Origin: Clostridiales bacterium
GTDB taxonomy: Bacteria; Bacillota; Clostridia; Christensenellales; Borkfalkiaceae
Assembly: GCA_015055945.1 (NCBI GenBank)
Contig: SVHH01000002.1
Location: 124,001-188,000 of the forward strand
Direction of reading: 5' to 3'
DNA: 64,000 bases
The notes under the pieces are model-generated. The model was not told the DNA's origin, ran no database searches, and was given only the letters and a program-made list of their open reading frames with translations. Shown one piece after another: positions 1 to 64,000 of this stretch; positions within the stretch are counted from its first letter, which is position 1, and the number at the start of each line of letters is the position of its first letter. Position numbers and translations under genes: made by a program.

Positions 1-516
1 CCCGAACAAATTCAAAAACGCGTAAAAGAACTTGCGGACCAAATCACGCTAGACTATTCAAGCGTAGACAACACTATCCGCCGCCCCGTGTTTATTTGCA
101 CCTTAAAAGGCGCTGTATATTTCTTTGCCGACCTTACCAAGAATATCAAACGCCCGATTATGCTTGATTTTGCTAAACTTTCAAGTTATCGCAACGGCAC
201 TGTTAGCGGTGAGATGGAAATGCAAAGCGACATTACAACTGATATTGAAGGCAGAGACGTTATTATCGTTGAAGATATTATCGACAGCGGTAAAACTTTA
301 AAGTTCTTTGTAGAACTTCTTCAAAAGCGCAATCCTAAGTCAATCAAGATTTGCTGTTTCCTTGATAAAAAAGAACGCCGTGAAGTTGATATGGAAGCCG
401 ATTACGTTGGCTTTGATATTCCCTGCGGTTTCGTTGTAGGTTACGGTCTTGACTACGCTGAAAAGTATAGAGAATTACCCTACCTTGCAGAAGTTATCGA
501 CCCGTCAAAAGCGTAA
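1..516 (+). CDS. hpt: Hypoxanthine-guanine phosphoribosyltransferase, 5' truncated by window edge
   Basis: Frame is open from base 1 (PEQIQKRVKELADQI...); PRPP-binding motif VIIVEDIIDSGKTL; PVFICTLKGAVYFFADL. Confidence 0.93.
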   Translation, partial: PEQIQKRVKELADQITLDYSSVDNTIRRPVFICTLKGAVYFFADLTKNIKRPIMLDFAKLSSYRNGTVSGEMEMQSDITTDIEGRDVIIVEDIIDSGKTLKFFVELLQKRNPKSIKICCFLDKKERREVDMEADYVGFDIPCGFVVGYGLDYAEKYRELPYLAEVIDPSKA

Positions 517-531
517 AATTATATACTAAAA

Positions 532-567
532 AAAACGACTTAAGCAGTTTCGCTTAAGTCGTTTTTT
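532..567. terminator. Bidirectional intrinsic terminator between hpt and truA
   Basis: AAAACGACTTAAGC..GCTTAAGTCGTTTTTTT stem with A/T tracts on both sides. Confidence 0.85.
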
Positions 568-1313
568 TAATATTCAACTTTCATTAAGCATAACCCTTTT
601 GGGGATAGCGTTCTAATTGTGGGTATTCTTTTACCCGATTTCAACATGTTTTCAACTTGTTCTTTGGTAATTCTTCCGTACCCCACTTCTAAAAGCGTGC
701 TGACTAAAATTCTTACCATATTATATAAAAAGCCACCGCCAGTAACCGAAAAGCAAATATCTTCGCCCTTTTGTTCAATTTCAATCGAATAAACTTCTCT
801 AACGGTGGTTTTTGCACCGCTGCCGCTAGAACACATACACTTAAAGTCGTGCTCACCAACGATAACTTTGACAGCATCTTTCATCTTTTCTATATCGGGT
901 TGAAAGTCAAGTTTTGTAGAAAATCTCTCTTTCAACGGCTTTTCTACCCTAGAAACGTAACAAAAATACGAATACGTCTTGCTTTTTGCGCTACGCCTTG
1001 CGCTAAAATCATCATCCACCCTTTCGCTTGACAACACTTTTACGTCGGGGGGGAGTTGGATGTTAAGTGCTTTATAAAAGTTTTCAGCGGGAATATTTTC
1101 AAAAGGCGTTTCAAAGTGCGCAACTTGACCTTGTGCGTGCACACCCGCATCCGTTCTGCCGCTGCCGATAACTTTCAGTTTTTGCCCAACCACCTTTTCA
1201 AGCGCGTCTTCAACTACTTGTTGAACGGTGATTTTATCGGGTTGAACTTGCCAACCGCAATATTGTGTTCCGTCGTAAGTAATAACGAGTTTAACTTTCA
1301 TTATATCACCCAC
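567..1313 (-). CDS. truA: tRNA pseudouridine(38-40) synthase
   Basis: YDGTQYCGWQVQPD, GSGRTDAGVHAQGQVAHF motifs; follows ecfT as in many Firmicutes. Confidence 0.96.
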   Translation of the reverse strand: MGDIMKVKLVITYDGTQYCGWQVQPDKITVQQVVEDALEKVVGQKLKVIGSGRTDAGVHAQGQVAHFETPFENIPAENFYKALNIQLPPDVKVLSSERVDDDFSARRSAKSKTYSYFCYVSRVEKPLKERFSTKLDFQPDIEKMKDAVKVIVGEHDFKCMCSSGSGAKTTVREVYSIEIEQKGEDICFSVTGGGFLYNMVRILVSTLLEVGYGRITKEQVENMLKSGKRIPTIRTLSPKGLCLMKVEY

Positions 1314-2128
1314 GGAAAAAGATATATGGTGTTTAATAAAAGCACGCCAGCGATAAGGTTTGCTATTATCAAAAGCCCCAAAACATCACGCCAAGAAAGT
1401 GTCATTTTCTTATATTTTGTTCTATTTTTACTGCCCGAATAGCAGCGCGCGTCCATAGCGTCCGCAAGTTCGTCCGCACGACGGAAAGAACTTATAAGCA
1501 AGGGAATAAGCACTGGAATAAGCGCCTTTGCACGCTTAAAAAGATTGCCGCTTTCAAAGTCCGCACCCCTTGCCTTTTGTGCCTTTATAATCCTATCAGT
1601 TTCATCGAGCAGCGTAGGGATAAACCTTAGTGCAATACTCATGATAAGCGCAAATTCATGCACGGGGAATTTTATAACTTTTAAGGGCGATAAAAGGCTT
1701 TCTAAACCGTCCGCAATCTCTACTGGTGAAGTTGTCAAAGTCAAAATGCTTGCGCCCAAAACGATAAGGGTAATTCTTGCAATGATAAACCCAGCGCTAA
1801 GCAAGCCGCTTTCGGTAATTTTGATAAATTGCCACTCGAAAACCACTTTGCCATCCGTGTTAAAGAACACTTGTAAAATTGCCGACAAAACTATAAAGAA
1901 AAGTATGCCTTTAATACTTCTTAAAACCTTTCCAAATGGAACTCTTGCCGCACAAGTTGCAATCACCACGAAAGCAAAGCACGCCAAAAAGCCTAAAAAG
2001 TGATAAGTTTGAACTAAAAATACCGCTACGATATACGCGATAACTGCTAAAATTTTTACCCTTGCGTCCATATTATGAACGAAAGATTTCGTGGGGAAAT
2101 ACTGCCCAAAAGTAACGTCTTTCATCAC
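1301..2128 (-). CDS. ecfT: ECF transporter transmembrane component
   Basis: Multi-TM protein with KARGADFESGN motif; next to two ECF ATPases. Confidence 0.95.
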   Translation of the reverse strand: MMKDVTFGQYFPTKSFVHNMDARVKILAVIAYIVAVFLVQTYHFLGFLACFAFVVIATCAARVPFGKVLRSIKGILFFIVLSAILQVFFNTDGKVVFEWQFIKITESGLLSAGFIIARITLIVLGASILTLTTSPVEIADGLESLLSPLKVIKFPVHEFALIMSIALRFIPTLLDETDRIIKAQKARGADFESGNLFKRAKALIPVLIPLLISSFRRADELADAMDARCYSGSKNRTKYKKMTLSWRDVLGLLIIANLIAGVLLLNTIYLFPWVI

Positions 2129-2994
2129 GCCTTACCCCCTTTATAGTAGTTGATAAGCGCGTCCACAAAACTTTGGGCGGTGTAATCGTTGTCTATATTA
2201 ACGCCGATTTTTTCAAGTTCTTTTGTTAAGTAAGCCGTTACTGGAAGTTCTAAGCCTAACTCTTTAAGCATAGGTTCATCAGCAAAAACCTGCTTAGGAG
2301 TGCCTTGTAAAAGCACGTTGCCGTGCGCAAAAACAGCAATACGTGTGCAGTTTTCTGCGACAAGGTCCATATCGTGCGATACTAACACGATAGTTTTTAC
2401 AAAGGTTTTATGAAGTCTATGAAGAAGCGCAATAAAGTCGCGCTTGCCTTGCGGGTCAAGCCCAGCGACAGGCTCGTCTAAAACTAAAACTTCGGGCTTG
2501 GTAACTATTACACCAGCAATAGCAACCCTTCTCTTTTGCCCGCCCGAGAGTTCAAACGGGGACTTGTCCTTTATCTTTTCATAATTTAAGCCAACGGTGG
2601 TAAGCGCTTCTTTTACCATTTGCTCGGTTTGTTCTTCGCTAATATTCGGCATGAAATTTTTTACGCCAAAAGCAACGTCGTCTTTAACCGTTTCTGCAAA
2701 GAGTTGATATTCGGGATATTGAAAAACCATACCGAGTTTTGCTCTAAGCGCTCTAAAATCACACTTTTTATCAGCAAAATCGAATTCGCCAACCTTTATA
2801 GAGCCGCTGTCCTTTTGCAATTTAATAAGCCCGTTAAGGTGCTGAACGAAAGTGGTTTTACCAGAGCCAGTTTGACCGATAATCCCGAAAAATTCGCCTT
2901 CTTCAATATTTAACGAAACACCGTTTAATGCAGCGTTTGACAAAACTTTGGATTCGCCGTACGCGTGCTTTAAGTCTTTTACTTCAATGCGCAT
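2125..2994 (-). CDS. ecfA2: ECF transporter ATPase
   Basis: Walker A GQTGSGKTT, LSGGQKRRVAIAG, VLVLDEPVAGLDP. Confidence 0.94.
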   Translation of the reverse strand: MRIEVKDLKHAYGESKVLSNAALNGVSLNIEEGEFFGIIGQTGSGKTTFVQHLNGLIKLQKDSGSIKVGEFDFADKKCDFRALRAKLGMVFQYPEYQLFAETVKDDVAFGVKNFMPNISEEQTEQMVKEALTTVGLNYEKIKDKSPFELSGGQKRRVAIAGVIVTKPEVLVLDEPVAGLDPQGKRDFIALLHRLHKTFVKTIVLVSHDMDLVAENCTRIAVFAHGNVLLQGTPKQVFADEPMLKELGLELPVTAYLTKELEKIGVNIDNDYTAQSFVDALINYYKGGKA

Positions 2995-3803
2995 AGTTCC
3001 TCCAAAAGTTTTTCTCTCGTCAAAATACCGTCGGGAAGATTTAACCCGCGGTCAATGAGTTTTTGGGCAATCTCCGAGCATACGGGATTTTCCAAACCAA
3101 GAGAAGTGATTTTTTCTTTTTGTTTAAAAATTTCTTCAGGCGTACCAGAGAGAGCAATTTCACCGTCGTTCATAACGAAAACCCTATCCGCACCCACGAT
3201 TTCATCCATATAGTGCGACACGGTTATAACGGTTACGCCTTGTTCTTTATTGAGTTTTCTAATAACTGACAAAACTTCTTCTCTCCCTTGCGGATCAAGC
3301 ATAGCAGTTGATTCGTCTAAAACCAAGATTTCAGGGTTTAAGGCAAGAACGCCCGCGATTGCTATGCGTTGTTTTTGCCCGCCGGATAACCTTGTAGGAG
3401 ACGAGTGGCGGAATTTTTCCATACCAACGGCTTTTAGCGCAAAGTCTATTCTTTTTCCTATTTCTTCTCTTTCAACACCCAAATTTTCAGGGCCGAAAGC
3501 AACGTCGTCTTCAACGATTGACGCAACTAACTGATTGTCGGGGTTTTGGAAAACAACGCCAACGCGTTTTCTAATCTCGAATAAATCTTTTTTATTGCGT
3601 GAAGAAAAACCGTCCACCGTAACTTCGCCCGCATCCGGCACGCAAAGCCCGTTGAAAAGTTTTGAAAGGGTTGATTTGCCGCTTCCGTTGTGTCCGATAA
3701 TAGCGATATATTCGCCCTTATCTACTTGAAGAGAAACGTTCTTTATGGCACGAGTGCGTTTGTCGTATGAAAAACTTACGTTTTCCAAAGTAAGAATTGC
3801 CAT
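2979..3803 (-). CDS. ecfA1: ECF transporter ATPase
   Basis: GHNGSGKST, LSGGQKQRIAIAG, LVLDESTAMLDP. Confidence 0.94.
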   Translation of the reverse strand: MAILTLENVSFSYDKRTRAIKNVSLQVDKGEYIAIIGHNGSGKSTLSKLFNGLCVPDAGEVTVDGFSSRNKKDLFEIRKRVGVVFQNPDNQLVASIVEDDVAFGPENLGVEREEIGKRIDFALKAVGMEKFRHSSPTRLSGGQKQRIAIAGVLALNPEILVLDESTAMLDPQGREEVLSVIRKLNKEQGVTVITVSHYMDEIVGADRVFVMNDGEIALSGTPEEIFKQKEKITSLGLENPVCSEIAQKLIDRGLNLPDGILTREKLLEELCALK

Positions 3804-3957
3804 TTTTTAGTCCTTAAAAAGATTTCGTACGCAGTTATTATACCAAACCGCCGCCTTTTTTACAAGCAACTGCGGTTAAAATTTTTTATCAGTATGCATT
3901 TTAATTATACTTCTATGCAATTTTATTATAAAATACCGAAAAATTTTCCGTTTGGGG

Positions 3958-3986
3958 TTGACTTCGCCTTTCTTATAATGTATAAT
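3958..3986 (+). promoter_or_regulatory. Sigma-A type promoter for nifJ/por
   Basis: TTGACT - 17 bp - TATAAT. Confidence 0.7.
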
Positions 3987-3996
3987 AGGTTGGTAA

Positions 3997-7542
<3,546 letters not shown>

Positions 7543-7565
7543 TTAAAAGTCATTTAGTAAAATTA

Positions 7566-7596
7566 AACGCCCTTGCGTTATGCAAGGGCGTTTTTT
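7566..7596 (+). terminator. Intrinsic terminator after nifJ
   Basis: AACGCCCTTGC gttat GCAAGGGCGTTTTTT. Confidence 0.9.
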
Positions 7597-7658
7597 ATAT
7601 TAAAAGCCACGCTTAAAAAAGCGTGGCTTTTATTTAATTTAACTTATTTTTTTACCTT

Positions 7659-7757
7659 GTCATTCCGAGACGGGCAATTATAACGGACTTGCTCTGGAAT
7701 CTCTTTTTCTTTAGATTCTAGAGTTTGCCCGTCAATGTGGGCGCATCTCAGAATGAC
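7659..7757. repeat. ~99-bp nested palindromic element
   Basis: GTCATTCCGAGA (7659-7670) / TCTCAGAATGAC (7746-7757); GACGGGCAA (7669-7677) / TTGCCCGTC (7725-7733); CTCTGGAATCT (7692-7702) / AGATTCTAGAG (7713-7723). Confidence 0.85.
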
Positions 7758-8026
7758 TATAATAATTCTTTATACTCAGGGTTGTTTTTCTCAATTAACG
7801 CTTGTTTTTTTGCGCGGCTTAGCCTTTTTATTTGTTTTTCTCTTGAAATTGCTGAATAAACATCGGAAGTTGTTTCAAAATAAACGAGTTTATGCACGTT
7901 ATATTTTTTTGTAAATCCTTCAATAATACCGTTTTTGTGTTCAAAAACCCTTCTTTCAAGATTATTAGTAACGCCAGTATATAAAACTTTATTGCTGATA
8001 TTTGTTAAAATATAAACGTAATACAT
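7757..8026 (-). CDS. Small GIY-YIG nuclease domain protein
   Basis: MYYVYILTNISNKVLYTGVTNNLERRVFEHKNG: GIY-YIG domain with YVYI...LYTGVT..L..R; 89 aa. Confidence 0.9.
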   Translation of the reverse strand: MYYVYILTNISNKVLYTGVTNNLERRVFEHKNGIIEGFTKKYNVHKLVYFETTSDVYSAISREKQIKRLSRAKKQALIEKNNPEYKELL

Positions 8027-8250
8027 TATTTATCTTCGTGCCCAAACTCTCTACCGACTAACTCATCAAGTGAAATTCCGTAAAAGTCTGCAAGTTTAAT
8101 GCATTGAATAATTGACGGAACGTTTTTATTACTTTCCCATCTGTATATTTGTTCGTGCTTTATGCCAGTTGCTTTTTCAATATCATATACCTTTTTCCCG
8201 CTTTCTTCTCTAGCAGTTTTTAAATTATTACCAAGTTCCATAACATACAC
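8026..8250 (-). CDS. XRE-family HTH regulator
   Basis: 74 aa HTH_3 (LKTAREESGKKVYDIEKATGIKHEQIYRWESNKNVPSI); stop/start overlap with the GIY-YIG ORF. Confidence 0.9.
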   Translation of the reverse strand: MYVMELGNNLKTAREESGKKVYDIEKATGIKHEQIYRWESNKNVPSIIQCIKLADFYGISLDELVGREFGHEDK

Positions 8251-8276
8251 CTTTTTAATTATCTTATATATATTTT

Positions 8277-8292
8277 AGTACATTTTTACACT
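8277..8292. promoter_or_regulatory. Operator-like inverted repeat, copy 1
   Basis: AGTACATTTTTACACT, 13/16 match to copy 2. Confidence 0.55.
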
Positions 8293-8298
8293 AATTAC

Positions 8299-8327
8299 TT
8301 GACAAGTGCATATTTGCACTATATAAT
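8299..8327 (+). promoter_or_regulatory. Consensus promoter with embedded operator-like palindrome
   Basis: TTGACA - AGTGCATATTTGCACTA (17 bp, contains AGTGCA/TGCACT palindrome 8305-8320) - TATAAT. Confidence 0.75.
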
Positions 8328-8369
8328 ATTTAACAAAAGCATTTTTAATGCTGAAAAAAGGAGATAAAA

Positions 8370-8636
8370 ATGGAAGAAAGTAATAAGTTTTGTAAAAATT
8401 GTATGAAGTATAACGCTTTTTACGTTAAACGCCTTTTGTCTTTTGAAAAACAAACGAAAGGACTTTGCAGCAAAAAAGAAAAAGTTGTGGAGCAATCGGG
8501 CGTTTGCAAAAGTTGGTGTAAAGATTACAACTTAAAACGAATGAAAAAAGCCATAAGCACAAAAATGGTTTGCAAAATGGCGGAAGATTTAAGAACAATT
8601 TGTCAAATCTTGACGGAAGAATTTGAGCAGAATTAG
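8370..8636 (+). CDS. Hypothetical small Cys-rich protein
   Basis: 88 aa, RBS aaaggagataaaa; FCKNCMK, VCKSWCKDY; divergent from the XRE gene. Confidence 0.7.
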   Translation: MEESNKFCKNCMKYNAFYVKRLLSFEKQTKGLCSKKEKVVEQSGVCKSWCKDYNLKRMKKAISTKMVCKMAEDLRTICQILTEEFEQN

Positions 8637-8741
8637 CCTTGTTTTAATTTTTACTTGAAAATTTTCCTATTATATTATATAATGTTATAGACTAGCACGA
8701 AAAAACGCTGCGGTCAATAAACCAATGAAGGAAAATCTACA

Positions 8742-9758
8742 ATGAATAAGGCGCTTAAAAAAACTTTGATTATTATCGCTTGCGTCGTTTTATCTTTAGG
8801 GCTTATTTTGCTCTGCGCAATAGGTTACTTTAGATTGCCTGTAAACGACTATTACAAAAATTCTCAACAAGCATTCGTTATCCCTGGGCTTGACGACGGT
8901 TACGTTCCACAAGGATTTTGCTATGACCAAGAAGAAAATTGCTTTTTAGCAACGGGATATATGAACGACCACTCTTGCTCGCCCGTATACGTTATCGATA
9001 AAGAAAGCGGCAAGAGCGACAAAATGGTTTATCTTAAAAAACCCGACGGCTCTGATTACACTGGGCACGGTGGTGGCATTGCGCAATGGAAAAATTATAT
9101 CTATATTGCCGACGGTGATGAACACGCCCTTTACGTTTACGATTATAATCAATTAAAGGCAGCGGAAAACGGCGGTGCTATCACTTCTATCGGCACTTTC
9201 GGTACGGAAAACTCTAAAACCGATTACGTAAAACCGTCTTGCGTGGAAGTTTACGGCGACAAAATCGTTATCGGCGAATTTTTCCGCGAAGGCTCTTACC
9301 CCACACCCGACGCGCACAAAATCACCACCCCTAACGGCGACAAAAACACCGCGCTTGCGATAGAATTTAGTTTGGACGAAAGTTTTGAGTTTGGCATTAA
9401 CCCCGCGCCCGACAAGGCTTACTCTTTGAGAGAACAAGTGCAAGGCATAACTTTCTATAACGGAAAGATGTTCCTTTCAACTTCTTGGGGCTTATCTTTC
9501 TCACACATTTTCGTTTACGATTTAGAAAAATGCACGACCAGCACGATGACCGCGCTCGGCAAAGAAGTTCCGCTTGTTTACCTTGACGGCGCTTCACTCG
9601 TTAAAGATATGAAAATTCCGCCTATGAGTGAAGAAATGGCTATCGTTGACGGAAAACTTTACGTTTCTTGCGAATCAGCATCAAATAAATACATCTTTGG
9701 TAAACTTACTGGTGGCAAATGGTGTTACGCAACCGACCTAAGTAAATACGGAATTTAA
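8742..9758 (+). CDS. Membrane-anchored/secreted protein, beta-propeller-like
   Basis: N-terminal TM/signal; repeated VYVIDKESGK, YIYIADGDEHALYVYDY, KIVIGEFF strands. Confidence 0.7.
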   Translation: MNKALKKTLIIIACVVLSLGLILLCAIGYFRLPVNDYYKNSQQAFVIPGLDDGYVPQGFCYDQEENCFLATGYMNDHSCSPVYVIDKESGKSDKMVYLKKPDGSDYTGHGGGIAQWKNYIYIADGDEHALYVYDYNQLKAAENGGAITSIGTFGTENSKTDYVKPSCVEVYGDKIVIGEFFREGSYPTPDAHKITTPNGDKNTALAIEFSLDESFEFGINPAPDKAYSLREQVQGITFYNGKMFLSTSWGLSFSHIFVYDLEKCTTSTMTALGKEVPLVYLDGASLVKDMKIPPMSEEMAIVDGKLYVSCESASNKYIFGKLTGGKWCYATDLSKYGI

Positions 9759-9775
9759 TAAAAAACTTACTTTAC

Positions 9776-9800
9776 CCCTGCTTTTGCAGGGGTTTTTTAT
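9776..9800 (+). terminator. Intrinsic terminator
   Basis: CCCCTGC tttt GCAGGGG TTTTTT. Confidence 0.88.
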
Positions 9801-9870
9801 TGCTAAAAATAAAACATATTAAAAAACTAAAATTTTTTCTTACTTTTTTTGAAAAAGTATATAAAAACAC

Positions 9871-9899
9871 TTTACAACTTTAGCGTAATAAAGTATAAT
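9871..9899 (+). promoter_or_regulatory. Promoter of amino-acid ABC transporter operon
   Basis: TTTACA - 17 bp - TATAAT. Confidence 0.6.
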
Positions 9900-9982
9900 A
9901 CCTATACAATCTCACTTTAGTTAGATAAAGTGAACAAAAAACAAGAAATAAAAAAGGCTTTATGCCAAAAGGAGAAATTCTT

Positions 9983-10828
9983 ATGAAGAAATTTTTAACA
10001 CTTTTATTATCTTTGGTAGTTGCGTTAACCGCTTGTGTTGGTTTAACCGCTTGTAACCCCCCTGAAGATACGAACAAACCCGTTATCGTTAGCGGTATTA
10101 CCTTAATTGAAGAACAATATGGTATCGCTGCTAAAAAGGGTAACGACGCTTTGATTTCAAAAGTTAACGATGCTTTAATCGCTTTGGCTGATGGACAAAT
10201 GAAGACTATTGCTAACACTTACGGCTTAGCAAGTGAAATCGCAGTAACTTCTACCACCACTAACCCCAAGGCTGAAGCAACTGACGATAGTTGGGATAAA
10301 ATCGTTACTAAAGGTAAAGTAATTATCGGTTACACTATCTTTGCTCCTATCGCTTACGATGTTGTTAACGACCAACCCACTAAGGGTTATGACATTGAAC
10401 TCGCTAAAGCAGTTTTCGCTCAATTAGATCCTAACATTGAAGTTGAATTCTTCAAAATCGAATGGAGTGCAAAAGAAGCAATGCTCGAAGCGGGCACTAT
10501 CGACCTTGTTTGGAACGGTCTTACTATTACCCCTGCTCGTTCAGAAGAAATGTGTATTTCTATCCCTTATCTCAACAACAAGCAAGTTGCAGTTGTTATG
10601 AGCAAAAACGCTGAAAAATACAGCACTATTGACGGTATGAAAGATGCTATCACCGGTGCTGAAGACGGTTCTGCTGGTGAAGAACAAATCGCTGCAAAAC
10701 AAATCGGTTCTGAATACATTAAGTGCAAATCTCAATTAGATGCTTTCAATATGCTCAAAACCGGTACTTTACAAGTAATCGTTATCGACTCTGTAATGGC
10801 TAACTATTACATTTCTTTAGAAGACTAG
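9983..10828 (+). CDS. Amino-acid ABC transporter substrate-binding lipoprotein
   Basis: Lipobox VGLTAC; SBP_bac_3-like YDIELAKAVFAQLDP...LVWNGLTITPARSEEMCISIPYLNNKQVAVV; RBS aaaggag before ATG 9983. Confidence 0.92.
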   Translation: MKKFLTLLLSLVVALTACVGLTACNPPEDTNKPVIVSGITLIEEQYGIAAKKGNDALISKVNDALIALADGQMKTIANTYGLASEIAVTSTTTNPKAEATDDSWDKIVTKGKVIIGYTIFAPIAYDVVNDQPTKGYDIELAKAVFAQLDPNIEVEFFKIEWSAKEAMLEAGTIDLVWNGLTITPARSEEMCISIPYLNNKQVAVVMSKNAEKYSTIDGMKDAITGAEDGSAGEEQIAAKQIGSEYIKCKSQLDAFNMLKTGTLQVIVIDSVMANYYISLED

Positions 10829-10851
10829 TTAATTAGGAACACTGCAATAAA

Positions 10852-11535
10852 ATGGAATTTGTTGAAATAATACAGATGCTTTTAGATGGGTTTGGCAAAA
10901 CGCTTTTGCTTTTTGCCATAACCCTTATTGCATCTTTACCCCTTGGATTATTGATTTCTTTCGGTTCAAGATCTAAATTTTTACCTGTAAAATGGTTTTG
11001 TAGAGGGCTTGTTTGGGTTATTAGAGGTACGCCGTTGATGTTACAGATACTTGCTGTTACCCTTATCCCTTATTACGTTTTTAGAATAGGAAACTCTGAC
11101 ATCACTTCTTTTTTAGATATTAAAATGAAGTGGTTGTTGTTTTCTTACGCGGCAATAGCATTTATTATCAACTATGCGTGCTATTTTTCGGAAATTTTCC
11201 GTGGCGCAATAGAGAGCGTGCCAAAAGGTCAATATGAAGCAGGTAAGGTTTTGGGTATGACCAAAAACCAAATCTTTAGAAAAGTTATTCTTTTCCAAGT
11301 TATTAAAAAATCTTTAGCACCAGTAAGTAATGAAGTTATCACTTTGGTTAAAGATACGGCTCTTGCATCAGTTGCAGGCGTTTTAGAACTTTACACCACT
11401 GCTCAATCGTTGGTAAACACTTACGTTGTTTTAACGCCGCTCCTTTACGCTGCTATTTTCTATTTGATTTTCAACGGTCTTTTAACCTTGCTTTTCGGCT
11501 TTATCGAAAAGAAATTTTCTTTCTATTCGGAGTAA
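10852..11535 (+). CDS. Amino-acid ABC transporter permease
   Basis: His/Glu/Gln permease pattern VIRGTPLMLQIL...YFSEIFRGAIESVPKGQYEAGKVLGMTKNQIFRKVILFQ. Confidence 0.94.
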   Translation: MEFVEIIQMLLDGFGKTLLLFAITLIASLPLGLLISFGSRSKFLPVKWFCRGLVWVIRGTPLMLQILAVTLIPYYVFRIGNSDITSFLDIKMKWLLFSYAAIAFIINYACYFSEIFRGAIESVPKGQYEAGKVLGMTKNQIFRKVILFQVIKKSLAPVSNEVITLVKDTALASVAGVLELYTTAQSLVNTYVVLTPLLYAAIFYLIFNGLLTLLFGFIEKKFSFYSE

Positions 11536-11541
11536 AAACCT

Positions 11542-12393
11542 ATGGCTTATCTTGAAATTAAAAATTTTAATAAAAGTTTTGGTAATACCGAAGTTTTGAA
11601 AGGTATTGACCTTGAAATGGAAAAGGGCGAAGTCGTTTCTATTATCGGCTCTTCAGGTTCTGGTAAAACCACTCTGCTTAGATGCATTAATTTCTTAGAA
11701 ACCGCAGACAACGGTCAAATGCTTTTGGACGGTGATATCCTTTTCGATAGCGAAACCGCTAAAAAGGATAACGACGCTATTTTGAGAGAAAAACGCTTAA
11801 ACTTTGGGCTTGTTTTTCAATCTTTTAACCTTTTTCCGCAATACAGCGTTATTAAAAACATCACGCTTGCACCAACTCTTCTTCTTAACGACAAGTTAAA
11901 AGTATATAAAAAGCAGTTGAAAGACCAAAAACTTTCTTCTCACGATATAAAGGCTAAACTCCACGATTTTAAGGAAGAACAAAAGAAAATTATCGACGCT
12001 GACGCTGAAGAACTTCTCGTTAAAATAGGACTTACTGAAAAGCGCGACAATTACCCTTGTGAATTATCGGGCGGTCAATGTCAGCGTGTGGCTATTGCAA
12101 GGGCGCTTGCCTTAAAACCTAAAATTTTATGCTTTGACGAACCGACTTCTGCTCTCGACCCCGAACTTACGGGCGAAGTTTTAAAGGTTATTAAATCTTT
12201 GAAAGACGAAGATAGAACTATGATTATCGTTACGCACGAAATGGGCTTTGCTAAGAACGTTTCTGATAAAATCGTGTTTATGGCGGACGGCGTTATCGAA
12301 GAAGCGGGCAACCCCGTTCAAATTATCGAAAACCCCAAGTCTGAAAAACTTAAAGCCTTCCTTCACGGTGTTTCTAATAAGGACGGTGAATAA
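11542..12393 (+). CDS. Amino-acid ABC transporter ATP-binding protein
   Basis: GSSGSGKTTLLRCINFLE, LSGGQCQRVAIARALALKPKILCFDEPTSALDPE; insert of ~35 aa before the signature motif. Confidence 0.95.
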   Translation: MAYLEIKNFNKSFGNTEVLKGIDLEMEKGEVVSIIGSSGSGKTTLLRCINFLETADNGQMLLDGDILFDSETAKKDNDAILREKRLNFGLVFQSFNLFPQYSVIKNITLAPTLLLNDKLKVYKKQLKDQKLSSHDIKAKLHDFKEEQKKIIDADAEELLVKIGLTEKRDNYPCELSGGQCQRVAIARALALKPKILCFDEPTSALDPELTGEVLKVIKSLKDEDRTMIIVTHEMGFAKNVSDKIVFMADGVIEEAGNPVQIIENPKSEKLKAFLHGVSNKDGE

Positions 12394-12395
12394 AA

Positions 12396-12662
12396 ATGTC
12401 TGGCGATATTAAAAATTCATACGGCGAACTCTATAAAGCCGTTCTTAACCTTAAAACCGAAGAAGACTGCAAGGCGTTTTTCAACGACCTTTGCACGATG
12501 AAAGAACTAGATTCTATGGCGCAGCGCATAACTGCTGCAAAACTTTTGCTCTCGGGTGAAACTTATGAGCAAATTATAAAGAAAACGGATATTTCTTCCG
12601 CAACCTTATCCCGCGTTTCACGCTGTGTTAAATACGGTGAAGGTTATAAAAAATTTCTTTAA
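12396..12662 (+). CDS. TrpR-like (YerC/YecD family) regulator
   Basis: LCTMKELDSMAQRITAAKLLLSGETYEQIIKKTDISSATLSRVSRCVKYG. Confidence 0.88.
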   Translation: MSGDIKNSYGELYKAVLNLKTEEDCKAFFNDLCTMKELDSMAQRITAAKLLLSGETYEQIIKKTDISSATLSRVSRCVKYGEGYKKFL

Positions 12663-12671
12663 TTTAACGCT

Positions 12672-12697
12672 AAAACGCCGCTAATGCGGCGTTTTTT
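12672..12697 (+). terminator. Intrinsic terminator
   Basis: AACGCCGC taat GCGGCGTTTTTTATT. Confidence 0.85.
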
Positions 12698-12785
12698 ATT
12701 TTTTGCTTGACTTTTGACACATATGTTTTATAATATGTATTAGTAAATAAAAATTTGTTTAAACTAATGAAAAGGAAAAAGTTTT

Positions 12786-13616
12786 ATGGAACAAATTTAC
12801 AACTTTTTTGATATGAAAATGCCAAGACCCACTAATTACGGCTGGTTTCATATCTTGTTTATTTTAATTGCTATTTCCGCAACCGTTCTTTTATGCGTAT
12901 TCTTCAAAGACGCTAAAGATAAGATTTTTAGAAGAATTATGCTTATAAGTTGGCTTACTATGGTAATTTTAGAAATTTATAAGCAATTAAACTATTCTAT
13001 CAGTTTTCCCGACGGCACTTTTACTTGGGACTATCAATGGTACGCTTTCCCCTATCAATTCTGTTCAACACCCCTTTATGTCTTGCCGTTTTTAGCGTTT
13101 ATGAAAGAAGGCAAGGTTAGAGACTTTTTTGAAGCGTATATTTCAACCTTTTCCCTTTTTGCTGGGTTAGTGGTGTTTATTTACCCCAACGACGTGTTTA
13201 TCAAAACTATAGGCATAAATATTCAAACAATGGTACACCACGGTTTACAAATCGTTTTAGGCGTTTATTGTGCCGTTTACAATAGAAAGAAACTTAACTT
13301 TAAGTATTTCTTAAAGGCTATCCCCGTGTTTATGGCACTATTAGTTATTGCCGTTATCTTAAACGAAACTGCGGGCGCATATATTAAGACCGCTTTTGAT
13401 GAAACCTTTAATATGTTTTATATCAGCCGTCTTTTTCCTTGTACTCTGCCAGTAGTAAGCCTTTTCTATCCACCAGTACTGCCTTGGTTTTTATTCTTCT
13501 TGGTGTACTCGGTAGGTTTTTGCTTGGCGGCAACCGTAATTTTCTATATCACTTTAGGAATAATGAAACTTGTTTATCATTTAAACGCAAAACATTCTAA
13601 AAAAGAGAACGCTTAA
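12786..13616 (+). CDS. Polytopic membrane protein, YwaF/TMEM164-like
   Basis: ~7 TM; YPYQFCSTPLYVLPFLAF and MVHHGLQIVLGVY His motif pattern. Confidence 0.7.
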   Translation: MEQIYNFFDMKMPRPTNYGWFHILFILIAISATVLLCVFFKDAKDKIFRRIMLISWLTMVILEIYKQLNYSISFPDGTFTWDYQWYAFPYQFCSTPLYVLPFLAFMKEGKVRDFFEAYISTFSLFAGLVVFIYPNDVFIKTIGINIQTMVHHGLQIVLGVYCAVYNRKKLNFKYFLKAIPVFMALLVIAVILNETAGAYIKTAFDETFNMFYISRLFPCTLPVVSLFYPPVLPWFLFFLVYSVGFCLAATVIFYITLGIMKLVYHLNAKHSKKENA

Positions 13617-13618
13617 TA

Positions 13619-14320
13619 ATGATTAAAAACAAAACTTTAAAAACTTTCTACCTTGTCGCTTTTTTAATTATTCAAGCGGTTTTGGGGTATTTCGTTCAAA
13701 CTACAAGTGGAAAACTTTGCAGCAGTATTTCTTTATCGATTATAATTCTTTCACTTCTTACAATTATAATTTTTTATAAGAGAGATACTCTACATTTTCT
13801 AACGCTTATTGCCTATATAAACACGCTTTGTGCAGACTTTTTTTTGTGCGGACTTGTTGATTTTGAAAATATAAAAGTCGTGGCGATGGTTTTCTTTTCT
13901 ATAACGCAAATCTTTTATTTTTTGCGCCTTTATTCTAACCATTTATACACCAGCGAAAAGCGTATTCACTTAATAGTTAGAATTTTATTGACCGTAATAG
14001 TTTTAACGGTTACTTTTATAGTTTTAGGTAAAAATAATAACTTACTTGCAGTAATTTCTATGTTTTATTTTACCAACCTTTTTATAAATCTAATCTATGC
14101 GTTTATTCAAATAAAGCGCGCGCCGCTGTTCGCAATCGGGCTGCTTTTGTTCGCGTTTTGCGACACCGTTATCGGTTTTTCTTTCCTTCCGTCGTTTTTA
14201 AGCGTTCCAAAAGGCTCGTTTATAGATATAGTAAATAATGTGGATATAAACCTTGCGTGGTTATTTTACACGCCTTCTCAAACTTTAATAGCATTTGATA
14301 GTGCAATAAAAAAAGGCTGA
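13619..14320 (+). CDS. Polytopic membrane protein, possibly YhhN/TMEM86-like
   Basis: ~8 TM; LCADFFLCG...FYFLRLY...FCDTVIGFSFL. Confidence 0.5.
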   Translation: MIKNKTLKTFYLVAFLIIQAVLGYFVQTTSGKLCSSISLSIIILSLLTIIIFYKRDTLHFLTLIAYINTLCADFFLCGLVDFENIKVVAMVFFSITQIFYFLRLYSNHLYTSEKRIHLIVRILLTVIVLTVTFIVLGKNNNLLAVISMFYFTNLFINLIYAFIQIKRAPLFAIGLLLFAFCDTVIGFSFLPSFLSVPKGSFIDIVNNVDINLAWLFYTPSQTLIAFDSAIKKG

Positions 14321-14342
14321 TTTTTTTCAGCCTTTTTTCTTT

Positions 14343-14822
14343 TTAATCTTTTAAATAAACGATAGGTATATTCATTTTTTCAGCGTACTTTACAGTGTTT
14401 GCCGTGCCACCGTAATCTCTTATTAAGTAAGCGAGAAGTGCACAAGCATTATCCACCATAAATTTATTACGCTTCATCATACAAGCGGGTGTATATTCAG
14501 TGGATAAAATAATCTTTTCATCAGCAACCGATAACATCCTATCGTATTCTTCTTTTTGTGCTTTATTAAATTTACACGCTTGGCACAAACAAGGAATGCA
14601 CGCTATAATTTTAATGGACGGATATTTTTCTTTTAGTTTTTCCAGAGTTTGAAAACACACCGTGTCAAAACCGAGCGCCATACCTATTAAAAAAGTATCG
14701 AAATCTCTTTCAATAAATTTTTCTAAAACGCTCTTTAATTTATCTTTATTAAAATTTGCGCTTAACATTCTATGCCCGGTAACCGCAAGCGTCTTTGCTC
14801 TATTAATAAAAACTTCACTCAC
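14343..14822 (-). CDS. DUF1273/SLOG (YpsA-like) family protein
   Basis: LAVTGHRML...FLIGMALGFDTVCFQTLEKLKEKYP..KIIACIPC. Confidence 0.8.
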   Translation of the reverse strand: MSEVFINRAKTLAVTGHRMLSANFNKDKLKSVLEKFIERDFDTFLIGMALGFDTVCFQTLEKLKEKYPSIKIIACIPCLCQACKFNKAQKEEYDRMLSVADEKIILSTEYTPACMMKRNKFMVDNACALLAYLIRDYGGTANTVKYAEKMNIPIVYLKD

Positions 14823-15499
14823 AGCGGGTTTTTACGCTCCTTTCCGTTACCCCTTGGGTATTTTTTATCAGTACTTTTTATTTTATCAATGGTGATAAGC
14901 GTCCTATTAGCGTCATCTAAAGTATATTCGTAAACTTCACTTATTTTACCGCCCAAAATATTAACGGCGTTTTTACTCTCTAAAACTTCTTCAGCAGCGT
15001 TTGCTTTATAAGAAACGAATTTTCCACCAACCTTTACGAACGGCATACAGTATTCACAAAGGGTGTTAAGCCTTGCAACTGCGCGCGCAGTGCATATATC
15101 GAATTGTTCCCTATAATTTTCATTTTTGGCGAGTGTTTCCGCTCTATCGTTAATAACGCGTATATTTTTAAGATTAAGCCCATCAATAACCGCTTGTAAA
15201 AAACTACACTTTTTGCCAGTTGCTTCTAAAAGGGTTACCGATAAATCATCTTTCATAATCTTAATAGGTATTGCGGGAAATCCACCACCTGAGCCTATAT
15301 CAATTAGAGTTTTTCCACAAATTTTATCAACACCTAAAACACTGTCTATAAAATGTTTTAAGTAAACTTCTTTTTTATCGGTAATGGTAGTAATATTAAA
15401 TTTTTCATTATAAACCACTAGTAAATCATAATACTTTTCAAACTTTTGTAATTGCTCGTCAGTAACTAAAATACCGTGCTTAGTAAAAATTTCTTTCAT
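14819..15499 (-). CDS. rsmG: 16S rRNA (guanine527-N7)-methyltransferase
   Basis: KTLIDIGSGGGFPAIPIKIM, TARAVARLNTLCEYCMPFVKVGGKFVSYKA. Confidence 0.96.
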   Translation of the reverse strand: MKEIFTKHGILVTDEQLQKFEKYYDLLVVYNEKFNITTITDKKEVYLKHFIDSVLGVDKICGKTLIDIGSGGGFPAIPIKIMKDDLSVTLLEATGKKCSFLQAVIDGLNLKNIRVINDRAETLAKNENYREQFDICTARAVARLNTLCEYCMPFVKVGGKFVSYKANAAEEVLESKNAVNILGGKISEVYEYTLDDANRTLITIDKIKSTDKKYPRGNGKERKNPL

Positions 15500-15523
15500 A
15501 CATAGAGTATAACACAAAACCAA

Positions 15524-16001
15524 CTTATAAACAACAATTTTTTCTATTAACTTTTTTATTTTGAGAAAGTTGATAAAACTGTAAATAACTTTTTTACCCG
15601 ACTTTTTTTGATATTATTCATTATAAAATTCATATTTTAATTTTTTTCGGTATTTTTAATTAACTTTAAAATTTTCTATCAACTTTTTATTAAATTTATT
15701 GCACATTTATTTGCACTGAGATTTAGTTAGAGTTTAATTAGTTAAAAATGGCTTTTCAACAATTGCACAACACTCTAATACTATAAATACTATCCAATTA
15801 TTATTTAATAATAAATTTAAAAAACTAACTAAAACGGACGAGAGATAAAAATTATTTTGATTTATCAAAAATAAACTGACAAAAAAGCAAAAGTTCTTGA
15901 TTTTTTACGCCTAATAATATATAATATACTTGTTATAATATTTTAAACAAAAAGCGTAAACGAAAAATATCGTTTTTTACGTAGTAAAAAAGGGAGTTAT
16001 T
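15524..16001. other. AT-rich divergent intergenic region upstream of dnaN; candidate origin region
   Basis: ~480 bp, very AT-rich, between divergent rsmG and dnaN; no canonical DnaA boxes recognised by eye. Confidence 0.3.
15897..15925 (+). promoter_or_regulatory. dnaN promoter
   Basis: TTGATT - 17 bp - TATAAT. Confidence 0.65.
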
Positions 16002-17102
16002 ATGAAACTTATTTGCGACGGTCTCGATTTATCTGATGCAGTGTTAAAGGTTAGCAAGGCTTTATCCGTTAAAGCAGTAAACCCCGTTTTAGAAGGTATT
16101 AAAATTATTGCAAGAGCAGATTCTTTAACTTTAATTGCGTCTGATACTGAACTTACCATTGAAAAGAAAATTAAAGCGGACGTTATGATGGAAGGCGAAA
16201 CTGTCGTTGTAGGTAAATACTTCGTTGATTTTGCTAAAAAGTTGGAAAAAGAACAAGTTGAACTCGTTAAACTTTTCGACGGTCAATTACAAATCAAATA
16301 TTCTGGTTCTGAAGGTGAACTTCAAGTATTCCCTTCTGAAAACTTCCCCAAAATTAAAAAGGAAGACGACAGCAAATATTTTGAAATTTCAGGTGCGGAC
16401 TTTAAGAGTATCGTTGAACGCACCACTTTTGCATGTTCAACCGACGATAGCCGTCCTATCTTAAAAGGCGTTTTATTTGAAATCAATAATAACAGCCTTA
16501 CCGGCGTTGCACTTGACGGTTTTAGAATGGCAGTTGTTAAAAAGCAAGTTAACGCAAGCGGTGATATGAAAGTAGTTATCCCTGCACGCGCTTTGCAAGA
16601 AATCGTTAGACTTTTAGAAAAAGAAGACCAAAACTTAAAGATTATTCTTCAACAAAATACACTTTTGGTTGAAGTTGAAAACACCACTTTGTGTTCAAGA
16701 CTTATTGAAGGTGAATTCGTTAAGTATAATCATATTCTTCCCACAGCGTTTGAAAATAACGTAACTATCAATAAACAAGCGTTGCTCAATAGTATTGAAC
16801 GCGCGTCAATCGTGGTTAGAAACGATAGATATAACGTTGTTAAAATGGATATTAAAGAAGAAGGGCTTAATATTTTAGCGAGATCTGAAGTTGGTAACGT
16901 AAACGAACAAATCCCCATCAACCTTACCGGCAAGGATATGTCAATTGCGTTTAACGGAAAATATCTTGCAGATTATTTAAAAATTAGCGGTGATGAATTT
17001 ATTACTCTCAACCTTAACTCACCTATCGACCCGTGCGTAATCACTTCAGTTGGTAACGACGGATTCCTTTATTTATTACTTCCCGTAAGAATAAACGCGT
17101 AA
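16002..17102 (+). CDS. dnaN: DNA polymerase III beta clamp
   Basis: Full-length clamp, MKLICDGLDLSDAVLKVSKALSVKAVNPVLEGIKI ... DPCVITSVGNDGFLYLLLPVRI. Confidence 0.97.
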   Translation: MKLICDGLDLSDAVLKVSKALSVKAVNPVLEGIKIIARADSLTLIASDTELTIEKKIKADVMMEGETVVVGKYFVDFAKKLEKEQVELVKLFDGQLQIKYSGSEGELQVFPSENFPKIKKEDDSKYFEISGADFKSIVERTTFACSTDDSRPILKGVLFEINNNSLTGVALDGFRMAVVKKQVNASGDMKVVIPARALQEIVRLLEKEDQNLKIILQQNTLLVEVENTTLCSRLIEGEFVKYNHILPTAFENNVTINKQALLNSIERASIVVRNDRYNVVKMDIKEEGLNILARSEVGNVNEQIPINLTGKDMSIAFNGKYLADYLKISGDEFITLNLNSPIDPCVITSVGNDGFLYLLLPVRINA

Positions 17103-17107
17103 ATTGT

Positions 17108-17136
17108 TTGACAAAAACTGAAAATATCTATACAAT
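17108..17136 (+). promoter_or_regulatory. rpmH promoter
   Basis: TTGACA - 17 bp - TACAAT. Confidence 0.65.
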
Positions 17137-17187
17137 AGTATAGCAAAAAGAAAAAATACTTGATTTAAGTTTTAAGGAGAAATAAAA

Positions 17188-17322
17188 ATGAAACAAACTT
17201 ATCAACCTAAAAAAAGACAAACCAGTAAAGTTCACGGTTTCAGAAAGAGAATGAAGACCCGTTCTGGTAAGAACGTATTGAAGAGAAGACGTAACAAAGG
17301 TCGTCATAAACTTTCTGCGTAA
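17188..17322 (+). CDS. rpmH: 50S ribosomal protein L34 (not in supplied ORF track)
   Basis: [47 protein letters not shown] aaggagaaa. Confidence 0.98.
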
Positions 17323-17338
17323 GTTTTAAGGCAAAAAA

Positions 17339-17665
17339 ATGACCTTAGATTATAGGTTAAAAAAAGAAAAAGATTTCAATCTTGTATTCAATAAAGGTAA
17401 AAGATTGTTTTCATCTAATTTGACGGTAGTATATTTTCCGTCAAATGATCTTAAAGCGGGTTTCGCCGTGAGTAAAAAACACGGCGGAAGCGTTAAAAGA
17501 AATAGGATAAAGCGACTTTTAAGGGAATCTTTCAGAAGTTTTATGCCCGATTTTAGGCAAAACTTCTTTTTTGTTTTTATACCGAAAGTAAAAGATGAGT
17601 ATACGCTTAACTCGTTTAAAGAGAGTATGGGATATATTTTTAAAAAAGGTGGTTTTTTAAAATAA
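17339..17665 (+). CDS. rnpA: Ribonuclease P protein component
   Basis: Position after rpmH; GFAVSKKHGGSVKRNRIKRLLRESFR. Confidence 0.97.
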   Translation: MTLDYRLKKEKDFNLVFNKGKRLFSSNLTVVYFPSNDLKAGFAVSKKHGGSVKRNRIKRLLRESFRSFMPDFRQNFFFVFIPKVKDEYTLNSFKESMGYIFKKGGFLK

Positions 17666-17669
17666 TTCT

Positions 17670-17903
17670 ATGTTAAAGAAATTAGGCGTTTTTTTAATTA
17701 GACTTTATCAAAAGTTTTTATCTAAAGGAACTTGTATGTATTACCCAACTTGTTCGCAGTACACGCTTGAAGCAATCTTAAAGCGTGGTTTTTTCGTTGG
17801 GTGTTTTTTAGGCGCGTTGAGAATTTTAAGGTGTACGCCGTGGTGTAAAGGGGGCTTTGATCCCGTTCCTGATAAAAACAGTATTAAAAAATGGGTATAT
17901 TAA
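17670..17903 (+). CDS. yidD: Membrane protein insertion efficiency factor
   Basis: CMYYPTCSQYTLEAILKRGFFVGCFLGALRILRCTPWCKGGFDPVP. Confidence 0.97.
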   Translation: MLKKLGVFLIRLYQKFLSKGTCMYYPTCSQYTLEAILKRGFFVGCFLGALRILRCTPWCKGGFDPVPDKNSIKKWVY

Positions 17904-17906
17904 ATT

Positions 17907-19487
17907 ATGAATATTATCAACTTTACTATGCCGTCCGTTAGCGGCTTCGAAGGTTTTTTAGTAAATATTATCATTTGGTTAGTGGAAATTAGTTCTTCGA
18001 TAGCGTTAGGTATCGTATTATTTACGCTTATCTTAAAACTAATTACCTTACCTTTCGACTATTTTTCAAGAGCGTCTATGCGTAAAAACTCTCTCAAAAT
18101 GGAAGAAATGCGCCCCGAACTTGAAAAACTTCAAAAACAATACGCTGATAATAAAGAACTTTACAGCCAAAAAATGATGGCGCTCTATAAAAAGAACGGA
18201 TATTCTATGTTCGGTTCTTGCCTTCCTACCATTTTAACGCTCGTAATCTTCTTTATTGCAATCGGTGCGTTTACAGACTATTCTCAATACCAAAACAAGA
18301 AAGGCTTTTATGAAATGAGCCAATCTTACAACAACGTTGTTTACGCTGGTTTTGATATTTGTGAAGAAAATAATGATTATATCTACACTGATGGAAACGG
18401 CGTTATTCAATTAAAAGGCGAAAATATTATTAAAGCGTTTGAAGGCGTTGAAGCAGTTGAAGCAGTTAAAACTTTAGGTAAGAATTTAGAAGTAAAACAA
18501 ACCAAAATTTTCGTAACCGAAGGTGAAAATACCGTTCAAAACGGCGTTAAGTATGAAGTTTATACTTCAAACGGTTATTCTAAAGTAACTGTTCAATATA
18601 ATAAAGAACTTACTTCACACAGCGCAAAAGTATTTTCACTCTCATCTAACGCGCTTGAAAACATAAAAGCAGCGAGTTTAGCAAGTGAAAAAAACAACTT
18701 CTTAAAGAATGAAAAAGGTTTAACTTTCGCTGAGGCTTACGCACAAGTTAAAGATACTGAAAACGCACCCACTGAAGATGCTTACGCTTTAATCTTTATC
18801 GATAACATCCAAAGTTTTGAATCGGCTCAAAAATATAGAGAATTAGAAGAAACTGAATATAGATTCTTCTGGATTAAGAATATTTGGGTTGCGGATAGCG
18901 CGTTTAAGCAGCCTATTGAAAAGAATTGGGGGTCATTTAAGAGTACTCACGAATACCCTGCCACCGGTAACGATATCGGTGATGATGGTTATAACAAACT
19001 TATTGCCTGCCTTGGCGATAAGACGAGCGAACCTAACGGTTACTTTATTTTAGTTGTGCTCACCGCTTTAACTTCTCTCTTAACTCAAATAGTTATCGGT
19101 AAGAGCCAAAAAGCGTCAATGGAACTTCAAACAGTTGACGGACAAGGTGCACAAACTCAAAAAATGATGCAATGGATGATGCCGCTTATGATGGCGTTCT
19201 TTGCATTTAATTATACGTCGGCTTTCTCTATCTATATTATTTTAAGTTCACTTATGAGTATGCTTACCACACTCGGTATTAACTTTATAGTTGATAGACA
19301 AGTGAAAAAAGAAAGAGAAAAGCGCGGTATGGATGAAATTAGGGGTAGAGTTTATACACCTAAGCCGGAAGAACAAAAGCCCGAAAAGAAAGAAAAGAAA
19401 AAGGCTGATGGAGACGATACTGGTTCAACCTTCCTTTCTGGCAAAGCAGATAACAAAAAGGGCAACATCCGCGGAAGAATTAAATAA
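17907..19487 (+). CDS. yidC: Membrane protein insertase YidC/Oxa1 with large internal insertion
   Basis: LGIVLFTLILKLITLPFDY, LQKQYADNKELYSQKMMALYKKNGYSMFGSCLPTILTLVIFFIAIGAF; ~200 aa inserted before YRFFWIKNIWVADS. Confidence 0.93.
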   Translation: MNIINFTMPSVSGFEGFLVNIIIWLVEISSSIALGIVLFTLILKLITLPFDYFSRASMRKNSLKMEEMRPELEKLQKQYADNKELYSQKMMALYKKNGYSMFGSCLPTILTLVIFFIAIGAFTDYSQYQNKKGFYEMSQSYNNVVYAGFDICEENNDYIYTDGNGVIQLKGENIIKAFEGVEAVEAVKTLGKNLEVKQTKIFVTEGENTVQNGVKYEVYTSNGYSKVTVQYNKELTSHSAKVFSLSSNALENIKAASLASEKNNFLKNEKGLTFAEAYAQVKDTENAPTEDAYALIFIDNIQSFESAQKYRELEETEYRFFWIKNIWVADSAFKQPIEKNWGSFKSTHEYPATGNDIGDDGYNKLIACLGDKTSEPNGYFILVVLTALTSLLTQIVIGKSQKASMELQTVDGQGAQTQKMMQWMMPLMMAFFAFNYTSAFSIYIILSSLMSMLTTLGINFIVDRQVKKEREKRGMDEIRGRVYTPKPEEQKPEKKEKKKADGDDTGSTFLSGKADNKKGNIRGRIK

Positions 19488-19519
19488 GCGCAAAAAGAGA
19501 TGCGCACGGAGGATATATA

Positions 19520-20344
19520 ATGCAATTCACAGCGAAGACGGTGGAAGAAGCCATTGATTTGGGCTTAAAGGAATTGAACACCACCGTAGACAAGGCGGTT
19601 ATAACCGTTCTTGAACAGCCTACTAAAGGCATTTTTGGTAAACTTAAGGGTAAAGCAGTCGTAGAGATTGAAATTGAAAAAAGTGATGCGGAAAGAACTG
19701 TTGAATTCGTTCAAGGAATTCTTGATTTAATGGATATTAAGGCAGTTGCAGCACTTACTTCTGAAGATGATAACACCGTTATTACTTTAACCGGTACGGA
19801 AGCAACTTCTTCTTCAATCATCGGTTACCGTGGCGAAGTGTTAGACGCTATTCAAACTATTGCTGGCGCAGCACTTAATATCGGCAAGAAAGAATACAAA
19901 AAAGTTGTTGTTGACTGCGAAAATTACAGAGAAAAACGCGAAGATACTTTGATTAAACTCGCTCATAAGTTGGAAGAAAAAGCAACTGAAATGCGTAGAG
20001 AAGTTATCTTAGAACCGATGAGTCCGTTTGAAAGACGCATCATCCACACCGCCTTAGCAGAAAGCAAAACCGTTACCACTAAGAGCGACGGTAAAGAACC
20101 CAACCGCTACGTTGTAATTGTTCCCTTTGATAAGGACGAATTTTCTAAGCCTTACAACGCTGGAAGAAACAACTCTGACCGCGGCGGCAAGCGTGATAAC
20201 CGCAAAAACAATCACCGCAATAATTCAAAGGGTGGCTTCAAAGGCTCACGCGGCGGCAAAACGGTTAAGTATGGCGAAACTAAGAAAAAATCTTCAAGTT
20301 TCTCATTTGGTACTTACCTTGGAAACTCATTAAAAGACAACTAA
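19520..20344 (+). CDS. jag: Jag/KhpB, KH-R3H RNA-binding protein
   Basis: Jag_N start, RGEVLDAIQTIAGAALN KH, MSPFERRIIHTAL R3H; Gly/Arg/Asn-rich tail. Confidence 0.92.
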   Translation: MQFTAKTVEEAIDLGLKELNTTVDKAVITVLEQPTKGIFGKLKGKAVVEIEIEKSDAERTVEFVQGILDLMDIKAVAALTSEDDNTVITLTGTEATSSSIIGYRGEVLDAIQTIAGAALNIGKKEYKKVVVDCENYREKREDTLIKLAHKLEEKATEMRREVILEPMSPFERRIIHTALAESKTVTTKSDGKEPNRYVVIVPFDKDEFSKPYNAGRNNSDRGGKRDNRKNNHRNNSKGGFKGSRGGKTVKYGETKKKSSSFSFGTYLGNSLKDN

Positions 20345-20587
20345 TTAAAAAAGCAGTTCAAAACGAACTGCTTTTTATTTTGTCAAAGAAAACACGTTTT
20401 CTTGCAAATTTATTGTTTATTTAAATACTTAATGGGAAGAGTTTTTTTCCGCAACGAAGTTCTCCGTAGTGAAACGGAGGAGTATGCACCCTTCCCCTTA
20501 AAACCCTAACCGCAAAACTCCTCAAAACCCCTACCCCTTATTCTTTAAGGGGATATGTGGAATAAAATATAGTAAAAAATTTTTGTT

Positions 20588-21034
20588 TTATAGTGTTTTA
20601 GTTCTACCTAATAGATAATCGAGCGAGCAATTGAGTATAGTACAAATTTCTATTAGTTTTTCTAAGGTTGGAGCACTTGTTTTACCTTTAGCCCAGTAAT
20701 AGAGAGTAGATTCTGAAAGCGGTGTGCTTTTTTCTACTTTATATCTTGAAATTTTACACTCGGATAGAACTTCATTAAAACGCTCTGCAAAAGGTTTTGT
20801 TTTAAGAAATTCGTTTGTAAAACATTCTTCTTCAAGCCCAACCAAAAAGTCGGTGCTAACTTTAAAATAATCGGCAAGTTTTATAAGGTTTTTTATAGTT
20901 GGCATTTTGTTGCCTTTAAAATATTCATATAATGAAGATTTTGCAACCCCACTTTCTTTTGCAACGTCTTTATTGGTCTTTTTGCTTTCAAAAATAAGTT
21001 CACTAAGTCTTTCAGAAAATACTTTTAAATCCAT
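20588..21034 (-). CDS. Tandem XRE HTH protein
   Basis: Two HTH_3 units in 148 aa (LSELIFESKKTNKDVAKESGVAKSSLYEYFKG...; FNEVLSECKISRYKVEKSTPLSESTLYYWAKG...). Confidence 0.88.
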   Translation of the reverse strand: MDLKVFSERLSELIFESKKTNKDVAKESGVAKSSLYEYFKGNKMPTIKNLIKLADYFKVSTDFLVGLEEECFTNEFLKTKPFAERFNEVLSECKISRYKVEKSTPLSESTLYYWAKGKTSAPTLEKLIEICTILNCSLDYLLGRTKTL

Positions 21035-21170
21035 AATCTATCCTTTTTTATTTTCCGTAGTATAGAAGATATAATAGCATATTTTACAAAAAAACACAAG
21101 GTGTTTTGTCATAAAGGTATTGCAAGAAAAATAGTTTTGTGTTAAAATACTCTCAAGGAAATCGTAAATA

Positions 21171-21926
21171 ATGGATTTAGTTTTAATTACAGCCCTTGGC
21201 GTTGGTGGTGCAACCATTTTCGGCGTCGTTATAGGGTTTCTTTTCAAGAATATCACTCATAAATTTAGCGATATAGTGCTGTCTTTTGCCGCGGGCGTTA
21301 TGCTTGCCGCCGCTGTGTTCGGGCTTATTTTGCCGTCGGTTGAACTGGGCGGCAAATGGGGCTTATTATACGCCGTTTTGGGTATTTTCGTAGGTGCAAT
21401 TTGCTTAAATCTTATGGATAAGTTTACCCCGCACTTGCATAAACTATCCGGTACGGAACTTGAAGAGCACGGGCATAACGGTAAGATTGCAAAAGTAATG
21501 CTTTTCGTTATAGCAATCGCTATACATAACCTGCCCGAAGGTATTGCGGCGGGCGTTGGCTTTGGTTCTGGAAATAACACGCACGCGTTAATCGTTGCCG
21601 CTGGTATTGCGCTCCAAAATATCCCCGAAGGTATGGTTATCGTTGGACCTATGATTGCTGCGGGTATTAGCAAAAAGCGCACCTTTTTCTTAGCGGCGAT
21701 GACTGGGTTAATTGAAGTTGTTGGCACTTTTATAGGTTACTTTGCCGTAAGCATAAGTTCTGCAATATTGCCCTTTGCCCTAGCGTTTGCGGGCGGAACG
21801 ATGCTTTACGTAATTAGTGATGAAATGATACCCGAAACGCACGCGCACGGTGCGCAGCGCGGTTCTACTTACGCACTGTTAGTTGGCTTTTGTTTAATGC
21901 TAGTTTTCGATATTTTGCTCGGTTAA
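21171..21926 (+). CDS. ZIP family metal transporter
   Basis: AIAIHNLPEGIAAGVGFG, ALQNIPEGMVIVGPMIAAGISK motifs. Confidence 0.93.
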   Translation: MDLVLITALGVGGATIFGVVIGFLFKNITHKFSDIVLSFAAGVMLAAAVFGLILPSVELGGKWGLLYAVLGIFVGAICLNLMDKFTPHLHKLSGTELEEHGHNGKIAKVMLFVIAIAIHNLPEGIAAGVGFGSGNNTHALIVAAGIALQNIPEGMVIVGPMIAAGISKKRTFFLAAMTGLIEVVGTFIGYFAVSISSAILPFALAFAGGTMLYVISDEMIPETHAHGAQRGSTYALLVGFCLMLVFDILLG

Positions 21927-21964
21927 GGGCTTATATGCGGCGCAAGGCATCGTTTACTGACTTA
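21904..21964 (+). repeat. Direct repeat copy 1 (gene tail + intergenic element)
   Basis: 60/61 identical to 22069-22129; includes the last codons of the ZIP gene. Confidence 0.95.
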
Positions 21965-22068
21965 CACAAAAAACTTCGATGAACAGACGTTCTATCTCAT
22001 CTTTTTGTGCAGTCGAGCCTCCCCTTGCTTGCATCTAACCCATTAACATATACTTTTAACTTAAACGC

Positions 22069-22129
22069 TTTTCGATAATTTGCTCGGTTAAGGGCTTATA
22101 TGCGGCGCAAGGCATCGTTTACTGACTTA
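22069..22129 (+). repeat. Direct repeat copy 2
   Basis: 60/61 identical to 21904-21964; flanked by a second identical 28-mer pair (22043-22070 / 22141-22168). Confidence 0.95.
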
Positions 22130-22168
22130 AATCTAAGCCTTTAACATATACTTTTAACTTAAACGCTT

Positions 22169-22462
22169 ATGGAAATCATAGTTGAAATTCTTTTAGAAGT
22201 CTATATGGAACTAATGATGCTGATAGTTCCCGAAAAGAGCGAAAAAAAGCGTAAAACTATAGCGACAATTCTTGCACTCGTCGTTCTTACTTTAGTTTTT
22301 GCGCTTGTTATTTGGGGCTGCACGCTTATTTTTGATTATGGAAACCTTTATGGTATAATACCCTTGTCCTTTGCCATAATAATTTCTATAGTCCAAATAT
22401 CTTTTGGAATTATTCTATATAACAAAAATCATCAAGGAGATACTTATGAAGATAACCCTTAA
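22169..22462 (+). CDS. Hypothetical small membrane protein
   Basis: 97 aa, two predicted TMs; starts directly after the repeat. Confidence 0.55.
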   Translation: MEIIVEILLEVYMELMMLIVPEKSEKKRKTIATILALVVLTLVFALVIWGCTLIFDYGNLYGIIPLSFAIIISIVQISFGIILYNKNHQGDTYEDNP

Positions 22463-22643
22463 CCCCGATAAAGAAGTTGTTAAAACTATTCAAGAAGGCT
22501 TGAAAAGAACGGGCGGATATTGCCCTTGTAGATTGAGCCGAACCGAAGAATATAAGTGTATGTGCAAAGAGTTTAAAGAGCAAATTGCTGACCCTAATTT
22601 TGAAGGTTTTTGCCACTGTCTATTATATTATAAACACAAATAA
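22446..22643 (+). CDS. Ferredoxin-thioredoxin reductase catalytic subunit-like protein
   Basis: GGYCPCRLSRTEEYKCMCKEF...GFCHCLLY: CPC/CxC/CHC pattern; RBS aaggaga; ATG 22446. Confidence 0.8.
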   Translation: MKITLNPDKEVVKTIQEGLKRTGGYCPCRLSRTEEYKCMCKEFKEQIADPNFEGFCHCLLYYKHK

Positions 22644-22854
22644 ACTTTAAGCCATATATGCGGCGTGATCCGCGTTTCCTTGCGCTTTTATTTGGTTGTG
22701 TACAGAAAGTACACGCCCTGCATAAAATGCTCATTTTCCACGGCTGACTTGCATCTATGTCTTAAAATACTTTGCGAGCCTTGTCTTGCTTGTTTCTTTG
22801 GACTTATTAAAAAACATATTTTTAACCTTACAAAAAACTAAATGGAGAATACAA

Positions 22855-23169
22855 ATGATTAGCGTTATCGAAAAAACTTTTGAACAAGAAGTATTAAACA
22901 GTGAACTCCCCGTGGTGGTTGATTTTTGGGCGACTTGGTGCGGGCCGTGTATGAAATTATCACCCATTATTGAAGAGGTTAGCGCAGAACTTGACGGTAA
23001 GGTAAAAATTGTTAAAGTAAACGTTGATGAAAATATGGGGCTTGCAATTAAATACTTAGTTGAGCGTATCCCTACCCTACTTTATTTTGTTAAGGGCGAA
23101 CTAGTTCACACCACCCACGGGTTTTTAGAAAAGGGCGATCTCTTAAAAGAAATTGCCAAAATTTTATAA
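22855..23169 (+). CDS. trxA: Thioredoxin
   Basis: VVDFWATWCGPCMKLSPIIEEV; RBS ggaga before ATG 22855. Confidence 0.95.
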   Translation: MISVIEKTFEQEVLNSELPVVVDFWATWCGPCMKLSPIIEEVSAELDGKVKIVKVNVDENMGLAIKYLVERIPTLLYFVKGELVHTTHGFLEKGDLLKEIAKIL

Positions 23170-23205
23170 AAATTCCACCAAAAAATCATAAAAAACGCCA
23201 AAATT

Positions 23206-23236
23206 AAGGAAGAATATATATATTCTTCCTTTTTGT
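23206..23236 (+). terminator. Intrinsic terminator after trx
   Basis: AAGGAAGAATATATATATTCTTCCTTTTTG. Confidence 0.8.
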
Positions 23237-23296
23237 TTATTTTGTGTTAATATACGTTTGTTACTATTCTTATAATATACTAAAGAGAGAGTTTAT

Positions 23297-24538
23297 ATGA
23301 GAAAGGGAAAACCGTTTGATATGAACAAAAAACCCAACAAGCCGAGATGGTATCTTAAGATTGTTGAGTTTCTTGTTGCACCGTTTTATTTATTGTTTAG
23401 TAACGCGCACGTAAAAGTTGATAGGGAAGTTAAAAAACTTAAAGGACCTTATCTTATTCTCTCAACGCACGCGTCTTTTATTGACTTTCCGCAAATAGTT
23501 GTTGGGCTTATGCCTAAAACTACCGGCTGGGTTATGTCTATTGAAGAATTCCGCCGCAGCCGTTTTTTGATGGGCGGTATCGGGGGTATGCCTAAGAGAA
23601 AGTTTACGCATGATATCGTTACCACAAAACACATCATGTATTACATAAAGAAGTTAAAACACACTTGTACCATTTACCCCGAAGCGCGTTTTGAGTTTGC
23701 GGGTATAAACGAACGCCTTGACGGTGCGCTCGGTAAACTTTGCAAGGTTTTAGGCGTGCCTATCGTTATGTGTATGACTAACGGTAACTTTCTTAACTCT
23801 CCCCAGTGGTGTAAGCACCCGTATAGAAATATTCGCCAAGAAGCGCATATGTATCAACTTTGTTCTAAAGAAGAAGTTTTATCCCTTTCTGCCGACCAAA
23901 TTCAAGCGCGCATTGAAAAGGCGTTTGAAAAGGACGAATATAAGTGGCAAGTTGAAAAGGGTTACCACATCAAGTGTAAAGACCGCGCTAAAAATATCCA
24001 TAAAATTCTTTACAAATGCCCCGTTTGCGGTGAAGAATTTAAAATGGATAGTAAAGGTATTCATCTTTGGTGTAACGCGTGCGGTTCTAAGTGGGAAATG
24101 GACACTTTATCAAGGCTTAACGGTGTAAACACCGACAAAGGTTTTTCACACGTGCCCGACTGGTATAGATGGGAACGCGCCGAAGTGGAAAAGGAAGTTG
24201 CAAACGGCACTTACCACTTTGAAGACGAAGTGAGAATTGAAGAGTATTACAACACGATTGTAAACTTCGTTGAAGTTGGTAACGGCAAAGTTGTTCACGA
24301 TGAAAACGGCTTTACTATTACTGGTACGGTTGACGGCAAGCCTTTTGAAATAAATAAGCCCGTTTCTTCAATGTATTCTTGCCACGTAGAGTACGACTTC
24401 TTAGGTAAAGGCGACGCTTTTGATATCGCCACCAGCGACAACTCTTATTTTATGTTCTTAAAAACCGCGCCTAACTACTTAACGAAAATGCATTTTGCAA
24501 CCGAGGCGCTTTACGACTATTACGTAAGAAATAAATAA
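23297..24538 (+). CDS. PlsC-like lysophospholipid acyltransferase with C-terminal zinc-ribbon region
   Basis: LSTHASFIDFPQ (HxxxxD-type), YPEARFEFAG; CPVCGEEF...WCNACGSKW. Confidence 0.82.
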   Translation: MRKGKPFDMNKKPNKPRWYLKIVEFLVAPFYLLFSNAHVKVDREVKKLKGPYLILSTHASFIDFPQIVVGLMPKTTGWVMSIEEFRRSRFLMGGIGGMPKRKFTHDIVTTKHIMYYIKKLKHTCTIYPEARFEFAGINERLDGALGKLCKVLGVPIVMCMTNGNFLNSPQWCKHPYRNIRQEAHMYQLCSKEEVLSLSADQIQARIEKAFEKDEYKWQVEKGYHIKCKDRAKNIHKILYKCPVCGEEFKMDSKGIHLWCNACGSKWEMDTLSRLNGVNTDKGFSHVPDWYRWERAEVEKEVANGTYHFEDEVRIEEYYNTIVNFVEVGNGKVVHDENGFTITGTVDGKPFEINKPVSSMYSCHVEYDFLGKGDAFDIATSDNSYFMFLKTAPNYLTKMHFATEALYDYYVRNK

Positions 24539-24590
24539 TTCCGTTATTAAAAAACATCACCCCTTACTATTTAAGTAAGGGGTGAATTAG

Positions 24591-25688
24591 TTATTTACCT
24601 TGTTTTACTTTGCCTTTTTCTACGATAAGGCGGTTATAGTTTTTGTTCTTAAACACCGTGCGGTCAATATGTGTTGCCGTAAAAATCGTTTGTAAGTGTT
24701 CAACCGCGCCGATGAGTTTTCTTTGACGCTTTTTATCAAGTTCACTCAAAACGTCGTCCAAAATTAAAATGGGATACTCGTTAAAGCGTTTATGGAAAAT
24801 TTCCGTTTCGGCAAGTTTAAGCGCAAGCGCAACCGTGCGCTGTTGACCTTGTGAGCCGTACACTCTTACGTCGTCGCCGTTGAGTGTAAACTTTATATCG
24901 TCGCGGTGCGGACCTATTGAAGTATAGCCTAGGCGCATATCGCGCTCTAGCCCCGTTTTTAAGTCCTGAAACATAGCGTAAGCAATATCTTCTTCCGAAC
25001 CGTAATAACCGCTTTCCGTCTTCATCTTTAAGGTTTCCGCGTTATCGGTAAGATATGCGTGTTTTTCTTCAGCAATGGGCGAAATTTCCGCCAAGAACTC
25101 ATTTCTAGCCTTGATAATCTTTGCGGCTTGGCGGGTTAATTGCTCGTCCCAGATAGGCAAAGTTTCACGGATAAGGAAGGTATCTGGGTCTTTGAGTAAA
25201 TTGTTTCTTTGCGACAAAATTTTGTTATAGCGTTGAAGGGCGTAAAAGTAACTTTTAGACATTTGCGAGAGCGAAACGTTTAAAAATCTACGCCTATCTT
25301 CGGGGCTTTCTTGAACGAGTTTAAGTTCCGCGGGGTTAAAGAACACGCTGTTGATATTACCCAAGATTTCACCTATGCGCAAAACTTGCATGCCGTTTAC
25401 GTAAATAGATTTTTTATCGTTTTTGTTAAACTCTATTTTAACCTTAACTTCGCCGTACTGAGAAGTTGCCGCGCCTTCGATTTCAGCCTTTTCGCAACCG
25501 TTCTTGATAACCAGTTTATCTTTGTTTGCGCGCGGAGAATACCCCGTGCAAAGAAGAAAGATTGCTTCGGCGGCGTTGGTTTTACCTTGAGCGTTTGCAC
25601 CCGTTAAAAGATTTACGCCTTCGGTAAAGGTTATATTTTCTTCCGTGTAATTGCGGAAGTTTTTTAAGGATAAATGGTGAATAAACAT
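24591..25688 (-). CDS. recF: DNA replication and repair protein RecF
   Basis: MFIHHLSLKNFRNYTEENITFTEGVNLLTGANAQGKTNAAEAI, LDDVLSELDKKRQ. Confidence 0.97.
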   Translation of the reverse strand: MFIHHLSLKNFRNYTEENITFTEGVNLLTGANAQGKTNAAEAIFLLCTGYSPRANKDKLVIKNGCEKAEIEGAATSQYGEVKVKIEFNKNDKKSIYVNGMQVLRIGEILGNINSVFFNPAELKLVQESPEDRRRFLNVSLSQMSKSYFYALQRYNKILSQRNNLLKDPDTFLIRETLPIWDEQLTRQAAKIIKARNEFLAEISPIAEEKHAYLTDNAETLKMKTESGYYGSEEDIAYAMFQDLKTGLERDMRLGYTSIGPHRDDIKFTLNGDDVRVYGSQGQQRTVALALKLAETEIFHKRFNEYPILILDDVLSELDKKRQRKLIGAVEHLQTIFTATHIDRTVFKNKNYNRLIVEKGKVKQGK

Positions 25689-25795
25689 AAAAAAATAAAA
25701 ATTTTAAAAAATTTGCCCGAATAACTTTATTTTAATTTAAAAATATTATATAATGTTTTTTACTTAAATGCAACTGATAAAAAGGATAAGAGTAT

Positions 25796-27136
25796 ATGGA
25801 AAAAGAAAATTATGAGATTTTATGGGAACAAACCTTCCTTCCTGAACTGGAAAGGGCGGTTAGTTCTATCGCCTATTCAACTTACATCGAGCAATTAAAG
25901 CCCGTGGATATGAAAGGCAATAAAATCGTTCTCTGCACGAAGAGCCAACTTTTTGCGGACACCGTTAGCGATAAGGCTATCGGCGGCAAGATTAGAGAAG
26001 CACTTTTAAAAAGTGGCACTTTCGTAAACGATTTTGAAGTGGTTGTTGCGGCTGATAGAGAAGATTACTTAAAGCAATACGGCGCTAATGATGAAGCGGA
26101 AGAAATCCCCGGTTCTCCCATTAATCCCAAGTTTACTTTTGACTCGTTCGTAGTAGGTTCTTCTAACGAGTTCATTTACGCTGCCGCAAAAGCAGTTGCT
26201 GAAAACCCTGGCGACGCGTATAACCCCTTATTCATTTACGGTGGCACGGGCTTAGGAAAAACCCATATACTTATGGCTATTGCCAACTACCTTAAACTTC
26301 ACACCCCAAGCCTAAAGGTTTTATACGTTACTTGCGAACATTTTACTAACCAAATGGTGGAAAGTTTATCTAAGGGTAAACTTACTCCTGCGGATTTTAG
26401 AAGAAAGTATAGAAACGTGGACGTTTTGCTTATCGACGACGTTCAATTTCTTGCTAAAAAACAAAGTACTCAAACCGAGTTCTTTAACACTTTCAACGAA
26501 CTCGTTGCACAGAACAAGCAAATCGTTTTAACTTCTGACCGTCCCCCGCACGAAATTGAACTTTTGGAAGAAAGACTTCGCACTCGTTTTGAAGGCGGAC
26601 TTCTTGCCGACGTTCAAACGCCTGACGTGGAAACGCGTATTGCTATCTTAAAAAGAAAGGCTGAAGAAAAGAAGTGCGTTGTGGACATCAAAGTTTTAGC
26701 GTATATTGCTGAAATGAGCGACGGCGATATCCGTTCACTTATCGGTAAACTTACAAAAGTTATTTTTGCGTCTAAACTTCACGAAAAGCCCATTACGATC
26801 GACCTTGTAAACGATGCTCTAAAGGAAAGCGCGGGCGAAAAACAAGAAGAATTACAAGCCGAAGATATTATTACTTGCGTGTGCAACTTCTATAAAATAT
26901 CTAAAAACGATATGCTCGGTAAAAAGAAGAATAAAGAATTCGTTCTTCCTCGCCAAGTTGCTATGTATTTAATTCTCGATATGATGACTCTCCCCCAAGT
27001 AACCGTAGGTAACTTCTTTGGCAGAGACCACGCAACCGTAATTTACGCGCGTGATAAAATCGACAAACAAATGAAAACTGATAATAAACTTTCGGTTGAA
27101 GTTAACGACATCAAAAAGATGTTACTCAAACAATAA
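25796..27136 (+). CDS. dnaA: Chromosomal replication initiator DnaA
   Basis: NPLFIYGGTGLGKTHILMAI, LLIDDVQFLAKK, LPRQVAMYLILDMMTLPQVTVGNFFGRDHATVIYA. Confidence 0.98.
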   Translation: MEKENYEILWEQTFLPELERAVSSIAYSTYIEQLKPVDMKGNKIVLCTKSQLFADTVSDKAIGGKIREALLKSGTFVNDFEVVVAADREDYLKQYGANDEAEEIPGSPINPKFTFDSFVVGSSNEFIYAAAKAVAENPGDAYNPLFIYGGTGLGKTHILMAIANYLKLHTPSLKVLYVTCEHFTNQMVESLSKGKLTPADFRRKYRNVDVLLIDDVQFLAKKQSTQTEFFNTFNELVAQNKQIVLTSDRPPHEIELLEERLRTRFEGGLLADVQTPDVETRIAILKRKAEEKKCVVDIKVLAYIAEMSDGDIRSLIGKLTKVIFASKLHEKPITIDLVNDALKESAGEKQEELQAEDIITCVCNFYKISKNDMLGKKKNKEFVLPRQVAMYLILDMMTLPQVTVGNFFGRDHATVIYARDKIDKQMKTDNKLSVEVNDIKKMLLKQ

Positions 27137-27149
27137 TTTTTAAGTGCGA

Positions 27150-27245
27150 ATAAGCGGCGTTATGCTGCGTTACTGCTTTGTGTTTGGACTTCGATAACCA
27201 AAAAGGTTAATCTCACCCCAAACACTTCACGAGCCTTGCTTAACT
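27150..27245 (+). repeat. Structured intergenic element downstream of dnaA (family member)
   Basis: GCGGC/GCTGC hairpin; GTGTTTGG (27180-27187)/CCAAACAC (27218-27225) stem; ACTTCGAT; TAACC/GGTTA inner hairpin; ATCTCA; CACGAGCCTTGCTT. Confidence 0.6.
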
Positions 27246-27405
27246 TGCTTCTTCACCCTTAAAACAAGTTAAGAACAAGTATAACTTGCATCTATGGCTT
27301 AAAAAGGAAAAAGAGCCTTGCCACGCTTGTATCTAAACCCTTAAAACGGGTTTTAAGCGGTTGCGCTTGAAAAAAACACAAAAAATAAATATTTTACTAT
27401 AAATT

Positions 27406-29271
27406 ATGAACCATTTTATTGAAGGAAAATTTGATGCTGTTGTAATCGGCGCGGGACACGCTGGTTGCGAAGCGGCACTTGCCCTTGCTAGAACGGGCTT
27501 TAATACGGCTATACTTACTCTAAACTTAGATAGTATAGCCTTTATGGCGTGCAATCCTTCTATCGGTGGCACGGCTAAAGGTCAAATCGTTCGTGAAATC
27601 GACGCGCTCGGCGGTGAAATGGGTATTAACGCTGACAACGCGTTACTTCAAATTAGAATGCTCAACCGCGGTAAAGGTGCTGCGGTGCAATCTCTCCGTG
27701 GGCAAGAAGATAAAAATTATTATCACACCATAATGAAAAAGACCTTGGAGAACACCCCTAACTTAAAAATTCTTCAAGGTGAAGCGGTAGAAATTATCGT
27801 TGACGAAGAAAACAAATGCGTTACCGGTGTAAAAACTTCTTTCGGCGGGGTTTTAGAGTGTAAAGCAGTGGTCGTTGCGACTGGGGTATATCTTAACGGT
27901 AGCATAATTGCGGGCGAATGGAGACAAAACTCTGGACCTAACGGCTTTCAATCTGCTGCAAACGGCTTGACCGAAAACCTTATTAAGTTGGGCTTTACCG
28001 TTAGAAGATTTAAGACGGGAACACCCGCAAGAGTTGATGCAAGAACTATTGATTTTTCCGTTCTTGATATTCAAGAAGGCGAAACTGATATTTATCCGTT
28101 CAGTTTTATGAGCGAACGCGTTCCACAAAAGCAAACGCCGTGCTATTTAACTTACACCAACGAACAAACCCACGATATAATCAGAGCGAACTTACACCGC
28201 TCTCCCTTATACGGTGGACTTATTAAAGGTACTGGACCGAGATATTGCCCGTCAATTGAAGATAAGGTGGTTAGATTTTCTGATAAAGAACGCCATCAAC
28301 TCTTTTTAGAGCCAGAAGGTGCTGACACCAACGAAATTTACGTGCAAGGTATGTCTACTTCTCTCCCGCACGACGTGCAAAAGGCTATGTACCGCACGGT
28401 TAAGGGGTTAGAGAATTGTGAAATTATGCGCTACGCGTACGCTATTGAGTACGACTGCATTGATTCACTTGACCTTTACCCCACGCTAGAGTATAAAAAG
28501 ATTAAAGGTTTATATACCGCTGGGCAAATTAACGGCACAAGCGGTTATGAAGAAGCGGCGGCGCAAGGGTTGATTGCGGGCTTAAACGCATCACTTCAAA
28601 TGCGTGGCGAAGCCCCCCTTATTTTATCACGCGACGACGGTTATATAGGCGTACTTATAGACGACCTTGTTACTAAGGGAACGAACGAGCCTTACCGCAT
28701 GATGACCAGCCGCGCTGAGTACCGTATAGTGCTTAGACAAGATAACCCCGACTTTAGACTTACTGAAAAGGGTAGAAAGGCTGGGCTTGTAACCGACGAG
28801 AGATACGCCGTTTACCAAAAACGCGTTGCCGAGTACACAAAAGCAACTTCTATTATGGAAACCTTGGTTAAACCTAAGGACTGTGAACAACTTATTGCTA
28901 AATATGGTTACCAAAAAGCCAACACGGCGCTGTCTTTTGCTGACCTTGTAAGGCGTGGAATACCCTTAAAAGAAGTTGTGGAAACCTTTGGCGGTTTTGA
29001 CGGTATATCAAAAGAGATTATCGACACGGTTGAAATTGATGCTAAATACGAAGGTTATTTGCAAAAGGGTTTAGACCAAATTGAAAAGGCTAAAAAATTA
29101 GAAGAAAAACTTCTTCCCGAAGATATCGACTATATGTCAATACAAGGCTTAAGAATTGAAGCAAGACAAAAACTTGATAAAATCCGCCCCGAAAACTTAG
29201 GTCAAGCGGGCAGAATTTCTGGGGTATCCCCCGCTGATATCGCCGTTTTAATGGTATATTTGAAAAGATAA
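27406..29271 (+). CDS. mnmG: tRNA uridine-5-carboxymethylaminomethyl modification enzyme
   Basis: FDAVVIGAGHAGCEAALALARTG, GTAKGQIVREIDALGGEMG. Confidence 0.97.
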   Translation: MNHFIEGKFDAVVIGAGHAGCEAALALARTGFNTAILTLNLDSIAFMACNPSIGGTAKGQIVREIDALGGEMGINADNALLQIRMLNRGKGAAVQSLRGQEDKNYYHTIMKKTLENTPNLKILQGEAVEIIVDEENKCVTGVKTSFGGVLECKAVVVATGVYLNGSIIAGEWRQNSGPNGFQSAANGLTENLIKLGFTVRRFKTGTPARVDARTIDFSVLDIQEGETDIYPFSFMSERVPQKQTPCYLTYTNEQTHDIIRANLHRSPLYGGLIKGTGPRYCPSIEDKVVRFSDKERHQLFLEPEGADTNEIYVQGMSTSLPHDVQKAMYRTVKGLENCEIMRYAYAIEYDCIDSLDLYPTLEYKKIKGLYTAGQINGTSGYEEAAAQGLIAGLNASLQMRGEAPLILSRDDGYIGVLIDDLVTKGTNEPYRMMTSRAEYRIVLRQDNPDFRLTEKGRKAGLVTDERYAVYQKRVAEYTKATSIMETLVKPKDCEQLIAKYGYQKANTALSFADLVRRGIPLKEVVETFGGFDGISKEIIDTVEIDAKYEGYLQKGLDQIEKAKKLEEKLLPEDIDYMSIQGLRIEARQKLDKIRPENLGQAGRISGVSPADIAVLMVYLKR

Positions 29272-29276
29272 ATGAA

Positions 29277-29303
29277 AAAGAGAGCAAATTTGCTCTCTTT
29301 TTT
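29277..29303 (+). terminator. Intrinsic terminator after mnmG
   Basis: AAAGAGAGCAAATTTGCTCTCTTTTTTT. Confidence 0.88.
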
Positions 29304-29397
29304 TGATGATTTTATGATACTTAATAAAAGTGTCGCTAATAGGTATTGAATTGCAAACGGTTTTTTTGTATAATGATATTGATGAAAGGAGATATTT

Positions 29398-30750
29398 ATG
29401 AGACTTAGCGAAAAGATTAAAGCATATAGAGAAAAGAATAATATCACCCAACAAGAGTTAGCCGATAAACTTTTTGTGTCAAGGTCGACCGTCGCAAAAT
29501 GGGAACAAGGAAGGGGACTTCCGAGTAACGAACTTTTAGAAAAACTATCAAGCGAGTTAAATATTCCGTTAGAAGAATTGATTGACGAAAAGGAACTTAG
29601 GTCGCTAACCATTGACAATAATAACAATATAAAAGAGCAAAAAAAGAGTACGAAAGCAATTTTTATAATTCTTTTAAGCGTGGTTTTAATATTGTCGGGA
29701 ATATTCGCGCTTGTTCTATATAACTTAAACGAAAAGGAAGAATTGCATTATGCCTATTGTTGGGCAACTGTGGATGGCGAAACTATTAAAATTACTAGCG
29801 AAGTGCCGTCTATATACGCTTTTGAAACGGAAATTAATCGTAACGATAAAATTCACTGCTATGACAAGATAGGTAATTATAGATATCTTGACAGTATTCA
29901 AACGGGATATAAATTATACGTTACTTACGTGCCAAGTAAACTAAATTTTTCTAACGACGGTGAAATTAAAAGAATTGATATAGTGGACGATTACGTGGAA
30001 GGGCAACCGTTAATTTACGGATTTTTCTTGTCAACTGAAGAATATACGGGAGATAAAGTGCCCATTTATTGCCCAGAATTAGGATATCACTACGAAGAAT
30101 CTTATTTAGACAACAACGTTTGGCGTAAAACAGAATACAAATACCCCTATTACGTTGTTGGAACTGCCAAAAATGTAAGATTACAAAACATTGATAGAAG
30201 TAGTTGGGTGCTTTCGAAGAGCAATGTAAGGACAAGATGGAAATCAACTGTAACCGACCAAGTAGTAGAAGAAGCTAAAGGTATTGCAGTAAGTGTTGAT
30301 AGCTCCGTCGATACAATTTATGTGTACGTGATAGATAACAGTGAAAAAGGTTATAAACTGTTTGACGTACATGAAAGAAAAGATTATGGCTACACAAATC
30401 ACCAAGAAATAAAGATAGACGTTATTGATTGGGGGTATTATCAAGATGCATATAAAGTTGCAAGAAAGATACGCAACGTAGACTTTGGTGTGAATTTTTA
30501 TAACGAATTTGAACCTATCGTCATTATAGAACGCAATAAAAACGATGAAGTTGTAAAAAAAACAGAGCTTTATTCAATGGAACAAATAGGTTATCATAAT
30601 AGGTTTTTTGTCACCCAAGACAATACTAGATACGTTCAAGTATTTAAGGGGGAAATGAATTTAGGAAAGTTAGTTGTAAGCGAAAGTTTTACCCAAAAAT
30701 ACCCAACCAAAACGGGCTTTTTATATGAACATACTCTTAAGATAATATAA
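29398..30750 (+). CDS. XRE HTH protein with TM segment and large C-terminal domain
   Basis: LSEKIKAYREKNNITQQELADKLFVSRSTVAKWEQGRGLPS, TM AIFIILLSVVLILSGIFALVLY, ~330 aa unknown region. Confidence 0.8.
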   Translation: MRLSEKIKAYREKNNITQQELADKLFVSRSTVAKWEQGRGLPSNELLEKLSSELNIPLEELIDEKELRSLTIDNNNNIKEQKKSTKAIFIILLSVVLILSGIFALVLYNLNEKEELHYAYCWATVDGETIKITSEVPSIYAFETEINRNDKIHCYDKIGNYRYLDSIQTGYKLYVTYVPSKLNFSNDGEIKRIDIVDDYVEGQPLIYGFFLSTEEYTGDKVPIYCPELGYHYEESYLDNNVWRKTEYKYPYYVVGTAKNVRLQNIDRSSWVLSKSNVRTRWKSTVTDQVVEEAKGIAVSVDSSVDTIYVYVIDNSEKGYKLFDVHERKDYGYTNHQEIKIDVIDWGYYQDAYKVARKIRNVDFGVNFYNEFEPIVIIERNKNDEVVKKTELYSMEQIGYHNRFFVTQDNTRYVQVFKGEMNLGKLVVSESFTQKYPTKTGFLYEHTLKII

Positions 30751-30765
30751 AACAAGCAAATAAAA

Positions 30766-30797
30766 AGCGCCTGATAAGGTTTAGCCTTATCGGGCGC
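30766..30797. terminator. Hairpin between the HTH gene and rnpB (3' ends converge)
   Basis: GCGCCTGATAAGG ttta GCCTTATCGGGCGC. Confidence 0.75.
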
Positions 30798-30803
30798 ATA
30801 TCT

Positions 30804-31156
30804 TTTTAAGACAATCTGTAAGCCGAGTTCTGTCGTGTACGGTCATTTATCTACGAATATTGTTACCAATATCCCCCAGCGATATTTGTTAAACCCTTTC
30901 GGTGAAACTCCCTTTGTGAAAAGGTTTGTCAATCTTGCGTCGGGTGGGGTTTACAGTTGCCCCATGCGTTACCGCACGGGCGGTGCGCTCTTACCGCACC
31001 TTTTCATCCTTACCTAAAAATAGGCGGTTGTTTTCTGTTGCACTTTCCTTAAAGTCACCTTCACCGGGATTTCTCCGGCACCCTGTTTCTAAAACGCTCG
31101 GACTTTCCTCATTGACAGGCTCTCCCTGCCCCCGCGACCGTATAACTGTCTTAAAA
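30804..31156 (-). ncRNA. rnpB: RNase P RNA, bacterial
   Basis: Reverse complement contains GAGGAAAGTCCGAGCG, ACAGGGTGCCGGAGAAATCCCGGTGAAGGTGAC and 3' ACAGAACTCGGCTTACAGATTGTCTTAAAA; P1 pairing TTTTAAGACA/TGTCTTAAAA defines the ends. Confidence 0.93.
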
Positions 31157-31299
31157 GGAACTCTATTATATATCATTTTTTTACTTTTGTAAAGAAAAAA
31201 GACGCTTAATCTTTAAAAGGTTAACCGTCCTTTATCTTTTTTTGGCTTTTAATTTTAGCCAAATAAGGTTCTTTAATTAAAAGATTTTATTTATACCGA

Positions 31300-31468
31300 T
31301 TACAAATCGTCGGCATCTTGAACGGGTATTTCATACTTATCAAAAGGATCTACACCCGTATAAGAACCTTGTGCGTCGAAATTGCTTGTAAAAGATTTAT
31401 TACTTACAATTCTTCGCGCCTTGATTTTGACTTTTGCCGGTCGTTTTGTTCTTCTTTTTATCTCTCAT
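31300..31468 (-). pseudogene. Small ORF (~55 aa), apparently frameshifted by one A in an A-run
   Basis: RBS GGGGAGGG + ATG 31468; A5 to A4 restores MRDKRRTKRPAKVKIKARRIVSNKSFTSNFDAQGSYTGVDPFDKYEIPVQDADDL*; as written it stops after 22 codons. Confidence 0.6.
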
Positions 31469-31598
31469 AATTCCCTCCCCTTGATATTATTGTGTGCGCT
31501 ATTTTATATTTTATACAAAATTATTATAATTTCGACAAAATAAAAAAAGGGATAGCAATATTTGCTACCCCTTAGTATAAGTAATGAAAAAGTTTTTA

Positions 31599-32900
31599 TT
31601 ATGCTACAACTTCGCTCTCAGTCGCTTCTAGAGCGGCTTCTGCTTCTTCTATAATTTTTCTATCTTTTCTTGCTGCTCTAACAACAAATTGCATTGTTAT
31701 AGTAACGAAAATCATTAGTGCTGCGAACAAAATAAAAGCGTAATTATAATTGCCAAAAATATCGAAGATTGCGTTTGCAAGCGGTGCACCAAAGGCAAAA
31801 CCAGCATAGTTTACGGCAGAGAATATACCAACGATATTTGAAAAATTCTTATTGCCAAAAAGTTCGCTTGCATAAAGTGGCAACATTACCGTTTCAAGCG
31901 GAAGCGCAATAGCGGCAAAAACCATTCTACTGAACGCAAGCACAATCCCGAACGGTGTGTTGGTAACGAAAACGAGCGCGATAAGTGAAACGAACGAACA
32001 AGCAAGGCAAATATTCATAGTAACTTTTATGCCTTTTTTATCATAAATAAAACCTGTTAAGAACTTTGTGAACATTACTACAATACTGCTGAATGAAGAA
32101 ATTGTTGCAACAAGTTGTTTATCAATGCCAAGGTCGTACATATGCGGAACGGTTATACCCCCAAGACCTTGCAAAGCCATGCCCGTAAACGCGATGCAAA
32201 TGCAAGCGAGATAAAAATATGGTTTTTTAAGAATATCTTTATATTCCATACCAACCCAACCGCGACCGCGTGCCTTTTTTTGTTTCTTTTCAATTTTGAC
32301 GTTTTCAGCGCCCTTAGGTTTATCCCTAAAGAAGATTATAACGAGTGCTAACACTGCTGCAAGAACGATTGCAACCAAGGTGTAAGAATTTCTATAACCA
32401 AAGGGGTTGCCTTCTTCAAAGATGATAGGCGTTAAAATTTGAACGGCAACTGCGCCGCCAAAACCGTTTGCTGATAAAATTGCACCGGTTACCTTGCCTT
32501 TATGTTCTTCTTTAGTCCAAATGTTTACCACAGCACTCATCATAGTGGTTGTTGTCCAAGCAAGACCAACGCCGAGAAGAACGCCGCCAACATAAAACAT
32601 CCAAAGTTCAGTTGCAACCGAGTTTATAAGCGCGAAAGCAATTAAGCAAATAAATCCTGCGCAAATAAGTTTTTTAGGTCCGAATTTATTTACCAACGGG
32701 CCAAAAAACAAACTTACGACTGTAGTTGTAACGAAACGGAATGTGTCGTTTAGTGAAAACGCACTGCGCTTAAACCCTAACGCATCGGTTATTGCCGTAA
32801 GATACATCGTTCTGCCACTTGAACAAAGCCCAAGCGTTACGCAAACGATTAAAAAGCAAAGAACTATCATTACCCAAGAATAATTTAACTTCTTTTTCAC
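31599..32900 (-). CDS. MFS transporter
   Basis: 12-TM MFS pattern, internal FGPLVNKFGPKKL, GFIYDKKGIKV. Confidence 0.93.
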   Translation of the reverse strand: MKKKLNYSWVMIVLCFLIVCVTLGLCSSGRTMYLTAITDALGFKRSAFSLNDTFRFVTTTVVSLFFGPLVNKFGPKKLICAGFICLIAFALINSVATELWMFYVGGVLLGVGLAWTTTTMMSAVVNIWTKEEHKGKVTGAILSANGFGGAVAVQILTPIIFEEGNPFGYRNSYTLVAIVLAAVLALVIIFFRDKPKGAENVKIEKKQKKARGRGWVGMEYKDILKKPYFYLACICIAFTGMALQGLGGITVPHMYDLGIDKQLVATISSFSSIVVMFTKFLTGFIYDKKGIKVTMNICLACSFVSLIALVFVTNTPFGIVLAFSRMVFAAIALPLETVMLPLYASELFGNKNFSNIVGIFSAVNYAGFAFGAPLANAIFDIFGNYNYAFILFAALMIFVTITMQFVVRAARKDRKIIEEAEAALEATESEVVA

Positions 32901-33055
32901 GACTTTTTACTTCCCTTTTAATAATTTATTACGCTATAAATTATCACTCTAAACGGATAAAAAAGTCAAGCAAATAACAAGCGAAAAGTTTTCGTTATAC
33001 GATATATTTTAAAATGATTAAAATTTAACAAAAAAAGAGAGCGTTTTGCTCTCTT

Positions 33056-33502
33056 TTAAACTAATAAATAATAAATTATATAAAAAACTTCATATATTAT
33101 AAGAATTGAAGTTTCGATTGTGGAAATAAGCCCTAGCACGAAAACGGCGGTGGGAAGTTTTACACCACTTTTTTTAGACTTTGCGTAATTTATTATACTT
33201 ATTAGTCCTAAAACACCACTTGCCATTATACTTAAGAATGCAAGAACTGCAAGAAGCATAGAAATGTTTGCAAGTGTTTGACTCATAGCAAACAAAGCAT
33301 AAAGGGCTAAAAAAAGTCCCGCAGCACAAAGAATCACCGCTAAGTGAATCATTACAACGGATAAAATTGCTAAAAATAGAGAAGATTTTTTTCTTTTATT
33401 TATTTTACTTTTGCACTCTAAACAAAAATCATCTTCCGTTCCGATAAGTGTGCCACAATTTTTACAGTACATAAGTTTCTCCTTATCATTTTCTATAATC
33501 AT
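33056..33502 (-). CDS. Zinc-ribbon membrane protein
   Basis: MYCKNCGTLIGTEDDFCLECKSK + TM helices. Confidence 0.75.
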   Translation of the reverse strand: MIIENDKEKLMYCKNCGTLIGTEDDFCLECKSKINKRKKSSLFLAILSVVMIHLAVILCAAGLFLALYALFAMSQTLANISMLLAVLAFLSIMASGVLGLISIINYAKSKKSGVKLPTAVFVLGLISTIETSILIIYEVFYIIYYLLV

Positions 33503-33614
33503 TATATAATATAATTAACGATTTTTCAACGGTGAAAATGATATTTTTGCAAAGTATCAACAAAGTAACAAAAAAGAGAGCATTTTGCTCTCTTTTTTGG
33601 TTTTAATAGTTAAA

Positions 33615-34439
33615 TTATCTTACGCCGATGCGCGTTGCTTTTGCTTTGCCTGACAAAATGTCTTTAATAGAGTATTTTGCAGATGCAATTATAACTTTCG
33701 TTCCGTTTTTAACCGCTTCTTTAACGTATTCAAGTTTGGCTTTTGCACCGTTTGCGCCCGCACGAGATGCACCGTTGCAGTAATTTTCACACTCGGTGAT
33801 GTTTTGCAATACTTCTTCAGTATCCTTGCCACTGATTTCACTAATCAAAGTGTCGGGGTTTTTGCTGTCGCGATAAATGCCTTGGGCACTGGTTAAAATA
33901 AGCAAGGTTTCAGCCTTAACTAAGCAAGCGATTTGTGATGCGGTTTCATCATTATCCACGCACTCAACAACCTTTTTGCTCTTTTTTCTAAGCGATTGAA
34001 TTTCAAAACGGCGGCTTTCTTCAGTAGAGATTGCGTCGTTATAGTTAATAATAGGGATAGCGTTTTGTTCTTTGCAGCGAAGCAGCATTGCTTTTAAGTG
34101 TTCGCGCTTTTGCTCGTCGTTAAAGTGTTGGTGTTCAACCAAAACTTGGCGGATAGAGTATTTTGCGTCCACGTATTGACGGTAAGTTGACATCAAAATA
34201 GACTGACCTTGCGCAGCGTAGTCGGTTTTTACGTCTTCAACCGTGCCTTTAAGTTCCTTGCCGTTTCTTTTGATGTAATCAAGTCTACCCGTTTCAGCCG
34301 CACCGCTGGTTACCCAAATATAACCGGGCTTAAGTTCGCTTGATAATCTTGCGATAAGCGTATAATCGAGCATATTGCTCTCTTTATCGATAAGCGCCAT
34401 CGAGCCGATTTTGCCTACGAGTTCCACGTCAAATTTCAT
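33615..34439 (-). CDS. Amino-acid kinase family, glutamate 5-kinase-like
   Basis: WVTSGAAETGRLDY, NYNDAISTEE, DNDETASQIACLVKAETLLILTSAQGIY. Confidence 0.82.
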   Translation of the reverse strand: MKFDVELVGKIGSMALIDKESNMLDYTLIARLSSELKPGYIWVTSGAAETGRLDYIKRNGKELKGTVEDVKTDYAAQGQSILMSTYRQYVDAKYSIRQVLVEHQHFNDEQKREHLKAMLLRCKEQNAIPIINYNDAISTEESRRFEIQSLRKKSKKVVECVDNDETASQIACLVKAETLLILTSAQGIYRDSKNPDTLISEISGKDTEEVLQNITECENYCNGASRAGANGAKAKLEYVKEAVKNGTKVIIASAKYSIKDILSGKAKATRIGVR

Positions 34440-34569
34440 TTTAATCGCCTTTTAATAGATTTTATACCGATATTATATATTAAAAATGAAAAATATACAA
34501 CAAAATTAGTATTGCTTTTGATGTTTTTGGCAAAAATTAACCTAAAGACTAATTTATAAGGAGTATTTT

Positions 34570-35094
34570 ATGAAAGATAAAAAGTCAAAAACACAAGAAA
34601 ACTTGCAAACGGCTTATTTAAGAGAGTCTGGCGCTTTTAACGAGTATACTTTTTACGCCGAACAAGCAAAAAAGGACGGTTACGAGCAAATTTCTAAAAT
34701 TTTTACTCAGTTCGCATTAAACGAGCAAGCGCACGCTAAGGTTTGGTTTAAGTTGTTCCACGGTATAGCAGGCACGGAAGATAACCTAAAAGATGCCGCC
34801 GACCTTGAAAACTTTGAAAGGACCGTTCTTTACGCCGACTTTGCTAAGACCGCGCGCGAAGAAGGGTTTGACGATATTGCGGAAATTTTCGACGGTGTTG
34901 CGGCAATTGAGCGCCAGCACGAAGAAAAGTATAAGCAACTTTTAGAGTGTGTTAAAAACGACAAGTGCTTTAGTTCTGAAAAGGAAGTTTGGTGGCAATG
35001 TTCAAATTGCGGACATCGTCATAAAGGTTTAACCGCGCCTGAAAAATGTCCCGTTTGCTCTCACCCACAAGCATTTTTTTCGGTGATGCCTTAA
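34570..35094 (+). CDS. Rubrerythrin
   Basis: Ferritin-like ExxH repeats + C-terminal rubredoxin-like WQCSNCGHRH...CPVCSHPQAFF. Confidence 0.94.
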   Translation: MKDKKSKTQENLQTAYLRESGAFNEYTFYAEQAKKDGYEQISKIFTQFALNEQAHAKVWFKLFHGIAGTEDNLKDAADLENFERTVLYADFAKTAREEGFDDIAEIFDGVAAIERQHEEKYKQLLECVKNDKCFSSEKEVWWQCSNCGHRHKGLTAPEKCPVCSHPQAFFSVMP

Positions 35095-35205
35095 TAAAAC
35101 CACTGTTATGTTAGGAAAGGCTGAAAAATGTTGTAAAAAAGAACAAAATGTCATAAAAAAACGAAACCGTTGCAGTTTTTTGCAACGGTTTTATGCTTTA
35201 TCCTT

Positions 35206-36483
35206 TTATTTGGCAAGGTCAAAAATTGTCTTTTTATATATTTCGTAAGCCTTAAATAAGTCTTCTTTTTTAACCTTTTCATTAGCGTCGTGAATATTGG
35301 TGTCGTAAGTTTTGAAGTCGGGCCCGAACGCGCAGCCCTTTTCAAAGCACCTTGCAAAAGTAGAGCCGCCCATAGATACTGGGGGTTTACACTTACCCAT
35401 AATTTCATTATAAGCGTTGGAAAGGGTTTTAACAAACCAACCGTCCTTATCAACCATCATAGGTTCGTGGTGGCTCTTGAAAGAGTAATCAATGCCGAAA
35501 GTATCAAAAATTTTATAGATATCTTTTGGGTCAATAGGTGCGGGAATTCTGCAATCGCAAGATATTATAACTTTATCATCAGTTTCGGTAATTAAATCAG
35601 GAGAGATGGTAACGTTACCTTGCTCATTTTTAATATCACTAATATTTTTCTTGTCGCATAAAACGAAGTCGTAAAAATCTTTAACGTCTTCGCCCATATC
35701 TAAAAAGTATGAAAAGAGCGGTTTTAGAGCGTTCTTGCCTAAATGCGGCGTAGAGCCGTGGGCGGCTTTGCCAAAACTCTCTATTCTATTTTCGCTTAAC
35801 TTTAAGCCGTGTTTTGCAAGTAATTCACTATCAATTCCGTCGCTTATAGCAGTGCAGCACGCATAGTCGCAAACGGCGTTTATAACAGTTCCGCCACTAA
35901 TGCTATGGAATTTTTTAAGTTTAGGGATAGAAAAACTTACAACGGTAACACCTTTTTCAGCATAACTTACTGGAAAGTTGCCGTCGGGAGAGAAACCATA
36001 CTTAGGCATAGTGGCTTTTGTTTTTAGGTATTCGAAATCACGCCAGCCTGATTCTTCGTTACAGCCAACAAACAATCGGAACTTTCTATTTACCTTTATA
36101 CCGCTATCTTTAAGTTCTTTCAAGGCGTAAAGCGCAAGTAAACACGGGCCTTTGTCGTCCATGATGCCCCTTGCAAACAAATATCCGTCCTTTTCAACTA
36201 GTTCAAACGGGTCACTATCCCAACCAATGCCAGTAGGAACAACGTCTAAATGTCCGATAATGCCGAGTTCTTCACCTTTGCCAAAGCAGACTTCGCCCGC
36301 ATAGTTGTCGTAATTGATGGTTTCAAAGCCAAAATCTTGTGCCTTTTTCAAGAAAAATTCTAATGCTTTTAGGTTTTCCTTGCCGAAAGGAGCATTTTCT
36401 TCCGCGGGAGCGGCTGTCGACTTGAAAGATATAAGCGTTTTAAGGTCTTGTAAAAATGCTGAATAGTTTTGCATATAACGCAC
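35206..36483 (-). CDS. M20 family dipeptidase (Sapep/PepV-like)
   Basis: GIIGHLDVVPTGIGWDSDPFELVEKDGYLFARGIMDDKGPCLLALYALKEL, GCNEESGW. Confidence 0.92.
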   Translation of the reverse strand: MRYMQNYSAFLQDLKTLISFKSTAAPAEENAPFGKENLKALEFFLKKAQDFGFETINYDNYAGEVCFGKGEELGIIGHLDVVPTGIGWDSDPFELVEKDGYLFARGIMDDKGPCLLALYALKELKDSGIKVNRKFRLFVGCNEESGWRDFEYLKTKATMPKYGFSPDGNFPVSYAEKGVTVVSFSIPKLKKFHSISGGTVINAVCDYACCTAISDGIDSELLAKHGLKLSENRIESFGKAAHGSTPHLGKNALKPLFSYFLDMGEDVKDFYDFVLCDKKNISDIKNEQGNVTISPDLITETDDKVIISCDCRIPAPIDPKDIYKIFDTFGIDYSFKSHHEPMMVDKDGWFVKTLSNAYNEIMGKCKPPVSMGGSTFARCFEKGCAFGPDFKTYDTNIHDANEKVKKEDLFKAYEIYKKTIFDLAK

Positions 36484-36598
36484 CCGTATATATCATTATA
36501 TCAATATTATACTATAATTTTAAGAATATTGTATACAAAATGCTTTAAGTTTAACGTATTTATTTTGTTTTTTCGGCGTTTTGTGTTAAAATATTTTT

Positions 36599-37339
36599 AT
36601 GAAGAAAGGCGAAGATTTACACGCGGGACATCGCGAAAGATTATATAATAAATTTCTTGCTAATGCAGATGCTTTTTCCGATCACGAACTTTTGGAACTT
36701 ATGTTGTTCTATTTTATTCCACGCAAAAACACTAATGAAATTGCTCATAGATTGCTTAGGGCGTTCGGCTCATTAGATAAAGTGTTTTCAGCGAAGGTTG
36801 CAGAACTTAAGTCTGTTGACGGAATAGGCGAAAAAACCGCTTGCGCAATTGCGCTTAACGGTAAGTTCTTAAACGCTATTAAAGGAAGAGAGAAAGTTAA
36901 ACCGCTTATGTCAAATGCGGGCAGTGTTAAGGAAGTTTTGGTTAAGCAATTTAAAGGTGAGCCGGTTGAAACATTCATACTATACTTGCTTGATAGACGT
37001 TATAAATTAATTACGTCTATCGAATTTTGTGACAAAGAGCCTGAAAAAGTTTCCGCCGACATTCCAGAAATTGCCAAGGCTTTTGCTTTGCATAAACCTA
37101 GTTTTGCGATTATTGCTCATAATCATCCTAGTGGTTACGTTGAACCTAGTCATATGGATGATATTACAACCAAAAAGATTAACCTTTTATGCTGTGCGCA
37201 CAGCGTTAGGCTTGTTGACCACTTTATCGTCTCACCTGATGAAGACGTTTACAGTTATAATGGTGATGGTAGGCTTGATGAAATCAAAAAAGTTGCCGAC
37301 CTTAATTTTATTTTGAACGAACAAGGAGAAATATTATGA
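36599..37339 (+). CDS. radC: RadC family protein
   Basis: HhH region + AIIAHNHPSGYVEPSHMDDITT JAMM-like motif. Confidence 0.93.
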   Translation: MKKGEDLHAGHRERLYNKFLANADAFSDHELLELMLFYFIPRKNTNEIAHRLLRAFGSLDKVFSAKVAELKSVDGIGEKTACAIALNGKFLNAIKGREKVKPLMSNAGSVKEVLVKQFKGEPVETFILYLLDRRYKLITSIEFCDKEPEKVSADIPEIAKAFALHKPSFAIIAHNHPSGYVEPSHMDDITTKKINLLCCAHSVRLVDHFIVSPDEDVYSYNGDGRLDEIKKVADLNFILNEQGEIL

Positions 37340-38769
37340 AAAAAGTAAGAACGCGTTTTGCTCCCAGTCCAACTGGTTATTTACATATTGGGGGGCTTCG
37401 TACTGCGCTTTACGGTTACCTTTATTCTAAAATGAATAACGGTGATTTTATTTTGAGAATTGAAGACACGGACACTGCAAGATACGTTGACGGGTCTGTG
37501 CAGATTATTTACGACACTATGCGCGATTCTGGTATTATGTATGATGAAGGTCCAGACGTTGGCGGAAATTATGGACCGTACGTTCAGAGCGAAAGAAAGT
37601 CTATCTATACTGAATACGCTGAAAAGTTGGTTGAACTTGGCGGTGCTTATTATTGTTTTTGTACGCCCGAAAGAATTGAAACCTTAAAAGACGATGCTGG
37701 CAATATGCGTTATGATAAGCATTGTTTGAAACTTTCTAAAGAAGAAATTAAGGCTAAAATTGCCGCTGGAGAACCTTACGTTATCCGTCAAAACGTGCCC
37801 GCCGAAGGCGTTGGCAGTTATGATGACTTGGTTTACGGCGAAATTAGCGTGGATTATAAGGATATTGAAGACGGCATTTTAATTAAGAGTGACGGAATGC
37901 CTACTTATAACTTTGCGAACGTTATCGACGACCACTTAATGGGTATTACCCACGTTATCCGCGGCATCGAATATCTTTCATCAACTCCTAAATATAACCT
38001 CATGTATGATGCATATGGTTGGGAACGCCCCGTTTATATTCATCTCCCCCCGATTATGAAGGATGCTCAACATAAACTTAGCAAGCGTAATGGCGACGCT
38101 AGTTATGAAGATTTCATTAAAAAAGGTTATACTAAAGAAGCCATTGTAAACTACATCGCGCTTTTGGGCTGGAGTCCTAAGGGTAACGTTGAAAAGATGA
38201 GTTTAAATGAACTTGTTCAAAACTTCTCACTAGAAGGCATCGGCAAGTCCCCTGCAATCTTTGATGAAACCAAGATGAAGTGGCTTAACGGCGAATATAT
38301 TAAAGAAATGACCGCTGAAGAATTTAAGGTAAAGGCTTACGAATTCTTAAAAATGAGTAAGGCTTACGGTAAGTATGACGAAGATAAACTTCTAGCATTA
38401 GCAAAAGGTAGAGTTCAAATCTTCTCTGAAATTGCTGAAAAGGTTGACTTTTTGGAAGAATTTGATAAATACGACTTATCTTTATTTGAAAATCAAAAAC
38501 AAAAATCTTCAGCCGCTTTAGCAAAAGAAATTTTACCGAAGATAAAAGAAGTTTTGTTGTCCTTACCCGAATGGTCAAATTCAGCATTGTTTACCGCTCT
38601 TGTAGAACTCTCAGCAAAACTTGAAATTAAAAAGCAAGCCCTTTTATGGATTACCAGAATTGCTATAACTGGTAAAGAATCAACGGCTGGTGGCGCAACT
38701 GAAGTTGCTGATATTTTAGGCAAGGAAGAAACTTTAAGAAGAATTGATTATTCAATTAACCTTCTTTAA
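37336..38769 (+). CDS. gltX: Glutamate--tRNA ligase
   Basis: RFAPSPTGYLHIGGLRTALY, KLSKRNGDASYEDF. Confidence 0.97.
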   Translation: MKKVRTRFAPSPTGYLHIGGLRTALYGYLYSKMNNGDFILRIEDTDTARYVDGSVQIIYDTMRDSGIMYDEGPDVGGNYGPYVQSERKSIYTEYAEKLVELGGAYYCFCTPERIETLKDDAGNMRYDKHCLKLSKEEIKAKIAAGEPYVIRQNVPAEGVGSYDDLVYGEISVDYKDIEDGILIKSDGMPTYNFANVIDDHLMGITHVIRGIEYLSSTPKYNLMYDAYGWERPVYIHLPPIMKDAQHKLSKRNGDASYEDFIKKGYTKEAIVNYIALLGWSPKGNVEKMSLNELVQNFSLEGIGKSPAIFDETKMKWLNGEYIKEMTAEEFKVKAYEFLKMSKAYGKYDEDKLLALAKGRVQIFSEIAEKVDFLEEFDKYDLSLFENQKQKSSAALAKEILPKIKEVLLSLPEWSNSALFTALVELSAKLEIKKQALLWITRIAITGKESTAGGATEVADILGKEETLRRIDYSINLL

Positions 38770-38782
38770 TAATTAAAACAAA

Positions 38783-38818
38783 TTAAAAAAGCACACTTAA
38801 ACTTAAGTGTGCTTTTTT
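38783..38818 (+). terminator. Intrinsic terminator after gltX
   Basis: AAAAGCACACTTAAACTTAAGTGTGCTTTTTTG. Confidence 0.88.
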
Positions 38819-38869
38819 GTTTATTAGATAAAATTTGGGATGGCGCAAAGAATTTTTTGTTTCTAAAAT

Positions 38870-39436
38870 TTATGCGCCATATAGTTTTTCGTTTTGCTGA
38901 TCGTTGTAAGTTGTTATGTTCTTTAGATGTTTTTCAATGCCGTTTGATATCTCTTTTGCCATTTTATAAACAAGATTTAATCTAGTTAAATTTAAAAGCG
39001 ATTCATTTCTTAAAGACTTTTCGGCAACGACTGCGATTATGCTTATATCTCCTATTTGGTTTAGGTTTTTATTCACACCAAGTCCTGGCTTTAGACCTTT
39101 GTCTACAACTCTAATCAGTCCTATATCACCTGCTTCTCCAACAGCAGCATCTATTGCTATACAAATTGAGTTTTGGTGGGTGTTTTCAATTAATTCTCCC
39201 GCATAATTAACTTCTTTTGCGGTTATAGGTGCTTTTAACGTGCCATATATATAATTAGGTATATTTTTATCCTTTAGAAAAGTTCCAACAAGTGGGCCTA
39301 GGCTATCACCTAACACTAAATCACTTCCGATACAAATAAATACTGGATTTACTTTATTTTTGTTTAAGGTGTCTAATGCTGCACATATACCATTAGAGCA
39401 GTAATTGTTATATATGTTGAACGAATAATTTTCCAT
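38870..39436 (-). CDS. yyaC: YyaC family (DUF1256) sporulation-associated protein
   Basis: PVFICIGSDLVLGDSLGPLVGTFL...IYGTLKAPITAKEV...IAIDAAVGE. Confidence 0.88.
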   Translation of the reverse strand: MENYSFNIYNNYCSNGICAALDTLNKNKVNPVFICIGSDLVLGDSLGPLVGTFLKDKNIPNYIYGTLKAPITAKEVNYAGELIENTHQNSICIAIDAAVGEAGDIGLIRVVDKGLKPGLGVNKNLNQIGDISIIAVVAEKSLRNESLLNLTRLNLVYKMAKEISNGIEKHLKNITTYNDQQNEKLYGA

Positions 39437-39590
39437 ATTTTTCTCTTTTATTTGATTATATGGCTTTTATTCCCAAATTTACCCAAAAATATTCAATTAT
39501 AACAAATTTTTAATATTGACAAATAATTTTTGACATTATTTCTATTTTGTGCTATTATTAACTTAACAAAAATACAAGAAGGAACATATT

Positions 39591-40352
39591 ATGAATTTAT
39601 TGCTTACTAACGTTACACCGTTGGCTGTCGACGTAGTAGCGATCGTTTTTGTTCTTGTGTTTGCGCTTATTGGTTTTGCAAACGGTTTTGCTAAACTATT
39701 TTTCAAAGTTTTTGGCACAATTGTAAGTCTTTTACTTGCAGTTTTGCTATGCGCCGGCGTTACTGGCTTCTTAGAAGGCCAGTTCGGGTTGGTTACATCA
39801 GTTACTGATAAGTTGGCTGGTGTTCTTAACAAAGTGTTTGGCGAAGAACTTATGAATACAACCTTAGCGCAAGCATCTGAAAAAGGTTTAGGCGATCTTG
39901 GTCTTGGCGGATTATTATTGCCTATTATTCAATCTTTTGCAAACGATGCTTCTATTCCGCTCGACGTAACTCTCAATGAAATTATCGGACCGACATTCTC
40001 ATACTATTTAGTTATGATTGTTGTGGCGATACTTTTATTTATAATTTTCAAGATTATATTTGCAATTGTTTCAGCGCTTGTAAAAAATATCTTTGCGCTC
40101 CCAGTTTTAAAACAAATAGATAGATTTTTAGGGCTTGCGATTGGTTTACTTGGTGGTTTTATTTATTTAGAACTTGCAATTATGCTCTTAGGTATATTGC
40201 CTATTGGTTTCATTCAAGATATTTACGCATTAATTCCTGAAACAACTTTTACTGCATTTATCCAAAACGCAAGTTTATTTAAGTTAATTCTTAATTCAAT
40301 TTCCGTTGCAGATATTACAGAATTCGTAAAAAACATTGTAAAACAAGCATAA
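39591..40352 (+). CDS. CvpA-like membrane protein
   Basis: N-terminal and central TM pattern of CvpA; LFIIFKIIFAIVSALVKNIFALPVLKQIDRFLGLAIGLLGGFIYLE. Confidence 0.75.
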   Translation: MNLLLTNVTPLAVDVVAIVFVLVFALIGFANGFAKLFFKVFGTIVSLLLAVLLCAGVTGFLEGQFGLVTSVTDKLAGVLNKVFGEELMNTTLAQASEKGLGDLGLGGLLLPIIQSFANDASIPLDVTLNEIIGPTFSYYLVMIVVAILLFIIFKIIFAIVSALVKNIFALPVLKQIDRFLGLAIGLLGGFIYLELAIMLLGILPIGFIQDIYALIPETTFTAFIQNASLFKLILNSISVADITEFVKNIVKQA

Positions 40353-40408
40353 TTAACCAATTTTTGTGAAAAACCATATATTTTATATGGTTTTTCTTTT
40401 ATTTTAAA

Positions 40409-40424
40409 TGTTCCACGTGAAACA
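40409..40424. promoter_or_regulatory. parS site 1
   Basis: TGTTCCACGTGAAACA. Confidence 0.92.
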
Positions 40425-40447
40425 CAGAATATTGTTATTATCTGCAT

Positions 40448-40463
40448 TGTTTCACGTGAAACA
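40448..40463. promoter_or_regulatory. parS site 2
   Basis: TGTTTCACGTGAAACA, perfect palindrome. Confidence 0.95.
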
Positions 40464-40489
40464 TTGTGTTTTGTAATTTAAATTTTAAA

Positions 40490-40505
40490 AGTTTCACGTG
40501 AAACA
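40490..40505. promoter_or_regulatory. parS site 3
   Basis: AGTTTCACGTGAAACA, one terminal mismatch. Confidence 0.88.
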
Positions 40506-40753
40506 AAAATGCTATATATTAATAAAATTTACTTTAGCGCGTGTCGAATTTGCTTAATTATATTATAAAATTTCGCAAATTTTAATAACATTCTTTGCTA
40601 ATATAGTCAAAATAGGTTTGTCTGATGTTTTTTGACGTTCTTTATCCTATGTTTTTTCTGGCTCTATTTATATAAATAAAAAACAAAAACAGCAATAAAA
40701 AAATCGACTTTCTCACACAAAATGGCTGTTAAAAATCCCCGGCAAAAAATTTG

Positions 40754-40782
40754 GTCATTCCGTCTCAGAGCGTTAAAATGAC
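40754..40782. repeat. Short palindromic element sharing GTCATTCCG with 7659-7757
   Basis: GTCATTCCGTCTCAGAGCGTTAAAATGAC. Confidence 0.5.
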
Positions 40783-41241
40783 AATTTTTATTTGGCTATT
40801 TTGGGGCTTTGTTTATAACATTTTAAGGTTTTAATTTTATATAAAAGTAAATTTTTAGTTGCAATTGACTTGGGTGGGGTATATATTTTTATTTTCTACA
40901 CAAGTAATATTTTAGCAAATTTATCTAATTTTAATAAAATAAAAAAAGCTATATTTTGCACGTTGTTTAATCTTTTGCGCGCTAAATATTTTGCGTATTT
41001 ATACGCTTAAGACAACAAAATGCGCTAGCGCAAGATAAAATTTTATGCGCCGTTTAAAATTTTAAAAAATTATTTACAATTTCGACTAAAAAATCTTTAA
41101 AATCTATTGTAATTTACTGAAGAATATAGTATACTATATAAGTAAATATATACTAAAAAATCCCGTATTTTTGCCTTCAAGGTTTTTTTAACCTTAATTG
41201 TGTATACTATATGGGTAAATCATATTAAAGGAGACCATATT

Positions 41242-43350
41242 TTGAAAACGAAAAAGTCCAAAGGTATATGGATAGTTCTTGTTATTATCGTATTGGTAAT
41301 CGGTGCGCTTTCGGTTATGAACTGTATGAATAAGCGCATTGAAGTAAATTACTCTGAGTTCTATTCTGCTGTATATAGTAATCATCAACAAGATGGTGTA
41401 ATTTTAAAAGGCGATTTTGAAAATGCTGATGCTGCAAGTCTTAAAAACGCGGTTGGTAAGTATTCTTATAACTCAGTTATGATTAAAAACGTTATGTTTG
41501 ACAATTACGTTGTTGAATTTGATATTTTAATCAATTTAGAAAGTGGAAGGACCACGACGCTTAGATTTCTTACAAATTATTCTAGAGCAAGCAGTTCCGT
41601 TGATGCGTTGGAAAAACGTATGGAAGCGGTTGGTATTGATTTTGACTATACCGATCCTAACGCTGGTGCTATTTGGTCGTCGTTACTTCCGATTGGTGGA
41701 ACAATTCTTGCCGTAATCATTTTGTTCTTGCTTATGAATCAAACTCAAGGCGGAACGAAGAGCGCAATGAATTTTGCAAAAACCAACGCGCGCGTAAACC
41801 ATAATATTAAGAGTAGATTTACCGACGTTGCTGGCGCAGAAGAAGAAAAGGCGGAACTTGCTGAAGTTGTCGACTTCCTTAAAAATCCCAAAAAGTTCTC
41901 CGACCTTGGCGCAAGAATTCCTAAGGGCGTACTTTTGGTAGGGCCTCCAGGAACGGGTAAAACTTTATTTGCGAAAGCAGTTGCTGGCGAAGCGGGTGTT
42001 CCGTTCTTCTCTATTAGCGGTTCTGACTTCGTTGAAATGTTCGTCGGCGTGGGTGCATCGAGAGTAAGAGATTTGTTCGACGTTGCTAAAAAAAGCATGC
42101 CGTGTATCGTTTTTATTGACGAAATCGATGCAGTAGGTCGTCAACGTGGTACTGGTATGGGTGGTGGCCACGATGAAAGAGAACAAACGCTTAACCAACT
42201 TCTCGTGCAAATGGACGGTTTTGAAACTAACGACGGTATTATCGTTATGGCTGCAACCAACCGTGCCGATATATTAGACCCCGCGTTACTTAGACCGGGT
42301 AGATTTGACCGTCAAATTTACGTAAACGTTCCCGACGTTCGCGGTAGAGAAGCAATTTTGAAAGTTCACGCAAGAAACAAACCCCTTGCACCCGACGTTA
42401 ACTTTAAGACGGTTGCAAGAATGACTAGCGGTTTTTCTGGCGCTGACCTTGAAAACCTTTTGAACGAAGCGGCAATCTTGGCTGCTAGGGCAAATAGAAA
42501 GTTTATCGTAAACAAAGACCTTTACGAAGGTATCAATAAAGTATTGATGGGCCCGCAAAAGAAGAGTCGACTTGTTACTGAAACCGACAAGCGCATAACT
42601 GCTTATCACGAATCAGGCCACGCTATCTTGGCAAGGTTACTTCCGAATTGCGACCCCGTACACGAAGTTTCAATTATTCCGCGTGGGCAAGCGGCGGGCT
42701 ACACTATGACTAGACCTGACACCGATGATAACCACTTGACTAAGGCTAAACTTCTTGACGATATAGTTATGACGCTCGGTGGTAGAGTTGCCGAAGAACT
42801 TATCATTAAAGATATCTCGGCGGGCGCATCTGGTGATATCCAAATGGTTACTAAGCGTGCAAGGCTTATGGTTACCGAGTGGGGTATGAGTGAAAAGGTT
42901 GGTCCTATTTCTTACGGTTCTGACAAGGAAGTGTTCATTGGTAGAGATATGGCATCACACGTTTCTTATAGTGAAGAAACTGCTGCTATCATCGATGAAG
43001 AAATTAGAATTATAATCGACACCGCACTTCAAAAGGCTCGCAAGTTGTTGTCAAAAAATAAAAACTTGCTCGATAATATGGCAAGACTTCTCGTTGAGAG
43101 AGAAACGATTTTCACTGAAGAAGTTGACTTGCTTATGGAAGGCAAGACGGTTGAAGAGATTATGCAGTTTATGGATGAAAACGAGCATATTCTTCAAGAA
43201 AACCCCTTTGAAAGGAAATCAGCAAAAAGTGTAATTGTTCCCGAAAAAACAAAGACGGAACAAGAAATTGCTGACAAACCCGAAGAAAAACCCGAAGAAA
43301 AAACTGAAGAAAACAAAGAAGAAAAGACCGAAAATAAAGACGGTGAATAA
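41242..43350 (+). CDS. ftsH: ATP-dependent zinc metalloprotease FtsH (TTG start)
   Basis: [44 protein letters not shown] aaaggag precedes TTG 41242. Confidence 0.96.
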
Positions 43351-43393
43351 TTAACTTTAAGGATAAAGAGCAATACTTGCTAAGGAGAGAATT

Positions 43394-44170
43394 ATGGGTA
43401 AAATAATTGCTTTTTCAAATCAAAAAGGTGGCGTAGGAAAAACCACTACTTGTGTAAATATGTCTGCATACCTTGCAACCAAGGGTTATAAGTGTTTAGT
43501 TGTTGACCTTGACCCCCAAGGTAATGCGACCAGCGGTTTAGGCTTTGCTAAAAGCGACGTTAAGCATTCTGTTTACAACGTTATGATTGACGATATGCCT
43601 ATCGAAGACGCTGTTGTAAAAACTTGCGTTGACGGGCTTGACATTTTGCCGTCAAACATTGACCTTGCGGGTGCGGAAGTTGAACTTGTTTACATTAAAG
43701 ATAGAGAACACGTGTTAAAGCGTGTGTTGGAAAAAGCAAAATCCAGTTATGATTTTATCACTATCGATTGCCCGCCGTCGCTTGGGCTTCTCACCATCAA
43801 CGCGCTTGCGGCGTCTGATACGGTTATAATTCCTATCCAAAGCGAGTACTACGCATTAGAAGGTTTAAGCCAACTTATGAACACCATCAAACTTGTTGTT
43901 AAGCATTTAAACTCTGCACTCAAAATTGAAGGCGTGGTGCTTACGATGAGTGATAACCGCGCAATAATTTCCCGCCAAATTTCAGCGGAAATTAAAAAAT
44001 TCTTTGGAAAGCGCGTGTTTGAAACGGCTATTCCTAGAAACATTAGACTTGCGGAAGCGCCCAGCCACGGCGTGCCCATTATGCTCCACGACACTAAGTG
44101 CTCTGGCGCAAAGGCTTACTTGTCGTTAACCGAAGAATTTTTGGAAAGACAACCCGCAAAGAAAAATTAA
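43394..44170 (+). CDS. parA: Chromosome partitioning ATPase ParA/Soj
   Basis: FSNQKGGVGKTTTCVNMSAYLA, DLDPQGNATSGLG. Confidence 0.97.
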   Translation: MGKIIAFSNQKGGVGKTTTCVNMSAYLATKGYKCLVVDLDPQGNATSGLGFAKSDVKHSVYNVMIDDMPIEDAVVKTCVDGLDILPSNIDLAGAEVELVYIKDREHVLKRVLEKAKSSYDFITIDCPPSLGLLTINALAASDTVIIPIQSEYYALEGLSQLMNTIKLVVKHLNSALKIEGVVLTMSDNRAIISRQISAEIKKFFGKRVFETAIPRNIRLAEAPSHGVPIMLHDTKCSGAKAYLSLTEEFLERQPAKKN

Positions 44171-44194
44171 AAATAAATTACGGAGAAAGTAGAG

Positions 44195-45106
44195 ATGAAA
44201 CCAAACAGAGGATTGGGTAAAGGATTATCTGCATTATTTTCAGAAACCGAAGAAGATTACGGCAAAAGTTTACTTTTCGATGAAGAACCTGTAAAAGAAA
44301 CTAAAGAAAACGTTACGGAAATAGAAATTTCTTCTATTTTTGCTAACCCTAATCAACCGAGAAAAGTTTTTGACCAAACCGCGCTTAACGAACTTGCTGC
44401 ATCAATTGCAAAGCACGGCGTTATTATGCCGATTATCGTTAACAAGAGTGGCGACCGCTATATGATTATTGCGGGTGAAAGAAGATTCCGCGCAAGTAAA
44501 ATTGCGGGCTTAGAAAAAGTACCCGTTATTATTAAAAATTATAACGAACGCCAAATCAAAGAAATCTCGCTTATCGAAAACTTGCAAAGAGAAGACCTTA
44601 ACCCTATCGAAGCGGCAACCGCTATGCGCTCACTTATGGACGATTACGGAATGACTCAAGAAGAACTTGCTGATAGAATTGGTAAATCTCGCCCCGCAAT
44701 CGCTAACACTTTAAGACTTTTGAACCTTTCACAAGAAGTTATTAAACTCGTTGCCAACGGTGCACTTTCAGCGGGCCACGCAAGAACGCTTATTTCACTC
44801 CCCCAAACTGAACAAGTTAAGGTTGCTGAAGAAGCGATTAAAGGCGGACTTTCCGTGCGCGACGTGGAAAAGAAAGTCAAAGAGTATTTTGCTCCACCCG
44901 AAGAAAAGGCTAAAAAGAAAGCAAAACAAGAACTTTCTGCTGAGTTAAAAGAACTTATCGTGGATATGCAACGCGTGTTCGGTACTCGCGTAAACGCTAT
45001 CGGCAACGACAAAAAGGGTAGAATTTACATCGATTATTATACCCGCGATGATTTGGATAGACTTAGCGATATTTTAGAGTTTGTTAAGAGCAATAAAAAA
45101 CAATAA
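44195..45106 (+). CDS. parB: Chromosome partitioning protein ParB/Spo0J
   Basis: NRGLGKGLSALF, IIAGERRFRASKIAGL, ENLQREDLNPIEAATAMRSLMDDYGMTQEELADRIGKSRPAIANTLRLL. Confidence 0.97.
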   Translation: MKPNRGLGKGLSALFSETEEDYGKSLLFDEEPVKETKENVTEIEISSIFANPNQPRKVFDQTALNELAASIAKHGVIMPIIVNKSGDRYMIIAGERRFRASKIAGLEKVPVIIKNYNERQIKEISLIENLQREDLNPIEAATAMRSLMDDYGMTQEELADRIGKSRPAIANTLRLLNLSQEVIKLVANGALSAGHARTLISLPQTEQVKVAEEAIKGGLSVRDVEKKVKEYFAPPEEKAKKKAKQELSAELKELIVDMQRVFGTRVNAIGNDKKGRIYIDYYTRDDLDRLSDILEFVKSNKKQ

Positions 45107-45121
45107 AAGGAGAAATTCGAC

Positions 45122-45553
45122 ATGTGGATTTACGCTTGGCTTGCAGTAACGGCGATTGCGCTTGTGATTGAATTTTGCACAAACGAAATGGTTTCTATTT
45201 GGTTTGCTGGCGGCGGGCTTGTTGCTTTAATCTTATCCGCTTGCGGCGTACCGTGGATGATTTCTCTCCCCGTGTTTATAGTTCTTTCGTTTGTTTTGTT
45301 AGTATCGTTTAGAAAAATCGTAATGAAATTCTTAAACAAGGGCGATGCGCGCACGAACGCGGATTCGGCAATCGGCAAGGAATTTGCGCTTTTATCTTCC
45401 ATTGAATTTAATAAGCCTGGTACTATAAAGATAAACGATATCGTGTGGAACGTTACCACGGAAAAACAAGGCGAAAGCATTGCCGAAGGTACGATTGTTA
45501 AAGTTTTATCGCTTAAAGGCAATAAATACATAGTAGAATCTATTAAAAAATAA
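45122..45553 (+). CDS. NfeD-like membrane protein
   Basis: TMs + OB-fold-like C terminus; paired with SPFH gene. Confidence 0.85.
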   Translation: MWIYAWLAVTAIALVIEFCTNEMVSIWFAGGGLVALILSACGVPWMISLPVFIVLSFVLLVSFRKIVMKFLNKGDARTNADSAIGKEFALLSSIEFNKPGTIKINDIVWNVTTEKQGESIAEGTIVKVLSLKGNKYIVESIKK

Positions 45554-45584
45554 TTTATAAAAACAATATATAAGGAGAAAAATT

Positions 45585-46457
45585 ATGCCCCCAATTTTAG
45601 TAGTTTTGTTAGTTTTGGCAGTGATTGCATTTGTAATCATTATTTCATCAATTAAGATTGTTCGTCAATCAACGGCAGTAGTTGTAGAAAGACTTGGTAA
45701 ATTCCATAGACTTTTACACACTGGCATCCACTTTATTTTCCCGTTCATTGATAAAGCGGTTGGCAACCCCATTAGTTTGAAAGAACGCGTTGCAGACTTT
45801 GCTCCCCAACCCGTTATTACAAAAGATAACGTTACCATGCAAATCGACACGGTTGTCTACTTCCAAGTAACCGATGCTAAACTCTTTACTTACGGTGTTG
45901 AACATCCTATCCGTGCTATTGAAAACCTTACGGCAACCACGCTTAGAAACCTTGTCGGTGAATTAGAACTTGACGGAACGCTTACTTCAAGAGATACCGT
46001 AAACAGCAAAATGCGTATGATTCTTGACGAAGCAACTGACCCGTGGGGTATTAAGATTAACCGTGTGGAACTTAAGAATATTCTTCCGCCGAAGGATATT
46101 CAACAAGCCATGGAAAAACAAATGAGAGCAGAGCGCGAACGCCGTGAAGCAATCTTGAAAGCCGAAGGTGAAAAGAGAAGTAGTATTCTCGTTGCTGAAG
46201 GTGAAAAGGAAGCAATGATTTTACGCGCGGAAGCGAAGAAGGCGGCGGTAATTGCCGAAGCAGAAGGTACTGCTAACGCAATTAAACTTATCAACGATGC
46301 TAACCCCAACGCTGCATACCTTACCTTGAAAGGTTACGACGCGTTGAAGATTATGGCGGACGGCAATGCAACCAAGATTATCGTACCCAGCGAAATTCAA
46401 AACGTAACGGGCTTGCTTGCAAGTTTGAAAGCCGTTGTTGAAGAAGAAAAGAAATAA
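45585..46457 (+). CDS. SPFH/stomatin-like (QmcA-type) protein
   Basis: STAVVVERLGKFHRLLHTGIHFIFPFID, MRAERERREAILKAEGEKRSSILVAEGEKEAMILRAEAKK. Confidence 0.94.
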   Translation: MPPILVVLLVLAVIAFVIIISSIKIVRQSTAVVVERLGKFHRLLHTGIHFIFPFIDKAVGNPISLKERVADFAPQPVITKDNVTMQIDTVVYFQVTDAKLFTYGVEHPIRAIENLTATTLRNLVGELELDGTLTSRDTVNSKMRMILDEATDPWGIKINRVELKNILPPKDIQQAMEKQMRAERERREAILKAEGEKRSSILVAEGEKEAMILRAEAKKAAVIAEAEGTANAIKLINDANPNAAYLTLKGYDALKIMADGNATKIIVPSEIQNVTGLLASLKAVVEEEKK

Positions 46458-46504
46458 ATAAAAATTAAAAAAGGGCGCGTTTCTCGCCCTTTTTGTTTGG
46501 TAAA

Positions 46505-47902
46505 ATGATAGAATTACAAAAGTTAGACAAAAATATTAAAGTAATTGAGCCGTATATATCAAGGTCGGAAGTGTCTTTTTGCGATATTTCTTTAGGCGTG
46601 CGCTTTATGTGGGGTGATGAGTTCGTTATAGAATACGCTATTTATAACGATACGCTTATTATGAAGGAAACTTCACCCGATTATAGCGATGCGTTTTACT
46701 ATCCTATGGGTAGCGATATCAACGGTGCGCTTGGTCGAATAGAAGAATACTGCATAAAAAACAATATGCCGCTTAAGTTTTGCTGTCTTGATAATAGAGT
46801 TGCGGCAATTCTTAGTAAGCGTTATCACTCGGTTAAAATATATAATGATAGAGATTGGAGTGATTATATTTACGATGCGGAAAAGTTCAAAACTTATTCT
46901 GGAAAGAAGTTTAGCGGGCAAAGAAATCACGTAAATAAATTCAAGAGATTATATCCAAATTATTCTTTCAAAGTTATTGAACGCGGAGATTTTTCTAAAA
47001 TCAAAGAGTTTTTGGATGAGTTTAATAGCAAAACCGAGTTTTTGCGCTGGTCTGAAGCGGTTGAACAAAAAAAGGTGTTTGACTTGGTTGAAAACATGTT
47101 TGAACTCGGTCAAGTTGGCGGGCTTATTGAAATAGGCGGAAAAGTAGTTGCTTTTTCCGTTGGTGAAGTTGTCGGCGACACACTCATCGTTCATATCGAA
47201 AAGGCTTTAATTAAGTACGAAGGCATATATCCCACTATGGCGCAAGAGTTTGCAAAAGCGTTTGCAGTATCTGGCGTAAAGAAAATCAACCGCGAAGAAG
47301 ACTGCGGGGATACAGGGCTTAGAATATCTAAACTTCAATATCAACCCATAGAAGTTAAAGAAAAGAACTTTTTAACTGCAACCACGCTTTTTGACAAAAT
47401 TTCCGCACCCGTTTTAATAAAAACCGAACGCTTAACCATAACTGAACTTCAAAAAGAAGATAAAGAACCGTATCAAAAACTCTATCTTGACGAAGAACTA
47501 AACAAGTGGTGGGGTTATGATTATAGGGAAGATTTAGGCGACAATAAACCCACGCCCGAATATTTTTACTTTTTCCAAAACGCATTGAAAGAGAAAAAGG
47601 AAGAATTTTCTTTTGCGGTTAAAGAAAACGGCAAACTCGTTGGAGAACTGGTTTTACACAACTTTGATTTTGTCGGCGGGGTTGAAATGGGTTTTAGGTT
47701 CTTTAAAGATTGTCAAGGTAAAGGATTCGCTTTTGAGAGTGCAACGGCGCTAAAAGAATACGCTTTTGAAATTTTAGGAGCGAAAACCTTAAAGTCAAGA
47801 TGTTTTAAAGAAAATATTCCGTCTGCACGCCTTATAGGTCGACTGGGACTAAAAAAATATAAAGAAAGTGAAACGCATTTCTTTTTCAAATTAGACAGAT
47901 AA
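46505..47902 (+). CDS. DUF2156-like + GNAT acetyltransferase fusion
   Basis: N-terminal ~300 aa (YSGKKFSGQRNHVNKFKRLYPNYSFKVI...NREEDCGDTGLRISKLQYQP) and C-terminal GNAT (GFRFFKDCQGKGFAFESATALKEYAFEILGAKTLKSRCFKENIPSARLIGRLGL). Confidence 0.85.
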   Translation: MIELQKLDKNIKVIEPYISRSEVSFCDISLGVRFMWGDEFVIEYAIYNDTLIMKETSPDYSDAFYYPMGSDINGALGRIEEYCIKNNMPLKFCCLDNRVAAILSKRYHSVKIYNDRDWSDYIYDAEKFKTYSGKKFSGQRNHVNKFKRLYPNYSFKVIERGDFSKIKEFLDEFNSKTEFLRWSEAVEQKKVFDLVENMFELGQVGGLIEIGGKVVAFSVGEVVGDTLIVHIEKALIKYEGIYPTMAQEFAKAFAVSGVKKINREEDCGDTGLRISKLQYQPIEVKEKNFLTATTLFDKISAPVLIKTERLTITELQKEDKEPYQKLYLDEELNKWWGYDYREDLGDNKPTPEYFYFFQNALKEKKEEFSFAVKENGKLVGELVLHNFDFVGGVEMGFRFFKDCQGKGFAFESATALKEYAFEILGAKTLKSRCFKENIPSARLIGRLGLKKYKESETHFFFKLDR

Positions 47903-47956
47903 AAAACAAAAACGGTTGAGAAAAAACTCAACCGTTTTATTATTTTTGTTACTTTT

Positions 47957-48547
47957 TTATTCGTCAAGACAGGCGGCAATACCCAAAACGCTTTCTTTTA
48001 AGGATATCAAAGAGCCGTTGTTGTACACTACTGCGTAATCACTAAGGTCTGCCGTATCGTAATCAAATTGATTATTCATACGCGATATGATTTGTTCTTC
48101 TGAGAGATTGGATCGCGTTTTAACGCTTTCAATGCGCGCCCTTTTGTCTCGCATTATAACGATAACCGCATCAAAGTGTTTTTGGTAACTGCGTTCAAAG
48201 AGTAAAGGCACTTCAACGAACACTACTCCGCCGAGTTTTTTAGCCTTGCCTTTAACTTCCTTTAGTACTCGCGGGGTGATAAGCGCGGTTAGTTTTTCTA
48301 GCCTTTTCTTATCGTTAAAAACTATTGCGGAAATGGCTTTTCTGTCAATGATTAAATCTTTTTTGCCACTAACTGCACTTGGAAAAAGTTTTTGAAGTTT
48401 ACGCTTAATCTTGTCTTGTTCGTAGAGTTCGTTAGTTATAGCGTCGCAAGAGAGCGTTTTGTATCCAGCATCGCTTAAAATTTTCAGCGCGGCGCTTTTT
48501 CCGCTGCCTATTCCGCCAGTCAATGCTATCATTCTAAATTTTTTCAT
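47957..48547 (-). CDS. coaE: Dephospho-CoA kinase
   Basis: IALTGGIGSGKSAALKIL...VFVEVPLLFE. Confidence 0.95.
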   Translation of the reverse strand: MKKFRMIALTGGIGSGKSAALKILSDAGYKTLSCDAITNELYEQDKIKRKLQKLFPSAVSGKKDLIIDRKAISAIVFNDKKRLEKLTALITPRVLKEVKGKAKKLGGVVFVEVPLLFERSYQKHFDAVIVIMRDKRARIESVKTRSNLSEEQIISRMNNQFDYDTADLSDYAVVYNNGSLISLKESVLGIAACLDE

Positions 48548-48550
48548 AAA

Positions 48551-51115
48551 TTATTTAGCGTCAAACCAAGTTTTTCCGCTTTCGGGTGAAACGAAAAGCG
48601 GAACGCAAAGTTTAACAGCGCCCTCCATTTCTTCAGTAAGAATTTTTTCAATCATTTCCTTTTCGCTAACAAACGCATCTATGATAAGTTCGTCGTGAAC
48701 TTGCAAAATTAGTTCAGATTTAAGGTTTTCTTTTTTTATGCGTCTAGCGACGCCAAGCATAGCGAGTTTAATGATGTCTGCACTGCTGCCTTGTAACGGC
48801 ATATTCATAGCAACGCGCTCGCCAAACTGGCGCAAGTTGTAGTTTGAAGATAAAAGTTCTCTAATATATCTTCTTCTGCCGAGCAAGGTTTTAGCATAAC
48901 CGTTGGCTTTTGCAAAAGCAACGTTTTTGTCCATATAATCTTTAACTTCGGGGTATTCTTTGAAGTAAGAATTGATATACTCTCTGGCTTGAGCGTTAGA
49001 AATCTTTAGTTGTTTTGCCAAGCCAAATTCACTCATACCGTAAATTATGCCAAAGTTTACAGCCTTTGCACTGCTGCGCATTTGCGGGGTAACTTCATCT
49101 AGTTTTACGCCAAAAACCTTTGCGGCTGTCGTTGCGTGTATATCTTTTCCGCTGTTAAAAGCATCAATTAAACTTTTGCAGCCTGAAAACGCTGCAAGTA
49201 AGCGCAGTTCGATTTGAGAATAATCCGCACCTACTAAAATTCTATCATCGGCTTTTGCAACGAAAAATTTTCTAATTTCCTTGCCTTCTTCTTCCCTTAC
49301 GGGAATGTTTTGAAGGTTGGGTTCTTTGCTGGATAATCTTCCTGTCGCGGTTACCGTTTGATTGAAAGAAGTGTGTATAAGCCCAGTGTTCTTTTCAACT
49401 AGCGGCTTAAACCCTTCGATATAGGTTGAGTGAAGTTTTTGAATTTGTCTATATTTTAAGATAAGCGGAACGATAGGGTGCAAATGTTCAATGCTCTCTA
49501 AAATTTCCGCATTAGTCGAATAGCCCGACTTAGTCTTTTTGCCCTTTGCAATTTGAAGTTTGCCAAAAAGAACTTCGCCTAACTGTTTGGGCGAGTTAAC
49601 GTTAAGAGATGCATCTTCCGCAAGCGCGCGGATTTGCGTTTCTAAATCGGCAAGAATAGATTTATACTTGTCGCCCGCTTGGTTTAGTGCAGTAATTTCC
49701 ACTTTAAAACCCGCGTTTTCCATATCAAAAAGCACGTCGGTAAGCGGAAGTTCAACTTCAAAGTAGAGTTTTTCTTGATCTTCTTCTTTTAATTTGTCTT
49801 TTAAGATATTATACGCCGCAAAAAGCGAAGCCGCGGGCGTTTCTTTATTTAAGCCGTAAGCATCAAACAAATCTTGGGCGGTTTCAACCTTGCCAGAAAA
49901 GTCCGCAAGGTACTTCATTATAGAAATATCATCACAAGGCGCGCTAAAGTCGCTGTGGAATTTAATTAAATGTTTTAAGTCCTTTTTGCTGTAAGCAATA
50001 AGCGGAACTTTTCCAGTAAAAAGCGGAATAAGCGCGGTGATTATTGCGGAAAGTTCAAACCCGTCGTCAAGAAGTAATTGACGGATAGGTATTTTATATT
50101 CGGTTTTGCCGTCGCAAAGATAGGTTGCAGTATCCGTAAAAATTAAAGCAACTTTTTCTGCGCTGTAAATAGGGGTTATGTCAGCAAAATCTTGTACCGT
50201 AACCGTTTTTATTGTACTATTTGACGGAATTTCTTGCACCGTATCACTGGGAATGGCAGCATTTTCAAACAACTCATCCTTTTTGTAGAGCGACTTAAAT
50301 TCATATTCGATAAACTTCTTTCTAACTTCTTGTGAAAACGGAAGTGTAATAGTCATATGAGAAACGTCGGTATCCACGCCGCAGTCGCAGTCGATAGTTG
50401 CAAGCGTCCTAGAAAGATAAGCCGAGTCTTTGCCGTTTATAACTTTTTCTTGCAACTTGCCTTTTAATTCGTGAGCGTTTGCAAAAACGCCGTCAATATC
50501 TTTATAAGATTGCAAAAGGTTAAGTGCTGTTTTTTCGCCCACGCCAGCAATACCGGGGATATTATCTGAAGAATCGCCCATAAGCGCTTTAAGTTCAATT
50601 ATTTGGCTTGGGATAAGGGTTGTTTTTTCAGTAAAATTATCAAGAGTGTAAATTTCAACGTCGGTTATACCGCGTTTTGTAAAGTGAACTTCGGTTTGTT
50701 CGTCAACTAGTTGCAAAGCGTCCTTATCGCCAGTGAAGATGTAGGTTAAAATATCCGTGTGTTTTGCAACCGTGCCTATGATATCGTCCGCTTCCGAGCC
50801 TTCTTTTTCTAAAACGGTAACGCCCATAATCTTTAAAAGGTCTTTTAAGAGCGGAATTTGCGGGCGAAGATCTTCGGGCATAGGCTTTCTTGTGCCCTTA
50901 TAATCAGCAAAAATTTTATGGCGGAAAGTGGGCGCTTTTAAGTCAAAAGCAACCGCAACGTACTTAGGCTTGATATCGCCAAGCATTTTGAAGAACATAT
51001 TCATAAAACCGTACACGGCGTTGGTGGGCGTTCCACTTTTAGTAGAAAGCGCGGGCATAGCGTAAAAAGCACGGTTGATTAAACTGTTTCCATCAATAAG
51101 CACTAATTTTTCCAT
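48551..51115 (-). CDS. polA: DNA polymerase I
   Basis: 5'-3' exonuclease N-terminus, DYSQIELRLLAAFSGC, QVHDELIIDA. Confidence 0.97.
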   Translation of the reverse strand: MEKLVLIDGNSLINRAFYAMPALSTKSGTPTNAVYGFMNMFFKMLGDIKPKYVAVAFDLKAPTFRHKIFADYKGTRKPMPEDLRPQIPLLKDLLKIMGVTVLEKEGSEADDIIGTVAKHTDILTYIFTGDKDALQLVDEQTEVHFTKRGITDVEIYTLDNFTEKTTLIPSQIIELKALMGDSSDNIPGIAGVGEKTALNLLQSYKDIDGVFANAHELKGKLQEKVINGKDSAYLSRTLATIDCDCGVDTDVSHMTITLPFSQEVRKKFIEYEFKSLYKKDELFENAAIPSDTVQEIPSNSTIKTVTVQDFADITPIYSAEKVALIFTDTATYLCDGKTEYKIPIRQLLLDDGFELSAIITALIPLFTGKVPLIAYSKKDLKHLIKFHSDFSAPCDDISIMKYLADFSGKVETAQDLFDAYGLNKETPAASLFAAYNILKDKLKEEDQEKLYFEVELPLTDVLFDMENAGFKVEITALNQAGDKYKSILADLETQIRALAEDASLNVNSPKQLGEVLFGKLQIAKGKKTKSGYSTNAEILESIEHLHPIVPLILKYRQIQKLHSTYIEGFKPLVEKNTGLIHTSFNQTVTATGRLSSKEPNLQNIPVREEEGKEIRKFFVAKADDRILVGADYSQIELRLLAAFSGCKSLIDAFNSGKDIHATTAAKVFGVKLDEVTPQMRSSAKAVNFGIIYGMSEFGLAKQLKISNAQAREYINSYFKEYPEVKDYMDKNVAFAKANGYAKTLLGRRRYIRELLSSNYNLRQFGERVAMNMPLQGSSADIIKLAMLGVARRIKKENLKSELILQVHDELIIDAFVSEKEMIEKILTEEMEGAVKLCVPLFVSPESGKTWFDAK

Positions 51116-51263
51116 AAAAATTCCTTATCAATCGCTTGCCAAACATAAAAATTTATGGTATTATTTTATGGCAAGCAACGATGACGTTGTTTTGTGTTAA
51201 GTATTTTACCATTTAATTTTACCAAAAATACTTGTAAAATGCAACAAATAATTAAAAATAAAC

Positions 51264-51350
51264 GCCGCTGTGGTGAAATTGGCAGACGCGCTGGACTCAA
51301 AATCCAGTGGTAGTGATACCGTGCCGGTTCGACTCCGGCCAGCGGCACCA
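51264..51350 (+). tRNA. tRNA-Leu(CAA)
   Basis: Class II tRNA; acceptor GCCGCTG/CAGCGGC-ACCA, anticodon stem CTGGA-ctCAAaa-TCCAG, T arm GGTTCGACTCC; CCA encoded. Confidence 0.96.
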
Positions 51351-51356
51351 AAAAAA

Positions 51357-51386
51357 GAAAGCGACTAACTCAGTCGCTTTCTTTTT
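51357..51386 (+). terminator. Intrinsic terminator after tRNA-Leu
   Basis: GAAAGCGACTaactcAGTCGCTTTCTTTTTT. Confidence 0.9.
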
Positions 51387-51389
51387 TAT

Positions 51390-51547
51390 CCAAGCCATCG
51401 TCGGCTTGGTATGTAATCACGCGATAGCGTGTATGTAATTGCCAAGGCACATATATTTCTTTGTGTGGGTTGGCTTGATGACATGCACAACGTTGTTGTG
51501 AGTACATGCAATACTGCGTATTGATTACATTCACGATGAATCGTGAG
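51390..51547 (+). repeat. Ladder of short hairpins with repeated linkers
   Basis: CCAAGCC/GGCTTGG; CACGC/GCGTG; GCCAA..TTGGC; CACAAC/GTTGTG; CAATAC/GTATTG; TCACGA/TCGTGA; linkers ATGTAAT x2, ACATG x2, ATTACAT. Confidence 0.85.
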
Positions 51548-51564
51548 TAGTTGAAGGGGAATTT

Positions 51565-51924
51565 ATGCAAAAAAACTTACTGATGGAGTATTCTAAACGA
51601 TTAGCGATTGAGTTAGAACTTGTTTGCAAGGAGATTAAAGGAAATTCAAATGCGGTTTTTCAAATAAGAAAGTCATCATCTAGTGTTTTTGCAAACGTAA
51701 GCGAAGCGCAATATCCACAAAGTTTAAAAGACATGTTATCTAAACTTAAAATTGCGAGAAAAGAATGTTTTGAAACAGAAAGTTGGTTAGAAATTTTACG
51801 CTCGACAGGATATATAAATGAGAATATTTTTAAAAAATATCGTAACCTTTGTGGGCGAATTAGAAGAATGCTTACTGCTTCTTGTATCACTATCGAAAAA
51901 AAGATAGCAGATAGCACTGTGTAA
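51565..51924 (+). CDS. Four-helix-bundle protein (23S rRNA intervening-sequence/S23-like)
   Basis: YSKRLAIELELVCKEIKGNSNAVFQIRKSSSSVFANVSEAQYPQSLKDMLSKLKIARKECFETESWLEIL. Confidence 0.85.
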   Translation: MQKNLLMEYSKRLAIELELVCKEIKGNSNAVFQIRKSSSSVFANVSEAQYPQSLKDMLSKLKIARKECFETESWLEILRSTGYINENIFKKYRNLCGRIRRMLTASCITIEKKIADSTV

Positions 51925-52077
51925 AATAAAGTGAAAATTATAATAAAAGAGCAAGCAACTAAAAAGTTGTTTGCTCTTTTCGTTTTATGGTTGGGTTTTG
52001 TAAAAATTTTGGTTTGGTATTTACAAAATGAGTTTAGAGTGATATAATTAAGTAAACAAAAACTTGTGGGGTGGGGT

Positions 52078-52989
52078 ATGAAAAAGACCATTAAATTATT
52101 TTCAATTTTTTGTTTAATACTCGTTCTATGTTCTTCGCTTTTTGCGGGGTGTGATTTGTTTGGTGGCGGAAGTGACGGCGTTGAAAGATATAACGACGAA
52201 TTAACTTCAGCGACGGGCAAGTGGTTTTTAATGGACGACAATGATACTTATTTTGAGTTTGACGGTACGAAAAACGTTATGACGGTTAGGTATTTTGAAG
52301 ACGGGGCTTTTAAATACGACGGAAAATTTAGGGCTATATATAAAGGGCTTGGCGATGACGTTATTACGCCGCTAACTTACGTTGTTAAGAGAAGTGATAA
52401 AACGAAAGAAGACTGGATAAACTGTTACGTTGAGAATTTTAAGCAAGACTTTACGCAGTTTACCATAATGAATATTGAAGAAGATTTGGGGATGATAGAC
52501 GCGTCCCTTTACTCACACGTTTATAGAATTAGTGAATTACCCTATAAAATGGGCACTTATATTTTAGAAGGCAAGGAACAAGTGGAAGAAACTGATAATT
52601 ATAAGTACGCAAAAGAATTTTATATCCCCAGCGGCACTTATAGTTTAAGTTCGGGCGAAAGTTTTACTTTTTTGGTAACAAAACCGACCACTCAAGAGTT
52701 GTTTCAGTATAGAAACGGCGATACGATAGTGGAAGGAACTTATAGGATGGCTCAAGATAAAAAGACCGTTTATTTGTATATATCGCACGACCAGTATTCA
52801 AAGGTAACCAAAGCCGATAAAGAGCATTACGACACCACTTTTGACATTTATTATCCGCCCGATATTTATCTTCGCGGAGATTTTTCTAACAGTGAACACT
52901 TAATAATCAACGATTTATATCATCACGGCGAAAGCCCGATTGAAGTTCCTGATTCCGCGTGGACTTTTGGAAAATATATTAAAAATTAA
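52078..52989 (+). CDS. Hypothetical lipoprotein
   Basis: MKKTIKLFSIFCLILVLCSSLFAGC lipobox. Confidence 0.75.
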   Translation: MKKTIKLFSIFCLILVLCSSLFAGCDLFGGGSDGVERYNDELTSATGKWFLMDDNDTYFEFDGTKNVMTVRYFEDGAFKYDGKFRAIYKGLGDDVITPLTYVVKRSDKTKEDWINCYVENFKQDFTQFTIMNIEEDLGMIDASLYSHVYRISELPYKMGTYILEGKEQVEETDNYKYAKEFYIPSGTYSLSSGESFTFLVTKPTTQELFQYRNGDTIVEGTYRMAQDKKTVYLYISHDQYSKVTKADKEHYDTTFDIYYPPDIYLRGDFSNSEHLIINDLYHHGESPIEVPDSAWTFGKYIKN

Positions 52990-53165
52990 GGTTTTTTAGT
53001 AAAAACAAGCAAAAAAGAGCAAAAAACGAAAAGTTGTTTGCTCTTTTTCTTTTGTCGAAAGAAAAAAGCTATTTTAAAAGTTTTACAAAATCAGTTTACA
53101 AAAAACATTTAATTATGTATAATTAAAAATAAGTTTATTGACAAGGCTTTTTTACAGGAGAAAAA

Positions 53166-54632
53166 ATGTTTTACTGGATCTTTTTTGCGCTTGCAATTGG
53201 CGCATCACTAGCAATGTTTTTTACAAAGATTTATAAAAGCGAAAACCCGTTGGTTGAAAAAATTGCTAAAATCACGGTTGTCGTTTGGATGTGTTTATAC
53301 TTTTTAAACCTTTTCCTTCCCGACGGCTTGGTTTTAAGAAGTTACGAAAACGTTTCGTACTACGTAACTGGTGAAAACACTTGGCTTGTTATGCTTAGAT
53401 GGTGTAACGACGTTGCCTTTTTAGTTCTTCCCGTTGCGGTATTCTTCAAAAAAGAAGCGTTTATTAAGATTTCTGGGTATTTTCTTATTCTCGTTTGCTT
53501 AGTTAACGTTGCCGTTTACTTTAAGCAAATTGAATTCTTCACCAGTGAACTCGGTGCGGGTATTGCTCAAATCAGATTTTTCAGCGCTGATTTTAAGGCT
53601 TTCTTATACGACAAGGTGTTTAGAAGCATTTGGTTTGGACTTTTAATGTTTGTTGAACTTATGCTTATCGTTTTCGTGGTTTTAAGAAATATTGAAGTTT
53701 TCAAAAAGCCCGTTACGGTAAAGGGCGCGCTTATTAACCTTGGAATTTTTGCGTTGGTATTCTTTTCGATTATGCCTATCTACGCACCGCAATATATTTT
53801 CAAAGGTTATTCACTCACAACCGAAAATAATTTTGACAACTTCAAAATGGGCACGCCTTTCCATATTATTTGGATAATCTTCGTAATTGCTGAAGGCGTT
53901 GGTTTGACCCTTTTGTTTAGAAAGAAATCTTATGAAGATAAATATATAGTGGTATTGATGCTTGCATTATCGCTCGTTATGCAATATCACGAAATGTTTA
54001 CTTGCGTAGGTGAAATTACCACGCATAGAATGCCCTTCCAACTGTGCAATATGGCTGGTTTCTTCATCCTTTTAATGCTTTTAACAAAGAGCGAAAAGGT
54101 TTATCACTTTACCTTGGTTATAAACGCGGTCGGCGCAATAATCGCTATGGCGATATGTGATACCACGCCTTTTGGTATTGCTTACGTAATGAATATTCAC
54201 TACGTATTCGAACACACCAACGTAATTTTAACGCCTATCCTTTGTGCAACATTAGGGCTTTTCCCGAGATTGAAAACCAAGCACGTTATTGACTTCTTAG
54301 TTGGTTTTGCAATTTATTTTGCATTTATTCTTCTCATCGGTGGAACGTTTACTGGTCTTAAAGAAATGGGCGGGGAAAACGCTGATTACTGGAATTGCAA
54401 TTACTTGTTTATGTTCAACAAGGACGAAACCGCCGCAATCGTCGGTTTCGTTGCGCCTTTGTTTGATATAAAAATTACTTTATTTAACTTCTTTACGCTT
54501 AGTTTAATACAATTAGTTGTATTCGTTGCGTTCTCTGTGATATGCACGGGCGCGTTCTTCGCAATTAAAGCGCTTACGAATATAGGCAAAAAGAAAGAAC
54601 CCGTTATTAAAAATGAGCAACTTAGCGAATAA
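53166..54632 (+). CDS. Polytopic membrane protein, YwaF/TMEM164-like C-terminal half
   Basis: Many TMs; HRMPFQLCNMAGFFILL...HYVFEHTNVILTPIL. Confidence 0.65.
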   Translation: MFYWIFFALAIGASLAMFFTKIYKSENPLVEKIAKITVVVWMCLYFLNLFLPDGLVLRSYENVSYYVTGENTWLVMLRWCNDVAFLVLPVAVFFKKEAFIKISGYFLILVCLVNVAVYFKQIEFFTSELGAGIAQIRFFSADFKAFLYDKVFRSIWFGLLMFVELMLIVFVVLRNIEVFKKPVTVKGALINLGIFALVFFSIMPIYAPQYIFKGYSLTTENNFDNFKMGTPFHIIWIIFVIAEGVGLTLLFRKKSYEDKYIVVLMLALSLVMQYHEMFTCVGEITTHRMPFQLCNMAGFFILLMLLTKSEKVYHFTLVINAVGAIIAMAICDTTPFGIAYVMNIHYVFEHTNVILTPILCATLGLFPRLKTKHVIDFLVGFAIYFAFILLIGGTFTGLKEMGGENADYWNCNYLFMFNKDETAAIVGFVAPLFDIKITLFNFFTLSLIQLVVFVAFSVICTGAFFAIKALTNIGKKKEPVIKNEQLSE

Positions 54633-55617
54633 AAGTTTAATAAGCCGCTCTTCTACAAGCGCGCTCAAGATAATATTTCAAGTGATGGTGCTTTTTCATC
54701 ATTTGTATTTGTGCTCTACGGAATTTGGCCGACACGTTAGTGCAATGGCTGGCCCCGTTGCGGTTGGGGGATTTTTAATACTTTCCGGTTACGGCGTTGG
54801 GTTAAGTTACAAAAAAAGTGGGGAAGAATATTCTCATAAACTTCTTTTTAAGCGTGTTCCGTCCACTTACCTAATGCTATTTATCACGAATATTTGTTAT
54901 CTTGCGTTGTATTTTTATATGGGTAGCAAGTTTGATAACTTATTCGACCTTGCGGTTTCCGTTTTATATCTTCCGATTTTTGATGGGTTTGTTGCGCTTT
55001 CGCACTACGTCTACTTTTTGGCAGATTTAATTATATATTATATAATGTTTCTATTGTTTTCACATTTGTTTAGAAAACAAAAAAACGGGTTGACGATAAC
55101 AGCCGCGGCTATGTGCGCCGTGTTAATTATCGTAATTATAGTTTTATCAATAATAAACGCGAAAACTGGCAGTTCTAGATATTTACGTGCGTGTTTATGT
55201 TTTCCGTTTGGGCTGACGTGTGCTTGTTTCGACCAACCGCTCGTTAAGTTTTTTAAGAAATTTAAGTGGTTTATAGTAGCAATCTTATTTATTGTAGGTG
55301 TAATTGTTTACTGGTTTGGCGCAAACAAGACTGCAAATGAATACGCCGTTCCAGTACTTGTTGGCTTAGCAATAGTTTTAGCATTTAGCGGGTGCGAATT
55401 CAAGAGCAAGATAATAGAATATTTTGCATCCCTTATGCTTTACGTTTACCTTTCGCACGAATTATTTAGGGAATTGTTGATTTACGAGTTTCCTAATATG
55501 CACCAAAACGTAAGGGCAATAATTGTGGTGGCATTGTCGCTGCTTATAGCGATTATAATCACTACGTTAATAAATTTTATAAGTAAAAAGTCAAAGAAAA
55601 AAGAGAAAAACGCCTAA
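54613..55617 (+). CDS. Acyltransferase-3-like membrane protein
   Basis: IIFQVMVLFHHLYL...VAVGGFLILSGYGVGLSYKKSG; C-terminal YLSHELFR. Confidence 0.8.
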   Translation: MSNLANKSLISRSSTSALKIIFQVMVLFHHLYLCSTEFGRHVSAMAGPVAVGGFLILSGYGVGLSYKKSGEEYSHKLLFKRVPSTYLMLFITNICYLALYFYMGSKFDNLFDLAVSVLYLPIFDGFVALSHYVYFLADLIIYYIMFLLFSHLFRKQKNGLTITAAAMCAVLIIVIIVLSIINAKTGSSRYLRACLCFPFGLTCACFDQPLVKFFKKFKWFIVAILFIVGVIVYWFGANKTANEYAVPVLVGLAIVLAFSGCEFKSKIIEYFASLMLYVYLSHELFRELLIYEFPNMHQNVRAIIVVALSLLIAIIITTLINFISKKSKKKEKNA

Positions 55618-55672
55618 TGATAGGCGTTTTTCCGTTTTAAAAAATATATTATATAGAGATGAAAATGCTTAA

Positions 55673-56728
55673 TTAATCAAAGGGCGGTTTGGGTTTAATA
55701 CACTCGCCTGAAACGGCATCTTGAAACATCATCCAAAACCCATCACCCGACAAGTCGAATATGGATAGTGGAATAAACGTGCAAAACCCCTTTAATTCTT
55801 TGGGCGGCGTTTTAGAATAAACGGCAGGAACGCCGTAACATATGTATTTTTCTTTAGCGCGTTCTTTGATAACGCCCACGATGTAATACTTATCAGCGGA
55901 ATAATTTATTTGCGCCCATCGACTTTTTGGGAAAAGTCCTTTTAATCTATCATCTTTGGGGTATTTACTAAAAATTTTTTCTAAATCTTGTTCAACGGTT
56001 TTAAAGTAGGGCTGCTCTTTTGAATATTCTTCGCCGCGACTAGCGTCCGCTTCATTTTTAAAGAAGTCAGCTGCCGAACGGATAATTTTCGTTTCTTCTT
56101 CGCGGCTATCAATAGTTTGGACATTTGGTATCCGTAAAGTGTCATCATCGTTCTCCTTTATATTTACGGGCGGCGGTAACTGCTGGTCAAATTCGTAAAA
56201 ATTTGTAGTTGCAACCGCTTCATCGTCATAAAAAGCCTTAACGGTGTCGCTTTTTTGTGACGGAAACTCTTTTTTTGGCGTGTTAATTGCGGGTGGTTCT
56301 TGCACGGCTGGTTTTTCTTGTAAGTGTAAACTTCTTTCTTCCAAACACTTTTCTGCAACTAAACTCTTAAATTTGCTAAGCGTGCAAGTAGAATTGTCTT
56401 CGCTCGCAAAAGCAAAGGTTATAGGTACGCCGTTAATAGCGTAAAGGCCAACCGAAATTCCGCTTTTAACTGCGGGCATAGTTGAAAAAATAAAACTTTG
56501 AGAAGTAGGTTTTTTCCCACAGTCAAAAGTAAAACAGTCGCCGTTTGCGTCTACTAACATAAATTTATAAACAGTGTTCTCAATGGGCATAACGTTTAGA
56601 GTGGTTAAATGCAAACTAGCAACGTCTTTTTCAATTTCAATACGACACATCGCACTGACCGCCTTGTCGCTGATAGAGAAACCTGCTTCAATTTGTTTTA
56701 ATACTAAAATTTTTTTATAAAAACTCAT
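55673..56728 (-). CDS. Hypothetical protein with N-terminal domain and acidic linker
   Basis: Start MSFYKKILVLKQIEAGFSISD; C-terminal RWAQINYSADKYYIVGVIKERAKEKYICYGVPAVY. Confidence 0.65.
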   Translation of the reverse strand: MSFYKKILVLKQIEAGFSISDKAVSAMCRIEIEKDVASLHLTTLNVMPIENTVYKFMLVDANGDCFTFDCGKKPTSQSFIFSTMPAVKSGISVGLYAINGVPITFAFASEDNSTCTLSKFKSLVAEKCLEERSLHLQEKPAVQEPPAINTPKKEFPSQKSDTVKAFYDDEAVATTNFYEFDQQLPPPVNIKENDDDTLRIPNVQTIDSREEETKIIRSAADFFKNEADASRGEEYSKEQPYFKTVEQDLEKIFSKYPKDDRLKGLFPKSRWAQINYSADKYYIVGVIKERAKEKYICYGVPAVYSKTPPKELKGFCTFIPLSIFDLSGDGFWMMFQDAVSGECIKPKPPFD

Positions 56729-57106
56729 TAACGAAATCCTAATATTTTTGTCTTTCTTACAATATATATGAAACAATATTGAAAAATATAGATTATTTTG
56801 TCAAAAAACAAGTAAAAAAGTAAAAATTGAAAAAATTAAAAAGGCGTGGAAAAATTTGTAAAAAGTTTAGTTAAAACCCTTTACTTTTGACACGATGTTT
56901 GTTAGAATATACACTGAGGGAACAAAAAGATTTTTTGTTTTAAGGCGATTATTTAAATTGCGTAAATCATAAATAAATATTTAGCGAAATTGCATTTTTT
57001 GTATAACCTTATAGCATTTTGCAAATACTTAAAATTGACTTGTTAAAAACCAAATAAATAAAGAAAAATACACTCAGGCAACTGAGAATACGTAAGGAGA
57101 ATTATT

Positions 57107-58882
57107 ATGACGACCAACAAGAAAGTTCTGGATTTTATCCAAGAAGCACAAGCGCTCTGCCAACCCGACCAAATCGTTTGGATTGACGGTAGTGAAGAAC
57201 AACTCGAAGCGTTGAGAAAGCAAGCAGTTGAAGAAAAAATTCTTATTAAACTCAATCAAGAAAAATTACCTGGCTGCTATCTCCACCGCACCACTGTTAA
57301 CGACGTTGCCAGAGTAGAAGGCAGAACCTTTATCTGTTCAAAGAAAAAAGAAGATTCCGCTCCCATCAATAACTGGATGGAAACTGGCGAAGCAATGGCT
57401 CTTATGAACGACCTTTTCAAAGGCGTTATGAAGGGTAGAACTATGTACGTTATCCCTTATTCAATGGGTGCTGTAGGTAGTAAGTTCTCAAAAATCGGTA
57501 TCGAACTTACCGACTCTGTTTACGTAGTTCTTAATATGGCTATAATGACTAGAGTAGGCAAGGCTGTTGTTGATGCTTTAGGCGATGGCGACTTCATCAA
57601 AGGTTTACACTCTTACGCAGAACTTTCTGAAGAAAAGAGATATATTATGCACTTCCCCGAAGAAAATACCATTATGTCAATCAACTCTAACTATGGTGGT
57701 AACGTTCTTCTCGGTAAAAAGTGCTTTGCGCTCCGTATTGCATCATTCCTTGGTAAGAACGAAGGCTGGATGGCTGAACACATGCTTATCCTTGGCATCA
57801 CCAATCCCAAGGGTGAAAAGAAATACATTGCTGCTGCATTCCCCAGTGCTTGCGGTAAAACTAACCTTGCAATGCTTATTCCCCCCAAATCATATCTTGA
57901 AAAGGGTTATAAGATTGAATGCGTAGGCGACGACATCGCTTGGATTAGAGTTGGCGAAGACGGTAGACTTTGGGCAGTTAACCCCGAAAACGGTTTCTTC
58001 GGCGTTGCTCCTGGTACTAACGTTAAGTCTAACCCCAACGCACTTTACTCTACTATGAAAAACACCATTTTCACCAACGTTGTTCAAAACCTTGATGACA
58101 ACACCGTTTGGTGGGAAGGTCTTGATAAAAATCCCCCCAAGAACGCTATCGACTGGAAGGGTAACCCCTGGAACGGCGATATGAAGGATGCTGAAGGCAA
58201 GGCTATTAAGGGTGCACACCCCAACAGCCGTTTCACCGCTCCTGCAATCAACTGCCCGTGCATTTCTGATCAATTCGAAGCACCCGACGGCGTACCCCTT
58301 ACCGCTATCGTATTCGGTGGTAGACGTGCTAAGACTGCACCGTTAGTATATCAAAGCAAGGACTGGAACAACGGTGTATTCGTAGGTTCTATCATGGCAA
58401 GTGAAACTACTGCTGCTGCAACCGGCGCTGTAGGTGTTGTTCGTCGTGACCCGATGGCAATGAGACCGTTCGTTGGCTACAATATGGGCGACTACTTCAA
58501 TCACTGGATTGAAATGGGCGAAAAGATTACCAACAAACCCCAAATCTTCAACGTTAACTGGTTCAGAACTGATGATGAAGGCAACTTCATTTGGCCGGGC
58601 TTTGGCGATAACATGCGCGTTCTTGAATGGATTATCGACCGTTGCGAAGGCAAGGTAGATGCTCAAGAAACCGCTATCGGTTACGTTCCTAACGCAGAAG
58701 ACATCAACATCGAAGGTCTTGAAGATATCACCGTTGATACTATTAAAGAACTTCTTACCGTTGATAAAGAAAACTGGAAGAAGGAAGCAGAAGGCATTGA
58801 ACAATTCTACGGCGAACTCACTCGTGTTCCTGAAGAATTAAAGGCTCAACTTGCTACTTTGAAAGCAAACTTAGATAAATAA
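57107..58882 (+). CDS. pckG: Phosphoenolpyruvate carboxykinase (GTP)
   Basis: FPSACGKTNLAMLIPP, CVGDDIAWIRVGEDGRLWAVNPENGFFGVAPGTN, FGGRRA. Confidence 0.97.
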   Translation: MTTNKKVLDFIQEAQALCQPDQIVWIDGSEEQLEALRKQAVEEKILIKLNQEKLPGCYLHRTTVNDVARVEGRTFICSKKKEDSAPINNWMETGEAMALMNDLFKGVMKGRTMYVIPYSMGAVGSKFSKIGIELTDSVYVVLNMAIMTRVGKAVVDALGDGDFIKGLHSYAELSEEKRYIMHFPEENTIMSINSNYGGNVLLGKKCFALRIASFLGKNEGWMAEHMLILGITNPKGEKKYIAAAFPSACGKTNLAMLIPPKSYLEKGYKIECVGDDIAWIRVGEDGRLWAVNPENGFFGVAPGTNVKSNPNALYSTMKNTIFTNVVQNLDDNTVWWEGLDKNPPKNAIDWKGNPWNGDMKDAEGKAIKGAHPNSRFTAPAINCPCISDQFEAPDGVPLTAIVFGGRRAKTAPLVYQSKDWNNGVFVGSIMASETTAAATGAVGVVRRDPMAMRPFVGYNMGDYFNHWIEMGEKITNKPQIFNVNWFRTDDEGNFIWPGFGDNMRVLEWIIDRCEGKVDAQETAIGYVPNAEDINIEGLEDITVDTIKELLTVDKENWKKEAEGIEQFYGELTRVPEELKAQLATLKANLDK

Positions 58883-58957
58883 TTTAAGCGCGAATAAGCA
58901 GTGCGTTTCTTCGTTACTACTTCTTCACTCTTAAAAGAGTTTAATAAAAAACAAAAA

Positions 58958-58990
58958 CGCTTTGCGAACTGCAAAGCGTTTTTTTATATC
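58958..58990. terminator. Intrinsic terminator
   Basis: AAAAACGCTTTGCgaactGCAAAGCGTTTTTTTA. Confidence 0.85.
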
Positions 58991-59010
58991 TTATATATAT
59001 TATATAATGT

Positions 59011-59484
59011 TTATTCGTACTTAAAAGTTACGTTCTTTTGGCTGTTTAGTGCGGTTAAATATTTTTCACACTCTATTTTTGCGCTTTTCAAGGATAAGCA
59101 CTTATAATTTCCGCACTCTTTGCGGGTGTTTCCAAACATTTCACCCTTGTGGTCAATGGTTTTTTTGAGCGCAAGTTTAACTTCGTTTAACACGGTTTGA
59201 TTATCTAAATTTCTAACTAAAAGATAAAACCCAGTTCTGCAACCCATAGGCCCAAAATAAATTACGCTATCTTTAATAGCGGAATTTCTTAAAAAAGTTG
59301 CCATCATGTGTTCAACCGAGTGCATAGTTATATCGTCTAAATAATCGCCATTGTTAGGGACGCGCGTGCGCAAATCGTAAGTAATAATATCCCCGTCAAT
59401 TCTTGAAATATAAATACCCACTCCTATTTTATCGTGGTCGACGGAAAAACTTGCAATTTTTTTAGTTGTGTTAGTGCTGTCCAT
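59011..59484 (-). CDS. luxS: S-ribosylhomocysteine lyase
   Basis: MHSVEHMMATFLRN, YFGPMGCRTGFYLLV; start MDSTN at 59484. Confidence 0.95.
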   Translation of the reverse strand: MDSTNTTKKIASFSVDHDKIGVGIYISRIDGDIITYDLRTRVPNNGDYLDDITMHSVEHMMATFLRNSAIKDSVIYFGPMGCRTGFYLLVRNLDNQTVLNEVKLALKKTIDHKGEMFGNTRKECGNYKCLSLKSAKIECEKYLTALNSQKNVTFKYE

Positions 59485-59622
59485 AGTTCTACCTAAAAAG
59501 TTTTTTTCAATTATATCATAAAACGGCAAAAAGTCAAAGTGATTTTATTTTTTATGCTAATTTGCATTGCAAAAAAGAAATGTATTATGTTATAATAATA
59601 AAGCAAGATGATGTTTCTCAAT

Positions 59623-59698
59623 GAAAAGGGTATACCCTTTTCTCTATCCTTACGAATAGAGAAAAGGGTATACCCTTTTCTCTATCCTTACGAATAGA
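59623..59698. repeat. Two perfect 38-bp tandem units containing nested palindromes
   Basis: GAAAAGGGTATACCCTTTTCTCTATCCTTACGAATAGA x2; perfect 30-bp palindrome ATAGAGAAAAGGGTATACCCTTTTCTCTAT at 59656-59685. Confidence 0.97.
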
Positions 59699-59738
59699 GA
59701 AAAAGCATTTTGATAGATAAATATTTAAGGAGTTTATT

Positions 59739-61292
59739 ATGAAGAAAACAATAAGAGCGTTGTCGCTTGCGTTGGTGTGCGTAATGCTTATGCCGTTGAT
59801 AGTTGCTTGTCAACCAGCAAACCAACACGCACACAACTATAGCGAAATGGTTACCACCGCTGAATTCTTAAACGAAGAAGGAAGTTGCTCTAAAAAGTCA
59901 ACTTACTTTTATTCTTGTGAGTGCGGTGAAAAGGGCACGGAAATATTTGAAGGTGATTATGCTTATGCGCATAATTACGACCAAAAGAACACCGATGATA
60001 AGTATTTGAAAGAAAACGTTTCTTGCACACAAAAAGCAGTTTATTACTATTCTTGCAAGTGCGGTGCAAAAGGCACGGAAACTTTTGAAGGCGAAAGCAC
60101 TTCAGACCACGTATTTAATTTAAAGAATACTGCTGACAAGTACGTAAAAGAAAAGGGAAGTTGTTCATCAAAAGCCCTTTACTATTACTCTTGTAAGTGC
60201 GGTGAAAAAGGTGAAGAAGTATTTGAAGGCGATTATATTCATAATTTTGGCGACAAAATAACCACTTATGAATATTTTGCAAGCGATTCTACCGCAACAA
60301 CGGCAACTCAGTTTTATAATTCTTGCACGAGTTGTGGAGAAAAGACGACTTTTGAATTTGGTAAGACTGATAGCCAAAGAGCAGCAGTAGGTAGCAAGGT
60401 TAAAGAAACACTTGACGGTAAAAAGATTTTAATTGTAGGTTGTTCATACAACTATTACGGTAAAATCGTTAACCCCGTAAATGTTGGCGTTACTACACAA
60501 ACTGCCCGTGATAACAACCAAGGATATTTTTGGGAACTTTGTAGGCAAAACGGTGCAGACGTAGAAGTTGGCAACTGGTGTTTTGGTGGTCATGACTTAA
60601 CCGACCTTTTGGGAACGAGTTGTGCTGCTGACCGTGGCCATGATGGGTTTAACCACCTTGCAGCGTTAAAAGACCGTAATTTTGATTACGTTAGTTTAAT
60701 GGATATTGCAAGACCTAAAAAATTAACTGTAGAAGAATATATTGAAGAATTAAAAGGCTTTATGAAAATATTTACCGACGTAAATCCTAACTGTAAATTT
60801 ATATATTCTATACCTTGTGGTGCTTATTGGTATAAAAATGCAGATAGAACAGACTTTAAGGAAACTTACGTAGGAACTGTTTACGCAAAAGAAATTGCAA
60901 AACTTCCCAATATGGTTGTAATGGACTGGGGCAAAATGATTCACGACCTTGTTAAGGGAAACGCTAAAGTTCCAAATTCAACCTTTACTTATAACGCAAA
61001 CAGTTTTATCGTTGGTGACGGTTATCACCCCAACTTATTGAGTGGTTATATCAATACCCTTATGACCTATTGTCTTATTACTGGTGAAACTGCAGTTGGT
61101 CAACCTATCAACCTTGAAAACGGTTTAGAAAATTCACAGGCTGCACCGTATAAGAAGTCAGTATATGTTGCAAATTACTATAAAGGTCAAAAAACAAACT
61201 TTATTGAAATTATGGATTCTGCAAGCGAAATGGCAAATATTCAAAAAGTAGTAAATAGATATCTTGATATGCAAACTTATCTCTACTACTAA
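59739..61292 (+). CDS. Lipoprotein with CxCG repeats and C-terminal SGNH/DUF4886-like domain
   Basis: Lipobox LIVAC; repeated SCxxKAxYYYSCKCGxKGTExFEG; KILIVGCSYNYYGK...GDGYHPNLLSGYI. Confidence 0.75.
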   Translation: MKKTIRALSLALVCVMLMPLIVACQPANQHAHNYSEMVTTAEFLNEEGSCSKKSTYFYSCECGEKGTEIFEGDYAYAHNYDQKNTDDKYLKENVSCTQKAVYYYSCKCGAKGTETFEGESTSDHVFNLKNTADKYVKEKGSCSSKALYYYSCKCGEKGEEVFEGDYIHNFGDKITTYEYFASDSTATTATQFYNSCTSCGEKTTFEFGKTDSQRAAVGSKVKETLDGKKILIVGCSYNYYGKIVNPVNVGVTTQTARDNNQGYFWELCRQNGADVEVGNWCFGGHDLTDLLGTSCAADRGHDGFNHLAALKDRNFDYVSLMDIARPKKLTVEEYIEELKGFMKIFTDVNPNCKFIYSIPCGAYWYKNADRTDFKETYVGTVYAKEIAKLPNMVVMDWGKMIHDLVKGNAKVPNSTFTYNANSFIVGDGYHPNLLSGYINTLMTYCLITGETAVGQPINLENGLENSQAAPYKKSVYVANYYKGQKTNFIEIMDSASEMANIQKVVNRYLDMQTYLYY

Positions 61293-61317
61293 TATAAAAA
61301 AATAAAACAAAACGCAA

Positions 61318-61353
61318 GAACGGTGAATTTACCCTTAAGTTCTTGCGTTTTTT
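61318..61353 (+). terminator. Intrinsic terminator
   Basis: CGCAAGAAC...GTTCTTGCGTTTTTTT. Confidence 0.8.
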
Positions 61354-61404
61354 TGCATTTTGGTGTATTATAATGATAAATTAACTTTATTTTAGGAGTT
61401 TATT

Positions 61405-62829
61405 ATGAAAAAAAGCGTAAAAGATATTTTGGCAATTATTAAAGAAAACAATATTGAAATGGTTGACTTTAAGATGGTTGACATCAACGGTCAATATCGC
61501 CACGTAACAATCCCCGCACAAAATTTTAGTGAAGAAACTATGAAGAGCGGTATCGGTTTCGATGCATCAAACTACGGTTACGCCGTTGTTGAAAAGAGTG
61601 ATATGGTGTTTATTCCCGACCCTGACACTGCTGTTATCGACCCGTTCTGTTCAGTTCCTACCCTTTCTATGACGGGTAACGCTATGATTATCGACACGCC
61701 CGAAAATAGACCGCTTCCGCAATATCCCAGAAATATCGTTCGTGCAGCGGTTAAGGCTATGCAAGATAGCGGCGTTGCTGATACTATGTATATTCTCCCC
61801 GAATTTGAATTCTATCTTTTCGACCAAGTTGGTTGGGAAGTTAGCGGTAGAGAAATGAGCGCGTTCGTTGACGCTAAACAATCTTACTGGAACAGCGCAA
61901 ACGAAGGGTTAGGCGTTGTAGTTCCCAAACAAAAGAACTATCATATTGCAAAACCGTTCGATATTTCTTACGAATGCCGTAGTGAAATGTGCAAATATAT
62001 GACTGATGCTGGTATTGAAATCAATTACCACCACCCCGAAGTTGCTGCATCTGGTCAATTTGAAATTGAACCACAACTCGGCGAAGTCGTTCATATGGCG
62101 GACGCTACTATGATGATTAAATACATCATTCATAACACCGCCCTAAAGTATGGCAAAACCGCAACCTTTATGCCCAAGCCCATTTACGGCGAAGCAGGCA
62201 GCGGTATGCACGTTCATATGCTCTTAATGAAAGACGGCAAGCCCGTGTTCTCTGATGATAACGGTTACGCACACTTGAGTGAAACCGCGCACTACTTTAT
62301 GGGTGGTCTCTTAAAGCACATCGCATCACTTTGCGCACTTACCAACCCCAGCACTAACTCGTTTAAGCGTTTAGTTCCTGGTTTTGAAGCACCCGTAACC
62401 GTAGGTTACGCAACGTCTAATCGTAGTGCGGTTATTCGTATCCCCGCATACGCAAAATCTCCCGAAAAGAGAAGATTTGAACTTAGAAACCCCGATGCAA
62501 CTTGCAACCCGTACTTCTGCTACGCTGCAATCTTAATGGCTGGTCTTGACGGTGTTAAAAACAAAATTGACCCGCATAAAAACGGTTGGGGTCCTTACGA
62601 CGTAAATCTTTACCATCTCCCCGAAGAAGAAAAGGCAAAACTCCAAGGCTTACCCGTATCTTTAGAACAAGCGCTTGATGCTTTGGAAAAAGATAACGAA
62701 TATTTGACCGCAAACGGCGTATTCCCCAAAGAACTTATTGCAAACTTCATTAAAACCAAGCGTGCAGAATGTAGAGAACTTTCAGCAATTCCTAATCCTG
62801 CTGAGTTCGATAAGTATTTTAACTTATAA
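61405..62829 (+). CDS. glnA: Glutamine synthetase type I
   Basis: EFEFYLFDQ, GSGMHVHMLLMKDGKPVF, NRSAVIRIPAYAKSPEKRRFELRNPDATCNPYF. Confidence 0.97.
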   Translation: MKKSVKDILAIIKENNIEMVDFKMVDINGQYRHVTIPAQNFSEETMKSGIGFDASNYGYAVVEKSDMVFIPDPDTAVIDPFCSVPTLSMTGNAMIIDTPENRPLPQYPRNIVRAAVKAMQDSGVADTMYILPEFEFYLFDQVGWEVSGREMSAFVDAKQSYWNSANEGLGVVVPKQKNYHIAKPFDISYECRSEMCKYMTDAGIEINYHHPEVAASGQFEIEPQLGEVVHMADATMMIKYIIHNTALKYGKTATFMPKPIYGEAGSGMHVHMLLMKDGKPVFSDDNGYAHLSETAHYFMGGLLKHIASLCALTNPSTNSFKRLVPGFEAPVTVGYATSNRSAVIRIPAYAKSPEKRRFELRNPDATCNPYFCYAAILMAGLDGVKNKIDPHKNGWGPYDVNLYHLPEEEKAKLQGLPVSLEQALDALEKDNEYLTANGVFPKELIANFIKTKRAECRELSAIPNPAEFDKYFNL

Positions 62830-62935
62830 GACCTTGGCTTGCTTGTTTCTTCACTCTTAAAACGCAAAATGTTCGGCGTTTATGATTTAAGATTAAAAAT
62901 TATATAAAAATATTATTAACAAAAGGAGAATTTTT

Positions 62936-64000
62936 ATGGAAGGTACTTTTTGGGCGTTCCTTCCGGCGATTATAGCAATCGTGCTTGCGCTTGTTACTAA
63001 ACAAGTATATATCTCGCTCTTTTTCGGGATATTGGTCGGCGCGTTGATGTACACCGGTGGCGACGTACTTAACGGACTCTTTACGCTTTACGACGTAATG
63101 AGCAAAAAGGTTGGGGAGAACGTTCCCATTATCGTGTTCTTGGTAGTGCTTGGCATTTTGGTTATCTTAATGCAAAAGTCTGGTGGTGCTAAGGCGTATG
63201 GAGATTGGGCTAGTAGAAATATTAAGTCTAAGGGCGGTGCACTTGCCGCTACTGCTGGACTTGGCTGCTTGATTTTCGTTGACGACTACTTTAACTGTTT
63301 GACGGTTGGTTCAGTTATGCGCCCCGTAACCGACAGATTTAAAGTTTCAAGATCAAAACTTGCTTACATTATCGACGCAACCGCAGCGCCCGTGTGCATT
63401 ATCGCACCTATTTCAAGTTGGGCGGCGGCTGTTGCTGGTGAACTTTCTGGCGATGGTATTATGGTTTTCATAAGCACTATTCCTTTTAATATTTACGCTA
63501 TACTTACTCTCGTAATGGTTTTCGCACTTTGCTTTATTAAGTTTGACTTTGGCAGAATGAAGAAAAACGATATGATAACCTTTACTACTGGCGACGTTCA
63601 CTCAGGCATTACTGAAGACGTTGAAAAGAAAGATGAAGTGCTTACTAACCCCAAAGGCAAAGTTCGTCATCTTATTATCCCCGTAGTAGTTTTAATTCTT
63701 TGCTGCATCGGCGGAATGATTTATACTGGTTACTTCTTTGACTGGGATGCTGAACTCATCACTAACGTTCCGCAATCATCAAACGTAATCGAAGCGTTTT
63801 CTAACTGTTCAGCAGGACACTCGCTTGCAATCGGTTCAACAATTGCGCTTATAATAATCGCCGCGTACTATATGATAGCAAAAGTAGTTTCTTTCAAAGA
63901 TATGATGAACAGCATTTCAGAAGGTTTTAAGGCAATGGTTCCCGCAATCCTTATTTTGACGTTTGCTTGGTCAATTTCAGGTATTATGGGCGCTAAGGGT
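62936..64000 (+). CDS. NhaC family Na+/H+ antiporter-like protein, 3' truncated (not in ORF track)
   Basis: RBS aaaggag + ATG 62936; open to window end; MEGTFWAFLPAIIAIVLALVTKQVYISLFFGILVGAL...GCLIFVDDYFNCLTVGSVMRPVTD. Confidence 0.9.
   Translation, partial: MEGTFWAFLPAIIAIVLALVTKQVYISLFFGILVGALMYTGGDVLNGLFTLYDVMSKKVGENVPIIVFLVVLGILVILMQKSGGAKAYGDWASRNIKSKGGALAATAGLGCLIFVDDYFNCLTVGSVMRPVTDRFKVSRSKLAYIIDATAAPVCIIAPISSWAAAVAGELSGDGIMVFISTIPFNIYAILTLVMVFALCFIKFDFGRMKKNDMITFTTGDVHSGITEDVEKKDEVLTNPKGKVRHLIIPVVVLILCCIGGMIYTGYFFDWDAELITNVPQSSNVIEAFSNCSAGHSLAIGSTIALIIIAAYYMIAKVVSFKDMMNSISEGFKAMVPAILILTFAWSISGIMGAKG

Follow-up and report, generated by a model that had tools for sequence, protein, structure and literature searches.

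The reading frame of dnaA (25796-27136, stop codon at 27134-27136) is followed immediately by a structured non-coding sequence, which raises the question of what kind of element stands there, how widespread it is, and whether its fold belongs to RNA or to DNA. All coordinates below are positions within the window, i.e., the whole 64,000-nt stretch of DNA that was analysed. A sequence-only reading had described blocks shared between 27150-27245 and 21930-22035, the latter behind a ZIP-like transporter gene, and all of them were found in both places, including GCGGCG...CGTT(T)ACTG, the common loop block ACTTCGAT, ATCTCA and CGAGCCT...CTTGCTT, together with differing inner hairpins and 8-bp stems of differing sequence (GTGTTTGG/CCAAACAC behind dnaA, CACAAAAA/TTTTTGTG behind the ZIP-like gene). 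Its blocks are real, but its coordinates were too narrow, the unit being 27136-27263; likewise, the stems it listed exist, but a 7-bp stem (P3) and the basal stems P1 and P2 had been missed. The element behind dnaA is composed as follows:

27136..27263, + strand: full class A element, directly 3' of dnaA (match to covariance model R1, E 1.9e-31)
27140..27150, + strand: 5' arm of P1 (T), pairing with 27252-27262; columns 7-17 and 122-132 of alignment A1 in the covariation counts
27153..27155, + strand: 5' arm of P2, AGC, pairing with GCT at 27247-27249
27159..27165, + strand: 5' arm of P3, GTTATGC, pairing with GCTTAAC at 27238-27244, with one mismatch at the fifth position
27166..27175, + strand: conserved internal-loop strand TGCGTTACTG, facing GAGCCTT at 27231-27237
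27180..27187, + strand: inner 8 bp of P4, GTGTTTGG, pairing with CCAAACAC at 27218-27225
27188..27192, + strand: conserved loop ACTTC, facing TCACC at 27213-27217; on the bottom strand, tandem G.A pairs
27193..27212, + strand: P5 hairpin GAT-AACC-AAAAA-GGTT-A-ATC, with one bulged A
27252..27262, + strand: 3' arm of P1 (T'), reverse complement of T with 2 mismatches

In the dnaA element, a T.C mismatch (27151/27251) comes after the P1 5' arm, and the layout of the family, read 5' to 3' on the gene strand, is P1, the T.C mismatch, P2, NNC/TT, P3 (7 bp, usually with one T.C), a large loop (TGCGTTACTG/GAGCCTT), P4, a loop (ACTTC/TCAYC) and the P5 hairpin. No terminator was called at 27136-27263, where the rod is followed by CTTAAAA and no T-tract; an intrinsic terminator, which combines a GC-rich hairpin with a T-tract, is ruled out for the dnaA element by this missing tract, in agreement with the sequence-only reading.

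An initial DNA search with the dnaA copy returned dozens of matches in its own genome, as well as matches in relatives. Model R1, built from alignment A1 (29 copies), matched the 1.45-Mb own genome 57 times at E<=10 and 41 times at E<=0.001; furthermore, it found matches in 29 of the 44 genomes of the genus and, across the order, in 66 of 347 genomes and 25 of 138 sampled genera, nearly all genomes being metagenome assemblies with genes called as simple ORFs. Relatives named through DnaA belong to uncultured Clostridia, most of them known from gut metagenomes of herbivores. No Rfam family matched the element at the gathering threshold or at E<=1 (weak matches at E<=1 lie elsewhere, and only RNase P and a tRNA exceed the gathering score in the window), and no description of the family was found in the open-access literature. 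The dnaA element is one copy of a large, undescribed, order-wide family of short non-coding hairpin elements; the further copies that a covariance-model search had been proposed to reveal are many, and the earlier failure to recognise a known family is confirmed. The window itself holds additional copies and fragments:

21919..22047, + strand: second full class A element, behind the ZIP-like transporter gene (R1 match, E 4.3e-16)
22084..22145, + strand: truncated direct copy of the start of the 21919 element (sequence and R1 search)
22642..22767, + strand: class B element, with the same basal module and another apical domain, GTGTAC-AGAAA-GTACAC (R1 match, E 0.002)
22769..22807, + strand: 3' fragment GCGAGCCTTGTCTTGCTTGTTTC..., behind the class B element (module match)
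27280..27304, + strand: remnant of a second element, TATAACTTGCATCTATGGCTTAAAA (sequence, by eye)
27313..27346, + strand: 3' fragment of another element, GAGCCTTGCCACGCTTGTATCTAAACCCTTAAAA (3' module match, score 44.2)
58884..58938, + strand: deletion remnant behind a gene end, the 5' module joined to a P1 3' arm
62826..62862, + strand: 3' fragment behind a gene end

Many copies stand in tandem arrays, are truncated at the 5' end or have internal deletions. In the own genome, which was read for modules in pieces (about 1.2 Mb covered), the basal module P1-P3 recurs in classes B, C and D with other apical domains, and in other families of the order the basal module occurs with the apex GGTCACGTAC...GTACGCTCC. 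Several rearrangements were also observed: a direct duplication of about 165 bp behind the ZIP-like gene (21925-22165), whose second copy is devoid of the middle of the element; an insert of about 130 bp, starting with AAAAAAGGGTATCCCGAAAAAGATTTTGCG, which lies within P4 of several class A copies, each time at the same point (L011 1458-1586, L022 and L024; own genome C15:320079, C7:108634 and C17:24259); and tandem 48-bp units, TTCGTGTAAGTGGCTTTGCCTTGTCTTACTTG...CACTTAAA, made from the 3' module of the family (own genome, C15:254900-255120).

The fold is strongly conserved, and both its pairing and the number of matches in the own genome lie well above chance. The fixed structure pairs in 86.5% of the cells of A1, versus 27-42% for slid versions, and double-change cells numbered 155 in A1, which was aligned by sequence only, versus 46 +/- 5 when shuffled, and 835 in A2 (101 distinct relatives, in an alignment fitted to the model) versus 225 +/- 17, shuffle counts that overstate the significance because copies are not independent. 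Variants of P3 keep their pairing (GCAATAC/GTCTTGC, GTTATGC/GCCTAAC, GCATTTC/GAACTGC, GTTGCAG/CTGCAAC, GCGTGGC/GCCACGC and others). The sequence-only reading had suggested selection on a folded RNA or single-stranded DNA and had named covariation as its check; the massive covariation upholds it, and our further tests favour DNA, on the bottom strand.

Among the cells of the fixed structure, 4617 were Watson-Crick, 50 were G.U (1.0%) and 143 were A.C (2.9%), and cluster-weighted values for the elements were 1.5% [1.0-2.0] for G.T and 2.7% [2.1-3.2] for A.C, whereas RNase P from 31 genomes of the same genus (RNAalifold), the one family that serves as RNA control, showed 8.8% G.U and 0.5% A.C. 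RNAalifold on a MAFFT alignment of the elements gave 6.8% G.U, a few constant G.U pairs being added; since it adds such pairs, the figure of 1.0% belongs to the covariation-supported structure. On the RNAalifold structures, one-sided and double changes stood at 36:918 for the elements versus 91:316 for RNase P. With folding as single-stranded DNA, the bottom strand came out as the more stable one for 128 of 133 copies from the genus and for 58 of 59 order-wide copies (186/192), whereas random control windows read on the leading strand had the opposite bias (56 versus 140); the bottom strand also folds better with RNA parameters. Moreover, the conserved mismatches read C.T on the top strand and hence G.A on its complement, in 29 of 29 copies at A1 pairs 18-121, 26-115, 61-84 and 62-83, the last two making a tandem GA/AG motif, which is stable in DNA and RNA. 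The elements are probably not sense-strand RNA, and DNA, specifically its bottom strand, is favoured because G.U is scarce, folding is strand-asymmetric and it is on this strand that the conserved mismatches take the G.A form; sense RNA is better excluded by these data than bottom-strand RNA. For annotators, the lesson is that strong covariation alone does not mean RNA.

The elements occupy a defined position with respect to genes and to replication. In 65% of the 169 copies considered from genus and order, a long frame has its stop codon between -3 and +20 relative to the element start, compared with 4.6% at random positions; examples in the window are dnaA, with its stop codon at 27134-27136, and the ZIP-like gene, with its stop codon at 21924-21926 (within the P1 5' arm of the 21919..22047 element). 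The upstream gene is co-oriented with the element in 50 of the 51 cases that have one. Judged by GC skew, on which origin and leading strand rest, the origin of the own genome lies near 138-142 kb of contig C4, and the elements are oriented with the replication fork at every one of the 43 independent loci whose contigs have a defined leading strand; with 22% of element-free gene ends on the other strand, this corresponds to P of about 2e-5. The first 140 kb of contig C5, a stretch holding the other, terminus-like skew switch, yielded no element module.

The host contributes to the outer stem: the native end of the upstream gene often serves as its 5' arm, and the 3' arm is an almost exact reverse complement of that arm and tracks the codons of each species at the ends of genes that we take, from our own reading of C-terminal sequences and no database call, to encode an AMP-dependent synthetase, QueA and EF-G (the name S7 has the same basis). 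Among 188 distinct copies, which carry 134 distinct T sequences, the 3' arm pairs with its own T at 10.06 of 12 positions versus 6.23 (sd 1.83) with the T of other copies, and for the 29 copies whose T lies inside a reading frame the values are 10.6 versus 5.7. The synthetase end (...KTISGKIQRNKL*) illustrates this: empty genomes finish in AAAATCCAAAGAAATAAGTTATAA or synonymous versions, followed by other sequence, and in filled genomes the same native end leads into the element, whose 3' arm is reverse-complementary to those codons. Variants with AAT/AAC and AAG/AAA are matched in five filled orthologs and in filled paralogs that use that gene end in the outer stem. At one P1 position of this site, a C opposite A is common to the copies of five species (G006, G007, G010, G015 and G040) and to paralogous genes, and thus the arm is not simply rewritten perfectly each time. 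As a separate observation, column 127 of A1, in the 3' arm, prefers C whatever the opposite host base, giving a recurrent A.C mismatch. At the queA end, other genera use other codons (ATGATGATTTTA/TAAAACCATCAT, ATGTTCATTTTA/TAAAACGAACAT, TGTCTGTTCTTA/TAAAAACAGACA and ATGATGATTATA/TATAATCCTCAT), each matched at 10-11 of 12 bases, and EF-G ends show the same matching. Many copies in the genus of the window carry a generic outer arm, TTTTAAGGGCTTATA, that is unlike native gene sequence; in the own genome, many class A copies (e.g., L010, L006 and L015) have it behind unrelated genes, where it is apparently not native.

Orthologous sites have gained or lost elements repeatedly, and empty sites carry the same native gene end as filled ones. 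Mapped on the synthetase gene tree, the filled state requires five changes, of which supported branches force at least two; the queA end of another family (...RFFSFGDACLIV*) is filled in 4 genomes, has remnants in 2 and is empty in 5; and the dnaA-mnmG interval has about 10-40 bp and no element in 6 relatives, class A elements of quite different sequence in 3, and a remnant in 1. In G006, closely similar rods with the same arm stand behind two paralogous synthetase genes. Comparison of empty and filled sites showed no target duplication at isolated copies, and in tandem arrays the target is repeated beside the second copy. No fresh insertion was seen between near-identical strains, filled and empty sites differing by 15-20% in the neighbouring gene. 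Among candidate partners in the 44 genus genomes, reverse transcriptase (RVT_1) occurred in 5 and in none of the high-copy ones, integron integrase (TIGR02249) in none over cut-off, and Y1 (HUH) transposase in 6, being missing from most high-copy genomes (G006, G009, G016, G031, G034, G036 and G043); all three were rejected as absent or unrelated to copy number. A single IS200-type Y1 transposase gene (G000:C5:124870-125226, L226) is unlinked to the elements, and no autonomous version, i.e., an ORF between end modules, was found in the own genome. Phage carriage was likewise rejected, the four IMG/VR pattern matches being unrelated sequence.

With a probability of roughly 60%, we read these copies as an order-wide family of non-coding, non-autonomous mobile DNA elements whose bottom strand forms a hairpin with a closing arm matched to the target. 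Co-oriented upstream genes and covariation would also suit a sense-strand RNA element in mRNA 3' UTRs, its fold conserved for stability, processing or termination; this is very unlikely, as G.U is rarer than A.C and RNase P shows the reverse, almost every copy folds less well on its top strand, the conserved mismatches read C.T in the sense orientation, a T-tract is missing, and most relatives have no element at dnaA-mnmG. A bottom-strand (antisense) RNA, either a small RNA or an RNA transposition intermediate with a selected fold, is unlikely to a lesser degree: the bottom strand folds better with RNA parameters too, an excess of A.C over G.U on top becomes one of G.U over A.C below, and tandem G.A pairs are common RNA motifs, but G.U on that strand amounts to only 2.7% versus 8.8% in RNase P, and the high-copy genomes have no reverse transcriptase. 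Promoters were examined by consensus scan only.

Two DNA-based mechanisms with known enzymes were weighed against the mobile-hairpin reading. REP/REPIN- or IS200/IS605-type repeats, which a Y1 (HUH) transposase mobilises using the lagging-strand template, resemble the elements as short extragenic palindromes with many copies, hairpin DNA, strict replication orientation and no regular target-site duplication (REP, REPIN and BIME sequences share this), and a short guide that pairs with the target has precedent in IS608/ISDra2 (PMC6006769). Such an origin seems highly improbable nonetheless: IS200/IS605 hairpins use a tetranucleotide guide and the lagging-strand template (PMC6006769), whereas here the 5' flank of the rod is host sequence with no constant tetranucleotide, the 10-14-nt target-matched arm is at the opposite (3') end, the stable bottom strand is on the leading-strand template, the copies are rods of about 125 bp with several conserved internal loops in a single orientation and without inverted doublets, and most high-copy genomes have no Y1 gene. 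By analogy, the system that the elements appear to work most like is the attC site (including CALINs), whose folded bottom strand is recombined by an integron-type or other tyrosine recombinase. Copies stand behind stop codons, structure is conserved over sequence, the bottom strand is the more stable one, as in mobile integrons (by about 2.1-2.4 kcal/mol; PMC5371416), and it lies on the leading-strand template, as in sedentary integrons (PMC5371416). Yet the defining features of attC fail: no integron integrase was detected over cut-off, the R''/R' boxes RYYYAAC and GTTRRRY are not constant, since the outer stem is site-specific, host-matched and made with the host gene (by eye, the P3 variants GCAATAC and GCGTGGC misfit as well), and copies are dispersed beside core genes, without cassette arrays, so far in one order only; there is little chance that they are attC-like sites proper.

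Other comparisons are more distant. Group II introns (IIC) likewise have no target-site duplication, recognise an upstream target by base pairing and sit at gene 3' ends, but the elements are far shorter, show DNA-like pairing and have neither ribozyme domains (no Rfam intron match, domain V included) nor a reverse transcriptase in any high-copy genome. The MITE-like repeats bcr1, BOX, RUP and ERIC are intergenic, dispersed, foldable and taxon-restricted sequences of about 100-160 bp with modular classes, all of which our elements share; unlike these, the elements have no fixed terminal inverted repeats, the outer stem varying by site and matching the host, and the hallmarks of DDE-type MITEs are missing, given the diversity of outer arms and the lack of target-site duplication at isolated copies.

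For a mobile bottom-strand hairpin, the following course may be proposed. The unit, about 105-130 bp long, would fold into a rod once its bottom strand is single-stranded, the internal loops being conserved while the stems re-pair freely, and this bottom-strand DNA hairpin would be the active form, acted on by a recombinase, a nuclease or a repair process. Joining of the rod would take place immediately downstream of a gene and leave no regular target-site duplication; the 10-14 bases that precede the junction, often the final codons and the stop, would then form the 5' arm of the outermost stem. The site may be picked by pairing of arm and target (guide), or this pairing may stem from fold-back synthesis during or after insertion (copy), and the matched arm would later be kept by selection or by arm-templated repair; an inherited arm is favoured because the A.C mismatch is shared, and rewriting because there are many different arms. 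Several points weigh against this explanation: our sequence searches found no partner gene for mobilisation, reverse transcriptase and integron integrase being absent from high-copy genomes and Y1 transposase from nearly all of these; pure copying at insertion would not give the shared C opposite A at the synthetase site; and the generic arm found in many genus copies is not native-looking. Alternatively, the conserved apical loops could reflect a host function.

More tentatively, and at somewhat less than even odds, the family may represent a new class of mobile element, a bottom-strand hairpin that inserts at gene ends via a rewritable arm of 10-14 nt pairing with the target, so that element and host gene form one hairpin, the arm being re-made or co-evolving at each site through an enzyme or replication-linked process not yet described. 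Known bacterial interspersed repeats bring their own fixed ends, whereas in this family host and element each supply half of the closing stem, which is matched per gene end, and such host-matched stems span an order of gut Clostridia. A guiding arm would mean base-pairing-directed site choice by a non-coding element of 125 bp; an arm made as a copy would record a fold-back insertion reaction new to science. Taken together, the arm that mirrors the gene end suggests a hitherto undescribed mechanism by which DNA selects and labels the places where it inserts.
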